Source: a virus. Taken from it: DNA of 41,016 nucleotides. Made by a program: the position numbers and the translations under genes. The stretch is from the IMG/VR virus record IMGVR_UViG_3300017725_000016, positions 1-41,016 of that record. The stretch is one strand, 5' to 3'. Below the pieces are notes generated by a model. It made no database searches, was not told the DNA's origin, and saw only the letters and a list, made by a program, of their open reading frames with translations. Positions 1 to 41,016 of the stretch are shown piece by piece (positions within the stretch are counted from its first letter, which is position 1; the number at the start of each line of letters is the position of its first letter).

Positions 1-99
1 ATACAATTAGCCAATGCCTTAAAACCATACAGTGAAAACAAAGACTATTCTAAGATACTTATTAAAGTAATTAGATTTGTCGTAATGAGGAATACATAA
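1..99 (+). CDS. 3' end of glucosaminidase gene (duplicate of 40894-40992)
   Basis: The first 99 bases encode the last 32 residues and stop codon of the glucosaminidase gene that is complete at 40474-40992. The reading frame begins exactly at base 1 (ATA CAA TTA, Ile-Gln-Leu) and ends at TAA 97-99. The stop overlaps the lysozyme start as TAATG. It is a fragment only because the circular genome was opened here, and it should not be counted as a separate gene. Confidence 0.9.
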   Translation: MQLANALKPYSENKDYSKILIKVIRFVVMRNT

Positions 100-123
100 T
101 GAAACCAAACTTTGAAGAGTACC
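1..123. repeat. Terminal direct repeat, left copy
   Basis: Identical over 123 bp to 40894-41016. It covers the last 33 codons of the glucosaminidase gene and the first codons of the GH24 lysozyme gene. The repeat shows that the sequence closes into a circle. Because it lies inside two continuous genes, it reads more like an assembly overlap than a packaged T7-type terminal repeat, but the sequence alone cannot decide this. Confidence 0.95.
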
Positions 124-563
124 ATGAAGAAATGACAAAAGCTCATATCAAATCTGAAGAGGGTTATAAGCTAGAAGCCTATAAATGCACCGAAGGATAC
201 TTAACAGGTGGATATGGACACAGAATTATGGACGGAGAAGCTATACCTTCTGATAAAGCAGGTTGGGAAGCTATCTTTAATGAAGACTATAAAACAGCTA
301 AAATGGGTGCAACAGAACTTGTAGGTAATAGTGAAAATTTACGCCCTCAAGCGTTTGGTCTTATTATAGAAATGGTATATCAAATGGGGACTTATGGTGT
401 CTCTAAGTTTAAGAAGTTTCTTTCTGCTCTTAATCAGGAAGAGCCAGACTATGTAGAAGCGTCTAAGGAGATGTTAGATAGTAAATGGGCTAAACAAACG
501 CCTAACAGAGCTAATAGAATGTCTGAAAGAATGGCTGAAATAGCTACCAAAATATTTGGTTAA
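99..563 (+). CDS. GH24 endolysin (T4-lysozyme-like muramidase)
   Basis: The protein has 154 residues, close to the 164 of T4 lysozyme. Residues about 19-43 carry the GH24 catalytic block: Glu, eight residues, Cys, five residues, Thr (EGYKLEAYKC then TEGYLTGGYGH). T4 lysozyme has Glu11, Asp20 and Thr26 in the same spacing, so the Asp position is Cys here; E-8-(D/C)-5-T is a recognised form in phage endolysins. It should cut the glycan strand between MurNAc and GlcNAc at lysis. No signal peptide or anchor is visible, so it needs a holin for export. The start is fixed by the TAATG overlap with the upstream glucosaminidase, and both are probably transcribed from the promoter at 40439. Confidence 0.9.
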   Translation: MKPNFEEYHEEMTKAHIKSEEGYKLEAYKCTEGYLTGGYGHRIMDGEAIPSDKAGWEAIFNEDYKTAKMGATELVGNSENLRPQAFGLIIEMVYQMGTYGVSKFKKFLSALNQEEPDYVEASKEMLDSKWAKQTPNRANRMSERMAEIATKIFG

Positions 564-612
564 AAAATCTGAAATGGTATACGATATATCGGCACTGTAA
601 TTTTCCCCATTG

Positions 613-659
613 CTTGATTTTTGGTATATCCAAACGACAATAAAACTAGGAAAATCAAG
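613..659. repeat. Inverted repeat with nested palindrome
   Basis: CTTGATTTT at 613-621 is perfectly complementary to AAAATCAAG at 651-659. Between them, TTTGG-TATAT-CCAAA forms a second, smaller palindrome at about 620-634. Such nested symmetry in a non-coding control region could bind a dimeric repressor or the integrase, or form an RNA hairpin. Function is unknown. Confidence 0.45.
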
Positions 660-778
660 GGTTTTTAAAGGCTCTTATAGGACTTTATATCCTTTGTAAC
701 TTTCAAATCTAAACTTTTGTTTTTATTCTGTCTTTGTTTGTGCTCTGGTCTATTTTATTTAGAATGACTATTAATAGT

Positions 779-798
779 TAAAGTTCCCATTATAGAGA
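779..798 (+). promoter_or_regulatory. Phage RNA polymerase promoter P1
   Basis: TAAAGTTCCCATTATAGAGA matches the motif found seven times at transcription-unit boundaries in this genome (TAwAGTwCCCnTnnTAGAnn). By analogy to T7/SP6 promoters, which end in TATAG, transcription probably starts at or near the G of TAGA. This copy has T rather than A before CCC, as does P2. It would transcribe the 34-residue ORF at 876 and, by read-through, the ribozyme region. Confidence 0.75.
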
Positions 799-875
799 TA
801 AAAAGCTCAACTCTATCTATATACTGGGTAGCTACTCACTAACTTATTAATTAAAGAAGGAAGGAAGCAAACACA

Positions 876-980
876 ATGAACGCATGGGATAGGCTCGGCT
901 TCTTTATAGATGACCACGCAAGAGCAATAACAATAACTCAAACAATCATAATAATTATTTTGTTATGTTTTATAATATAA
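876..980 (+). CDS. 34-residue membrane peptide
   Basis: A 34-codon ORF starts with MNAWDRLGFFIDDHARAI and continues into an uninterrupted hydrophobic stretch of Ile, Leu, Phe and Cys to the C-terminus, consistent with one membrane helix with the N-terminus outside it. A strong purine-rich ribosome site (AAGAAGGAAGG, 856-866) lies upstream of the ATG. It stands alone between promoter P1 and a terminator at 988-1024, so it is a monocistronic unit. I do not recognise a family. Small membrane peptides at this position could alter the host envelope or exclude other phages, but that is only a guess. Confidence 0.6.
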   Translation: MNAWDRLGFFIDDHARAITITQTIIIIILLCFII

Positions 981-987
981 TTAAAAG

Positions 988-1024
988 AAGCAGGAACGGC
1001 TAACACGCCGCCGCCTGTTTTTTT
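988..1024 (+). terminator. Rho-independent-type terminator after the 34-aa ORF
   Basis: CAGG (991-994) pairs with CCTG (1014-1017), and CGGC (997-1000) with GCCG (1007-1010). The loop is TAACAC and there is a small internal loop. The stem is followed by seven T (1018-1024). It should end or attenuate transcription from P1; read-through would be needed to reach the ribozyme-associated genes. Confidence 0.75.
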
Positions 1025-1200
1025 CCTTTTTAGAATGATTATAAGTTGCAACAAGGTGCGACAAATCGCACATGCTATTAATGCAACAAAGGATAAAAAG
1101 CATTTGCAATTTAAAATTAGGTATGATTTAAGAAGATATGTTTTTAATTTTTCAAATTTTAAACTTTCAGAGTTTGCAAGATTTACTGAATATAAATAAT
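1025..1200 (+). other. Non-coding, repeat-containing stretch
   Basis: No gene seen. A perfect 6-bp hairpin GTGCGA-CAAA-TCGCAC (1056-1071) is flanked by direct repeats TGCAACAAGG (1047-1056) and TGCAACAAAGG (1082-1092). The arrangement could suit integrase arm sites or an operator. No tRNA 3' end, which would mark an attP core of the type used by integrating pelagiphages, was recognised here. The rest is very AT-rich. Confidence 0.4.
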
Positions 1201-1204
1201 CTTT

Positions 1205-1320
1205 GAGCCTTCGGCGGTTAAATCCTTTTTTAGGATTATATCTGCACAGAGTTGATGTCTAAGGACGAAGGGAAGCCCTCTTAGCTTGAAGGCGATTGCT
1301 GACGCAAAGTAGGTCAAGCT
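1205..1320 (+). ncRNA. Structured RNA segment upstream of the first ribozyme
   Basis: Several hairpins can be drawn one after another. AATCC/GGATT pairs at 1221-1237. CTAAG (1259-1263) pairs with CTTAG (1280-1284) around an inner AGGG/CCCT stem (1269-1279), with a GACGA bulge. CTTGA (1285-1289) pairs with TCAAG (1314-1318) and encloses TTGC-TGAC-GCAA (1296-1307). The last helix ends next to the hammerhead that begins at 1323. No known riboswitch or ribozyme family fits. It may be a regulatory RNA or part of the leader of the gene at 1401. Confidence 0.4.
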
Positions 1321-1322
1321 GT

Positions 1323-1385
1323 TTTTGTTTGTCTCTAGGTATTCAGCCTAGACTGATGAGCTCCAGTAGAGCGAAACAAACAAAA
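1323..1385 (+). ncRNA. Hammerhead ribozyme, type III (HHR1)
   Basis: All parts of a hammerhead are present. Stem III is TTTTGTTTG (1323-1331) with CAAACAAAA (1377-1385), 9 bp. The cleavage triplet is GTC (1331-1333), with cutting between 1333 and 1334. Stem I is TCTAGG (1334-1339) with CCTAGA (1347-1352), loop TATTCAG. The core CTGATGA is at 1353-1359. Stem II is GCTC (1360-1363) with GAGC (1369-1372), loop CAGTA. The second core element GAAA is at 1373-1376. No mismatch is needed. Cleavage would leave a downstream mRNA with a 5'-OH and the stem I hairpin at its very end, 67 nt before the ATG at 1401. The 3' strand of stem III is also the A-rich leader of that gene. Confidence 0.93.
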
Positions 1386-1391
1386 CAAAGG
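1376..1391 (+). promoter_or_regulatory. A-rich translation leader, copy 1
   Basis: ACAAACAAAACAAAGG is the shared leader found upstream of three early genes (also 2065 and 2471). It supplies the Shine-Dalgarno AAAGGA for the ATG at 1401. In this copy the A-rich part is also stem III of HHR1, so ribozyme folding and ribosome access may compete. Confidence 0.65.
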
Positions 1392-1400
1392 ACAATAACA

Positions 1401-1760
1401 ATGGACAATCCATATACAGAAAATCTTGCTGACTTTGGCTACAGAGAGCAAGACGAAGCAAAAGACATTTTTGAAGCGTGGAAGCTGAACGGCTTACCTA
1501 GTGATTTTGAAAATGACGGCGTTAAGTTAGCTTTCAATAAAAATTCAGGTTATGTTTTTTTAACTAATTCTGAATATCAAGTTGCAATGTGTGACGGCGA
1601 TAAAAAATTATATTCTTTTTATAGCTCACCTTATGAAGGCAAAGAAGGGAGCTTTGAAGATTTAAAAGAAGAATATGAAGACATGAACTCAGAAGACAAA
1701 GAATGGTTTTTTGATGTCGCTGAAAATATCAACAGACAACAGGAGCTTACTAATGGCTAA
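1401..1760 (+). CDS. Acidic hypothetical protein (119 aa)
   Basis: The start at 1401 (MDNPYTENLADFGYREQDEA) is preferred over an upstream in-frame ATG at 1296. The longer version would translate straight through the hammerhead at 1323-1385, while 1401 has AAAGGA at suitable spacing. The protein is strongly acidic (about 28 Asp/Glu against 11 Lys/Arg), has no signal peptide or membrane helix, and has an aromatic centre around YVFLTNSEYQVAM. No family was recognised. Small acidic early phage proteins are often inhibitors of host enzymes, sometimes DNA mimics, but nothing here proves that. It overlaps the next gene by 8 bp, implying coupled translation. Confidence 0.75.
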   Translation: MDNPYTENLADFGYREQDEAKDIFEAWKLNGLPSDFENDGVKLAFNKNSGYVFLTNSEYQVAMCDGDKKLYSFYSSPYEGKEGSFEDLKEEYEDMNSEDKEWFFDVAENINRQQELTNG

Positions 1761-1923
1761 ATTTATACACCCTAAAATAAGACGTATGCAAAACGCCGAG
1801 AGCGTGGAGAAATACCAAGACGAGCAAGACCGAAAGCAATTCTTTGCAGACTACAACAAAGAAAAAGACAGAACCAAAAAAATTGAGATGTTAAGAACAG
1901 CAACTCAAAATGCTTGGATATAA
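1753..1923 (+). CDS. Small basic hypothetical protein (56 aa)
   Basis: It begins MAKFIHPKIRRMQNAESVEK at an ATG inside the end of the preceding gene, with AGGAG (1741-1745) upstream. The protein is rich in Lys, Arg, Glu and Gln, is predicted to be helical, and has no membrane segment. The 8-bp overlap with the gene before it indicates translational coupling. A longer frame opens at 1711, but it overlaps the upstream gene by 50 bp and lacks a ribosome site, so 1753 is chosen. No known family. Confidence 0.65.
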   Translation: MAKFIHPKIRRMQNAESVEKYQDEQDRKQFFADYNKEKDRTKKIEMLRTATQNAWI

Positions 1924-1925
1924 AT

Positions 1926-1997
1926 ATGGGTTTATTCATATTTACATTTTTAATGATTGCCTTTTTTATTTGGTGGTCAATTTCTGCGTTTAAATAA
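1926..1997 (+). CDS. Putative 23-residue membrane peptide
   Basis: Two bases after the previous stop, a 24-codon frame encodes MGLFIFTFLMIAFFIWWSIS and three more residues, which is essentially one hydrophobic helix. It has no clear ribosome site and would depend on re-initiation from the upstream gene. Its stop at 1995-1997 lies just before the type II hammerhead at 2002. The composition resembles the other membrane peptides in this region (876, 2094, 2494), but so short a frame could be chance in AT-rich DNA. Confidence 0.35.
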   Translation: MGLFIFTFLMIAFFIWWSISAFK

Positions 1998-2001
1998 ACA
2001 A

Positions 2002-2060
2002 GAGCGAAACAGGGCGGAGCTTCCGCCTTGTCTTGAGGTTATGCCTCAACTGACGAGCTC
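2002..2060 (+). ncRNA. Hammerhead ribozyme, type II (HHR2)
   Basis: Stem II is the open stem: GAGC (2002-2005) pairs with GCTC (2057-2060). GAAA follows at 2006-2009. Stem III is CAGGGCGG (2010-2017) with CCGCCTTG (2023-2030), loop AGCTT, with one G-U pair. The cleavage triplet GTC is at 2030-2032, with cutting between 2032 and 2033. Stem I is TTGAGG (2033-2038) with CCTCAA (2044-2049), loop TTATG. The core CTGACGA is at 2050-2056. All three stems and both core strands are complete. Cleavage would leave a 5'-terminal hairpin on the mRNA for the membrane protein at 2094. Confidence 0.92.
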
Positions 2061-2064
2061 GTAA

Positions 2065-2084
2065 ACAAACAAAACAAACAGGAG
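2065..2084 (+). promoter_or_regulatory. A-rich translation leader, copy 2
   Basis: ACAAACAAAACAAACAGGAG, nearly the same as the leaders at 1376 and 2471, provides the AGGAG ribosome site for the ATG at 2094. Here it lies just outside the ribozyme and should be unstructured. Confidence 0.65.
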
Positions 2085-2093
2085 ATAACAACA

Positions 2094-2378
2094 ATGATTG
2101 ATTTTATAATTTATGGAATAGTTGATAACGGCGTGATGATTTTAGGTGCTATGACTGGCTACGAGTTGGAGCGGTACTTACCAAAAAGACTTCAAAAAGG
2201 TCTGGGTGCTGTCGTAGGTGCCGGACTTGGGAACGCTTGTTCTGATTTCTTGGGCGGTGCTTCTACTGCGTCTTGGGATTTAGCCTTCGGCACAGCTTCA
2301 GGCTGTCTAATAGGTTTAATATTCATTCCGTTATTGGTTTACATTGGTAAACTTAGAAGAGCACACAAAACAAAATAA
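2094..2378 (+). CDS. Small integral membrane protein (94 aa)
   Basis: The protein has a hydrophobic N-terminal segment (IDFIIYGIVDNGVMILGAM), a charged turn (YLPKRLQK), a Gly/Ala-rich middle (LGAVVGAGLGNACSDFLGG) and a C-terminal hydrophobic helix (ASGCLIGLIFIPLLVYIG) followed by a basic tail. Two or three membrane passes are likely. AGGAG lies 9 bases before the ATG. The family appears to be an uncharacterised one that I associate with marine phages and bacteria; no function can be assigned. The stop codon at 2376-2378 abuts the first base of the type I hammerhead at 2379, so the two evolved as one unit. Confidence 0.75.
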   Translation: MIDFIIYGIVDNGVMILGAMTGYELERYLPKRLQKGLGAVVGAGLGNACSDFLGGASTASWDLAFGTASGCLIGLIFIPLLVYIGKLRRAHKTK

Positions 2379-2439
2379 GCAACACTGAAGAGACTTGAAG
2401 AGTCGAAACAGGGCGGACTTGTGCCGCTCTGTCTGTTGC
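2379..2439 (+). ncRNA. Hammerhead ribozyme, type I (HHR3)
   Basis: Stem I is the open stem: GCAACA (2379-2384) pairs with TGTTGC (2434-2439). The core CTGAAGA is at 2385-2391. Stem II is GACT (2392-2395) with AGTC (2401-2404), loop TGAAG. GAAA is at 2405-2408. Stem III is CAGGGCGG (2409-2416) with CCGCTCTG (2424-2431), loop ACTTGTG, with one G-U pair. The cleavage triplet GTC is at 2431-2433, with cutting between 2433 and 2434. The GAAA plus stem III 5' strand is identical to HHR2, suggesting shared origin. It starts on the base after a stop codon, so the ribozyme body would remain as the 3' end of the upstream mRNA. Confidence 0.93.
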
Positions 2440-2443
2440 CTTT

Positions 2444-2463
2444 TAAAGTTCCCATTGGGAGCG
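2444..2463 (+). promoter_or_regulatory. Degenerate phage promoter P2
   Basis: TAAAGTTCCCATTGGGAGCG matches P1 exactly over its first 13 bases and then departs from the TAGA consensus. It begins 10 bp downstream of the HHR3 cleavage site, so a transcript started here would have nearly the same 5' leader as the cleaved one. It may be a weak promoter or a decayed copy. Confidence 0.5.
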
Positions 2464-2470
2464 GAGCAAC

Positions 2471-2487
2471 ACAAACAAAACAAGGAG
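2471..2487 (+). promoter_or_regulatory. A-rich translation leader, copy 3
   Basis: ACAAACAAAACAAGGAG is the third copy of the leader upstream of early genes and contains the AAGGAG ribosome site for the ATG at 2494. Confidence 0.65.
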
Positions 2488-2493
2488 TATAAC

Positions 2494-2625
2494 ATGAAAG
2501 ACACTATTCAATTAATTGGTGGCGTTCTTGGAGCGTTGCTGTTCGTTGGCACTATGTGGGCTTTGGCTTGGGTAGGTTGTGCAATGAGTGACGCTTGTTG
2601 GTATGCTTATACAGGTCAACTGTAA
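2494..2625 (+). CDS. 43-residue membrane peptide
   Basis: The ORF begins MKDTIQLIGGVLGALLFVGT and has one long hydrophobic helix (about residues 6-32) ending in a short polar, aromatic tail with two Cys. The start at 2494 is set by AAGGAG in the leader at 2481; a longer upstream frame would read through HHR3. It is followed one base later by the next gene. Size and shape are like a small holin or another membrane effector, but no family is recognised. Confidence 0.65.
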   Translation: MKDTIQLIGGVLGALLFVGTMWALAWVGCAMSDACWYAYTGQL

Positions 2626-2626
2626 T

Positions 2627-3187
2627 ATGAGCGGAGACCATCAAAGACGTTATGAGATATGGCAACAGCCAGAAACTCGACTGCGTTTTTTATCTAGTGA
2701 AGAATGGGCTTTTGATAATAAGATAGCTCAAAAATGTTGGGGTCACTGGGAGCTTGGCACTTGCGATTATAAAGCCGCAGGTGTGAGCGAGGCAGACTTC
2801 AATAAATACATGGAGATAAGACGCAGGTATCTTGACTGGGAGCATAAGGGTCAAATGGCTTTTCTTTATAGAAGAGACAACGATTGGCAGGAGCTTTGTA
2901 AAAAGTATAATCTTGCAGACTTACCTTATGAATACCGAGAAGAGAAAAAGCGTGACAATCGAAAAGAGCTTCAACAAATTATCCTTCAAGCCGTAAAGGA
3001 TAACACACTGAAGAAGAAGCCATTATTGGCTTTTCTTAGAACTAATAATCCTGACCTTAATTCGTCAGCGATTAATAGGCAACTTAACAAACTACTCAAA
3101 TGTAGAGCTTTAGATATAGACACTAAGTTCAAGACGAAGCGGTACGTTATTATGGGTGCGTACTTTAGCTCACATTACATTAAGTAG
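2627..3187 (+). CDS. Hypothetical protein with C-terminal winged-helix-like region
   Basis: The start at 2627 (MSGDHQRRYEIWQQPETRLR) directly follows the TAA of the preceding gene; a longer frame from 2588 would overlap that gene. The 186-residue protein is basic and has no membrane segment. The last 70 residues (from about ELQQIILQAVKDN, through KKKPLLAFLRTNNPDLNSSA and INRQLNKLLKCRALDID) have the pattern of a winged helix-turn-helix, with a predicted turn at NPDLNSS and a wing near KFKTKRYVIM. Lying immediately upstream of the integrase and closed by a terminator, it is a candidate regulator of lysogeny or of integration. The fold is inferred only from the pattern, and function is unproven. 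Confidence 0.7.
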   Translation: MSGDHQRRYEIWQQPETRLRFLSSEEWAFDNKIAQKCWGHWELGTCDYKAAGVSEADFNKYMEIRRRYLDWEHKGQMAFLYRRDNDWQELCKKYNLADLPYEYREEKKRDNRKELQQIILQAVKDNTLKKKPLLAFLRTNNPDLNSSAINRQLNKLLKCRALDIDTKFKTKRYVIMGAYFSSHYIK

Positions 3188-3195
3188 TGACTGGG

Positions 3196-3242
3196 GACGA
3201 AGGCGTGAGATTAACACAGACAATCACGCCTTTGTCTTTTTT
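3196..3242 (+). terminator. Strong terminator before the integrase
   Basis: GACGAAGGCGTGA (3196-3208) pairs with TCACGCCTTTGTC (3224-3236) as a 13-bp stem with one G-U pair and a 15-nt loop, followed by TTTTTT (3237-3242). It separates the early small-gene region from the integrase, which has its own ribosome site downstream. Confidence 0.85.
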
Positions 3243-3263
3243 AAAATAAACAAAGGAGCAATT

Positions 3264-4052
3264 ATGAAACTTAGACAAGTATATGACAAGCAAGACTGGG
3301 AAAAGTGCCAGTCTCAAAGAGCGTTGTCTGTTATAGATATAATAGGCAACATAGAACCTAAAAATGTAAATGATGAGCATATTGAAAAAGTTAGAAATAG
3401 ACTTGAAAAAAAAGGTTTATCAGGTGCTACAATTAATAGATACTTAGCGTCTTTATCTAAACTTTTAAAGTATGCTCATAAGCGTTATACAATTTTTAAT
3501 ATGGAGCGTATGCCGCACATTGAATGGTATAAAGAGAGCAAAGGTAGAATAAGATATATAAGCAAAAAAGAAGAAGCTAAAATTATTGAGCTATTAAAGG
3601 ACTCAGAATATCTGAGCCTTTATCTTTTTCTTATGGATACTGGAATGAGATTGAGCGAGGCACTTTCATTTACTAAAGAGGATATTCAAGAGCTTGGAGA
3701 CAAAACTTATATAACTTTATATGGTACTAAAAATGGAGACACTAGAAGCGTTCCATTAACAGACAGAGCCAAGAAACTAGGAGTCAATACTTTTAAACAT
3801 TTAGATTATTGGAAAGCTGAGAACACTTGGAAACAGTTGCGTAAAGACATGGGACTAGCAAATGATAAGCAATTTGTTATTCATGCTTTACGTCATACTT
3901 GTGCGTCAAGATTGGCTCAGTCAGGTAAGATTGAGTTACACATAATAAAAGAATTATTAGGTCATAGAAGCTATAATACGACTTTAAGATATAGTCATTT
4001 TAAACCTAGTAATTTATTAGGAGCGGTGGACATTTTAAATAACTTAGATTAA
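3264..4052 (+). CDS. Tyrosine-type site-specific integrase
   Basis: The protein has 262 residues. An N-terminal SAM-like core-binding region (about residues 15-90, including a VRNRLEKKGLSGATINRYL pattern) precedes the catalytic domain. The catalytic set is complete: Arg in TGMRLSEA (about 127), Lys in GTKNGDTRSVPL, HALRH (about 205-209), His in LLGHRSY (about 233) and the nucleophile Tyr in TLRYSHF (about 242). It should insert the phage genome into a host attachment site. The ATG at 3264 is chosen for AAAGGAG upstream; a longer frame runs back through the terminator. An integrase just ahead of the RNA polymerase is the arrangement seen in integrating pelagiphages. The attachment site was not found. 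Confidence 0.93.
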   Translation: MKLRQVYDKQDWEKCQSQRALSVIDIIGNIEPKNVNDEHIEKVRNRLEKKGLSGATINRYLASLSKLLKYAHKRYTIFNMERMPHIEWYKESKGRIRYISKKEEAKIIELLKDSEYLSLYLFLMDTGMRLSEALSFTKEDIQELGDKTYITLYGTKNGDTRSVPLTDRAKKLGVNTFKHLDYWKAENTWKQLRKDMGLANDKQFVIHALRHTCASRLAQSGKIELHIIKELLGHRSYNTTLRYSHFKPSNLLGAVDILNNLD

Positions 4053-4069
4053 AGTACCCATTATAGATT
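4050..4069 (+). promoter_or_regulatory. Phage RNA polymerase promoter P3
   Basis: TAAAGTACCCATTATAGATT overlaps the integrase stop codon and lies about 30 bp upstream of the RNA polymerase ATG. It implies that the phage polymerase transcribes its own gene once the first molecules are made. Confidence 0.8.
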
Positions 4070-4100
4070 AACCACAACCATCACTTAAGGAGTGTTAATA

Positions 4101-6545
4101 ATGACAAAACTATTAGAAGTAATGCCTACTTATAAAGACCAAGTTGAACATGAAAAGCAAATGCTTGAGCTTGGAAAACAAAGAACTAATAAAAGAAGAC
4201 AGTCTCATGTTGAGCGTGAGGAAGAGTCTGTAACGAGTTACGGAAAAGTAATGGTAGCAAATACCATAAGACCTTTAGCAATAGGTATAAAAGAATACCT
4301 TGAGACATGTGCTAAGAATACAATAGGGCAACCACCAGTAGCTTTCATGCACCTTGCAGGAGTAGACCCTGAAATATCCGCCCTCATCACAGCCAAACAT
4401 ATCATTAATACAATCACACAATACAAACCACTTACCGCTACTTGTATTAGCTTAGGTGGTAAAATCGAAACAGAAGAACAGCTTAAGAATTTTCAGTTTT
4501 TAAATCCTGAGCTTTACCAAGTAGTAAAGTTAGACCTTGATAAGAGGTCATGGAACTATGCTTACAAAAGAAGGAAGCTAAGGGAGACAGCCAAAAGAGG
4601 AGAGGTAGCTTGGACTGAGTGGACTACACCTCAAAAACTACATGTTGGTATTCGTCTAGTTGAGCTTATGGTTGAGAAGACAGGGCTAATTGAAATTGGC
4701 ACTGAGACTATCAATCGTAAAAGAACTAAGATTATTAAACAGACTCAAAAAACTAGAGAGTGGATTAAAAATAGAAATGAGTTTAACGAACTGTTAAACC
4801 CAGAGTACCTGCCAACAGTTATGCCGCCGAAACAATGGACGTCTGTAAGTGGCGGCGGTTATTGGACTTCAGAGCTACCAGAGCTTGACCTTGTTAAACA
4901 AAGAAACAAGAAGTTTAAGAAAGAGCTTGAGAACTTTAAAATGCCTGAAGTTTACAGTGCAGTAAATGCAATGCAGAACACAGCGTTTAAGGTAAACAAC
5001 TTTATACTAGGCGTTATGCAAGAGGCTTGGGACAAAGGAATAGCCATAGGCGGTATGCCGCCATTAACAAACATGGAGATACCTAATAAGCCACATGACA
5101 TAGACACTAATGCTGAGAGTAGAAAAGCATGGAAGAAACAAGCAGTCGTAGCTCATACTGAAAATGCTAGAATGTTTAGTAAGCGTTTATTGTATGCTAA
5201 AATTATTTGGTTAGCTCAAAAGTTTAAGCAATACAAAACAATTTACTTTCCATTACAATTAGATTTCAGAGGGCGTTGTTATGCTGTCCCTGCTTTTCTT
5301 AACTATCAAAGTATAAGTGGAGCTAAGGCTTTGTTAAACTTTAGTTATGGTAAAGCTATCACAAAAGAAAACAAAGGTGATTTCTGGTTAGCCGTACATG
5401 GAGCTAACATGTGGGGTAAAGATAAGCAAACACTTGAAGGTAGAGTTGAGTGGGTAAAAGAAAATGAAGACATGCTTATTAAATGTGCTGAAGACCCATT
5501 TACTAATAGACAGTGGGAAGACGCTTCATCTCCGTTTCAAGCTCTAGCATTTTGTGAAGAGTGGAGACAGTTTAAAGAACAAGGCTATGGGTTTGTCTCA
5601 ACAATACCAGTTGCGATTGATGGCTCATGTAATGGACTACAATTATATTCTTTAATGCTTAAAGATAAAGAAGCAGGAAAATTAGTTAATGTAGTGCCAA
5701 GTAAAACACCACAAGACATTTATCAGTTAGTTGCTGATAGTGTGACTGAGCGTTTAAAAGAAGAAGCACAAAAAGGAACAGTCTATGCTCAGATGTGGTT
5801 AGACTATAAAGTTAAGCGGAGCACAACAAAGAGAAGTATTATGACAATCTGTTATGGGTCAACAAGATACTCATGCACAGACTTTGTTGTTGAAGACTTA
5901 ACTAAACGACAGGATAAAGGAGAGAAGCACCCATTCTTTACAGATGTTTTTAAACCTGCAAGTTTCTTAGCAGGAATTATCTGGGACAGTATTGGAGACA
6001 ATTTAAAAAGTGCTCGAATAGGAATGGATTATCTGCAAACGATTTCAAGATTGTTAGCAAAAGAACAGTTACCTATTCATTGGATAACACCAGTTGGATT
6101 TCCAGTGTATCAATCATATCCTGAAATGAAAAGCAAACGAGTCAAAGCAATGTTAATGGGTGAAGTTATTAAACCTAGAATAAACACTGAGACTGATAAG
6201 ACCGACAAGTTGCGAATGAGTAATGCTATTGCACCTAATCTGGTTCATAGCACTGACTCTGCCGCAATGATGAAGACTACAAACATAGCTTATGAAAATG
6301 GCATTAGAAATTTTTGTAATGTCCATGATTCATTTGCTACTACAGCAGGAGATGTAGAAACATTGACTGCAAGTTTAAAGGAAGCGTTCATACAAATATT
6401 TACTGAACATGATGTGTTGAAAGAATTTAAAGAAGATGTCTTTCACCAGATACCTGAAAACTTAAGAGCTAAATTACCTGACGTACCTGAGAAGGGTGAT
6501 TTAGATATAACATTACTCAGGGAATGTGACTTTTTCTTTGCTTAA
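4101..6545 (+). CDS. T7-type single-subunit DNA-directed RNA polymerase
   Basis: The protein has 814 residues (T7: 883). Hallmarks in order: LDFRGRCYAVP (about 386; T7 DWRGRVYAV), the catalytic Asp in AIDGSCNGLQ (about 506), the Lys and Tyr in TKRSIMTICYGS (about 575-587; T7 Lys631 and Tyr639), NVHDSFATT with the second catalytic Asp (about 741), and a C-terminus ending in DFFFA like T7 DFAFA. The specificity loop region (KRVKAMLMGEVIKPRINTE) differs from T7 at the base-reading positions, fitting a different promoter sequence. AAGGAG at 4087 sets the ATG at 4101. It would transcribe the middle and late genes from the TAwAGTwCCC promoters listed here. Confidence 0.96.
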   Translation: MTKLLEVMPTYKDQVEHEKQMLELGKQRTNKRRQSHVEREEESVTSYGKVMVANTIRPLAIGIKEYLETCAKNTIGQPPVAFMHLAGVDPEISALITAKHIINTITQYKPLTATCISLGGKIETEEQLKNFQFLNPELYQVVKLDLDKRSWNYAYKRRKLRETAKRGEVAWTEWTTPQKLHVGIRLVELMVEKTGLIEIGTETINRKRTKIIKQTQKTREWIKNRNEFNELLNPEYLPTVMPPKQWTSVSGGGYWTSELPELDLVKQRNKKFKKELENFKMPEVYSAVNAMQNTAFKVNNFILGVMQEAWDKGIAIGGMPPLTNMEIPNKPHDIDTNAESRKAWKKQAVVAHTENARMFSKRLLYAKIIWLAQKFKQYKTIYFPLQLDFRGRCYAVPAFLNYQSISGAKALLNFSYGKAITKENKGDFWLAVHGANMWGKDKQTLEGRVEWVKENEDMLIKCAEDPFTNRQWEDASSPFQALAFCEEWRQFKEQGYGFVSTIPVAIDGSCNGLQLYSLMLKDKEAGKLVNVVPSKTPQDIYQLVADSVTERLKEEAQKGTVYAQMWLDYKVKRSTTKRSIMTICYGSTRYSCTDFVVEDLTKRQDKGEKHPFFTDVFKPASFLAGIIWDSIGDNLKSARIGMDYLQTISRLLAKEQLPIHWITPVGFPVYQSYPEMKSKRVKAMLMGEVIKPRINTETDKTDKLRMSNAIAPNLVHSTDSAAMMKTTNIAYENGIRNFCNVHDSFATTAGDVETLTASLKEAFIQIFTEHDVLKEFKEDVFHQIPENLRAKLPDVPEKGDLDITLLRECDFFFA

Positions 6546-6581
6546 TCAATCCGCAAATGCTTAAGAAACATAACAGGGTAG

Positions 6582-6601
6582 TAAAGTACCCTTAATAGAC
6601 A
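6582..6601 (+). promoter_or_regulatory. Phage RNA polymerase promoter P4
   Basis: TAAAGTACCCTTAATAGACA lies between the polymerase stop and the small gene at 6617. The position matches the T7 phi1.1 promoters, which also serve the primary replication origin there. It should drive the SSB, endonuclease and gp3.5-like genes up to the terminator at 8159. Confidence 0.8.
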
Positions 6602-6616
6602 AGAAAGGTTGATAAC

Positions 6617-6742
6617 ATGGATAAAGACAATGGATACTACCAACAATTCAGAACCATGCCATTAGATACGGCAGTAAGTTTTATGATGAAGGGGTGGATA
6701 ATCGAAGAACCAATAGAGGACGAAGACAATGAAGAACAATAA
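6617..6742 (+). CDS. Small acidic protein (41 aa) upstream of SSB
   Basis: An ORF of 41 residues begins MDKDNGYYQQFRTMPLDTAV and ends with a run of acidic residues (EEPIEDEDNEEQ). AAGAAAGG lies 8 bases before the ATG, which follows promoter P4. Its last 14 bases overlap the start of the SSB gene in another frame, implying coupled translation. It occupies the place of the small gene 1 to 2.5 proteins of T7, but no homologue can be named. Confidence 0.6.
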   Translation: MDKDNGYYQQFRTMPLDTAVSFMMKGWIIEEPIEDEDNEEQ

Positions 6743-7349
6743 TGTAAAGATTGTATCACCAGTTGGAGTGAGCCAATACGCATGGCTTACACAACCTGAT
6801 ACTAGGTTTGATAATGATGGTCATTACAAGACTAATTTAATTATTAAAACTGAAGACGCAAAGCCACTCATTAAACAAATTGATGATGAGATGGCGGCTA
6901 GTCTTACTCTTGCTAAAGAGAAGGCTAAAGGTAAGAAAGTTAAGGAAGGTAATGCTCCTTACGAAGCTGAAGTAGATGATGAAGGTCAAGAGACTGGAAA
7001 CACTATCTTCAAATTTAAAACTAAAGCACAAATCATTTCTAAAGATGGGAAAGTTATTCCTAATCGAGTTGCTTTGTTTGATACTAAAGGCAAACCAATG
7101 ACAGATGTAAATGTCTGGTCAGGAAGTGAGATGAAATGCTCTGCTGAACTTATCAAATATTACACTGCAATCGCAGGTGCAGGAGTTTCAATGAGACTAC
7201 GAGCTTGTCAGATAACTAAGTTAGTTGAAGGTGGTAGTGGTAACGCAAAAGGATACGGCTTTGATGATATTAAAGACGGATACGAATTTGTAGAAAGCAA
7301 AGAAAATGATGTTCAAGAAGAGACTGAAACACAAGCGTCTGACTTCTAA
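6729..7349 (+). CDS. Single-stranded DNA-binding protein (T7 gp2.5-like)
   Basis: The protein has 206 residues (T7 gp2.5: 232). An OB-fold-like body carries conserved-looking segments such as SQYAWLTQPDTRFDNDGHYK and NRVALFDTKGKPM. The C-terminal tail is acidic and ends in Asp-Phe (ENDVQEETETQASDF). In gp2.5 such a tail with a terminal Phe contacts DNA polymerase and the primase-helicase. It coats single-stranded DNA during replication and recombination. GAGGA upstream supports the ATG. The end of the gene overlaps the endonuclease gene by 44 bp. Confidence 0.85.
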   Translation: MKNNNVKIVSPVGVSQYAWLTQPDTRFDNDGHYKTNLIIKTEDAKPLIKQIDDEMAASLTLAKEKAKGKKVKEGNAPYEAEVDDEGQETGNTIFKFKTKAQIISKDGKVIPNRVALFDTKGKPMTDVNVWSGSEMKCSAELIKYYTAIAGAGVSMRLRACQITKLVEGGSGNAKGYGFDDIKDGYEFVESKENDVQEETETQASDF

Positions 7350-7731
7350 TCAAGTTGGACATAAGTATGGTTTCAGGTCAGGACTTGAGGAGCAAATAGC
7401 TGATGAGTTAAGAGGTCTGCGTGTGACGTATGAATTTGAAGAGACTAAGTTGAAATATACTAAGCCTCAAAAAATACATACTTATACACCAGACTTCTAC
7501 TTACCTAAGCAAAAGATTTTTATTGAAACAAAAGGTCTGTTTATGACAGCAGACAGACAAAAGATGAAGCTCATTAAAGAGCAACATTCAGATAAAGATA
7601 TTAGATTTATATTTTCAAATGCAAAAGCTCGAATAAGTAAAAAGTCTAAGACTACTTACGCCATGTGGTGTGAGAAGTATGGATTTCAATGGGCTGATAA
7701 ACACATACCGAAGGAATGGTTAAATGAGTAA
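7306..7731 (+). CDS. Endonuclease I (T7 gp3-like Holliday-junction resolvase)
   Basis: The protein has 141 residues (T7 gp3: 149). The catalytic PD-(D/E)xK residues are all present: Glu in RSGLEEQ (T7 Glu20), Asp in TYTPDFYLP (Asp55), and Glu and Lys in FIETKGL (Glu65, Lys67). The C-terminal half (ADRQKMKLIKEQHSDKDIRF, FADK-like WADKHIPKEW) also follows gp3. It resolves branched DNA and breaks down host DNA. Two adjacent ATG codons (7306 and 7309) are possible starts, both within the SSB gene. Its last 8 bases overlap the next gene (ATGAGTAA). Confidence 0.92.
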   Translation: MMFKKRLKHKRLTSNQVGHKYGFRSGLEEQIADELRGLRVTYEFEETKLKYTKPQKIHTYTPDFYLPKQKIFIETKGLFMTADRQKMKLIKEQHSDKDIRFIFSNAKARISKKSKTTYAMWCEKYGFQWADKHIPKEWLNE

Positions 7732-8149
7732 CGAGAGAGAACAAACTAAGTATATAATAATACACTCTACCGATACTCTACCTGAAAAAGATTTATCTGC
7801 AAAAGATGTAGCTGACCAAGACAGAAAAGAAGGTTGGCTATCATGTCGCTTTCATAAAGTTATTACTAGAGATGGTAATGTCGAAGATGGTAGAGATATT
7901 AAAATTGCAGGAGCTCACATTGAGAATAGTGAGAAAGTAACTAACGCAAACTCAATAGGAATTTGCTTAGTAGGCGGCAAAGGAATTGATGATAAGCCTG
8001 ATTGTAACTTTACCTTAAAACAGTACAATGCTTTGAGTGAGCTTGTATCTGAATTAAAATTAGAGTATAAGAAAGCTGTTATCATGGGCTACAGAGATGT
8101 AGCTGATGTCCTGTCTCCGCACTTCAACATAAAGGAGTTGCTGAGATAG
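7724..8149 (+). CDS. T7-lysozyme (gp3.5)-like protein, amidase site lost
   Basis: The 141-residue protein aligns along its length with T7 gp3.5: YIIIHSTDT, RKEGWLSCRFHKVITRDGNV, GRDIKIAGAH, NSIGICLVGGKG and NFTLKQYNALSELV. The first zinc ligand His17 is kept (IIHS). The rest of the active site is not: Tyr46 is Phe (RFHKV), His122 is Tyr (MGYRD), Lys128 is Val and Cys130 is Ser (DVLSPHF). T7 gp3.5 is both an amidase and an inhibitor of T7 RNA polymerase. Here the first activity is very probably absent and the second may remain. The gene sits in the T7 position after endonuclease I and ends the transcription unit at the 8159 terminator. Confidence 0.85.
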   Translation: MSNEREQTKYIIIHSTDTLPEKDLSAKDVADQDRKEGWLSCRFHKVITRDGNVEDGRDIKIAGAHIENSEKVTNANSIGICLVGGKGIDDKPDCNFTLKQYNALSELVSELKLEYKKAVIMGYRDVADVLSPHFNIKELLR

Positions 8150-8158
8150 TTTTGTTTG

Positions 8159-8192
8159 ACCCTGCCAGTAGCAATACTGGTGGGGTTTTTTT
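8159..8192 (+). terminator. Strong terminator after the gp3.5-like gene
   Basis: ACCCTGCCAGTA (8159-8170) pairs with TACTGGTGGGGT (8175-8186) over 12 bp, including two G-U pairs. The loop is GCAA and at least seven T follow (8186-8192). It closes the unit that begins at P4. Confidence 0.9.
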
Positions 8193-8229
8193 ATTCCCAA
8201 ATATTTAATCAAAAAAATTTAGAGAGAAA

Positions 8230-9819
8230 ATGGAAAGTAACTTTTTATATCACAGCCCATGTGAAGACTGCGGTTCTAGTGACGCTAACAGCGTTTATGA
8301 TGATGGACACACGCATTGTTTTTCATGTGGAACAACCAAGAGAGGACAGGATTTGACAACACCAGAAACTAAAACAATAAACAAAGACTTTGTTACAGGT
8401 CAAGTTACACCTCTTACTAAACGAGGTTTAGATATAACAACTCTCCAAAAATTTAATTATCAAACTGGTACATACAATGGAAAGCCAGTTCAGATTGCAA
8501 ACTATTATAATAAAGACAGACAATTAGTTGCACAAAAATTACGACACCAAGATAAAACTTTTCAATGGTTAGGTGAAGCAAAAGAGTCTGGTTTATTTGG
8601 TCAGCATTTGTGGAGAGATACAGGAAAAATGTTGATAGTCTGCGAAGGAGAAATTGACGCCTTATCAATTAGCAAAATTAATCAGAATAAATTTCCTGTT
8701 GTTAGTATTAAATCAGGAGCTCAGGGTGCAAAGAAAGATATACAAAGAGAACTTGAATGGGTTGAAGGTTTTGAATCTGTTGTCTTTATGTTTGACCAAG
8801 ACGAACAAGGTAAAGCAGGTGCACTAGCATGTGCAAAATTACTTACACCTAATAAAGCAAAGATTTGTACGTTACCTATGAAAGACGCTAACGATATGTT
8901 GGTTGCAGGTAAAGTAAAAGAATTAGTAGATTGTATTTGGTCAAGCAAAGCATACAGACCAGATGGAATAGTATTAGGTTCAGACTTATGGAATGAAGTT
9001 AAAACAGAAGATGAGTATGTCAGTGTAGATTATCCATTTGAATGTATGAATACAAAGACACATGGTCTTCGTAAAGGTGAGCTTGTTACAATAACAGCAG
9101 GTTCAGGTGTAGGTAAGAGTAGTTTCTGCCGACACATTGCTCTGCATTTATTGCAGAAAGATTTTAAAGTTGGATACATTGCATTAGAAGAAAGCGTTAA
9201 GAGAACTGCTCTTGGTATAATGGGTGTGTCATTAAAGAAACCATTACACTTAACAAGAGAGGGCGTAGATGAAACCGAACTTCACAAAACATTTGACGCT
9301 ACTGTTGGTAATGGGAGCTTTTATTTATACAATCACTTTGGCTCTACAGCTAGTGACAATCTAATATCTAAAATAAGATACTTAGCTAAGTCATGTAACG
9401 TAGACTTTGTTGTACTTGACCATTTACACATGGCACTATCAGCCGTTGGTGATGAGACAACAAATGATGAAAGAAAACTTATTGACTACACAGTTAGTAA
9501 GTTAAGAACTTTAGTTGAAGAGACAGGCATTGGATTAATATTAGTTAGTCATTTGCGTAGGTCTACTGAAGGTGACAAAGGTTTTGAAGATGGAAAGCAA
9601 GTCACATTAAGTAGTCTTAGAGGGTCAGCAAGTATAGCTCAACTATCTGACATGGTTATTTCTATGGTCAGAGATTTAAAATCAGAAAAGAATACTACTA
9701 AAGTACAAATACTTAAGAATAGATTTAGTGGTGAGACAGGAAACTGTTGTGATTTGTTTTATGATTTAGAAACAGGTTGTCTTACTGAAGTGAAAGCTGA
9801 TGTCTTAGATGACTTTTAG
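8230..9819 (+). CDS. DNA primase-helicase (T7 gp4-like)
   Basis: The protein has 529 residues (T7 gp4: 566). The N-terminal zinc finger has four Cys (CEDCG at about 12 and HCFSCG at about 35). The TOPRIM primase core shows VCEGEIDALS (about 138) and FMFDQDEQG (about 180). The RecA-type helicase domain has Walker A GSGVGKSS (about 291), Walker B FVVLDHLHM, and motif H4 in LRGSASIAQLSD with ILKNRFSGETG after it. The protein ends in an acidic tail with a terminal Phe (ADVLDDF), as gp4 does for polymerase contact. It unwinds DNA and makes primers at the fork. The start has AGAGAGA upstream. Confidence 0.95.
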   Translation: MESNFLYHSPCEDCGSSDANSVYDDGHTHCFSCGTTKRGQDLTTPETKTINKDFVTGQVTPLTKRGLDITTLQKFNYQTGTYNGKPVQIANYYNKDRQLVAQKLRHQDKTFQWLGEAKESGLFGQHLWRDTGKMLIVCEGEIDALSISKINQNKFPVVSIKSGAQGAKKDIQRELEWVEGFESVVFMFDQDEQGKAGALACAKLLTPNKAKICTLPMKDANDMLVAGKVKELVDCIWSSKAYRPDGIVLGSDLWNEVKTEDEYVSVDYPFECMNTKTHGLRKGELVTITAGSGVGKSSFCRHIALHLLQKDFKVGYIALEESVKRTALGIMGVSLKKPLHLTREGVDETELHKTFDATVGNGSFYLYNHFGSTASDNLISKIRYLAKSCNVDFVVLDHLHMALSAVGDETTNDERKLIDYTVSKLRTLVEETGIGLILVSHLRRSTEGDKGFEDGKQVTLSSLRGSASIAQLSDMVISMVRDLKSEKNTTKVQILKNRFSGETGNCCDLFYDLETGCLTEVKADVLDDF

Positions 9820-10015
9820 GAGAAATGCTAGGCAATGGACACACATAGTAATGGAAGCATTAGCCGAAGCAAAGATACAACGAGATAAAATAATTACTAT
9901 TCATGTAGCTAAAGATAAATCTTTTATGGTTGTTGAAGAAGCAATCATGGCGTTGATGGCTGACGGCGTAGAAGCCGCCTTCCGTTTAGACATACAAAAA
10001 CACACATTACATTAG
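9809..10015 (+). CDS. Small hypothetical protein (68 aa)
   Basis: The ORF overlaps the last 11 bases of the primase-helicase gene and ends 9 bases before the next gene. The sequence starts MTFRRNARQWTHIVMEALAE and shows alternating helix and strand patterns without a membrane segment. The ribosome site is unclear for the ATG at 9809; a start at the in-frame ATG 9851 is also possible. No family recognised. Its place in the replication operon suggests an accessory role only by association. Confidence 0.55.
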   Translation: MTFRRNARQWTHIVMEALAEAKIQRDKIITIHVAKDKSFMVVEEAIMALMADGVEAAFRLDIQKHTLH

Positions 10016-10024
10016 GAGAACATA

Positions 10025-10306
10025 TTGACATTACCAACAGTAACTAAGAAAGTATTAAATGCAGATTATGTGCAGGTCACATGGTCTGACATAAATAGCA
10101 ATTCTTCTTGGCTGTCTTTGAAGGACGCCCTCAATAGTAAAGTTACAATTTGTATCTCAACTGGTTGGTTAATTAAAAAAGATAATGATGTGCACATAGT
10201 TGTTTCAGATGTGAACTTCAATGATGATGGAACATTAGGAGATGTAGGTAACATAACTACCATGCCTTCTAGCAATGTAATTAAAGTTAAGAAGATAAAA
10301 TTATGA
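10025..10306 (+). CDS. Conserved-looking phage hypothetical protein (93 aa, TTG start)
   Basis: The start is TTG at 10025, supported by TTAGGAGAA eight bases upstream; no in-frame ATG gives a sensible protein. It begins MTLPTVTKKVLNADYVQVTW and continues with a WLSLKDALNSKVTICISTGW segment and a VGNITTMPSSNVIKV end, a beta-rich pattern without membrane helices. It overlaps the DNA polymerase gene by 4 bp (ATGA). I associate similar short proteins with marine phage replication clusters, but no function is known. Confidence 0.65.
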   Translation: MTLPTVTKKVLNADYVQVTWSDINSNSSWLSLKDALNSKVTICISTGWLIKKDNDVHIVVSDVNFNDDGTLGDVGNITTMPSSNVIKVKKIKL

Positions 10307-12000
10307 GATATTGTTTTGACATAGAGACAGATGGATTTCTTGAGGACTGCTCAACAGTTCATTGTATTGTCTTAAAAAATATTGACACGAATGAAATATT
10401 AAAACCCACAAATGAAGAAGCGGTTAGACTTTTAGAGAACGCAGATTTAATTGCAGGTCATAACATAATTAAGTTTGATATACCTGTACTAGAGAAATTT
10501 TTTGGCTTTAAAACTAAAGCTAAAATTTTCGATACAATCGTAGCAACTCGTTTGTTGTTCCCAGATATTAGGGACAGTGACTTTAAACGAAATGACTTCC
10601 CTGCGAATTGTATTGGTCGACACAGCTTGAAAGCGTGGGGTTATAGGGTGGGCAATTACAAGGAAGCATTTGATACAGACTGGAAAACATTTAGTCCTGC
10701 TATGCTAGACTATTGTGTTCAAGATGTAGAAGTCACTCACAGTTTATTTACTATGATACATAACAGAGGTTACTCTGAACAAGCAATGGACTTAGAACAT
10801 GAGGTAGCTACACTTATCTACACTCAAGAGAAACATGGTTTTACTTTTTATAAAGAGAAAGCCGAAGCATTGTATTCTAAATTAAATGCAAGACGCATGG
10901 AATTAGAAGAGGAACTATCTAAAATATTTTTACCTATTACTACTAAAAGAGTATCAGAGAAAACAGGTAAACAATTAAAAGATAAAGTAACAGTCTTTAA
11001 TCCATCAAGCAGACTACACATAGCTGATAGATTAAAAGAAAAATATAACTGGCAACCAGAAGAATTTACACCAGATGGTAAACCTAAATTAGATGACTCA
11101 GTGTTATCACAACTGGAATATCCTGAAGCAAAAATTTTATGCGAACATTTTTTATTAGATAAAAGAATAGCACAACTAGCTACAGGCAATCAGGCATGGT
11201 TAAAGGTAGAACGTAACGGAAAGATACATGGTGTATGTAATACTAACTCAACTGTTACAGCCAGAGCTACACATTCCTCACCAAACTTAGCACAGATTCC
11301 TAGTGTGTCTGTTCCATTTGGAAAAGAATGTAGAGAATTATTTACTGTACCCAAAGGTAAGAAGCTAGTGGGTATAGATATTTCTGGTCTTGAAATACGA
11401 ATGTTATGTCACTTCATGTCTAAGTATGATGATGGAGAATATACTAAAGTTGTATTAGATGGTGACATACACACAGAGACACAGAAACTTGCAGGGCTAG
11501 AATCAAGAGACCTTGCAAAAAGATTTTACTATTGCTTTTTATATGGTGGTGGTGTCAAAAAAATATCACAAGTAATTGGCAAGAAAGTTAGTGAAGCGTC
11601 TAAAGTTAAAAAGCGTTTCTTAAATAATTTACCTGCGTTGAATAAACTTATTACGCAAGTACAATCTGCGGCGGAGCGTGGATACCTCGTTGGTCTTGAT
11701 AAGAGACACATTAAAGTTAGGTCACCACACGCCGCACTGAATACTTTATTACAATCTGGTGGAGCTCTTGTTTGTAAACAATGGCTTGTTGAATTTGATA
11801 AAGAAATAAAAAAGATACCTGAGGCACAACAAGTGGTTTGGGTGCATGATGAAATACAAGTCGAATGTCTTGAGAAAGACGCTGAGACTGTTGGTAGACT
11901 AGCTGTCGAATGTATCAAACGAACTGGCGATTACTTCCAATTAAGACTTCCTCTTACAGGGGAATTTAACATAGGAAATAATTGGAGCGAAACACACTAA
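10303..12000 (+). CDS. Family A DNA polymerase with 3'-5' exonuclease (T7 gp5-like)
   Basis: The protein has 565 residues against 704 in T7. Exonuclease motifs: FDIETDGF (residues 5-12), GHNIIKFDIP and YCVQDVEVT. Polymerase motifs: TARATHSSPNLAQIPS, motif A GIDISGLEIR (about 356), motif B RDLAKRFYYCFLYGGG (about 402) and motif C WVHDEIQVE (about 512). All catalytic acids are present. The region between exonuclease and palm is short, leaving no room for the 76-residue loop that binds thioredoxin in T7. Processivity must come from elsewhere or be lower. It replicates the phage genome together with the primase-helicase and SSB. Confidence 0.95.
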   Translation: MRYCFDIETDGFLEDCSTVHCIVLKNIDTNEILKPTNEEAVRLLENADLIAGHNIIKFDIPVLEKFFGFKTKAKIFDTIVATRLLFPDIRDSDFKRNDFPANCIGRHSLKAWGYRVGNYKEAFDTDWKTFSPAMLDYCVQDVEVTHSLFTMIHNRGYSEQAMDLEHEVATLIYTQEKHGFTFYKEKAEALYSKLNARRMELEEELSKIFLPITTKRVSEKTGKQLKDKVTVFNPSSRLHIADRLKEKYNWQPEEFTPDGKPKLDDSVLSQLEYPEAKILCEHFLLDKRIAQLATGNQAWLKVERNGKIHGVCNTNSTVTARATHSSPNLAQIPSVSVPFGKECRELFTVPKGKKLVGIDISGLEIRMLCHFMSKYDDGEYTKVVLDGDIHTETQKLAGLESRDLAKRFYYCFLYGGGVKKISQVIGKKVSEASKVKKRFLNNLPALNKLITQVQSAAERGYLVGLDKRHIKVRSPHAALNTLLQSGGALVCKQWLVEFDKEIKKIPEAQQVVWVHDEIQVECLEKDAETVGRLAVECIKRTGDYFQLRLPLTGEFNIGNNWSETH

Positions 12001-12392
12001 TGAAAAATAATAAGTTTGATATTGATTTAAAATATGGTCAAGAGCGAGAACAAAAAGTAGCGTCATTGTTAGACGCAGATAAAAATAAAATAGAAGTTAA
12101 AACAGAAAGAGACTGGTGGTATAAAACTGGTAACATAGCAATAGAGGTAGAGTGTTGGGGTAAACCCAGTGGACTATCTGTTACTAAAGCTGACTGGTGG
12201 ATACACATACTAGCTAAAGGTGATAAAGATTATTGTAAACTTATCTTTGATGTACCTCAGCTAAAAGAAATAGCAGAAAAATTTAAAGACAATTACAAAA
12301 TGATTGGAGATAATCATGCCGCTAAGTGCATACTTATTCCACTCAAAGAATTGTTTAACAAGAAAACAATAACCGAGAGGACAGTACAATGA
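12000..12392 (+). CDS. Putative PD-(D/E)xK nuclease-fold protein (130 aa)
   Basis: It starts at 12000 in a TAATG overlap with the polymerase stop. The protein has the strand-turn pattern of the restriction-nuclease fold: an acidic residue in SLLDADKN, then IEVKTERDWWYKTGN with the E-x-K pair (about residues 33-35), then IAIEVECWGKPSGLSVTKAD. The residue set suggests a metal-dependent DNA nuclease acting in replication, recombination or host DNA degradation. No specific family can be named. It overlaps the exonuclease gene by 4 bp, so it is co-translated with replication proteins. Confidence 0.65.
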   Translation: MKNNKFDIDLKYGQEREQKVASLLDADKNKIEVKTERDWWYKTGNIAIEVECWGKPSGLSVTKADWWIHILAKGDKDYCKLIFDVPQLKEIAEKFKDNYKMIGDNHAAKCILIPLKELFNKKTITERTVQ

Positions 12393-13156
12393 TAGAGAGA
12401 AAGAAAGCAAAGCCAATTAAAAGACGTTTGTTAATTGATGGTGATATTCTTATTTATAAAATTGCTACTATGAATGAAGTAGATACACATTGGGGTGATG
12501 GTCTATGGACTCTTCACTGTGATGAAAACATTTGTAAGACACAAGTAGATAATACAATAGATGAGTTGTTAGTAGACCTAGACGCTGACGCTTACATGAT
12601 AGCGTTGACTGACACTAAGAACTTTAGAAAAGATGTGCTACCTTCTTATAAAGATAATCGTAAAAGTAAACGTAAGCCTATGGTTCTTAATGCGTTGCGT
12701 GAGTATGTGCTTAAGCAACATAAAGCTATTATTTATAAGAACCTAGAAGCAGATGATGTCTTAGGTATCTTTGCTACTGCACCTCATAAAGAAGAGCGTG
12801 TGATTGTTTCTATAGATAAAGACCTGCGACAAATACCTGCACTTATATCTCAAGACGGCAAGACTATTGAGAAAGTAACTAAAGCTGAGGCTGACTATTG
12901 GTTTATGGTTCAAGCTATGGCAGGTGACAGTGTGGACGGATACACTGGCGTACCTAAAGTAGGAGTCAAGACAGCCCAGAAACTATTGGGTGACATTAAT
13001 GTTCCCCTCTTAGACTTATGGAAGACTGTCTTAAAAACCTATGACAAAGCAGGGTACTCTAAGAAAGAAGCACTGCAACAAGCTAGGGTTGCACACATAT
13101 TAACTAACAAAGACTACAACAGAAAGACAGGTAAAGTAAAACTATGGCAGATATGA
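12389..13156 (+). CDS. 5'-3' exonuclease (T7 gp6-like, FEN family)
   Basis: The protein has 255 residues. Metal-binding motifs of the FEN/5'-nuclease family appear in order: RRLLIDGDILIY, LPSYKDNRKSKRKP, LEADDVLGIFA, VIVSIDKDLRQIP and AGDSVDGYTGVPKVGVKTAQ with its helix-hairpin-helix. It removes RNA primers, processes concatemers and degrades host DNA. T7 gp6 is slightly larger (300). It overlaps both neighbours by a few bases, typical of a tightly packed replication operon. Confidence 0.92.
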   Translation: MIERKKAKPIKRRLLIDGDILIYKIATMNEVDTHWGDGLWTLHCDENICKTQVDNTIDELLVDLDADAYMIALTDTKNFRKDVLPSYKDNRKSKRKPMVLNALREYVLKQHKAIIYKNLEADDVLGIFATAPHKEERVIVSIDKDLRQIPALISQDGKTIEKVTKAEADYWFMVQAMAGDSVDGYTGVPKVGVKTAQKLLGDINVPLLDLWKTVLKTYDKAGYSKKEALQQARVAHILTNKDYNRKTGKVKLWQI

Positions 13157-13422
13157 TTAAAGAACCACCTCATTACACACAACATGAGATAGAACCTATT
13201 GATTTTATTGTCAAAAATAAATTAGATTTCTGTCAAGGTAATGTGGTGAAGTATGTTTGTCGTTATAATTTAAAGGGTGGGTTAGACGATTTATTAAAAG
13301 CAAAACAATACATTGATTTTATTATAGAAAAAGACAACCCAAAACAATTAAACTTAAAGTATGACGAAACACAAACACCTGCTAGTAAGGGCGGAACTAA
13401 ACTCACCCCCAAAGGATACTAG
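13144..13422 (+). CDS. DUF3310 protein (T7 gp1.7 family-like)
   Basis: The protein has 92 residues. It carries the DUF3310 signature: an HY motif near the start (PPHYTQHEIEPIDFIVKNKL), then GNVVKYVCRYNLKGGLDDLLKAKQYIDFI. T7 gp1.7, which shares this domain, acts as a nucleotide kinase, though whether the short stand-alone domain has this activity is uncertain. It starts inside the end of the exonuclease gene (ATG 13144, or ATG 13153 further in) and overlaps the SpeD-like gene by 62 bp. Confidence 0.8.
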   Translation: MADMIKEPPHYTQHEIEPIDFIVKNKLDFCQGNVVKYVCRYNLKGGLDDLLKAKQYIDFIIEKDNPKQLNLKYDETQTPASKGGTKLTPKGY

Positions 13423-13732
13423 ATTTATAAAGAAGTGGGTAAGAAAATTAGTACAATCCATTAAAATGAAAATGCTAGGTAAGCCTATTGCCTATTACTG
13501 TAACAAAGAAGGTAATAGAGGGCTAACCTGTGTGACTGTTATTGAGACTTCACATATAGCATTTCATTGTTGGGACGAACAAGACCCTGCCATGTTGCAA
13601 CTAGATGTTTATACATGCTCAGAACTAGATGAAGATACTATCTTCAAACAGTTAGAAACTTTCCAACCAACCAAAATAACATACAAATATTATGACAGAG
13701 AAAACAATTTAAAATTAGTAAAGGAAAAATAA
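13361..13732 (+). CDS. S-adenosylmethionine decarboxylase-like protein (SpeD family)
   Basis: The 123-residue length is that of bacterial SpeD. KHLLVRAEL near the start matches the GKHLILDL strand of SpeD. ETSHIAFHCWDE (from about residue 68) matches the autocleavage block ESHISIHTWPE, giving the serine that becomes pyruvoyl and the His five residues later. DVYTC supplies the active-site Cys. The Glu before the cleavage Ser is Thr here. SpeD makes decarboxylated SAM for spermidine; a phage copy could feed polyamine synthesis or lower SAM. The SpeD-like N-terminus supports the start at 13361 despite the 62-bp overlap with the DUF3310 gene. Confidence 0.75.
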   Translation: MTKHKHLLVRAELNSPPKDTRFIKKWVRKLVQSIKMKMLGKPIAYYCNKEGNRGLTCVTVIETSHIAFHCWDEQDPAMLQLDVYTCSELDEDTIFKQLETFQPTKITYKYYDRENNLKLVKEK

Positions 13733-13733
13733 A

Positions 13734-15485
13734 ATGGATTATAGCAGAGATGAATTATTAACTTACTTTGGTAAGACTACTTTAAAAGATAGATACTTAT
13801 TGCCAGAGGAGAGTTCACCTCAAGAAGCATTTATGAGAGCGGCTAAAGCGTTTTCAGATGATGACGCAATGGCTGAAAGAATTTATGACTATGCTTCTAA
13901 ACTATGGTTTATGTTTGCAACACCTGTTTTAACTAATGCAGGTAGCAAAAGAGGACAACCTATTTCCTGTTTTCTAAATTATGTAGGAGATAGTCGAACA
14001 GGTTTAACCGCACACTACACAGAGAACGCATGGTTAGCGTCAGTAGGTGGCGGCATTGGTGGCTACTGGGGACATGTTCGCTCAGATGGTACACTAACAA
14101 GCGGCGGCTCACAAAGCTCAGGGTCTATACCTTTCTTACATGTAGTAGACTCAGAGATACTAGCTTTCTCTCAAGGTAAAACTAGAAGAGGAAGCTACGC
14201 CGCTTACATAGATATATCTCACCCAGAGATTATAGAATTTTTAGACATACGAAAACCTAATGGTGGTGACATACATAGAAAATGTTTGAACCTTCATCAT
14301 GGAGTAAACATACCTGACAGTTTTATGCAACTGATTGAGAAATGTATAGAAGACCCAAGTTATGATGACAGTTGGAACTTGATAGACCCACACACTAAGC
14401 AAGTAGTGCGGACTGTTTCAGCTAAAGAACTATGGCAACGGATATTAGAAAACAGAGTTGCTACTGGTGAGCCCTACCTTTGCTTTATTGACACAATCAA
14501 TAATGCACTTCCCCAACCTTTAAAAGATAAACAATTAAAAGTACACCATTCAAATTTATGTACTGAAATTACATTACCTACAGACGAGAAACGCAGTGCC
14601 GTTTGTTGTTTGTCTAGTGTTAATTTAGAAAAGTATGATGAGTGGAAAGACAACGATAAATTTATACCTGACTTAATTAGGTTCTTAGATAATACTCTTC
14701 AATCATTTATTGATAATGCACCAGATGAATTAGCTAAAGCTAAGTACAGTGCACACCAAGAAAGAAGTATTGGTCTAGGAGCTATGGGCTTTCATGCCTA
14801 CTTACAGTCTAAAGGTATTCCGTTTGAGTCTGCTTTAGCTAAAGGACAGAACTTACAAATATTTAAAAAGATAAAAGAAGAAGCTGTTGCTGAATCTAAA
14901 AACTTAGCAGTTGAAAGAGGTGAAGCTCCTGACATGAAGGGTACTGGTATGCGTCATGCACACCTATTAGCTATTGCACCTAACGCTTCTTCATCAATAA
15001 TTTGTGGGACAACCAGTCCTTCAATCGAACCATACAGAGCTAATGCTTATGTGCAGAAAACTATGTCTGGTTCATTTCTAGTTAAAAATAAATTCCTTGA
15101 AAAACTTTTAGAGTCTAAAGGAATGAATGATGAAAAGACTTGGCAGTCTATTCTAGGTAAGCGAGGTTCAGTTTTACATTTAGATGAATTAACTGAGCAT
15201 GAAAAAGATACCTTTAAAACTGCTATTGAAATAAATCAGCAATGGATAATCTCACATGCCGCAGACAGACAACAATATATTTGTCAGGGTCAATCGGTTA
15301 ATGTCTTTGTTCCTGCTGATGTAGATATAACAGAGCTACATGATACACACATGATAGCTTGGAAACAAAAACTAAAAACACTTTATTACTGTAGGTCAGA
15401 AGCAATTAAAAGGGCGGAGTTAGTTTCTCTTAAAGTTGAGAGAACTATAATACCAGAGTCAGAGTGTTTAGCATGTGAGGCATAG
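13734..15485 (+). CDS. Ribonucleotide reductase class I, alpha subunit
   Basis: The protein has 583 residues. It reduces ribonucleoside diphosphates to deoxy forms, supplying DNA precursors. Active-site residues: Cys in PISCFLNY, the N-x-C-x-E set in HSNLCTEITLP (about 274-278), Cys in SAVCCLSSVNL, the Tyr pair in KTLYYCRSE and a C-terminal CLAC redox pair. It is shorter than E. coli NrdA (761) and starts directly near the catalytic domain, so the regulatory ATP cone is missing and dATP inhibition is probably absent. GGGIGGYWGHVRSDG is also typical of phage-type enzymes. It is paired with NrdB downstream, with one small gene between. Confidence 0.93.
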   Translation: MDYSRDELLTYFGKTTLKDRYLLPEESSPQEAFMRAAKAFSDDDAMAERIYDYASKLWFMFATPVLTNAGSKRGQPISCFLNYVGDSRTGLTAHYTENAWLASVGGGIGGYWGHVRSDGTLTSGGSQSSGSIPFLHVVDSEILAFSQGKTRRGSYAAYIDISHPEIIEFLDIRKPNGGDIHRKCLNLHHGVNIPDSFMQLIEKCIEDPSYDDSWNLIDPHTKQVVRTVSAKELWQRILENRVATGEPYLCFIDTINNALPQPLKDKQLKVHHSNLCTEITLPTDEKRSAVCCLSSVNLEKYDEWKDNDKFIPDLIRFLDNTLQSFIDNAPDELAKAKYSAHQERSIGLGAMGFHAYLQSKGIPFESALAKGQNLQIFKKIKEEAVAESKNLAVERGEAPDMKGTGMRHAHLLAIAPNASSSIICGTTSPSIEPYRANAYVQKTMSGSFLVKNKFLEKLLESKGMNDEKTWQSILGKRGSVLHLDELTEHEKDTFKTAIEINQQWIISHAADRQQYICQGQSVNVFVPADVDITELHDTHMIAWKQKLKTLYYCRSEAIKRAELVSLKVERTIIPESECLACEA

Positions 15486-15665
15486 ATGACAGACTCAAGT
15501 ATATTTGATGACATGGATAAACCTAAAAAGTATTGTTCATGTCATAAGAAAAAAAAGAAGAAAGAAAAACAAACAATATTGTGGACAGTATACCATACCA
15601 TTCTAGCAGTCGAGTTAGGAATGATTGTTATAATTGAAACAATAGAATTATTGGGGGGATTATAG
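15486..15665 (+). CDS. 59-residue membrane protein between nrdA and nrdB
   Basis: The ATG directly follows the nrdA stop, and the stop is one base before the nrdB start region. The N-terminal half has a CSCH metal-binding-like motif followed by a run of lysines (KKKKKKEK); the C-terminal half (about residues 32-58) is one hydrophobic helix with acidic spots. So a basic, Cys-rich face would sit at the membrane. No family is recognised. Insertion between the two reductase subunits suggests a role in dNTP supply or redox delivery, which is a weak inference. Confidence 0.6.
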   Translation: MTDSSIFDDMDKPKKYCSCHKKKKKKEKQTILWTVYHTILAVELGMIVIIETIELLGGL

Positions 15666-15666
15666 A

Positions 15667-16617
15667 ATGGGATTATTTGAAGAACGAGTACATTACAAAC
15701 CATTTCAATACGAATGGGCTTTTGAAGCGTATGAGCTACAGCAACAAATGCACTGGCTTCCTAGTGAAGTACCTTTGCATGAAGATGTAAGAGATTGGAA
15801 TGATAGATTAACAGCTAATGAGAAAAATCTGATTAATCAAATACTAAAGTTCTTCACACAAGGTGATGTAGATATAGCAAAAGCATACCTTGATAATTAC
15901 ATTCCTAAATTTAAACCACCAGAAATAAGAATGATGTTGTCTGCTATTGCAACAAGTGAAGCAAATCATGCACAAAGTTATTCATTACTAAATGATACAA
16001 TCGGTTTACCTGAATCTGATTACAAAGCATTTCAAGAATATAAACAGATGGCTGATAAACATGAATACTTATTTAAAAGTAAAGGCAAAGGTTTATCAGG
16101 ACTAGCTAGAGAGATGGCATGTTTCTCTGCATTTGGTGAAGGCTTACAACTGTTTGCTTCTTTTGTAATGCTACTAAACTTCTCAAGGTTTGGTCGTATG
16201 AAAGGAATGTGTCAGATAGTTACATGGTCTATAAGAGATGAGACACACCATGTTGAAAGCATGATTAAATTGTTTCATCAATTAATAAAAGAGAACCCTG
16301 ATATTTGGACAGAAAAATTTAAAGCAAGTATCTATCAAACATGTAGAGATATGGTAGACTTAGAAGATAGGTTTATTGATTTAGCATTTGATATGGGTGG
16401 TGTGCAGGGACTAACACCTGACCAAGTTAAAGAATATATAAGATACATTGCAGATAGAAGACTATTACAACTGTCTTTAAAACCTAATTATGGTGTAAAA
16501 CACAACCCTTTAGGTTGGTTAGATTGGGTTTTAAATGGAGTAGAACATGCGAATTTCTTTGAAAACAGGGCTACTGAGTACAATAAAGGGACACTCACAG
16601 GCTCACTATGGAAGTAA
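15667..16617 (+). CDS. Ribonucleotide reductase class I, beta subunit
   Basis: The protein has 316 residues. It holds the di-metal site and radical: Asp in FFTQGDVDIA, then ATSEANHAQSYSLLNDTIG, which supplies Glu, His and, four residues after the His, the radical Tyr (about 98-105). The later ligands are Glu in FGEGLQLF and Glu/His in IRDETHHVE. All six ligand positions and the Tyr are present, so an ordinary Tyr-radical enzyme is expected. It works with the alpha subunit encoded at 13734. The stop codon TAA is the first part of promoter P5. Confidence 0.93.
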   Translation: MGLFEERVHYKPFQYEWAFEAYELQQQMHWLPSEVPLHEDVRDWNDRLTANEKNLINQILKFFTQGDVDIAKAYLDNYIPKFKPPEIRMMLSAIATSEANHAQSYSLLNDTIGLPESDYKAFQEYKQMADKHEYLFKSKGKGLSGLAREMACFSAFGEGLQLFASFVMLLNFSRFGRMKGMCQIVTWSIRDETHHVESMIKLFHQLIKENPDIWTEKFKASIYQTCRDMVDLEDRFIDLAFDMGGVQGLTPDQVKEYIRYIADRRLLQLSLKPNYGVKHNPLGWLDWVLNGVEHANFFENRATEYNKGTLTGSLWK

Positions 16618-16634
16618 AGTACCCTTTTTAGAAG
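16615..16634 (+). promoter_or_regulatory. Phage RNA polymerase promoter P5
   Basis: TAAAGTACCCTTTTTAGAAG begins at the nrdB stop codon and is followed by AAGGAAA and the ATG at 16643. It should start the head-assembly transcription unit, which ends at the terminator after the capsid gene. Confidence 0.8.
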
Positions 16635-16642
16635 GAAACAAG

Positions 16643-16825
16643 ATGGATAACTTAGATGATATAGTCTTACCTGTTAAGGTAGATGACTTAATTAAACTGT
16701 TAAACAAAGTATATCCTGAACAATCACCACTATTAAGTGATGATAGTAAGACAATATACTTCAAAGCAGGACAGCGTGATGTTGTCAAATTTCTAAATAA
16801 CTTAAAAGAGGAGTCAGAAAAATAA
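16643..16825 (+). CDS. Small acidic hypothetical protein (60 aa)
   Basis: It begins MDNLDDIVLPVKVDDLIKLL at an ATG just after promoter P5 and a GAAGGAAAC ribosome site; a longer frame from 16547 would lie inside nrdB. The protein is mostly helical by pattern with an Asp/Glu-rich surface. It ends in a TAATG overlap with the next gene. It is the first gene of the structural unit. No family is recognised. Confidence 0.65.
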   Translation: MDNLDDIVLPVKVDDLIKLLNKVYPEQSPLLSDDSKTIYFKAGQRDVVKFLNNLKEESEK

Positions 16826-17034
16826 TGTGTATAGGTAGTAGTAAGCCAGTCAGTGCACCAGTCAGAGAAGACCCACAAATTAAATTTGTAGATGGTAATA
16901 TATATGACGATAAAAAAGACCCTTTTGAAAATCCTACTCCTTCTGACAACATGGCAAAACCTACTAAAAAGAAGGAAGACAATTACAATCAAGGCGGAGT
17001 TGAAGGTTCAAACTCTGGTTTAAATATAACATAA
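16825..17034 (+). CDS. T7 gp6.7-like small virion protein
   Basis: The protein has 69 residues and begins MCIGSSKPVSAPVREDP. T7 gp6.7, a small protein ejected with the DNA, begins in a similar way (MCFSPKIKTP) and lies at the same place, just before the portal. The sequence is low in hydrophobic residues and ends SNSGLNIT, resembling the end of its neighbour at 17050. I infer a head protein from position and this Met-Cys start. The similarity is short, so the assignment is tentative. Confidence 0.55.
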   Translation: MCIGSSKPVSAPVREDPQIKFVDGNIYDDKKDPFENPTPSDNMAKPTKKKEDNYNQGGVEGSNSGLNIT

Positions 17035-17049
17035 TAAGGAGAAATAAAT

Positions 17050-17274
17050 ATGTGTGGTGGTGGTTCAAGACCTGCTCCAACTCCTGTTGCTCCAAACCCT
17101 GTAGTGAACGCTTCACCTATTGGTGAACAATTAGTTCCTACATTGGAAACAGCAGACGAGTTGTCAGATAAAAAGAAGATTACTAAAAAAGCTAAGAAGT
17201 CAGGAACAGGAATGTTACAAACTTCTGGTTTAAACATAGCTTCAAGTTCAGGTAGCGGCGTTAATACTCCGTAA
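17050..17274 (+). CDS. T7 gp7.3-like small virion protein
   Basis: The protein has 74 residues and starts MCGGGSRPAPTPVAPNP. A basic stretch (KKKITKKAKKSG) precedes a Ser/Gly end with SGLNIASSSGSG. T7 gp7.3, an ejected protein needed for tail assembly and adsorption, is also Lys-rich and ends in a Ser-Gly-Gly-Ile-Asn-Ile pattern. The shared SGLNI end with the previous gene suggests duplication. Spacing: AAGGAGAAA before the ATG; TAATG overlap with the portal gene. Confidence 0.6.
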   Translation: MCGGGSRPAPTPVAPNPVVNASPIGEQLVPTLETADELSDKKKITKKAKKSGTGMLQTSGLNIASSSGSGVNTP

Positions 17275-18842
17275 TGCAGATGGATAACGAAGTAGTTACT
17301 AGACAAAATACTGCGGCAGAACGCTATGAAACATTAAAACAAGATAGACAATATTTCTTAGATAGAGCCAGAGAATGTTCTGAATTAACTATTCCATCTT
17401 TAATACCTGACGAAGGTTTTACTAACTCTTCCGATTTATATAATCCTTTTCAATCAGTAGGTGCTAGAGGCGTAAACAATCTAGCTTCAAAATTATTACT
17501 TCTCCTACTTCCCCCTAACGCTCCATTCTTTAGACTACAAGTAAGTGGTGACGCTAAAAAAGAAATGGAACAACAAAAGGAGATGAAGACTCAAGTTGAA
17601 AAATCTTTAGCAAATATTGAAAAAGAAGTTTCACTTAAGATAGAAGAATTAGCTTTGCGTGTAAGCATGTTTGAAGCATTAAAACATTTAATTATTGGTG
17701 GTAATGTCTTAACTTATTTACCTAAAAATAATACTATGAGAGTCTATCCTCTTTCACAATTTGTTGTAAGACGAGACCCTCAAGGAACATTAATTGAAAT
17801 AGTTATTAAAGAAAGTATTGCTCACATAGCTCTTGATGAAGATATTAAAGAGCAAATGAAAATAAATGGTGATTATAAAGATGATGACCATTGTGATATT
17901 TACACACACATTTACAAATTAGACGATAAGAAATTTTATATATGCCAAGAAGTAATGGGAATAAAAATACCATCTACTATTGGTACACTAAGTGCAGACG
18001 CTATGCCTTATCAAGCATTAAGAATGGTAAGAATAGATAATGAAAATTACGGAAGAAGTTTTGTTGAGGAGTATCTTGGAGACCTCAAGAGCTTAGAAGG
18101 ATTATCTCAATCACTTGTAGAAAGTGCGGCGGCGTCTTCTAAAATAGTATTTATGGTAAGACCTAATGCTGTGACAAGAAAAAAAGATTTAGCACAGACA
18201 AGAAACGGAGATATTATTACAGGTAGTCAAGATGATGTGTCTGTTCTACAGGCATTAAAACAATATGACTTACAAGTTGTAGAAAGAAGTATTCAAAAAT
18301 TAGAAGAGCGTATGTCTTATGCTTTCTTATTACACACTGCAATTCAAAGAGACGCAGAGCGTGTAACCGCTCAAGAAATAAGATACATGGCGGAACAATT
18401 AGAAACAAGTATGGGTGGTGTTTATTCATTACTGTCTCAAGAACTTCAACTTCCTCTAGTTAGAGTGTTGATGAAGAGAATGAGTGCGGCAAAAGAAATA
18501 CCAACTTTACCAAAAGGGACTGTAAAACCAACAATCATTACTGGAATAGAAGCTCTAGGCAGAGGTAATGACTTACAGAAACTTAGAGAATTTGTAGCTG
18601 AGATAGGTAATTTGGCACAAATAAATCCTGCTGTAGTTCAATCATTAAATCCTAATGACTTGCTAACTAGATTAGCAACAGGTTTAGGAATTGATACTGA
18701 AGGTTTAATTAAATCTCAAGAACAATTACAAGCAGAACAACAACAAGCCCAAGAGCAACAACAAATGCAACAAATGATGGAGACGGCTCAGTCTGTAGCT
18801 CCACAAGTTGCTAACAATATGACTAAGGATATGGGAAACTAA
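17274..18842 (+). CDS. Portal (head-tail connector) protein, T7 gp8-like
   Basis: The protein has 522 residues, near the 536 of T7 gp8. The N-terminal part has the family pattern of a charged helix (AAERYETLKQDRQYFLDRAR), then SLIPDEGF and GVNNLASKLLLLLLPPNAPFF. The C-terminus is Gln-rich (LQAEQQQAQEQQQMQQMMET). Twelve copies form the ring through which DNA enters and leaves the head, and onto which the tail is built. The start is at 17274 in a TAATG overlap, with ATG 17280 as an alternative. Confidence 0.93.
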   Translation: MQMDNEVVTRQNTAAERYETLKQDRQYFLDRARECSELTIPSLIPDEGFTNSSDLYNPFQSVGARGVNNLASKLLLLLLPPNAPFFRLQVSGDAKKEMEQQKEMKTQVEKSLANIEKEVSLKIEELALRVSMFEALKHLIIGGNVLTYLPKNNTMRVYPLSQFVVRRDPQGTLIEIVIKESIAHIALDEDIKEQMKINGDYKDDDHCDIYTHIYKLDDKKFYICQEVMGIKIPSTIGTLSADAMPYQALRMVRIDNENYGRSFVEEYLGDLKSLEGLSQSLVESAAASSKIVFMVRPNAVTRKKDLAQTRNGDIITGSQDDVSVLQALKQYDLQVVERSIQKLEERMSYAFLLHTAIQRDAERVTAQEIRYMAEQLETSMGGVYSLLSQELQLPLVRVLMKRMSAAKEIPTLPKGTVKPTIITGIEALGRGNDLQKLREFVAEIGNLAQINPAVVQSLNPNDLLTRLATGLGIDTEGLIKSQEQLQAEQQQAQEQQQMQQMMETAQSVAPQVANNMTKDMGN

Positions 18843-18843
18843 A

Positions 18844-19602
18844 ATGGTAGACACAGTAGAAATTAAAGCAGATGAAACTACAACTGAAAAACCAGTAGAA
18901 GAAACTGCAAATCAACCAAGACCTGAAGGGTTGCCAGAAAAATTTAAGTCTGTCGAAGACATGGCTAAATCGTATGGTGAACTAGAAAGTAAACTAGGAG
19001 CTCAGGATAAATCATTTGAAAATGAAACAGAAAAATCAAATGAACCTGCAAAAGCAGAAGAGACTAAACAAGAAGAAAGTTTAGAGATAGCTGATAAAGC
19101 TGTAGCTGACGCAGGTCTTAATATGGAAACATTACAAACAGAATATAATGAAAATGGACAACTGGCTGACAAGTCTTATGAAGCACTTGAAAAAGCAGGT
19201 ATACCAAAAAGTTATGTTGACGCTTTTATAAATGGTCAATCAGCACTAGCGGCTAACCAGTCTGCTGAAGTTAAAGCAGTAGTTGGTGGTGATGAAGCCT
19301 ACTCTGCAATGGCAAAGTGGGCGGCTGATAATATGACTGAAGGTGAGAAGACTGCTTATAACACTGCTATTAATGGTGGTGATTTAGAAGTAACTAAACT
19401 TGCAGTCGCAGGACTAAAAGCAAAGTATGATACTGCTAATGGTACTGAACCAAATTTACTTCAAGCTAAAGCTGTGCCAACTGGTGAAGGTGGGTACGAG
19501 TCTTGGGCTCAAGTAACAGAAGCAATGTCTGATTCAAGATATACAAAAGACACTGCTTATCAAAACGCTGTCAAAGCAAAAATCGCAAACAGTAATTTAT
19601 AA
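18844..19602 (+). CDS. Scaffolding / capsid assembly protein, T7 gp9-like
   Basis: The 252-residue, very acidic protein lies between portal and capsid, as gp9 does. It has an early PEGLPEKFKSVEDMAKSYGE block typical of podovirus scaffolds, a long Glu/Lys-rich disordered middle, and a helical Ala-rich C-terminal half (YSAMAKWAADNMTEGEKTAY). Scaffold C-termini usually bind the capsid protein. It directs prohead assembly and then leaves. One base separates it from the portal stop. Confidence 0.88.
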   Translation: MVDTVEIKADETTTEKPVEETANQPRPEGLPEKFKSVEDMAKSYGELESKLGAQDKSFENETEKSNEPAKAEETKQEESLEIADKAVADAGLNMETLQTEYNENGQLADKSYEALEKAGIPKSYVDAFINGQSALAANQSAEVKAVVGGDEAYSAMAKWAADNMTEGEKTAYNTAINGGDLEVTKLAVAGLKAKYDTANGTEPNLLQAKAVPTGEGGYESWAQVTEAMSDSRYTKDTAYQNAVKAKIANSNL

Positions 19603-19611
19603 GGAGAACAA

Positions 19612-19836
19612 ATGCTACTACACGCATTAAAAAAATCTTTTGAAGCAGATGTTGCAGAGCACTCTGCTGTCATAGATATATACTTACAGAAACCTGTAGG
19701 TATTGGTGAACATGATAAGCTATTAGAAGTTGTCAAAGACAGGTTTGAAAAACTTACATGTGCTAAACACTCATTAGAAGAACTAGACAAAATAGTGAAT
19801 GTTAAAGAAGAAACTAAATCTAAAGAAAAAAAGTAA
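19612..19836 (+). CDS. Small helical hypothetical protein (74 aa)
   Basis: The ATG has AAGGAGAAC upstream. The sequence starts MLLHALKKSFEADVAEHSAV, is predicted mostly helical with a heptad-like centre (LLEVVKDRFEKLTCAKHSLEE), and ends in a Lys/Glu tail. It sits between scaffold and capsid genes and is probably made with the head proteins. No family recognised. Confidence 0.65.
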   Translation: MLLHALKKSFEADVAEHSAVIDIYLQKPVGIGEHDKLLEVVKDRFEKLTCAKHSLEELDKIVNVKEETKSKEKK

Positions 19837-19847
19837 AGGATATAAAT

Positions 19848-19973
19848 ATGCCAATGGGAAAAGGAACTTATGGTTCTAAAAAAGGAAGACCAAGTAAAGC
19901 ACTAAAAGGTGGACAGAAAAGATTACCTGCCGCTTTAAAATCAAAAATTATGAAAGCAAAAAAGAAGAAATAG
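19848..19973 (+). CDS. Tiny very basic protein (41 aa)
   Basis: The ORF encodes MPMGKGTYGSKKGRPSKALK followed by another Lys-rich stretch ending in KKKK. AAAGGA lies 8 bases before the ATG. About a third of the residues are Lys or Arg and there are almost no acidic residues. It is the first of three adjacent tiny basic proteins placed between scaffold and capsid. Nucleic-acid binding, perhaps inside the head, is the obvious guess. I know of no characterised member. Confidence 0.65.
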   Translation: MPMGKGTYGSKKGRPSKALKGGQKRLPAALKSKIMKAKKKK

Positions 19974-19975
19974 TT

Positions 19976-20125
19976 ATGGCTAAAAAAGGATTATATGCAA
20001 ACATTCATGCGAAGCGTAACAGAATCAAAAAAGGTTCTGGTGAAAGTATGAGAAAAGCAGGGAGCAAAGGAGCTCCAACTGCCGCTAATTTTAAAAGAGC
20101 GGCTAAAACTGCCAAGAAAAAGTAA
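19976..20125 (+). CDS. Tiny very basic protein (49 aa)
   Basis: The ORF begins MAKKGLYANIHAKRNRIKKG and ends FKRAAKTAKKK. It matches in style a KKGLYANI-type small protein that I associate with marine phages, always short and Lys/Arg-rich. It starts two bases after the previous gene and ends in a TAATG overlap with the next, so the three basic proteins are translated as a set. Function is unknown; the composition indicates DNA or RNA contact. Confidence 0.7.
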   Translation: MAKKGLYANIHAKRNRIKKGSGESMRKAGSKGAPTAANFKRAAKTAKKK

Positions 20126-20343
20126 TGGTTGCTAAAAAATACCAAAGCCCTTCAGGTGGTTTAAACGCCAAAGGAAGGGCTCATTTTAATAGCAAAGGAC
20201 ACAACCTAAAAGCACCAACTAAAAGTAAATCTAGCGGAAGACGTAAATCGTTTTGTGCTCGTATGTCTGGTGTTAAAGGTGCAATGTCTAAGAATGGTAA
20301 ACCTACTAGGAAAGCATTAGCTTTGCGTAAGTGGGATTGCTAA
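20125..20343 (+). CDS. Small basic DUF6321-like protein (72 aa)
   Basis: Starts MVAKKYQSPSGGLNAKGRAH and contains GRRKSFCARMSGV and NGKPTRKALALRKWDC. The pattern SPxGGLNAKGRxxF followed by a RRxSFxARM block fits the uncharacterised DUF6321 family found in marine phages. It is strongly basic with no hydrophobic segment. It is the last of three tiny basic genes ahead of the capsid gene, and the structured leader at 20344 follows it. Confidence 0.72.
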   Translation: MVAKKYQSPSGGLNAKGRAHFNSKGHNLKAPTKSKSSGRRKSFCARMSGVKGAMSKNGKPTRKALALRKWDC

Positions 20344-20489
20344 GGAAAATAGTTGTGCACTCTTATTGAGGGCAACTGCCTAATTTACATAAGTTAATTA
20401 GCTTGACCTACTGCGGTAGACAATCTGGTTTAAGAGACCAAAGTAAAAAGGCTTTCTAAACAAGCGTAACAAACCAAAGGAGACACAAT
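20344..20489 (+). promoter_or_regulatory. Structured leader of the capsid gene
   Basis: No gene is present in these 146 bases. Several hairpins can be drawn: AGTTG (20351-20355) with CAACT (20373-20377) around a CTC/GAG pair; AAG/CTT at 20391-20404; CTAC-TGCG-GTAG (20408-20419); and TGGT/ACCA (20426-20440). AAAGGAG before the ATG at 20490 is the ribosome site. No copy of the phage promoter motif is here. A structured 5' leader could stabilise the abundant capsid mRNA or be an RNA-processing site. Confidence 0.45.
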
Positions 20490-21476
20490 ATGTCAAACGC
20501 AAGTCCAGTCTCAGTCGGTAAAGTTAATGCTTCTGGTACAGAAGACGCTCTGTTTCTGAAAGTTTTTGCAGGAGAAGTTTTAACTTCTTTTGATAGAGCT
20601 TCAGTTACACAAGGAGCAGAGATGGTTAGGTCTATCTCTTCAGGTAAGTCAGCAACTTTCCCAGTAATGGGTAGAGTTGGTGCGGCTTATCATGTAGCAG
20701 GTGCGGAAATTACAGGCTCAGACGTAAACCACAACGAAAAGGTTATTACAATTAATGACCTTCTACTAAGCTCAGTATTCTTATCTAACATTGAAGAAGC
20801 TAAGAACCACTGGGACGTAAGAAGTGCTTACTCAACAGAAATTGGAAGAGCATTAGCTTTCCAAAAAGATAAGCATATCTTACAAACAATCGGTCAAGCC
20901 GCTCAGGCTTCAGCGAATGTATCTGACTCAGGATATGGTGCAGGTACAGTTGTAACAAATACTTCTATTGCTTCAGCGACAGCCGCAACTGCCGCTAACG
21001 GAATGATAGACAGTTTGTTTGACGCCGCTAAAGCATTGGACGCAAACTATGTTCCTAAAGAAGGTAGAAAAGCCTTTATAAGACTAGAGGAATATTACAA
21101 ACTAGCTAACGCTACAAACGCAGTTAATATCGACTTCTCAGGCGGTGCTAACGGCGGTGTTGCAGAAGGTAAAGTAATGAAAGTAGCAGGTATTGAATTA
21201 ATACCAACTGCTCATTTTGTTGCTTCAGACTTATCTTCATCTACAGCAGTAGACGCAGGTAAAACTGCAACAGGTGCTTACCCACAAAGAGTTAATCTAG
21301 CAAACTATGTTTGCCTAGTTTCTCACCCTAGTGCGGCAGGTACAGTTAAATTAATGGATTTAGCAGTTGAATCTGAATATGATATTCGGAGACAAGGCAC
21401 ATTAATGGTAGCTAAGTACGCTATGGGTCATGGAGTTCTAAGACCTGAAGCGGCTGTAGGAATTAAAGAAGCGTAA
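20490..21476 (+). CDS. Major capsid protein, T7 gp10-like
   Basis: The protein has 328 residues (T7 gp10A: 344). The HK97-type fold is suggested by the N-terminal ALFLKVFAGEVLTSFDRASV, the conserved podovirus stretch GKSATFPVMGRVGAAYHVAG, the domain around IGRALAFQKDKHILQTIGQA, and EYDIRRQGTLMVAKYAMGHG near the end. It forms the icosahedral shell. Codons are noticeably richer in C and G than in neighbouring genes, as expected for a highly expressed gene. A terminator follows, as with T7 Tphi after gene 10. Confidence 0.95.
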   Translation: MSNASPVSVGKVNASGTEDALFLKVFAGEVLTSFDRASVTQGAEMVRSISSGKSATFPVMGRVGAAYHVAGAEITGSDVNHNEKVITINDLLLSSVFLSNIEEAKNHWDVRSAYSTEIGRALAFQKDKHILQTIGQAAQASANVSDSGYGAGTVVTNTSIASATAATAANGMIDSLFDAAKALDANYVPKEGRKAFIRLEEYYKLANATNAVNIDFSGGANGGVAEGKVMKVAGIELIPTAHFVASDLSSSTAVDAGKTATGAYPQRVNLANYVCLVSHPSAAGTVKLMDLAVESEYDIRRQGTLMVAKYAMGHGVLRPEAAVGIKEA

Positions 21477-21503
21477 TTCTTTACGTTACTTTATACTTAT
21501 AAG

Positions 21504-21546
21504 GAGAGGCGGTAAGGGGAGACTCAAGCCGCCTCTTTAATTTTAA
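21504..21546 (+). terminator. Terminator after the capsid gene (Tphi-like)
   Basis: AGAGGCGG (21505-21512) pairs perfectly with CCGCCTCT (21529-21536). The loop is 16 nt and a T-rich stretch (TTTAATTTT) follows. Its place directly after the capsid gene matches T7 Tphi, which lowers expression of tail genes relative to capsid. Confidence 0.8.
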
Positions 21547-21564
21547 AATTTAAAAAGGAACAGC

Positions 21565-22161
21565 ATGACAACACAGATAACGCCTACGACAGAGTTACAA
21601 GCTGTCAACATTATGCTTTCCGTTATTGGAGAAGCTCCTGTAAACACAATCACAGGGACAAATAGTGTTGATGTATCAGTCGCTAAAAATATTTTAGATG
21701 AAACTTCTATGTCAATTCAATCTATGGGTTGGAACTATAATACTGAACAGGAAGTAACAGTATCATTAGACTCTAATAACAAAATACCACTTCCTGCTAA
21801 CTGCGTTCAAGCAGATAGTTATTCAAAAGTTTTTAATGTAACTACTCGTAATGGTTACCTTTATGACTTAGACAAAAAAACAGATGTATTCTCGTCTGAC
21901 ATTTCCCTTAACTTAGTAACAGTTCAACAATTTGAACACCTACCAGAATACGCTAGACGATATATTACAATGAAGTCCGCTAGAAGATTTGCGGCAAGAT
22001 TTTTAGGTGATAAAGAAATTACTAAATTAATCGGACAAGACGAACAAGAAGCTCTTGTAGCATATCATCAAGCAGACAGTAGAGAAGCTGACATAAATAT
22101 GTTGGAAGGTGACGCTAATACATACTCAATAATAAATAGACCTACTAGAAGGACTTACTAA
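21565..22161 (+). CDS. Tail tubular protein A, T7 gp11-like
   Basis: The protein has 198 residues (T7 gp11: 196). It begins MTTQITPTTELQAVNIMLSV with SVIGEAPVNTI, the usual opening of this family, and includes LPEYARRYITMKSARRFAAR in the helical part. It forms the ring joining portal and nozzle. AAAAGGAAC precedes the ATG. The next gene starts at its last base (TAATG). Confidence 0.92.
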   Translation: MTTQITPTTELQAVNIMLSVIGEAPVNTITGTNSVDVSVAKNILDETSMSIQSMGWNYNTEQEVTVSLDSNNKIPLPANCVQADSYSKVFNVTTRNGYLYDLDKKTDVFSSDISLNLVTVQQFEHLPEYARRYITMKSARRFAARFLGDKEITKLIGQDEQEALVAYHQADSREADINMLEGDANTYSIINRPTRRTY

Positions 22162-24650
22162 TGGCTGTAGTATCGCAGAGTATTCCTAATTTTATTAATG
22201 GGATTAGTCAGCAGACACCCACTCAAAGGGGAATTAATCAAGGGTCTGACCAAATCAATTTACAAAATAATATTGTAGATGGTTTAAGTAAAAGACCTTC
22301 ATTGGAATATGTAGCGACTTTAGATAGCACTAATGTTTATCCTAACAAAACTAAAATATGGAACATTCAGCGTGATGAGTCTAACCAGTATATGTGTGCG
22401 TTCTACAATGGTGGAATTAAAGTATATGATTTAGCAGGTAATTCTAAAACAGTTACTATCGCTAGTGGTTCTAGTTATTTAACTTCAACAAATCCAAAAG
22501 AAGATTTTAAATTAGTTAATATTGCAGATTATACTTTCTTAGTAAATAAATCTGTTACACCAACAGCAGATTCAAATACTTCGGCGGCTAAACAAGAAGA
22601 GTTTTTAATTTATGTTAAAGCAACAAACTATGGTAGAGAATATTCAGTTACTTTAACTCACGCTAGTATAACTGGTGGTATTAAAGTTATCTTTCAAATG
22701 CCGTCAGGTAATGACGCAACAACAGATAGTGAATTTAGAGATTCAAATAAAATTAAAGATATATTATTATATGGTACTTCTAGTACACACTGGAATGGGA
22801 GTGCTTCACAAATAGGATTTAAAACTGTTAGAGCAGATAACAATTCTACTTTAAGTACCTCACAAGGATTAGCAAACTATTCTGGTATTACAAGTCATTT
22901 TACTTTTGAGTCGTATGATAACGTAATTTACGGAAAACCAAATAATAACAATGCTTCTTATACTGTTAGCACTTCAGATGGTGCAGGTAGTACAGCTATG
23001 TATCACATTAGAGATACAATACAGGATTTTAGTAAACTTCCTTATTATGGAAAAACAGGAGTTATAGTAAAAATTACAGGGGAAGAGGGTGATACACTTT
23101 CAGATTACTATGTTAAATTTACTGGTAATGGTGTGTGGTCTGAAACAATAGCACCTGCTACAAGTTTAGGTGTAACAAACAGTACAATGCCTCATGCTCT
23201 TATTAATAATAATAACGGAACATTTACATTTCAAGAATTATCATGGGACGATAGGGTGTGTGGTGATATTGAAACAAACTCTAACCCTTCTTTTATTGGT
23301 AAAAAAATACAAAATTTAACATTCTATAAAAATAGATTAGGAATACTATCAGGTGAAAATTTAATTTTATCTGAAAACGCAGGGTTCTTTAACTTCTTTG
23401 CAACAACAGTAACACAAGTATTAGATACAGACCCTATTGATATATCAGCGTCAGGTACACAAGTTAATACTTTAAAAAACTCTGTATCATTTAATGAAAC
23501 ATTATTGATGTTTTCAGATACAGCACAATATAAACTTGACCACGCAGGTGACACAATTAGTCCAACAACTGCTATACTTAATGAAGTATCTAGTTTTGAA
23601 CATGATGATACAGTATCACCAATAGCGGCAGGTAGATTTGCATACTTTACACAATCAAGAAATGCAAACACAGCCGTAAGAGAATACTATGCAGATGATG
23701 ACACACTAACTAATGATGGTTTAGATATAACAGTAGCAGTACAAAACTTACTACCTACTAACCCTTATCAAATTATTAGTAACACGATTGAAGATACACT
23801 TATCTTTTTACATGCAGACACCGCAGACTCACAATCTGCACCTTATACTACAGGGTCAAATGTAACAGCAACTAATGCCGACACTATGTATGTTTATAAA
23901 TATTTCTTTGATAGAGGAGAAAAAGTCCAAACAGCATGGTCTAAATGGGAATTTAGTGGTGTTAAAATATTGGGTGCTTTGTCTTCAGACAGTTATGTTT
24001 ATGTCTTTGCGGCAGAAGGAACAAATACAAAATTATTTAAAATAGATTTAAGAAATTTAAAAGACCCAACATTAGGTTTTAATTGTTATGTAGATTTAAA
24101 AACTGAAATAACTGGTTCATATTCTAGTGGAACAGGTCTAACAACTTTAACGTCACCTTATGGTGCAAAAACAGGACTAATAGCAATAGATAGAACTAAC
24201 GGAACAAACTATGTTCTAACAAATACGTCAGGGTCAACTTACACATTAGTAGGAAACCACACAAGTTTATGGATAGGTGTGCCGTATGAATCTAAATATG
24301 TTTTAAGTCCACAATATATTAGAGAAGATACTGGTAAAGGATTAGTAGCAGTAACTTCAGGTAGATACCAAATTAGAAACATATCGTTTGACTATGAAAA
24401 CTCTGGGTTCTTTCAAGTAGAAGTAACACCAGAAAATAGAACAACTAACACAACATTTATGACAGGTTATGTAATTGGTTTTACAGGAGCTCCTAACAAT
24501 GTAGCGATTGCTACAGGTACACTTAGAGTTCCTATACAAGCTAGAAACACAGCGTTTGAATTACATATTAAAAGTTCTTCACATTTACCAATGCACATAG
24601 CAAGTGCAGAAGTAGAAGGATACTATCATAGACGTTCAAGAAGAATGTAA
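22161..24650 (+). CDS. Tail tubular protein B (nozzle), T7 gp12-like
   Basis: The protein has 829 residues (T7 gp12: 794). It opens with SQSIPNFINGISQQTPTQRG, which is characteristic of this family, then is largely beta-structured, with KIQNLTFYKNRLGILSGENL in the middle and LPMHIASAEVEGYYHRRSRR at the end. It forms the nozzle through which DNA passes into the host. Start by TAATG overlap with gp11-like gene. Confidence 0.93.
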   Translation: MAVVSQSIPNFINGISQQTPTQRGINQGSDQINLQNNIVDGLSKRPSLEYVATLDSTNVYPNKTKIWNIQRDESNQYMCAFYNGGIKVYDLAGNSKTVTIASGSSYLTSTNPKEDFKLVNIADYTFLVNKSVTPTADSNTSAAKQEEFLIYVKATNYGREYSVTLTHASITGGIKVIFQMPSGNDATTDSEFRDSNKIKDILLYGTSSTHWNGSASQIGFKTVRADNNSTLSTSQGLANYSGITSHFTFESYDNVIYGKPNNNNASYTVSTSDGAGSTAMYHIRDTIQDFSKLPYYGKTGVIVKITGEEGDTLSDYYVKFTGNGVWSETIAPATSLGVTNSTMPHALINNNNGTFTFQELSWDDRVCGDIETNSNPSFIGKKIQNLTFYKNRLGILSGENLILSENAGFFNFFATTVTQVLDTDPIDISASGTQVNTLKNSVSFNETLLMFSDTAQYKLDHAGDTISPTTAILNEVSSFEHDDTVSPIAAGRFAYFTQSRNANTAVREYYADDDTLTNDGLDITVAVQNLLPTNPYQIISNTIEDTLIFLHADTADSQSAPYTTGSNVTATNADTMYVYKYFFDRGEKVQTAWSKWEFSGVKILGALSSDSYVYVFAAEGTNTKLFKIDLRNLKDPTLGFNCYVDLKTEITGSYSSGTGLTTLTSPYGAKTGLIAIDRTNGTNYVLTNTSGSTYTLVGNHTSLWIGVPYESKYVLSPQYIREDTGKGLVAVTSGRYQIRNISFDYENSGFFQVEVTPENRTTNTTFMTGYVIGFTGAPNNVAIATGTLRVPIQARNTAFELHIKSSSHLPMHIASAEVEGYYHRRSRRM

Positions 24651-24651
24651 T

Positions 24652-25137
24652 ATGGAAAAATATGTACGAAATGCAGAGCTAAAAGATATTCTACACTTAG
24701 CTCCTAAGATGAGAAAAGAAGATGTAGAAGAAGTATTAGCCTCAGATAATATGAGTCCACTTGAGTCTTTAGTTGTGCCATTTACAATTAAAGGTGCAAA
24801 GATTTATAGCATTATAGGTACAAAAGAAGAAGGTGTAATAGGTATGTTTGGTTCAACACCAAGTACACAAGCAGGTTATGGTGTAGCATGGTTGTTATCA
24901 AGTACAGAACTATTTAATCATACAAGACAATTTTTAAAAGAGTGTCCTTATTGGGTAGCTCAAATGTCTGAAGGTTATACTCACTTATTTAATTTTATAG
25001 ATAAAAGAAACTGGCAATCTTTAAAATGGTTACAGTTTCTAGGGTTTGAACCTAAAGAAGAAATAACAGAATTTGGTCATGCAAAAATACCATTTTTATT
25101 AGTAACGAAGGAGATAAAAAATGTGCGGAGTGAATGA
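24652..25137 (+). CDS. T7 gp13-like protein (internal virion protein A family)
   Basis: The protein has 161 residues. It shows an acetyltransferase-like arrangement (VRNAELKDILHLAPKMRKED at the start, then GVAWLLSSTEL, then NWQSLKWLQFLGFEPKEE) as in the gp13/DUF2833 family. T7 gp13 is needed for infectious virions but is not a confirmed enzyme. The gene is in the T7 position between gp12 and gp14 homologues. It overlaps the next gene by 17 bp. Confidence 0.82.
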   Translation: MEKYVRNAELKDILHLAPKMRKEDVEEVLASDNMSPLESLVVPFTIKGAKIYSIIGTKEEGVIGMFGSTPSTQAGYGVAWLLSSTELFNHTRQFLKECPYWVAQMSEGYTHLFNFIDKRNWQSLKWLQFLGFEPKEEITEFGHAKIPFLLVTKEIKNVRSE

Positions 25138-25657
25138 AGCAATGATGGCTATGAAAGTAGTCGGAGCAGTCGCTAGTCATAACGAAAAGAAAAGAGTTGC
25201 TAAAGAAAATGCTTTTGCAAACGCTAGAGCTCGTATGACCGCAGACGCCGCTTATCTTACAGACTTAGGTAAAATTGAAACAGAAAGAGGCATGGCGGCA
25301 AGAGAAAAAGCTATTGCTGAAATGGCTGAAAATCAAAAAAGAAAAAAAGACCAAGCAACAGGAATTAATTTAGGATTTGGTAATGCCACAAGAGTTGTTC
25401 AAAATATTGGGACAATTATGGACGCTGACTTTAATCAAATTAATGCAGAATTTATGGGTGATATGATTACCTTAAATAATCAAAGAGATGACGCTTATGC
25501 AAATATGAAGCGTACTTATAATAGTTTAACCCCAGTGTATGAACCAAGCATGATGAGTTTAGGATTAGATATAGCAGGTGCAGGTGGTTCTTACATGGCA
25601 ACACCAAGAGATGAAAGACGATTCTTTACTAACTATGGTGCGAAAGCGAGTTCATAA
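25121..25657 (+). CDS. Internal virion protein B, T7 gp14-like
   Basis: The protein has 178 residues (T7 gp14: 196) and begins with Met-Cys-Gly like gp14 (Met-Cys-Trp). The central part is a long Ala/Arg/Glu-rich helix (VAKENAFANARARMTADAAY, then ERGMAAREKAIAEMAENQ). gp14 is ejected and forms a pore in the outer membrane for DNA entry. AAGGAG before the ATG supports the start. Confidence 0.85.
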   Translation: MCGVNEAMMAMKVVGAVASHNEKKRVAKENAFANARARMTADAAYLTDLGKIETERGMAAREKAIAEMAENQKRKKDQATGINLGFGNATRVVQNIGTIMDADFNQINAEFMGDMITLNNQRDDAYANMKRTYNSLTPVYEPSMMSLGLDIAGAGGSYMATPRDERRFFTNYGAKASS

Positions 25658-25659
25658 AT

Positions 25660-27894
25660 ATGGCATATAAATCAAAAGTAACAAATAAATATTTTGGTTC
25701 TACTTATGAAGGTAGACCTAATGTCGCTAAAGAATCACCTTTTAGTGAACTAGCAAGTGCTATAAATAGAAATGTTGATAGCTTTCAAGCCGCAGGAAAC
25801 AATTATATTAAAGGTAAAAAACAAGACGCTATTGCAGAAATAAATGAATTATATGCGTCTGGTAAAACTTCTGATGAAATATCTGCTTTATTACTAAGTG
25901 GTGAAAATGAAACACTTTCTAATTTCTATGCAGAGTCGGCAGTGCAAGGACAGAATGGTAGATTTGCGGCGGCAGAAATGGTTGCTAAAATAAATCAATC
26001 TGTAGAAGCAGGTGAATATGATTTTGTTAATGACAACTTAACAAATTTTCATAAAAAGTTTTTAGCAGATTACAAACTTAATTCACAAGATGATAGTTTT
26101 ATATTAGGTTTCTCTGCTGTCTATAATGAATTTAAGGCTAACGCCGCTATTGAAGATGGTAAGAAAAAAGGTGAATATCACAACAATCAATTAGTACAAA
26201 AATCAATTACTCTTTTAGAGACAGTTCCAATTAATGAGTATGATGAAAAATTAATTCCTATGTTAGAGTCATTAAGTATTGAAATGCCAAAACTAGATGG
26301 CAAAGGTAAAAAGAATTTTCTAGTTAATGGGATACAAAAGAAAGAAATACTTATAGGTCTTGCTAATAAAAAATATTTAACAGCTACGACTGACGCAGAA
26401 TTAAATGCCGCTCTTAAAATATTAGAAATAGATAGAGGGACAGGTAGTGGTGGTAACCCATTAGGAGCATTAGTTGACAGTGATGAAACAGCACAAGCTC
26501 TTGTTGCTAACATTAATGCAAAGAAAGTAGCTTTAGCAAATCAAGAATATACAAATGGTCAACGAGCTATTGAAGCTGAACAAAAAGGTTATGTCCAACA
26601 AATTAGTGCATTGTGGTATGGTGGAACATACACTGACGCTAATGGACAAGAAGTAACAGTAGAAGCCAATGAAGCAGAAGCAGAAGTTATTATTAATGAA
26701 GCCTTAGATAAACACCCAGATTTAGTTGCGTCTTTAGTTGCAATTAAAAGTAACAATCAAGCCTTAAATTATAATGAAACAGGTATTCGTGATTTAAAAA
26801 TGAGAATAATGAAAGGTGACTTTGTTGGAAATTATAAAGGTTTCTTAGAAGCCGCCGCTACCGAAGGAGCGACAAGCTCAGATTTAAGTGCATTAGAAAC
26901 AGCGTTTGGTTGGGCTGAAGGAAGAGTAACAAACAATCAATACTTAGACCCATTTAGAGATGATAATATGTGGCAAGAAAGCAATCAATATCTTCATGGT
27001 ATTATTGTGCAAAAAGCCGCTACCTTTGGACAATGGGATAAAGGTGTTCCAAATGACATTTTATTTAGAGACGCTTCGTATGCGTATGAACAAAAGGTAA
27101 TGGAGTGGTATTCAGACATTGATAATAAAGAACCAAGTCAAGTTCTTAATGGCGGACAAGATTGGAGAACATGGAACTCTAAAAGAAAAGAATTTATGAA
27201 AAATGCTGAAGAAGAAATTTTAAAACAATTCTCTAGTGAAGATTATTTTACAGCCATGAAAAACATTATAGCTAGTGGAGACACTGACTTAATAGCCGCC
27301 GCAGTTAAAGGTGACGCCGCAACAGAATTAATTAATAAGAATGTGACGGACATAGTTACAAACATGGATACAAAGAAATTCTTTGATAGTGCCGCTAACA
27401 TGTTAATTGAGCCTGAACAATTATTATTACAAAATCCTGATTTCTTATCAGATGTAAATGACCTTAATGCTATGGGTGTTTCTATCTCAGCAGAAGATTT
27501 AGCAGACATGGTAATAAAAAATAGTGGTCAAGAAAAAATAGACCTTAATGAAAGAAAACAAAATATTGCAACAAACATTTCAACATTGTTGGCAGATGGT
27601 TTTGAAGCTACATTTCCTCAATTACTATCTGAAAATGAAAGTGGCTTTGTAGAAACAATTAATTTCTTTAAAGATTATGGTGAGGATAGAGCTAAAGAAA
27701 ATACAGAAACAGTTACAAACTTTTTAAATAGTGTGTTTAGTGAACTTACTGGAACAGGAGAAAATTTTAATCCTGCTGTTTTAAATGTATTAAGTGAAGA
27801 ACAAATTGATTTAATTGCAGTTGCTCTTGGTGTTGACCAAGATGACTTCTTAGATGTTTTATTAAAAACGTACCCCAATTTTAGGAGAGAGTAA
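25660..27894 (+). CDS. Internal virion protein C, T7 gp15-like
   Basis: The 744-residue protein (T7 gp15: 747) is almost entirely helical and occupies the gp15 position. It starts MAYKSKVTNKYFGSTYEGRP and includes a predicted coiled region around FAAAEMVAKINQSVEAGEYD. gp15 and gp16 form the channel through the periplasm and inner membrane. No membrane helix is evident. Its end overlaps the next ATG by one base. Confidence 0.85.
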   Translation: MAYKSKVTNKYFGSTYEGRPNVAKESPFSELASAINRNVDSFQAAGNNYIKGKKQDAIAEINELYASGKTSDEISALLLSGENETLSNFYAESAVQGQNGRFAAAEMVAKINQSVEAGEYDFVNDNLTNFHKKFLADYKLNSQDDSFILGFSAVYNEFKANAAIEDGKKKGEYHNNQLVQKSITLLETVPINEYDEKLIPMLESLSIEMPKLDGKGKKNFLVNGIQKKEILIGLANKKYLTATTDAELNAALKILEIDRGTGSGGNPLGALVDSDETAQALVANINAKKVALANQEYTNGQRAIEAEQKGYVQQISALWYGGTYTDANGQEVTVEANEAEAEVIINEALDKHPDLVASLVAIKSNNQALNYNETGIRDLKMRIMKGDFVGNYKGFLEAAATEGATSSDLSALETAFGWAEGRVTNNQYLDPFRDDNMWQESNQYLHGIIVQKAATFGQWDKGVPNDILFRDASYAYEQKVMEWYSDIDNKEPSQVLNGGQDWRTWNSKRKEFMKNAEEEILKQFSSEDYFTAMKNIIASGDTDLIAAAVKGDAATELINKNVTDIVTNMDTKKFFDSAANMLIEPEQLLLQNPDFLSDVNDLNAMGVSISAEDLADMVIKNSGQEKIDLNERKQNIATNISTLLADGFEATFPQLLSENESGFVETINFFKDYGEDRAKENTETVTNFLNSVFSELTGTGENFNPAVLNVLSEEQIDLIAVALGVDQDDFLDVLLKTYPNFRRE

Positions 27895-30800
27895 TGGATT
27901 CAACTGGATATACTAAATCTATTGGCACAAATACAGGCACAAATAAAAATGCAATGAACGCCAGAGGGTTTAGAAGCAATAGAGAAAAGAAACAGTACGA
28001 TAAACTTAAAGAATTAGAAAAACAACAACAAGCCTTAGAACGATTGCAGTCAAATGAATTTCAAAATATTTTAAAACGATATTATAGTAATAGACCTACT
28101 ATGCTTGAAAGACCTGATTTTAATACAATGAGTAAACCTGAATTACTTGATTATTTTTATAATGATAGAACATGGCGTACTAATAATACTATGTCTTTAA
28201 CAAGAGATGTTTATGATTTACAAACAGGTTCAGACCAAGATTTACAAGACTGGGCTATTATCAATCAAACTTTTGTTGATTTACCTAATTGGTATGATGA
28301 CCCTAATAGAAGTTTTGTAGAGTGGGCAAAAGATTTTGCACCTGCAATGGTTGCTGACCCTATTAATCTTATTGGTTTTGGTGTTGGTGGACAAGCTGTA
28401 AAACAAACAGTTGCTCAAGTTGCCAAAGCAGGAATGAAAGAAATTGGTAAAAATGAATTAAAAAAACAAGCTATTAAAAAAGGTATGTGGCTTGGTGCAA
28501 AGCGTGAAGCTAAAGTTGCAGGAGCAACAATGGTTGGATTTGACGCTTTAATGCAATCTAATGAAATGACCGCAGGACTAACTGATGAATTTAATTTTAA
28601 AAGAACTATGTTAGCAGGTGGTGTAGGTGCACTTACAGGTGGAGCTATGGGTGCAGGATTTGGTGCATGGGGTACAAAAAGTAAAATAGGAAATTATTAT
28701 AAAGATTTAGATGGTGAATTAGTTGATGTTAAAGCCTTTGGTACAAAAATTAATGGTGTAGCGGCAACTAAAAAAGGCAAAGGATTTCACACAGATGAAA
28801 AAGGAAATATTATTGAAAGTAATGGTGGTGAAATAGGTGTTGGTGCTAGAGTTGTTGCAGATGATAGAGGCAATGTTGGTACAGTTATGTCAATGTCTGA
28901 AGGTAAAATTAAAGTACAATTTGTATCGGAAGACGGAGCTAAAGCTACTAAGACATTTAAAGAAGATAATTTAACAGTTATTCAAGGTGTAGACGCAGAC
29001 CCTACAATACTTCCCCCAGAACTAGCAGGAGCTAAACCTACTTATAATTATGGTGATAGAAGTATCGAATTAGAATTTGAAAATGATATTGCTAAAGCTC
29101 TTTATATTGTTGGTGGTAAAGGTGAAAGTGCTTCACATAAAGCCTACATGGCTTTCTTAGAAAAAGCAGGTGTTAAAGATATAGCAAAAAAAGCACAAGC
29201 TGTAAGAGATGAAATTAAAGCTCAAGCTAAAGGTGGCTCAGATGTAGCACAAGTAAAAGCAAAAGCACCTAAACCAAAAAAGAAACCTATTGTTAAACCT
29301 GATGAAAGTGAGGTTATTAAAAAGAAAGCAGATGATGTTGATAAAGCAGTACAAACTTATTTGGATAGTATTACTAGAAAAATATTTAAAAATAAAAAAA
29401 GAATTAAAAGTGATACAGCAATACCCACTTTTGAAAAATTACTTCGACAAATAGTTAAAGGAGAACTTAACTCTACTATTCGTCTTTCTAAAAGAAACAT
29501 GGAAGATGTTTTAAAAAAGATTGAAGAAGCGGCTAACACAAGATTTAAAAGTTCTACACGAAAAGAAATTCTTGCTGATTTAAAATTACTTGCAGAAACC
29601 GGTACAGAAGGTGGAGAAAGATGGACAGTAGGACGTATGTTTGAAGTTAATGTCTTAGAATCTTTAGAAGCTAAATTAAAAATACATGAAAAAGCAAGTA
29701 CACCTGTAGAAAAAAATCAAGCAGACAGTATGCTAGAAGACGCTTTAGATGAAGCAATTTCTGTTATGGAAGCAGTTGATAAGATTGCTACTAATATGTC
29801 TGACAATTTAGCAAGTGGTAATATTGTTGTAGGTGGAACTGAAGCAACATTTTTACGAAGAAAATATATAGCAACAGAAATTAAAAATGTAGTTAAAAAT
29901 ATTAAGCGTATGCCAAAAGGTGAAGAAAAATCTTTACTTCTTAAAAATATAGCTCGAAACATGAAGAATGAAAATCGAATGAATAAGATTATTCGTAAAG
30001 CTAATATGAATACAAAAGAAGGAAGAGTTCGATTTGGTGAATGGCTTAATGAATATACAACAGCAAATTTACTATTTGACGCTACAACACACATGGTCAA
30101 CTTATTGTCTGGTGCAATTAGATACCAGTGGTCAATAGCTCAAGCTCTAACAAGAGGTGCTATTATGTCAAGAGCAAATAGAAAACAAGGTTTACAACAA
30201 ATGGCTATGGCGGCAGATTTGTTTACAGGTCAATTTAGATTTTTTAATATTGCATTTAAAAAAGCTCAAATGAGTTGGAGAGCAAACAGAGCTATTGGAG
30301 ATTCTATTGAACATAGAGTAGATGGTAGACAACAACGAAGCATGGAAATATTTTCAGAACAATTAAAACAAGAAAATAGTATTAGTGCAAGAATGTTGGG
30401 TAAAGCTATGAGTCCATTCTCTAAACTTATTTATCATTCATTAAAAGGATTACAAGCAGGTGATACTTTTATGAAACAAGCATTTAACAGAGCCGCTAGA
30501 GTAGCTAATGTCAATCAACGACTACGAACACAATATCCTGAATTATGGAATGGTAGAAAAATATTTAAGAATAAAGTAAGTGCAGTTAAAGAAGACCAAA
30601 CAGTTAAACATTTAGATGAGCTTCTTAGATTTGAACAAGCTAAAACTAAACCTAATGTAAAAAGAATTGAAAAATACCAAAAGAAAATAAAAGCATTACA
30701 AGAACAAATTAAAATAAAAGATAAAGACGAATTTTCAAGAACATGGAAAGAGTTGTTTAATCAATATGAAGATGAATTTGGAAACTTTACTTCTACAAAA

Positions 30801-32417
30801 ATGATGAACAACACAACTTTAGAAACATTTGATGACTTATCTAAACACATTTTGAATGACCCTTTATTTATTGCAAGGGAAAATACATTTACCAACGCAC
30901 TAAGAAGTGACATTGTACCTGACGCTGTAGACCCATTAATGAATAACAATGATGGTTTCTCAGGTTGGTTACTTAGAAAAACAAATCAGTTACCAATATT
31001 TAAAGTTTTATTTGGATTACACTTTATTAAAACACCTGCTCAACTTCAGCGTTTTGCATGGTGGAATACACCTTTTCTAAATAAATTACATTTCCAATTT
31101 AAAGCAATGGCAGATTCACCTGACCCTATAACAAGAGCTCATGCTAAAACTATTACCGCAACAGGAACAGCGTTGTATGGTATGGGAGCAACTATGGCTA
31201 TGTTAGGAAAAAATCATGGTGGTAAACACCCTGACCCAGAAAAAAAATATTCATTAGAATTTATAGATGAAAATGGTGAACCATATTATGTGCAATACAA
31301 AAGGCTCTGGCCTCTAAGTATTCCACTTCAAGTTACAGCAGACATTAGTGACATGATGAAAGAAATGCCTGACATTTGGGGTGACCCTATGCACCAACAA
31401 GCAAATGATAAATTTGGTGCTATGGCAATGCACATGGGTGCGTCTACTATGGCTATGTTCTCAAACATTATGTCAGCAAATTTAATGACGTCAGATATGT
31501 TTGATACAATAAATATGTTGTTTGATGGTGCGGCAGGATATTCTGACCAAGCCACAGAAACAAAAATATCTTTATTTAAAAAAGATTTAGTTAGAAAATC
31601 TACAAAATTAATTCCTGCTGTTACAGCGTGGAGATGGTCTAATAGAGAACTAGCAGAAGCAGATAAAGAAGCTAGGTCTATGTCAGATATTATAGCTCAA
31701 TCATCACCTATAGAATTAGCAAAATTATTAGATGTAGACTTGTATCATTTACAACCAAAAAGAGACCCCGCAGGAAATATACAACCTAAAGTGCAAGGTA
31801 TGTCTATCTTTGGAGTAACAAATTGGGATAACCCTTTAAAAGTTTCTAGTAACTGGTGGAAAGATATTCTTGAAACAGAAGAGGGTAAAGACAGATTAGC
31901 AAGTGTTGATATTGGTTACACTAAACCATTAAGCACAGTAACAGAGCAAGGCTATAAAATTGCTGATATGAATAATTTATATGTTACTGGATATAAACAC
32001 CCTGTTACAAAACAGATGGTTAAAGGTGATGGTACACAAACTTTCTATGATTTAATGTTACAGTTAAAAGGTGAAATGCGACTTGGTGGTAAAACACTTA
32101 ATGAGCGACTAAAAGAAATGTATGATAATCCTTCAAGTCAATTTAGATTGAATGTTATTAGTACACACCAAATGCAAGGTAAGAATTTAGATGGAGATTA
32201 CACTAGAGAAATTATTAGAGCGTATGAACAAGCGGCTAAAGAATGGTTAATCTTTCACACTTACAATGGAAAAGAAGTTGGTAATAAACCTATTATAGTA
32301 CAACAAATGGAATCAACTATGAGTTTGGTGATGATGGTTACTAGGGAATATAAAGAAGCAACTCAAAGGGATATTAAAAGATTAAATGCCTTAACCAATG
32401 GCAAAAAGACATATTAA
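27894..32417 (+). CDS. Internal virion protein D, T7 gp16-like, without transglycosylase domain
   Basis: At 1507 residues it is the largest protein here (T7 gp16: 1318). The T7 protein starts with a lytic transglycosylase domain. In this protein the N-terminus is a charged helix (KKQYDKLKELEKQQQALERL) and no Glu-Ser plus Gly-Asn type transglycosylase motif was found. Hydrophobic Gly/Ala segments occur near residues 155-260. A central Lys/Glu-rich part (about 440-620) and C-terminal segments such as FLNKLHFQFKAMADSPDPIT and RLWPLSIPLQVTADISDMMK follow the gp16 style. It should be ejected to help translocate DNA. Confidence 0.85.
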   Translation: MDSTGYTKSIGTNTGTNKNAMNARGFRSNREKKQYDKLKELEKQQQALERLQSNEFQNILKRYYSNRPTMLERPDFNTMSKPELLDYFYNDRTWRTNNTMSLTRDVYDLQTGSDQDLQDWAIINQTFVDLPNWYDDPNRSFVEWAKDFAPAMVADPINLIGFGVGGQAVKQTVAQVAKAGMKEIGKNELKKQAIKKGMWLGAKREAKVAGATMVGFDALMQSNEMTAGLTDEFNFKRTMLAGGVGALTGGAMGAGFGAWGTKSKIGNYYKDLDGELVDVKAFGTKINGVAATKKGKGFHTDEKGNIIESNGGEIGVGARVVADDRGNVGTVMSMSEGKIKVQFVSEDGAKATKTFKEDNLTVIQGVDADPTILPPELAGAKPTYNYGDRSIELEFENDIAKALYIVGGKGESASHKAYMAFLEKAGVKDIAKKAQAVRDEIKAQAKGGSDVAQVKAKAPKPKKKPIVKPDESEVIKKKADDVDKAVQTYLDSITRKIFKNKKRIKSDTAIPTFEKLLRQIVKGELNSTIRLSKRNMEDVLKKIEEAANTRFKSSTRKEILADLKLLAETGTEGGERWTVGRMFEVNVLESLEAKLKIHEKASTPVEKNQADSMLEDALDEAISVMEAVDKIATNMSDNLASGNIVVGGTEATFLRRKYIATEIKNVVKNIKRMPKGEEKSLLLKNIARNMKNENRMNKIIRKANMNTKEGRVRFGEWLNEYTTANLLFDATTHMVNLLSGAIRYQWSIAQALTRGAIMSRANRKQGLQQMAMAADLFTGQFRFFNIAFKKAQMSWRANRAIGDSIEHRVDGRQQRSMEIFSEQLKQENSISARMLGKAMSPFSKLIYHSLKGLQAGDTFMKQAFNRAARVANVNQRLRTQYPELWNGRKIFKNKVSAVKEDQTVKHLDELLRFEQAKTKPNVKRIEKYQKKIKALQEQIKIKDKDEFSRTWKELFNQYEDEFGNFTSTKMMNNTTLETFDDLSKHILNDPLFIARENTFTNALRSDIVPDAVDPLMNNNDGFSGWLLRKTNQLPIFKVLFGLHFIKTPAQLQRFAWWNTPFLNKLHFQFKAMADSPDPITRAHAKTITATGTALYGMGATMAMLGKNHGGKHPDPEKKYSLEFIDENGEPYYVQYKRLWPLSIPLQVTADISDMMKEMPDIWGDPMHQQANDKFGAMAMHMGASTMAMFSNIMSANLMTSDMFDTINMLFDGAAGYSDQATETKISLFKKDLVRKSTKLIPAVTAWRWSNRELAEADKEARSMSDIIAQSSPIELAKLLDVDLYHLQPKRDPAGNIQPKVQGMSIFGVTNWDNPLKVSSNWWKDILETEEGKDRLASVDIGYTKPLSTVTEQGYKIADMNNLYVTGYKHPVTKQMVKGDGTQTFYDLMLQLKGEMRLGGKTLNERLKEMYDNPSSQFRLNVISTHQMQGKNLDGDYTREIIRAYEQAAKEWLIFHTYNGKEVGNKPIIVQQMESTMSLVMMVTREYKEATQRDIKRLNALTNGKKTY

Positions 32418-32418
32418 A

Positions 32419-32438
32419 TAAAGTACCCCTTTTAGAAG
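32419..32438 (+). promoter_or_regulatory. Phage RNA polymerase promoter P6
   Basis: TAAAGTACCCCTTTTAGAAG lies 2 bp after the gp16-like stop. It starts the transcription unit for the fibre cluster and lysis-region genes, as T7 phi17 does before gene 17. Confidence 0.78.
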
Positions 32439-32466
32439 AGATATAATCAAAAATAGAGGATAATTA

Positions 32467-34221
32467 ATGGCTAACAGTTTTGTACGTTACACAGGTAATG
32501 GGAATACTACAGCATATTCTATACCATTTAGTTATAGAAGTACGGCTGACCTTACTGCTAAAATAGCAGGTGTAGCTACTACAGCTTATGCTTTAAATGC
32601 GGCAGGAACAACTTTGACGTTCAACACTGCTCCTGCTTCAGGTGCGGCTATTGAGATTAGACGTACAACTTCACAAGATTCAAGACTGACAGACTATGCG
32701 TCTGGCTCAGTATTAACAGAAACAGATTTAGATACAGATAGTACACAAGCGTTCTTTATGGGACAAGAAGCCATTGATGACGCAGGTGATGTTATTAAGT
32801 TATCAGCAACTAACTTTCAATGGGACGCTCAAAGTAAAAGAATTACTTTAGTAGCAGACCCAACGTCTGCACAAGATGTGGCTACAAAGAACTATCTTGA
32901 AACTACTTGGTTGTCACCTACAGACAAAACAACTTTAAACAATATTAACGCAAATATTTCTAATATTAATTCTGTAAATTCTAACGCTACAAACATTAAT
33001 AGTGCTGTTTCTAACGCTACCAATATTAACACAGTAGCTACTAACATTACGTCAGTAAATACAGTAGCAACAGATATAGCTAAAGTTATCGCAGTAGCTA
33101 ATGATTTAGCTGAAGCAGTATCTGAAGTAGAAACTGTAGCAGATGATTTAAACGAAGCAACTTCAGAAATTGATACAGTTGCAACTAACATAGCTAATGT
33201 TAATGCAGTTGGTAATATAAATGCCAATGTAACGACAGTAGCAGGTATAGCCGCTAATGTAACAACAGTAGCAGGAATATCCGCTAATGTTACCAGTGTA
33301 GCTAATAACTCTAGTAACATTAATTCAGCCGTAAGTAATGCGTCAAACATTAACTCCGCAGTGTCTAATGCTACCAACATTAACACAGTGGCAGGATTGT
33401 CTAGCACAATTACGTCAGTAAATAATAACTCAACAAATATTAATGCGGTTAATGCTAACAGTTCAAATATTAATACTGTAGCAGGAGCAAACTCTAATAT
33501 TACAGCAGTTGCAGGAGCTATTGCCAATGTAAATACAGTAGCTTCCAATGTAGCAGGAGTAAACAGTTTTGGTGAAAGATATAGAATTTCAAGTTCAGCA
33601 CCCTCAAGTTCCAATGATGTTGGTGACCTTTATTTTGATACGACAGCTAACGAATTAAAAGTATACAAAACGTCTGGTTGGGCGGCGGCAGGTTCTACAG
33701 TAAATGGAACTAGCCAAAGATACCAATACACAGCAACAAATGGTCAAACTACTTTTACAGGAGCAGATTCAAGCGGCTCAACATTAGCCTATGACTCTCC
33801 GTTTGTAGATATATATTTGAATGGTGTAAAACTTGCTAATGCAGATTTTACAGCAACGTCAGGCACAAGTGTTGTTTTAGCTAGTGGAGCGGCAACTGGT
33901 GATATTTTATCAGTTGTAGCTTACGGAACATTTCAATTAGCTAACATATCAATTAAAGATTTAACAGATACACCTGCGGCTTTTGGCACAGCAGGACAAG
34001 CTCTTGCCGTAAATACGGCAGGAAACGCAGTAGAATTTCAGACTATACAAGCGTCTGAATTATCAACAGTAGGAAACGTATTTTCAAATTATAATACTAT
34101 TTCTGCTGACACAACAATAACAACTTCATCAACGAAAAATTCGTTTTTGAAAGGAACAATTAGTGTAACAGGAAATGCAGTCTTAACGATTGCAGGTAAT
34201 GGAACACTAGCGTTCATCTAA
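32467..34221 (+). CDS. Tail fibre protein, T7 gp17-type N-terminus
   Basis: The protein has 584 residues. Its first 145 residues (ANSFVRYTGNGNTTAYSIPF, EIRRTTSQDSRLTDYASGS, LTETDLDTDSTQAFFMGQEA) match the virion-binding N-terminus of gp17-type fibres. Then about 205 residues of Asn/Ile/Val/Thr repeats form the shaft, and a beta-rich part with SAPSSSNDVGDLYFDTTANE follows. The segment GTAGQALAVNTAGNAVEF near the end recurs in the next fibre genes. Six trimers would attach to the tail; the tip for host recognition may be supplied by the proteins encoded next. GAGGATAATT precedes the ATG. Confidence 0.9.
   Translation: MANSFVRYTGNGNTTAYSIPFSYRSTADLTAKIAGVATTAYALNAAGTTLTFNTAPASGAAIEIRRTTSQDSRLTDYASGSVLTETDLDTDSTQAFFMGQEAIDDAGDVIKLSATNFQWDAQSKRITLVADPTSAQDVATKNYLETTWLSPTDKTTLNNINANISNINSVNSNATNINSAVSNATNINTVATNITSVNTVATDIAKVIAVANDLAEAVSEVETVADDLNEATSEIDTVATNIANVNAVGNINANVTTVAGIAANVTTVAGISANVTSVANNSSNINSAVSNASNINSAVSNATNINTVAGLSSTITSVNNNSTNINAVNANSSNINTVAGANSNITAVAGAIANVNTVASNVAGVNSFGERYRISSSAPSSSNDVGDLYFDTTANELKVYKTSGWAAAGSTVNGTSQRYQYTATNGQTTFTGADSSGSTLAYDSPFVDIYLNGVKLANADFTATSGTSVVLASGAATGDILSVVAYGTFQLANISIKDLTDTPAAFGTAGQALAVNTAGNAVEFQTIQASELSTVGNVFSNYNTISADTTITTSSTKNSFLKGTISVTGNAVLTIAGNGTLAFI
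32940..33560 (+). repeat. Degenerate repeats in the fibre shaft
   Basis: Short units around NINSAVSNATNINTVATNI recur over some 205 residues, with Asn at regular places and Val/Ile at three- and four-residue spacing. This suits a trimeric coiled or fibrous shaft. The DNA repeats (variants of ACTAATATTAATACAGTAGC) also create a long false ORF on the other strand. Confidence 0.75.
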
Positions 34222-34249
34222 TCATAACAATTAAAAAAGGAGAAACAAT

Positions 34250-35008
34250 ATGGCTAGTAAAATAAAAGTAGACCAGATTGAGGGAGCGGCAGGTTCTTCT
34301 ATAACAATCCCTTCTGGTCAAACATTAACAATAACAGATGGTTTGGCGGCTTCTATTATAGGAAGTGGAACATTAGCAGACGCTAGAATACCAAACCTAA
34401 ACGCAAGTAAAATTAATGCAGGAACTTTAGCAGACGCTCAGTTGCCAACAATACCAGTAGCAAAAGGTGGTACTGGATTAACTTCACTTGGAACAGCAGG
34501 ACAAGTAGTTTCTGTTAATTCAGGTGCAAACGCTTTAGAATTTGCAGACGCAAGTTCTGGTAAAGTTTTACAAACAAAAACAGCTACAACAAATTCACTT
34601 ATTCAAAGTAGTAGTAATACAGGTGGAAAACATTTTCCACAAAATAGAGGAGTATCAGATGGTGCTCAAGTAGTAAGTCTATCAATAACACCTCAAAGTA
34701 CAACTTCACATTTTTATGTATGGTTTACTTGTGCTAGTGGTGCAAGTGGTAATGCCGTTAGTGTTCTAGGTCTTTTTAGTGGAAGTACATTATTAAATAT
34801 AGCAAGTGGAAATAATTATGCGGCAGATGTATGTGGCTTAAGTGTTCATGGTATACAAGATACTACATCTTTAAGTGGTGCTCAAACTATTCAAGCTAGA
34901 AATTTAGGAACGCATGATGGTAGCCAACATGGAGTAAATGCAGGTGGTGGTGGAACTACTTATAATGGTGGTATAGCAACAATGACAGTAATGGAGATAG
35001 AGGATTAA
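34250..35008 (+). CDS. Fibre-tip or fibre-associated protein (252 aa)
   Basis: It begins MASKIKVDQIEGAAGSSITI, a start seen in many marine phage fibre proteins, then has LADARIPNLNASKINAGTLA repeats and GTAGQVVSVNSGANALEF, shared with the fibre before it. The C-terminal 140 residues are Ser/Gly/Thr-rich and beta-structured, ending GGIATMTVMEIED, likely a receptor-binding or trimer-forming head. AAAAAGGAGAAAC precedes the ATG. Fibre role is inferred from composition and place. Confidence 0.75.
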   Translation: MASKIKVDQIEGAAGSSITIPSGQTLTITDGLAASIIGSGTLADARIPNLNASKINAGTLADAQLPTIPVAKGGTGLTSLGTAGQVVSVNSGANALEFADASSGKVLQTKTATTNSLIQSSSNTGGKHFPQNRGVSDGAQVVSLSITPQSTTSHFYVWFTCASGASGNAVSVLGLFSGSTLLNIASGNNYAADVCGLSVHGIQDTTSLSGAQTIQARNLGTHDGSQHGVNAGGGGTTYNGGIATMTVMEIED

Positions 35009-35010
35009 TT

Positions 35011-35310
35011 ATGACAATAGAAACTAAATTAAATCAATTAATTGTAGATACAGAAATAAGTCCAAGTGTTATTTTACATAAAAAAGATGTACCTAATAAT
35101 GCTAATTGGAATAGTGAAACTGGCGAATGTTATTTTGAAACTATTAATGGGGAAACTGTATCTCAATCTCAATATGATACTTGGAAAAGTGAAAAAACTA
35201 TTGATGAATGGAATGTAAATCCAATAGACGCAATAAAAGCTAGTGCTAAAGCAAAGTTAATTGCAGGAGAAGCATTAACTGAAGATGAAGCTAATACAAT
35301 AGTTTTATAA
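35011..35310 (+). CDS. Small fibre-region protein (99 aa), chaperone-like
   Basis: It follows the previous gene by two bases. It opens with VDTEISPSVILHKKDVPNNA, then CYFETINGETVSQSQYDTWK, and ends with KAKLIAGEALTEDEANTIVL. The last part is typical of small proteins placed after fibre genes, which often assist fibre folding. No family assigned. Acidic and without membrane helix. Confidence 0.6.
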   Translation: MTIETKLNQLIVDTEISPSVILHKKDVPNNANWNSETGECYFETINGETVSQSQYDTWKSEKTIDEWNVNPIDAIKASAKAKLIAGEALTEDEANTIVL

Positions 35311-35325
35311 TAAGGAGAAACTTAA

Positions 35326-35643
35326 ATGACAAAAAACAGAGACTTAGCTGACATAGTTGGTGATATAGCTAACAATGCAGAGAAAGCCGTTGTAGTAAAT
35401 GCGGCAGGTACGGAACTAACTTTTGGTGACGCAGGGTCTTCTGACTTTTATGGATTTAAGAAAACGAATGGCTCTGGTTCTCAAGGTGAGGATTTAGTTG
35501 TTCACTACACAAATGGTGCTGATAATTTATCATTAGCAAATGCTGACGGAACTCAGTCAGATGTTTTTGATGAAACATTGGTAGCAAAACGAGGACTAAC
35601 ATTTACAGTTGACGCAAATGGCAACTTGAATGTGGCAGTCTAA
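35326..35643 (+). CDS. Small structural protein of the fibre cluster (105 aa)
   Basis: It begins MTKNRDLADIVGDIANNAEK. The part VVVNAAGTELTFGDAG repeats in shorter form the module of the adjacent fibres. The rest is beta-rich with Gly, Ser and Asp (KKTNGSGSQGEDLVVHYTNG). AAGGAGAAAC lies before the ATG. It is probably a fibre or tail-tip subunit; no catalytic motif. Confidence 0.65.
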   Translation: MTKNRDLADIVGDIANNAEKAVVVNAAGTELTFGDAGSSDFYGFKKTNGSGSQGEDLVVHYTNGADNLSLANADGTQSDVFDETLVAKRGLTFTVDANGNLNVAV

Positions 35644-35677
35644 CAACAACAACAATAACAAAAAAGGAAAATAAATA

Positions 35678-36520
35678 ATGGCAACAGTAAATTTAGGAAG
35701 AATTAAGCCAGTATTCAGAGGTGCATACGCAGGTGGCACAGCTTATGTGGTTGACGATATTGTCACTTCAGGAAATGAAACTTTCATTTGTATACAGGCT
35801 TCTACAGGTAACGCTACGTCTAATGCTTCCTATTGGACAAAACTAGCGGCTAAAGGAACAGATGGTACAGATGTTGGTACTACAATTACAACACAAGGTG
35901 ATATACTTTACAGAGATGGAAGTGGATTACAAAGACTAGCGGCAGGAACAAGTGGACAATTCTTAAAAACACAAGGTTCTGGTGCTAACCCAGTTTGGGG
36001 AAACATAGCAGGTGGTGCAGTTAAAAATGTATATTTGTTTCAAGAAAAAAATACTTACGATTTTGCAAACACAACTACAAAAATTGTGACTTCATCTAGC
36101 ATAAGTCCTGTATCAACAGCAAGTAGATTTATTATTCAAGGTCAAGCTCATGGTGCTACTCAAGATGATGGTGGTGCACCAGTTCTTGAAGTATCTTCAG
36201 ACAATGGTTCAAGCTACTCTACATTACATGAAGGTGCTGTTTCATCAAACAGAACAAGGTCTGGTGGTGGTGCAGGTTTTTGGAGAGGAGATGCAGATAA
36301 CGCTATTGAATTTCAAGCGTGGGGTATTTGGCATCCAAACACTACAAACAATGTTAAATTTGCTCTATCAATTAGAGCAACAAATAATAGCGTTAAAATA
36401 AACAGAACACACAACGATAATAATACAGCACACGCAGGTTATAGAGGAATTTTATCTTTGTTAGTTACAGAAGTAGATGGTTCAGCAACAAGTACAGCAC
36501 CATCTGTAATACAAGTATAG
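35678..36520 (+). CDS. Fibre protein with carbohydrate-binding-like N-terminus (280 aa)
   Basis: Residues 13-55 (FRGAYAGGTAYVVDDIV, then ETFICIQASTGN, then ASYWTKLA) resemble the small aromatic domain found in chitin-binding modules and many phage fibres. GTSGQFLKTQGSGANPVWG follows the pattern of the shared fibre module. The C-terminal half resembles the end domain of the fibre at 34250 in length and composition and ends in GILSLLVTEVDGSATST. It likely contacts the host surface. AAAAGGAAAATAA precedes the ATG. Confidence 0.72.
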   Translation: MATVNLGRIKPVFRGAYAGGTAYVVDDIVTSGNETFICIQASTGNATSNASYWTKLAAKGTDGTDVGTTITTQGDILYRDGSGLQRLAAGTSGQFLKTQGSGANPVWGNIAGGAVKNVYLFQEKNTYDFANTTTKIVTSSSISPVSTASRFIIQGQAHGATQDDGGAPVLEVSSDNGSSYSTLHEGAVSSNRTRSGGGAGFWRGDADNAIEFQAWGIWHPNTTNNVKFALSIRATNNSVKINRTHNDNNTAHAGYRGILSLLVTEVDGSATSTAPSVIQV

Positions 36521-36531
36521 GAGAATAAATT

Positions 36532-36885
36532 ATGACAAATAAAATAACTTACGAACTTTCGGATTACTTAAAAGAAACTTATGGTAATGATGTTTCATTT
36601 AGTATTAAAAATGCTTCATACAATACTGTTTGGACTAATGAAAAATTAGAAGAACAGTTAGAATGGGGAGATACAAACTCTGATGCTAAACCTACATGGG
36701 ATAGTATTAAAGATGATTACACAGCTAAAGCAGAAGCAGTTAATAAAAATACTGATGCTTTACAAGCTAGAAAATCAGCTTATCCATCTATGGCAGAGCA
36801 ACTAGATGACATTTATCATAATGGAGTTGATGGTTGGAAAGCTAATATAAAAGCTATTAAAGACGCAAATCCAAAATCAGAATAA
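36532..36885 (+). CDS. Small fibre-region protein (117 aa)
   Basis: The protein has an N-terminal soluble region (ELSDYLKETYGNDVSFSIKN) and a C-terminal helix with YPSMAEQLDDIYHNGVDGWK, a motif common in small proteins next to tail-fibre genes of marine phages. It may be a fibre chaperone or tail-tip part. TAGGAGAATAAATT is its ribosome site. It is the last gene of the fibre cluster. Confidence 0.65.
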   Translation: MTNKITYELSDYLKETYGNDVSFSIKNASYNTVWTNEKLEEQLEWGDTNSDAKPTWDSIKDDYTAKAEAVNKNTDALQARKSAYPSMAEQLDDIYHNGVDGWKANIKAIKDANPKSE

Positions 36886-36919
36886 TAAACAATAATCAAG
36901 ACGTAAGAGAAAAAATAAA

Positions 36920-37123
36920 ATGAAAGACGCTAACGAACTGAACCTTGAAGTCGAAAGAATTAAAGGTGATATAAAACTTATCAATCAGTCGCTAGATACA
37001 ATTAAAAACAATCATTTATTTCATATTGAAAAATCAATCGCTTCTATAAACAAAGTATTATGGACTGTAGGACTTATGGTCTTTGGTCAACTAGCAATAG
37101 TTCTTAGAGATTTTATATTCTAA
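36920..37123 (+). CDS. Small membrane protein, XhlA-like (67 aa)
   Basis: An N-terminal coiled-coil (ELNLEVERIKGDIKLINQSL and on to about residue 42) is followed by one C-terminal membrane helix (VLWTVGLMVFGQLAIVL). This is the shape of XhlA-type haemolysin/holin-associated proteins. It starts the lysis-type cluster and overlaps the next gene as TAATG. The assignment rests on shape, not on sequence identity. Confidence 0.6.
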   Translation: MKDANELNLEVERIKGDIKLINQSLDTIKNNHLFHIEKSIASINKVLWTVGLMVFGQLAIVLRDFIF

Positions 37124-37347
37124 TGTTTAAGATATTTGCAACTGTTTGTTTTCTAGCAGTTGGTGTCGAAGAACAAAATCTTTGTATGCAAGGATACTTA
37201 CCTTTGACTCAACCAATAGTAACAATAGAAAATTGTAATCAATCAATAAGAGAAATATCAGAATATATAGACGAAGATTTTAAACAAAGAAAAATATCAA
37301 TTTATTTTGAATGTAGGAGAGACACTTATGGCACTACCAATACTTAA
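37123..37347 (+). CDS. Small Cys-containing exported protein (74 aa)
   Basis: The N-terminus (MFKIFATVCFLAVGV) is a short signal-like hydrophobic segment. The rest is soluble with three further Cys (LCMQGY, IENCNQ, FECRRD), as expected for a periplasmic protein with disulphides. It overlaps the holin-like gene by 20 bp. No family recognised; its place between membrane-active proteins suggests a role at lysis. Confidence 0.6.
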   Translation: MFKIFATVCFLAVGVEEQNLCMQGYLPLTQPIVTIENCNQSIREISEYIDEDFKQRKISIYFECRRDTYGTTNT

Positions 37348-37714
37348 TTTACTTAGCTTTGGCATAAAAACTGCGGCTAATATTTATCAAACAAAAAAAG
37401 AAACAAAAGAACTCGAAGCAATAGCTGAGAAAAAACATGTAGAAAGAATAATAAAAGGTGAAGTCGAATATAAGAAAGCTGTTATCGCAAGTAACGATAA
37501 TGGTTGGAAAGACGAATTTGTATTGGTACTTATTTCCATTCCTATTTTGTTATTGGGCTATAGTGTTTTTAGCAACGACCCAGATATTCAAGTTAAACTA
37601 GATTTATTCTTTGCAAATTTCAACAACCTACCATTTTGGTATCAAGGATTATTTATTGGTGTCGTGGGTTCTATATATGGACTTAAGGGTGTTGATTTAA
37701 TGAAAAGGAAATAA
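37328..37714 (+). CDS. Holin-like protein (3-TM GTA holin type)
   Basis: The start at 37328 has TAGGAGA upstream; a longer frame opens at 37307 without a site. The 128-residue protein has an amphipathic N-terminal helix (ALPILNLLSFGIKTAANIY), a charged linker, a membrane helix (FVLVLISIPILLLGYSV), and a second hydrophobic region (WYQGLFIGVVGSIYGLKGV) before KRK. This matches the layout of the gene-transfer-agent holin family. It should open the inner membrane for the GH24 endolysin. TAATG joins it to the next gene. Confidence 0.72.
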   Translation: MALPILNLLSFGIKTAANIYQTKKETKELEAIAEKKHVERIIKGEVEYKKAVIASNDNGWKDEFVLVLISIPILLLGYSVFSNDPDIQVKLDLFFANFNNLPFWYQGLFIGVVGSIYGLKGVDLMKRK

Positions 37715-38103
37715 TGAAAATATCAGAGAACACACCTGTATCTATGCCTATGAAAAATTTAATTAGCATAGTGTCAGCGTGTTTAGTTGGTGCATGGTTT
37801 GCATTTACAGTAGTTGAAAGATTAAATGTAATTGAGACTGAGCAAAAACTTATGATGTCTGATTTAGAATCAGCAAATGAATTTATTGTAGGTGTACCTA
37901 AAGGTAATATGGTGTCACCACAGATACAAGAGCTTTTTATGCTTGTTGAGTTTGTAAGTAAAAATCAAGACAAACTTAAAACAGATGTAGAAGCTGAATT
38001 ACCAGAAATTAAAGCATTAAAATTGCAAGTTGCTTTTCTTGAAGAACGATTAAAAAAAGCAGAAGAAATAATAGACAAACTTAGAAACAACGGCACACAT
38101 TAA
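37714..38103 (+). CDS. Membrane-anchored coiled-coil protein, possible i-spanin (129 aa)
   Basis: One N-terminal membrane helix (NLISIVSACLVGAWFAFTVV, about residues 15-34) is followed by a periplasmic-type helical domain and a C-terminal coiled coil (ALKLQVAFLEERLKKAEEII). This is the usual plan of inner-membrane spanins, which complete lysis by fusing membranes. No partner lipoprotein with a clear lipobox was found nearby, so the role is inferred only from shape and place after the holin-like gene. Confidence 0.6.
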   Translation: MKISENTPVSMPMKNLISIVSACLVGAWFAFTVVERLNVIETEQKLMMSDLESANEFIVGVPKGNMVSPQIQELFMLVEFVSKNQDKLKTDVEAELPEIKALKLQVAFLEERLKKAEEIIDKLRNNGTH

Positions 38104-38114
38104 AGGAGAACAAT

Positions 38115-38339
38115 ATGAAGACTGCGTTAGTAATTGCATTACTTATGTTTACACAGGAGAGTGGTGATAAACCATACGAATTTATGATTACTGATTCAAT
38201 CGGAAAATGTTTGGAGCTTAAGCGTGAAGCTGAAAGAAATACAAACCCAGATAGAATAAGATGGAGTTGTAGAGAAGTCATGGCAGAACTAGAGATAGTT
38301 CATGGCAAATTACACATTAACAAAATAGTAGAGGAATAA
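38115..38339 (+). CDS. Small exported protein (74 aa)
   Basis: It starts MKTALVIALLMFTQESGDKP, a short signal-like segment, and continues with a helical soluble domain with two Cys (IGKCLEL, WSCREVM) about 20 residues apart. AAAGGAGAAC lies before the ATG. It resembles in plan the Cys-containing exported protein at 37123. Probably periplasmic; no known family. Confidence 0.62.
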   Translation: MKTALVIALLMFTQESGDKPYEFMITDSIGKCLELKREAERNTNPDRIRWSCREVMAELEIVHGKLHINKIVEE

Positions 38340-38343
38340 ACTA

Positions 38344-38463
38344 ATGATTATATACGGAAAGACACCTGCTGATTGGAAAAACGAACTAATTTATCAGGCT
38401 AAGAATAACAAAAAAGCTATTATTGCTTTTATTATCTACTCAGTAATACTTATCGCAATCTAA
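38344..38463 (+). CDS. 39-residue membrane peptide
   Basis: The ORF begins MIIYGKTPADWKNELIYQAK and ends with a helix of about 16 hydrophobic residues (AIIAFIIYSVILIAI). It starts four bases after the previous stop and ends one base before the next ATG, so it fits the operon. GAGGAATAA precedes the ATG. No family recognised. Confidence 0.55.
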   Translation: MIIYGKTPADWKNELIYQAKNNKKAIIAFIIYSVILIAI

Positions 38464-38464
38464 T

Positions 38465-38617
38465 ATGGCTAAAGTACCTAAGTATGGTGCAGTAGTTGAC
38501 TACGAAAAAACAATAAAAGGGACTTCCATTGGTCGTAGACCAAACACTTCAAGCATGAATAAAAACAGGAGAAGACAAGGTGGAGCAAAAAAATATAGAG
38601 GACAAGGCAGACCCTAA
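38465..38617 (+). CDS. Small basic protein before terminase (50 aa)
   Basis: It begins MAKVPKYGAVVDYEKTIKGT and continues SIGRRPNTSSMNKNRRRQGG, ending in a Lys/Arg-rich YRGQGRP. I associate this kind of small basic protein with the region before terminase genes in T7-like marine phages. It overlaps the small terminase start by 38 bp in another frame, which supports coupled expression. It may bind DNA during packaging, which is only inferred. Confidence 0.65.
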   Translation: MAKVPKYGAVVDYEKTIKGTSIGRRPNTSSMNKNRRRQGGAKKYRGQGRP

Positions 38618-38810
38618 TATAGAAGACATTATAGAAGAGTTACCTAAATTACTCGTAGCACACGCACATAAAAAATTAAAATCAGGAGAAGACTTAACAG
38701 CTTCCGAAATGAAAGTATGTTTAGATGTATGTAAAGCATACAGCAAGACAACCATAGGAGAAAAACCTGATAACATTTTAGATACAGTACCATTTGATAC
38801 AGATGGATAA
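38580..38810 (+). CDS. Terminase small subunit, T7 gp18-like
   Basis: The protein has 76 residues with a GTG start at 38580, preceded by ACAGGAGAAG. It is acidic and helical (IEDIIEELPKLLVAHAHKKL, then GEDLTASEMKVCLDVCKAYS), as small terminase subunits are, and is directly upstream of the large subunit with an 8-bp overlap. It recognises phage DNA and controls packaging with the large subunit. T7 gp18 is slightly longer (89). Confidence 0.78.
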   Translation: MEQKNIEDKADPNIEDIIEELPKLLVAHAHKKLKSGEDLTASEMKVCLDVCKAYSKTTIGEKPDNILDTVPFDTDG

Positions 38811-40443
38811 ACGAATAAAGAATTTTAAAAACTTTTTGTACTTATGTTGGCAACATTTAAACTTACCAGAACCAACTAAAGTTCAATACGATATTGCAGA
38901 CTATCTACAATCAGACGAAAAGCGTCTGGTTATACAGGCATTTAGAGGTGTAGGTAAATCATGGATTACTTCAGCCTTTGTATGTCACCAATTATTACTT
39001 AATCCACAAAGGAACATATTAGTTGTATCAGCGAGTAAAAGCAGGGCAGACGATTTTAGTACATTTACACAGCGACTTATTGCTGAAATGCCATTACTAC
39101 AGCACTTACAACCCAGAGACAATCAACGTCATTCAAAGGTTAGCTTTGACGTTGCACCTGCTCTAGCGTCACATGCACCTAGTGTTAAATCAATGGGTAT
39201 TACAGGACAGCTAACAGGTTCAAGAGCAGACTTAATTATTGCAGATGACGTAGAGTCCGCTAACAACTCGCAAACACAACTTATGCGTGACAGGCTTAGT
39301 GAGACAGTAAAAGAATTTGACGCTATTATAAAACCAAAAGTAGGTCGTATTGTATTTCTAGGTACGCCACAAACTGAAATGTCTTTATATAACTCTTTAG
39401 ATGAAAGAGGCTACAAGACAAAGATATGGACAGCTTTATATCCAACTAAAGAACAGATTATTGGTTATGGAAATAAACTTTCTACTATTATTGGTAATGT
39501 TTTAAACAAAGAAGGACAACCAACTGACCCTGAAAGATTTAATGAAATAGATTTGATGGAACGACAGTCAAGTTATGGTCGTTCAGGTTTTAACTTACAG
39601 TTCATGTTAGACACTACAATGTCTGACGCAAACAGATACCCACTTAAACTTAATGATTTAATTGTGTTGTCTGGTTGTTCTACATGGACAGAAGCTCCTG
39701 CAAAAATACAATGGGCTTCAGGACAAGACCAAATCAAAGCTCTTGACCCTGAGTTACCTAATGTAGGACTAAAAGGTGATTACTTTACTTCACCATTATA
39801 CATGTCAGACGAATATACAAAATTTGAAGGCACAGTAATGTCCATTGACCCTAGTGGTCGTGGTGCTGATAAGACAGCTTATGCTGTTCTTAAGATGTTA
39901 CATGGTGTTCTTTATCTAACTGCTATTGGTGCATTAGATGGTGGATACAATGATGAAACTTTAAAACAACTTTCACAGATAGCTAAGACACATGATGTTA
40001 ATTATGTAGTCATAGAGTCTAACTTTGGTGATGGTATGGCTACAGCGTTGTTAAAACCTGTAATGGCAAACATACACCCATGTGAAATAGAAGAAGTAAG
40101 ACACAGCATACAAAAAGAAAAACGAATTATAGATACCTTAGAACCTATTATGAATACTCATAGGTTAGTTATAGACGAAGGTCTTATTAAAGATGACTTT
40201 AGGCTAGAACCTGACCACCAGTTGTTCAGACAAATGACTAGGATTACAAGAGATAAAGGAGCTCTAAGGCATGATGACCAGATAGACGCCCTAGCAATAG
40301 CGGCTAACTACTGGGTTGAACGTATGGATAGAGACCAACAACTCTCATACAATCAACACAAAGCAGACCTTGTGGACGCAGAGTTAGAACAGTTCATGGA
40401 GAGTGCAATAGGTCGTAAAGTCCGCTCTAACAGGTGGATATAG
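38803..40443 (+). CDS. Terminase large subunit, T7 gp19-like
   Basis: The protein has 546 residues (T7 gp19: 586). The ATPase domain shows Walker A AFRGVGKSW (about 46-54), Walker B LIIADDVES (about 143) and FLGTPQTEM. The nuclease domain shows SIDPSGRGADKTAY (about 346), VVIESNFGDG and LRHDDQIDALAIA (about 488). It drives DNA into the prohead and cuts concatemers. The ATG at 38803 is chosen within the overlap ATGGATAA with the small subunit. The stop lies in promoter P7. Confidence 0.95.
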   Translation: MDKRIKNFKNFLYLCWQHLNLPEPTKVQYDIADYLQSDEKRLVIQAFRGVGKSWITSAFVCHQLLLNPQRNILVVSASKSRADDFSTFTQRLIAEMPLLQHLQPRDNQRHSKVSFDVAPALASHAPSVKSMGITGQLTGSRADLIIADDVESANNSQTQLMRDRLSETVKEFDAIIKPKVGRIVFLGTPQTEMSLYNSLDERGYKTKIWTALYPTKEQIIGYGNKLSTIIGNVLNKEGQPTDPERFNEIDLMERQSSYGRSGFNLQFMLDTTMSDANRYPLKLNDLIVLSGCSTWTEAPAKIQWASGQDQIKALDPELPNVGLKGDYFTSPLYMSDEYTKFEGTVMSIDPSGRGADKTAYAVLKMLHGVLYLTAIGALDGGYNDETLKQLSQIAKTHDVNYVVIESNFGDGMATALLKPVMANIHPCEIEEVRHSIQKEKRIIDTLEPIMNTHRLVIDEGLIKDDFRLEPDHQLFRQMTRITRDKGALRHDDQIDALAIAANYWVERMDRDQQLSYNQHKADLVDAELEQFMESAIGRKVRSNRWI

Positions 40444-40458
40444 TACCCATAGTAGACA
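40439..40458 (+). promoter_or_regulatory. Phage RNA polymerase promoter P7
   Basis: TATAGTACCCATAGTAGACA overlaps the terminase stop codon and lies just before the glucosaminidase gene (ATG 40474). Across the circle junction it would express both peptidoglycan hydrolases. Confidence 0.78.
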
Positions 40459-40473
40459 ACATGAAGGAGCTAA

Positions 40474-40992
40474 ATGAAATACAGAGGCTTAATATACATG
40501 TTCTTTTTCGTATACTTACTGGCAAGTTGCTTTGCTAATAAAGTACACGCAAATGAATACCAAGACAGTTTTATAGAGACAATAAAAGGGTGTTTAAACG
40601 CCCATACAAAGCCCTCAGAGGCTATCGTACCTGAAGACCTAGTGATTGCTCAGGCAATAATTGAAAGCAACTGGGGTCGGAGTCGATTTGCTACGGAAGG
40701 CAACGCTTTATTTGGTGTAAGAACCTATAATTTAAGTGTACCGCACATGAAACCTAAAGACAACCCTGACGTTAAATGGGGTGTTAAAAGATATAAGACA
40801 CAATGTGACTCAGTAAATGACTATATATTTATTATTTCTAACTCTCATCACTATGAAGAGTTTAGAAAGTTATTATTACAAGACGTTGACTACATACAAT
40901 TAGCCAATGCCTTAAAACCATACAGTGAAAACAAAGACTATTCTAAGATACTTATTAAAGTAATTAGATTTGTCGTAATGAGGAATACATAA
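40474..40992 (+). CDS. Glucosaminidase-domain peptidoglycan hydrolase (Bax/FlgJ-like), exported
   Basis: The protein has 172 residues. A signal segment (GLIYMFFFVYLLASCF) ends at a Cys-rich junction (LASCFAN), close to a lipobox. The catalytic domain has IAQAIIESNWGRSRFA with the catalytic Glu (about residue 68), NALFGVRTYN and WGVKRYKTQCDSVNDYIF, as in the glucosaminidase family. It should cut peptidoglycan between GlcNAc and MurNAc from the periplasm. AAGGAGC precedes the ATG, and the gene is followed by the GH24 lysozyme (TAATG across the junction). It may act at lysis or, if packaged, at entry. Confidence 0.85.
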   Translation: MKYRGLIYMFFFVYLLASCFANKVHANEYQDSFIETIKGCLNAHTKPSEAIVPEDLVIAQAIIESNWGRSRFATEGNALFGVRTYNLSVPHMKPKDNPDVKWGVKRYKTQCDSVNDYIFIISNSHHYEEFRKLLLQDVDYIQLANALKPYSENKDYSKILIKVIRFVVMRNT

Positions 40993-41016
40993 TGAAACCA
41001 AACTTTGAAGAGTACC
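40894..41016. repeat. Terminal direct repeat, right copy
   Basis: Identical to 1-123. See the left copy. The overlap carries the end of the glucosaminidase gene and the first eight codons of the lysozyme gene. Confidence 0.95.

Follow-up and report, generated by a model that had tools for sequence, protein, structure and literature searches.

Hammerhead ribozymes of types I, II and III among the early genes of T7-like SAR11 phages, and a proposed RNA-based processing of early mRNA

The polycistronic early mRNA of phage T7 is cut between cistrons by host RNase III, yielding mRNAs with hairpin ends. A T7-like phage of SAR11, the commonest bacteria of the ocean, raises the question of whether the corresponding cuts might be made by the RNA itself. 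The window analyzed here, a stretch of 41,016 nucleotides (IMG/VR record IMGVR_UViG_3300017725_000016), is a T7-like phage genome with the SAR11 phages HTVC109P and HTVC031P as near kin. An earlier reading, made from the letters alone and here called the sequence-only reading, had placed three self-cleaving RNAs in one early operon of this genome. The order of its genes, from small genes through an integrase to a T7-like RNA polymerase, fits such an operon; the early status, together with the extent of the transcription unit and its promoters, is inferred from this order only. The features of the region are as follows.

1203..1322, + strand: leader A, a structured leader RNA opening the early region, immediately before the type III ribozyme (alignment and covariation)
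1323..1385, + strand: type III hammerhead, predicted cleavage C1333|U1334 (core, stems, RF00008, minimum-energy fold, covariation)
1387..1392, + strand: AAAGGA, ribosome-binding site of the gene at 1401, just past the type III ribozyme's stem III (sequence)
1401..1760, + strand: early gene, 119 residues, unknown function (open reading frame, homologues found)
1753..1923, + strand: early gene, 56 residues, unknown function (open reading frame)
1926..1997, + strand: possible membrane peptide of 23 residues, stop codon 4 nt 5' of the type II ribozyme (open reading frame only)
2002..2060, + strand: type II hammerhead, predicted cleavage C2032|U2033 (core, stems, minimum-energy fold, covariation)
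2080..2084, + strand: AGGAG, ribosome-binding site of the gene at 2094, within an A/C-rich leader (sequence)
2094..2378, + strand: early gene for a membrane protein of 94 residues (open reading frame; weak TMEM65 match, Pfam 25.2 bits against a cut-off of 25)
2379..2439, + strand: type I hammerhead, predicted cleavage C2433|U2434 (core, stems, RAGATH-1-hammerhead, minimum-energy fold, covariation)
2443..2462, + strand: promoter-like motif TTAAAGTTCCCATTGGGAGC, 4 nt 3' of the type I ribozyme (motif search)
2494..2625, + strand: early gene for a membrane protein of 43 residues, 3' of the type I ribozyme (open reading frame)
2627..3187, + strand: early gene, 186 residues, unknown function (open reading frame, homologues found)
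3264..4052, + strand: tyrosine integrase (PHROG 1, E 2e-45; PF00589)
4101..6545, + strand: T7-like single-subunit RNA polymerase (PHROG 414, E 4e-254; PF00940)

The 119-residue product has no match in Pfam or PHROGs. The type I ribozyme starts immediately after the stop codon of the 94-residue gene, which would be the lone cistron between the predicted type II and type I cuts. In relatives, homologues of the 43-residue gene sit after a ribozyme of type I or type II. The ribozyme region extends no further downstream than the RNA polymerase gene, past which neither the window nor its relatives have a ribozyme.

Analysis of the three elements revealed coding-strand hammerheads of types III, II and I, at exactly the coordinates and with exactly the predicted cleavage sites that the sequence-only reading had given. 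Its description of their anatomy is equally accurate. All core bases are present in each element, namely CUGANGA, GAAA, the pairs G10.1-C11.1 and A15.1-U16.1 and a C at position 17, and the stems pair without mismatch, with 7/4/10, 7/4/11 and 6/5/9 pairs in stems I/II/III, a few of them G-U. The helices are open at stem III, II and I for types III, II and I, respectively. A scan of both strands of the 41 kb for the three topologies found these three and no others, and the best chance match in 50 shuffled windows had 14 paired positions, compared to 20-22 in the real elements; shuffles of the window and of its relatives ruled out a chance origin. Moreover, the minimum-energy structure of each element is the hammerhead, with z values of -2.7 (type III), -3.75 (type II) and -3.2 (type I).

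The search of the window with Rfam covariance models, which the same reading had named as a check, gave a divided result. Nothing exceeded the curated cut-offs, and matches below threshold were found for type III (RF00008, 41.2 bits, E 1e-5, cut-off 48.5) and type I (RAGATH-1-hammerhead, 29.1 bits, cut-off 56.3); type II was absent from the match list of this search. The curated cut-off is an aid to classification and not a biochemical requirement. At these cut-offs Rfam also reported none in 14 relatives that hold about 40 covarying hammerheads, and because such clear, covarying relatives fall short likewise, the low scores reflect a limit of model coverage. The window ribozymes share the catalytic core and the three-stem fold with the families RF00008 (type III), RF02276 (type II), RF02275 (HH9) and RF03152 (RAGATH-1-hammerhead), but differ from them in short stems and other loops, and score under every curated cut-off. 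This shortfall likely explains why these ribozymes have gone without annotation.

Conservation of the paired bases in relatives, which had been put forward as a possible refutation if absent, is clear. Double compensatory changes occur in all three stems of every type, in sets of 49 (type I), 23 (type II) and 24 (type III) distinct sequences that were chosen only by a minimal core and short stems, with pairs counted outward from the core. It is close to certain that the three RNAs are hammerheads; their magnesium-dependent self-cleavage is inferred. The stem II loop of type III carries a recurrent CAG-type motif, and a pairing between the loops of stems I and II, the kind of contact that goes with fast cleavage, is not established. 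A pseudoknot between loop I and the 3' tail of type II, as in PMC3088659, was unconvincing in the pelagiphage group. As a separate observation, stem III of the type II ribozyme (2010-2032) and that of the type I ribozyme (2409-2433) are near-identical in sequence, a likeness that suggests possible recombination between ribozymes of different topology.

Relatives were gathered as metagenomic contigs by their RNA polymerase alone, not by ribozyme, and scanned afterwards, which avoids circularity. Of these, 31 contigs extend 2.5 kb or more upstream of the polymerase (21 once near-duplicates are merged), and each of them has 2-5 hammerheads. In total, 130 hammerheads were found in 46 contigs, compared to a chance expectation of 0.05 from shuffles; all 130 have the coding-strand orientation and precede the polymerase gene, and 300 kb downstream of that gene in the same contigs contain zero. 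The most frequent orders are III-I-II-I and I-I-I, and type III, where present, comes first. Among cultured Pelagivirus isolates, 12 of 13 carry at least one hammerhead, with the order II, I, II in HTVC109P, and III, II, I plus another III at the record end in HTVC031P. Cleavage is predicted after positions 296, 1333, 2148 and 40986 of HTVC031P (MH598800), after 593, 1158 and 2350 of HTVC109P (MH598805), after 8839, 9298 and 10098 of Eistla (MT375521), and at 2353|2354 of HTVC022P (MH598798). The presence of one to five hammerheads per early region is a trait of the whole group, found in nearly all members examined. Since nearly all relatives have them in the same early region, the early messages are probably cut by RNA alone. 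The ribozymes are not indispensable, as HTVC105P has no hammerhead detected in its first 7 kb, though its downstream gene is common to HTVC121P.

Three details of cultured isolates stand beside these counts. In the type III ribozyme of HTVC121P (661-777), the loop of stem II is lengthened by an insertion of roughly 60 nt. Two genes of HTVC109P, gp03 and gp05, have annotated starts (589 and 1121) that fall inside ribozymes at 563-621 and 1105-1164; these starts are likely mis-annotated. An automatic second type III call in HTVC031P (245-339) was an alternative pairing of one core and was left uncounted.

Across relatives, the ribozymes recur before the same genes, and units of a gene plus its ribozyme seem to be gained and lost. 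Upstream of the 43-residue gene, a switch of topology from type I to type II was considered and set aside; identical flanks just 5' of type II in the contigs L017 and L088/L021 suggest that the exchange is instead the loss of such a unit. Hammerheads that spread by recombination and are useless to the phage might also come and go in this manner, and might leave copies as alike as the two stems III of the window. Yet neutral or selfish elements sit poorly with a set confined in 130 of 130 cases to the coding strand before the polymerase, with recurrence at the same genes and with compensatory changes; already disfavoured by these data, this explanation is in our judgment very improbable.

The placement of the ribozymes between genes is regular. 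A stop codon lies at most 30 nt upstream of 54/60 type I and 23/24 type II ribozymes (control 13-15%), and a start codon with a ribosome-binding site lies at most 60 nt downstream of 94 of 110 ribozymes (control 16-18%). Type II starts at a median of 4 nt past the stop codon, and type III ends at a median of 16 nt before the start codon. In type I, the upstream stop codon overlaps the ribozyme in 39 of 60 cases, usually as a TAA within the GUAACAC of stem I, and most of the others begin 0-2 nt past the stop codon. Such overlap might mean that the 5' strand and the core of type I are masked by the ribosome as it terminates, so that cleavage would report translation of the upstream gene and act as a feedback switch. 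However, type II abuts stop codons too, and the window's own stop codon abuts its type I ribozyme without overlap; because phage genomes are compact and type II shows the same adjacency, plain packing may account for it. We regard such gating by translation as a tentative possibility. It is compatible with processing, and the weight we give it is not taken from the processing explanation.

The ends that cleavage would leave are also structured. The sequence-only reading had assigned hairpins to the downstream products of types III and II and to the upstream product of type I, and this assignment is correct. In types II and III, the downstream product would open directly with stem I as a hairpin, and in types I and II the upstream product ends in stem III itself. 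Because a type I cut gives the downstream mRNA no 5' hairpin of its own, protection of both ends cannot serve as one rule for every site. The ends of the upstream pieces are strongly structured, including those at type III junctions, where the hairpin does not come from the ribozyme (median -12.5 versus -5.9 kcal/mol, p 3e-9). Intercistronic type III ribozymes have a separate GC-rich hairpin just 5' of the ribozyme, and behind leader B the partner of stem III is present in a further copy upstream, with which the released strand can form a 3'-terminal hairpin; a 3'-terminal fold-back of this kind is possible in 18 of 30 distinct type III ribozymes.

Terminal hairpins and 5'-OH ends have known effects on mRNA stability. 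Cleavage might in principle serve to shut off early expression, with the 5'-OH fragments degraded by host nucleases and early mRNA short-lived once ribosomes clear. A placement restricted to early genes would suit a class expressed transiently, and the stop codons in or beside type I would couple cleavage to the departure of the ribosome. Nevertheless, both new ends are usually capped by hairpins, and almost every site has a ribosome-binding site and start codon after it, as if the downstream mRNA were being readied for translation. We consider shut-off quite unlikely.

At the 5' end of the array, the first-position type III ribozymes lie mostly directly behind one of two leaders. Leader A is about 120 nt long and leader B about 180 nt; they look unrelated, and both are structured and lie 5' of the first type III. 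Leader B takes the place of leader A in other members (1524-1704 in L028, 40797-40978 in L003). In an alignment of 11 relatives, 16 of the 19 predicted pairs of leader A keep their pairing via changes on both sides, whereas the sequence of leader B is too conserved for covariation to be informative. Neither leader has a match in Rfam, and their proposed roles, in antitermination or as released noncoding RNAs, are guesses.

The covariation of leader A, the position of type III directly behind the leaders and the 3'-terminal hairpin open to the released leader B strand would all be expected if the leader were the main product, a noncoding RNA given a defined 3' end by type III, with the other ribozymes secondary. 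This explanation leaves the type I and II ribozymes between later genes, and the loci whose ribozymes are all of type I or II, unaccounted for, and the leader, whose function is unknown, may act in cis on transcription. We therefore rank it as unlikely, and return to the processing of the whole early mRNA.

The sequence-only reading had inferred an RNA-based system of operon processing, and this inference is supported by the restriction of the ribozymes to the early region and the coding strand, their placement from stop codon to ribosome-binding site, their covariation and their recurrence. We propose that the hammerheads serve intercistronic processing of early mRNA, which we judge probable; cleavage in the cell is inferred. 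In this model, the hammerheads would cut the early transcript of SAR11 podoviruses during transcription. Type III, by the cut at 1333, would free the first mRNA of its structured leader RNA, and types II and I would split off later cistrons. Each cut is expected to leave a 2',3'-cyclic phosphate at the 3' end and a 5'-OH at the 5' end, and the downstream pieces of types II and III would begin with a 5' stem I hairpin, followed by an A/C-rich leader, a ribosome-binding site and a start codon. The early message is thereby predicted to end up as several short mRNAs that have structured ends and whose decay and translation would be uncoupled. That processing stabilizes early mRNAs is plausible and inferred, as no cleavage, 5'-end or decay data exist for any pelagiphage; any effect of cleavage on the lifetime or expression of early mRNA is an inference likewise. 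A wider scheme of RNA-only maturation of the whole early transcript, in which type III frees a new leader family, ribozymes placed by topology give hairpin ends to the upstream pieces, and terminating ribosomes hold off the stop-containing type I so that cutting follows translation, is conceivable but speculative in our estimate.

Searches for transcription signals gave leads only. A promoter-like motif TTAAAGTNCCCATTATAG is repeated in the window at 778-797, 2443-2462 and 4049-4068, with weaker copies at 16614 and 32418, and a motif of this type also occurs in HTVC109P (L002) near 1205 and 40655. It is possibly a promoter of the phage RNA polymerase; with 5 matches versus 2.0 expected, the statistics for TTAAAGTNCCCATT are weak and the motif is a lead only. 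A scan of window positions 560-4150 for sigma-70 promoters and terminators found no excess of promoters. Just 5' of the integrase (3200-3240), a hairpin AAGGCGTGA...TCACGCCTT is followed by a T-rich run and is possibly a terminator. In one relative (L124), the gap 5' of the integrase homologue holds a type II hammerhead.

Clustered hammerheads in prophages, and the proposal that they process operons, were published in 2011 (Perreault et al., PMC3088659); three phage arrays cleaved themselves in vitro, one of them also in E. coli. In both systems, single genes or short runs of genes are bordered by several hammerheads of types I-III, and the window and its relatives meet the description of several coding-strand hammerheads in such positions. 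The 2011 arrays lie in prophages with variable genes, whereas the present ones belong to SAR11 podoviruses, occur in nearly every member examined and only upstream of the RNA polymerase, and place type III first, behind a conserved leader. The sequence-only reading had judged that a set of all three topologies in one operon would be notable; the ordered mixture of topologies is new, and both the clustering of types I-III and the processing idea were published before (PMC3088659). What is new here is the SAR11 phage host group, the near-universal occurrence, the restriction to the early region, the ordered mixture and the leader RNA families. The lytic haloviruses HF1/HF2 also have a hammerhead variant, HHphage, ahead of an early gene, and a 5' end was mapped at most three nucleotides from its cleavage site (PMC3088659); it is a lone variant 5' of one helicase gene, not an array. 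A 2017 review described the roles of prokaryotic hammerheads as an open question (PMC6155905).

Compared to T7, where a host protein makes the cut, the RNA itself would do so here, and the same scan, applied to the T7 and P-SSP7 early regions, found no hammerhead. If the proposal is true, a T7-like group punctuates its early mRNA by RNA catalysis where T7 uses a host enzyme. Among openly licensed papers, a search by title and abstract for hammerheads together with pelagiphage or Pelagibacter returned nothing relevant, and an integrase search of genomes for SAR11 prophages gave a sole match that was distant, in Clostridia. Stranded RNA-seq of an HTVC022P infection exists (PMC12753301; PRJNA1253180) and could test one predicted cut. 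With these data, regular sites in a cultured and ecologically important group, natural variants in number and topology, and HTVC105P with none detected, the question of the hammerheads' roles is directly testable.

Arrays of another kind were seen outside this group. Streptomyces phage Yara (L113, MH019215, 49000-62000) has 8 hammerheads in 13 kb, all of type II, and Rfam at curated cut-offs misses this array of eight. Because the curated thresholds miss such ribozymes, phage ribozyme arrays are probably under-reported. Type II-only arrays of up to 10 also occur in the metagenomic contigs L048, L054, L047 and L072, and in the type II-only arrays a ribosome-binding site and start codon lie closely 3' of most ribozymes.

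Follow-up and report, generated by a model that had tools for sequence, protein, structure and literature searches.

Predicted hammerhead ribozymes of all three topologies ahead of early genes in a T7-like pelagiphage

The window, by which we mean the whole stretch of DNA analysed here, is a virus record of 41,016 bases (IMGVR_UViG_3300017725_000016). The RNA polymerase encoded at 4092-6545 shares 99% identity with that of Pelagibacter phage HTVC109P, and the phage belongs to the genus Pelagivirus in the Autographiviridae, which makes it a T7-like phage with a SAR11 host. SAR11 is the commonest bacterium of the ocean. The gene order runs from the lysozyme (99-563) through small early genes and the integrase (3264-4052) to the RNA polymerase. 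Five + strand matches to AAAGTNCCCNTTNTAG (780-795, 4051-4066, 6583-6598, 16616-16631 and 32420-32435; the search pattern expects 0.69) are likely promoters of the phage RNA polymerase. The stretch AAAGTTCCCATTGGGAG near 2446 resembles these sites and falls within the leader of the type I hammerhead described below. The features of the early region are the following.

1173-1200, + strand: candidate host early promoter, TTTGCA-16-AATAAT (9/12 matches), directly 5' of the structured leader RNA
1205-1320, + strand: conserved structured leader RNA, with P1 (1208-1215/1264-1271), a hairpin at about 1221-1239 and P4 (1283-1288/1315-1320)
1323-1385, + strand: predicted type III hammerhead ribozyme with its cut at 1333^1334 (descriptor, Rfam match, covariation in relatives)
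1323-1331, + strand: stem III 5' strand, UUUUGUUUG, the last paired bases of the 5' cleavage product
1334-1352, + strand: stem I hairpin (1334-1340/1346-1352), the 5'-terminal hairpin of the mRNA after the predicted cut
1377-1385, + strand: stem III 3' strand, CAAACAAAA, which also serves the gene at 1401 as its A/C-rich leader
1387-1392, + strand: Shine-Dalgarno sequence AAAGGA, outside stem III (ATG at 1401)
1401-1760, + strand: early gene, 119 aa, with a 78% identical homologue in HTVC034P that has no hammerhead
2002-2060, + strand: predicted type II hammerhead ribozyme cut at 2032^2033, followed by a free leader
2094-2378, + strand: early gene, 94 aa, with a weak TMEM65-like membrane match
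2379-2439, + strand: predicted type I hammerhead ribozyme, cleavage 2433^2434, weak RAGATH-1-hammerhead match
2466-2471, + strand: GCAACA, a second stem I 5' strand that is predicted to pair with UGUUGC (2434-2439) at the 5' end created by the cut
2494-2625, + strand: early gene, 43 aa

Sequences like the promoter candidate at 1173-1200 also lie 5' of the structured RNA in relatives. Promoter matches in total show no excess over shuffles.

The preliminary description placed a type III hammerhead at 1323-1385, and it is present there base for base, as can be read directly in the sequence. The core consists of CUGAUGA (1353-1359), stem II (1360-1363/1369-1372) and GAA (1373-1375; GAAA at 1373-1376). 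Loops close stems I and II and stem III is open, as in the type III topology. The cleavage site GUC (1331-1333) is of the NUH kind, U1332 and A1376 form the A15.1-U16.1 pair, and cleavage would occur at C1333^U1334. By folding, the first 3 nt of the product are paired in type III products. The Rfam model Hammerhead_3 (RF00008) matches with an E-value of 9e-7 and 41.2 bits, which is under its gathering score of 48.5, a curated cut-off and not a mechanistic feature. A default Rfam scan of the window gave no match, and the Hammerhead_3 match appeared only in E-value mode. The element shares its core, its three helices and its GUC cleavage site with RF00008 type III hammerheads; unlike these, it has an A/U-rich stem III whose 3' strand is the leader of the mRNA. 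By its sequence, 1323-1385 is a textbook type III hammerhead for which self-cleavage is predicted.

With a descriptor written to cover all three circular permutations, exactly three hammerheads were found in the 41 kb, one per topology (III, II and I), all on the + strand and each 5' of a short early gene. At a score of at least 30, the descriptor had zero matches in 12.5 Mb of dinucleotide-shuffled strand and 260 matches in 2.5 Mb of real sequence, where the 260 is no background rate, since part of the set was fetched with the hammerhead-core pattern. Type I copies match the RAGATH-1 hammerhead (RF03152) weakly, well under its gathering score of 56.3 (29.1 bits, E 0.054 for the copy in the window). 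The leaders that follow the other two copies, GUAAACAAACAAAACAAACAGGAG (from 2061) and CAAACAAAACAAGGAG (from 2472), are open by folding, in agreement with the earlier claim of a free leader in both. In the type II copy (2039-2064), we noticed by eye only that loop I UUAU could pair with GUAA after stem II; a similar loop pseudoknot has been described for type II hammerheads (PMC3088659).

Loci of relatives were fetched by RNA polymerase similarity (80 loci) and by the core pattern (71 stretches). Once near-duplicates had been taken out, these contained 43 type I, 23 type III and 16 type II copies, each followed by an ORF with a ribosome-binding site, and a single locus carries up to five hammerheads. 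Covariation was 0.480 for type III (vs 0.125 shuffled), with 92.7% of cells paired and a strong signal in stems I and II, 0.760 for type I (vs 0.210 shuffled) and 0.457 for type II (vs 0.124 shuffled). In 33 whole records searched with the covariance models R1-R3, matches lay in two places only: from the left end up to the RNA polymerase gene, or at the other end of the record, which adjoins the pre-polymerase region once the linear record is wrapped. A type I copy is present in HTVC022P (MH598798, predicted cut at 2353^2354) and a type III copy, at 38,163, in the roseophage CRP-125. A scan of a collection of bacterial and archaeal genomes gave 118 pattern matches, with true copies in one contig only (L471); this contig is titled as a Neomarinimicrobiota MAG and is probably phage sequence. 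L117, L111 and L137, apparently from other phage groups, have hammerheads 5' of genes, with two type II copies in tandem in L117 (cleavage sites 1799 and 2176); the arrangement may thus reach beyond pelagiphages.

In five annotated isolates, hammerheads occur at 10 of the 16 early gaps of at least 60 nt, at none of the 27 shorter gaps and at none of the 67 gene starts that follow the polymerase (p 4e-6). The predicted cut sites lie between separately translated early genes only, as they would in RNase III-like processing. The 10/16 count leaves out two further hammerheads of HTVC109P (L162), since gp03 and gp05 are annotated from 589 and 1121, so that their reading frames include the ribozyme. 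The annotated start of gp49 in CRP-125 (L163, 1642) also crosses a hammerhead, and the true starts of all three genes are likely downstream, past the leader. Homologues of the 2094 gene whose start touches or overlaps the gene before them have no hammerhead (HTVC109P gp04, L033, L026 and L077), and the same holds for the homologue of the 1401 gene in HTVC034P (gp03). The latter phage is not assigned to Autographiviridae, and its homologue (809-1147 in L002) starts a few bases after the preceding gene. In L035 and L056, a gap precedes the 2094 homologue, yet no hammerhead was found there; the association of gaps with hammerheads is therefore a tendency. Early gaps without a hammerhead are also found before the RNA polymerase gene itself and at 2032 and 2796 in HTVC109P, and the covariance models detected zero hammerheads in HTVC134P, HTVC200P and HTVC119P. 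Because such gaps and such phages exist, the device is not essential to this lifestyle.

The sequence downstream of the cut is similar for all topologies. In types II and III, the predicted product mRNA begins with the stem I hairpin. The type I cut alone should leave a single-stranded 5' end, and owing to the second copy of a stem I strand further downstream, the hairpin can re-form. Elsewhere, the type I pairs read UAUUGC..GCAAUA, UUUUGC..GCAAAA, UUCAGC..GCUGA and UACAAC..GUUGUA. Across eight stem I families, the second copy matches its own family by 5.23 nt vs 4.24 nt permuted (p 0.0001); single cases are individually weak, with p<0.05 in 11 of 34. The A/C leaders are alike after all three hammerhead types, and the spacing from hammerhead to start codon is near-constant among relatives. 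Within the window, the leader motif stands 5' of all three hammerhead genes and of 4 of about 45 others (including capsid and integrase). The different topologies thus seem to arrive at the same arrangement, a 5'-terminal hairpin with an open leader behind it. In E. coli, a 5' hairpin together with a 5'-hydroxyl stabilises mRNA, and we infer the same for SAR11.

The type III copy differs from the others in its leader. As the preliminary description had recognised, ribozyme and leader share bases here: 1377-1385 is both a strand of stem III and the leader, an arrangement that is common in type III relatives. From this it had been proposed that stem III masks the leader until the cut, that the 5' strand then leaves with the upstream RNA and that cleavage activates translation of the 1401 gene. 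Folding at 20 C agrees with the claimed change in leader accessibility, as 1377-1385 is predicted to be unpaired at 0.09 in the uncut and 0.85 in the cut RNA. Across relatives, the mean for the leader rises from 0.39 to 0.67 in type III and is unchanged in type II (0.61 to 0.60). The near-fixed sequence of stem III also speaks for the switch: its inner seven pairs are UGUUUGU/ACAAACA in 19 to 23 of the 23 type III sequences; in type I, both sides of stem III vary at 7 of 9 pairs. A near-invariant stem III beside variable stems I and II fits a second constraint on the 3' strand, namely a leader that doubles as a helix, and shared ancestry of the leader could contribute to the invariance. Furthermore, pairing of stem III outward from the core exceeds that obtained when flanks were exchanged between copies (6.84 vs 6.04 pairs, p 0.0005), and stem III extends into the Shine-Dalgarno sequence in five relatives (L100, L114, L130, L135 and L105). 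In the window copy, however, the Shine-Dalgarno sequence (unpaired 0.69 uncut vs 0.72 cut) and the AUG (0.04 vs 0.02) are predicted to fold alike in both states, so neither is masked and then exposed, and only the upstream leader changes. Masking is also not common to the array, because the leaders of type I, type II and short-stem-III type III copies (e.g. L003, L038 and L105) are free whether cut or uncut; for the type I copy in the window, cutting brings no gain (0.88 to 0.72). Release of the 5' strand is not automatic either, as it stays paired until the duplex dissociates. The predicted Kd of the separated strands is about 1 nM (20 C, 1 M salt), which implies slow dissociation at sea temperature, with an off-rate near 0.001 per second given an assumed on-rate of 1e6 per M per s. 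There is no sign of regulated cleavage; the ribozymes presumably cut constitutively as transcription proceeds, so that an 'off' state may not exist. In phage Eistla (L151, about 3706-3855), the core at the type III position is replaced by a very stable element (z -6.3), which may be a ribozyme of another kind or a degenerate one. Pairing of the UUUGUUUGUU strand with the AACAAACAAA leader persists there, and its retention without a hammerhead core counts against the switch. We thus regard it as unlikely that cleavage switches on the gene at 1401. The shared bases are real and an effect on translation is possible, but not as the clean switch that was proposed; the opening of the leader would be a modest secondary effect and not a dedicated on/off switch.

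A different purpose of the first cut is suggested by the structured RNA of about 115 nt, which is found directly 5' of the type III hammerhead also in L149, L136, L165, L114, L148 and others; two divergent versions (groups A and B) lie at the same place in other pelagiphages. Its P4 encloses a GAAGGCG/AGUAGGU internal loop, and 1205-1320 has no match in Rfam. It may act as a small RNA, as an antiterminator or simply as a leader. The predicted cut at 1333^1334 would separate this RNA from the mRNA, and the main purpose of the first-gene copy might be to form the 3' end of a small RNA, released with a 2',3'-cyclic phosphate, with the mRNA end as a by-product. This fits the compensatory changes that conserve the RNA (in 11 relatives, P1 is 97.7% paired, and both bases vary in 6 of its 8 pairs; covariation 0.592 vs 0.213 shuffled) and the fact that in many relatives it is flanked by a candidate early promoter and the type III hammerhead. 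In L099, L101, L105 and L135, UGUUUGU can also re-pair with an upstream ACAAACA/ACAGACA, which would give the released RNA a 3' hairpin. This re-pairing is absent from the window, and 3'-end formation leaves the type I and II copies as well as the intergenic type III copies (second copies in L038, L100 and L105) unexplained, so that we consider it improbable as the main purpose. In a wider reading, each independent translation unit of the early operon would be defined by a self-cleaving ribozyme of its own, helix III of the type III copies would also be a translation mask removed by the cut, and the first cut would release a new structured RNA; as a whole, this reading is rather doubtful.

Several further observations concern this region. 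In group A loci (L164, L088, L101, L169, L043 and others), UGUUUGU pairs either with the leader, giving the active ribozyme, or with the upstream ACAAACA/ACAGACA, which is possibly a competing hairpin. Upstream re-pairing of the type III U-strand was rejected as a general feature (p<0.05 in 6 of 22, none in the window). Rho-independent termination via the U-rich stem III strand was likewise rejected, the terminator scan listing no + strand site there. A GGGC/GCCC pseudoknot in the upstream RNA, seen by eye, was dropped because the window and several relatives break the pairing. Scans of 2.9 million contigs for GAAGGCG..AGTAGGT and for GGCACGGTCTCAAG gave mostly chance matches and were set aside.

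According to sequence and comparison with relatives, a hammerhead stands ahead of each of several separately translated early genes, in all three topologies. We conclude that the hammerheads are probably constitutive processing sites of the early operon. The ribozymes would cut while the long early transcript is being made, and the downstream mRNA from each cut would carry a 5'-hydroxyl and begin directly with a hairpin, followed by a single-stranded A/C leader and the Shine-Dalgarno sequence. The hairpin would be stem I in types II and III and would be re-formed from the second strand copy in type I. For types I and II, the stem III hairpin would form the end of the upstream RNA, whereas cutting of the type III copy would in addition open the leader and detach the upstream structured RNA. 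Such processing would protect and standardise the early mRNAs and insulate their translation from upstream sequence. We base this conclusion on the three intact hammerheads at a nil chance level, the helix covariation in all types and their confinement to the pre-polymerase region or the adjoining end, where 10 of 16 large early gaps are occupied. It is further based on the lack of hammerheads where starts of the same genes abut or overlap the preceding gene, on the second copies that track eight stem I sequences and on the similar leaders. In addition, the RNA polymerase, MarR and integrase genes of the same block are expressed early in infection by HTVC022P (PMC12753301). The second-copy hairpin of type I has only 4 bp in several members, which counts against processing. 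Alternatively, the hammerheads might be selfish elements or relics that have spread among small genes of the phage and play no part in expression. Prokaryotic hammerheads with no established role have been described beside small unconserved ORFs and genes of phages (PMC6155905, PMC10085705), and the early genes here have no assigned function. Against such an origin stand the compensatory changes that maintain helices and cores, the near-constant start-codon spacing with shared leaders, the restriction to one operon and the covarying second copy in type I, which make a selfish or relic origin very improbable.

Processing by hammerheads would resemble a well-known step in T7, whose early transcript is cut by RNase III into separate mRNAs. 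As in T7, the proposed cuts divide an early operon that extends up to and includes the phage RNA polymerase gene into mRNAs; unlike in T7, self-cleaving RNA would replace the host nuclease, and the ends would be 5'-OH and 2',3'-cyclic phosphate. The synthetic insulator RiboJ combines a hammerhead, a hairpin and an open ribosome-binding site, which yields a uniform 5' UTR. The pelagiphage copies have the same order of parts; unlike RiboJ, they are natural, arrayed and of three topologies, and their hairpin is stem I or a rebuilt stem I. Prokaryotic hammerheads in tandem next to ORFs have been described in the triple array of Agrobacterium/ardA and in the haloviruses HF1/HF2 (PMC3088659). In the haloviruses, 13 nt separate the hammerhead HHphage from the early helicase gene that follows it, and a 5' end has been mapped at most 3 nt from the cleavage site (PMC3088659). 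Like these arrays, the window has several hammerheads in one transcript (active there, predicted here); it differs from them in having three topologies in one T7-like early operon, a shared leader and a covarying type I post-cleavage hairpin.

Tandem hammerheads, natural type II forms and an association with phages were thus already known (PMC3088659, PMC6155905). In the open-access literature searched, we found no paper linking pelagiphages and hammerheads. Neither an early operon with all three topologies as gene-by-gene makers of 5' ends, nor a leader sequence serving as helix III, nor a covarying rebuilt type I hairpin was found in the literature searched. The role of hammerheads in bacteria and phages has been called an open question (PMC6155905), and their gene associations have been called unexplained (PMC10085705). 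Here, three topologies in one operon share one anatomy of cut site, 5' hairpin, A/C leader and start codon, and this in phages of SAR11 that can be cultured. RNA-seq of HTVC022P infection has been published (PMC12753301), so that the processing hypothesis is testable from existing data. If it is true, the phage carries an RNA-based substitute for a host nuclease together with a natural version of an engineered insulator, and phage hammerhead ribozymes would gain a clear, testable job.
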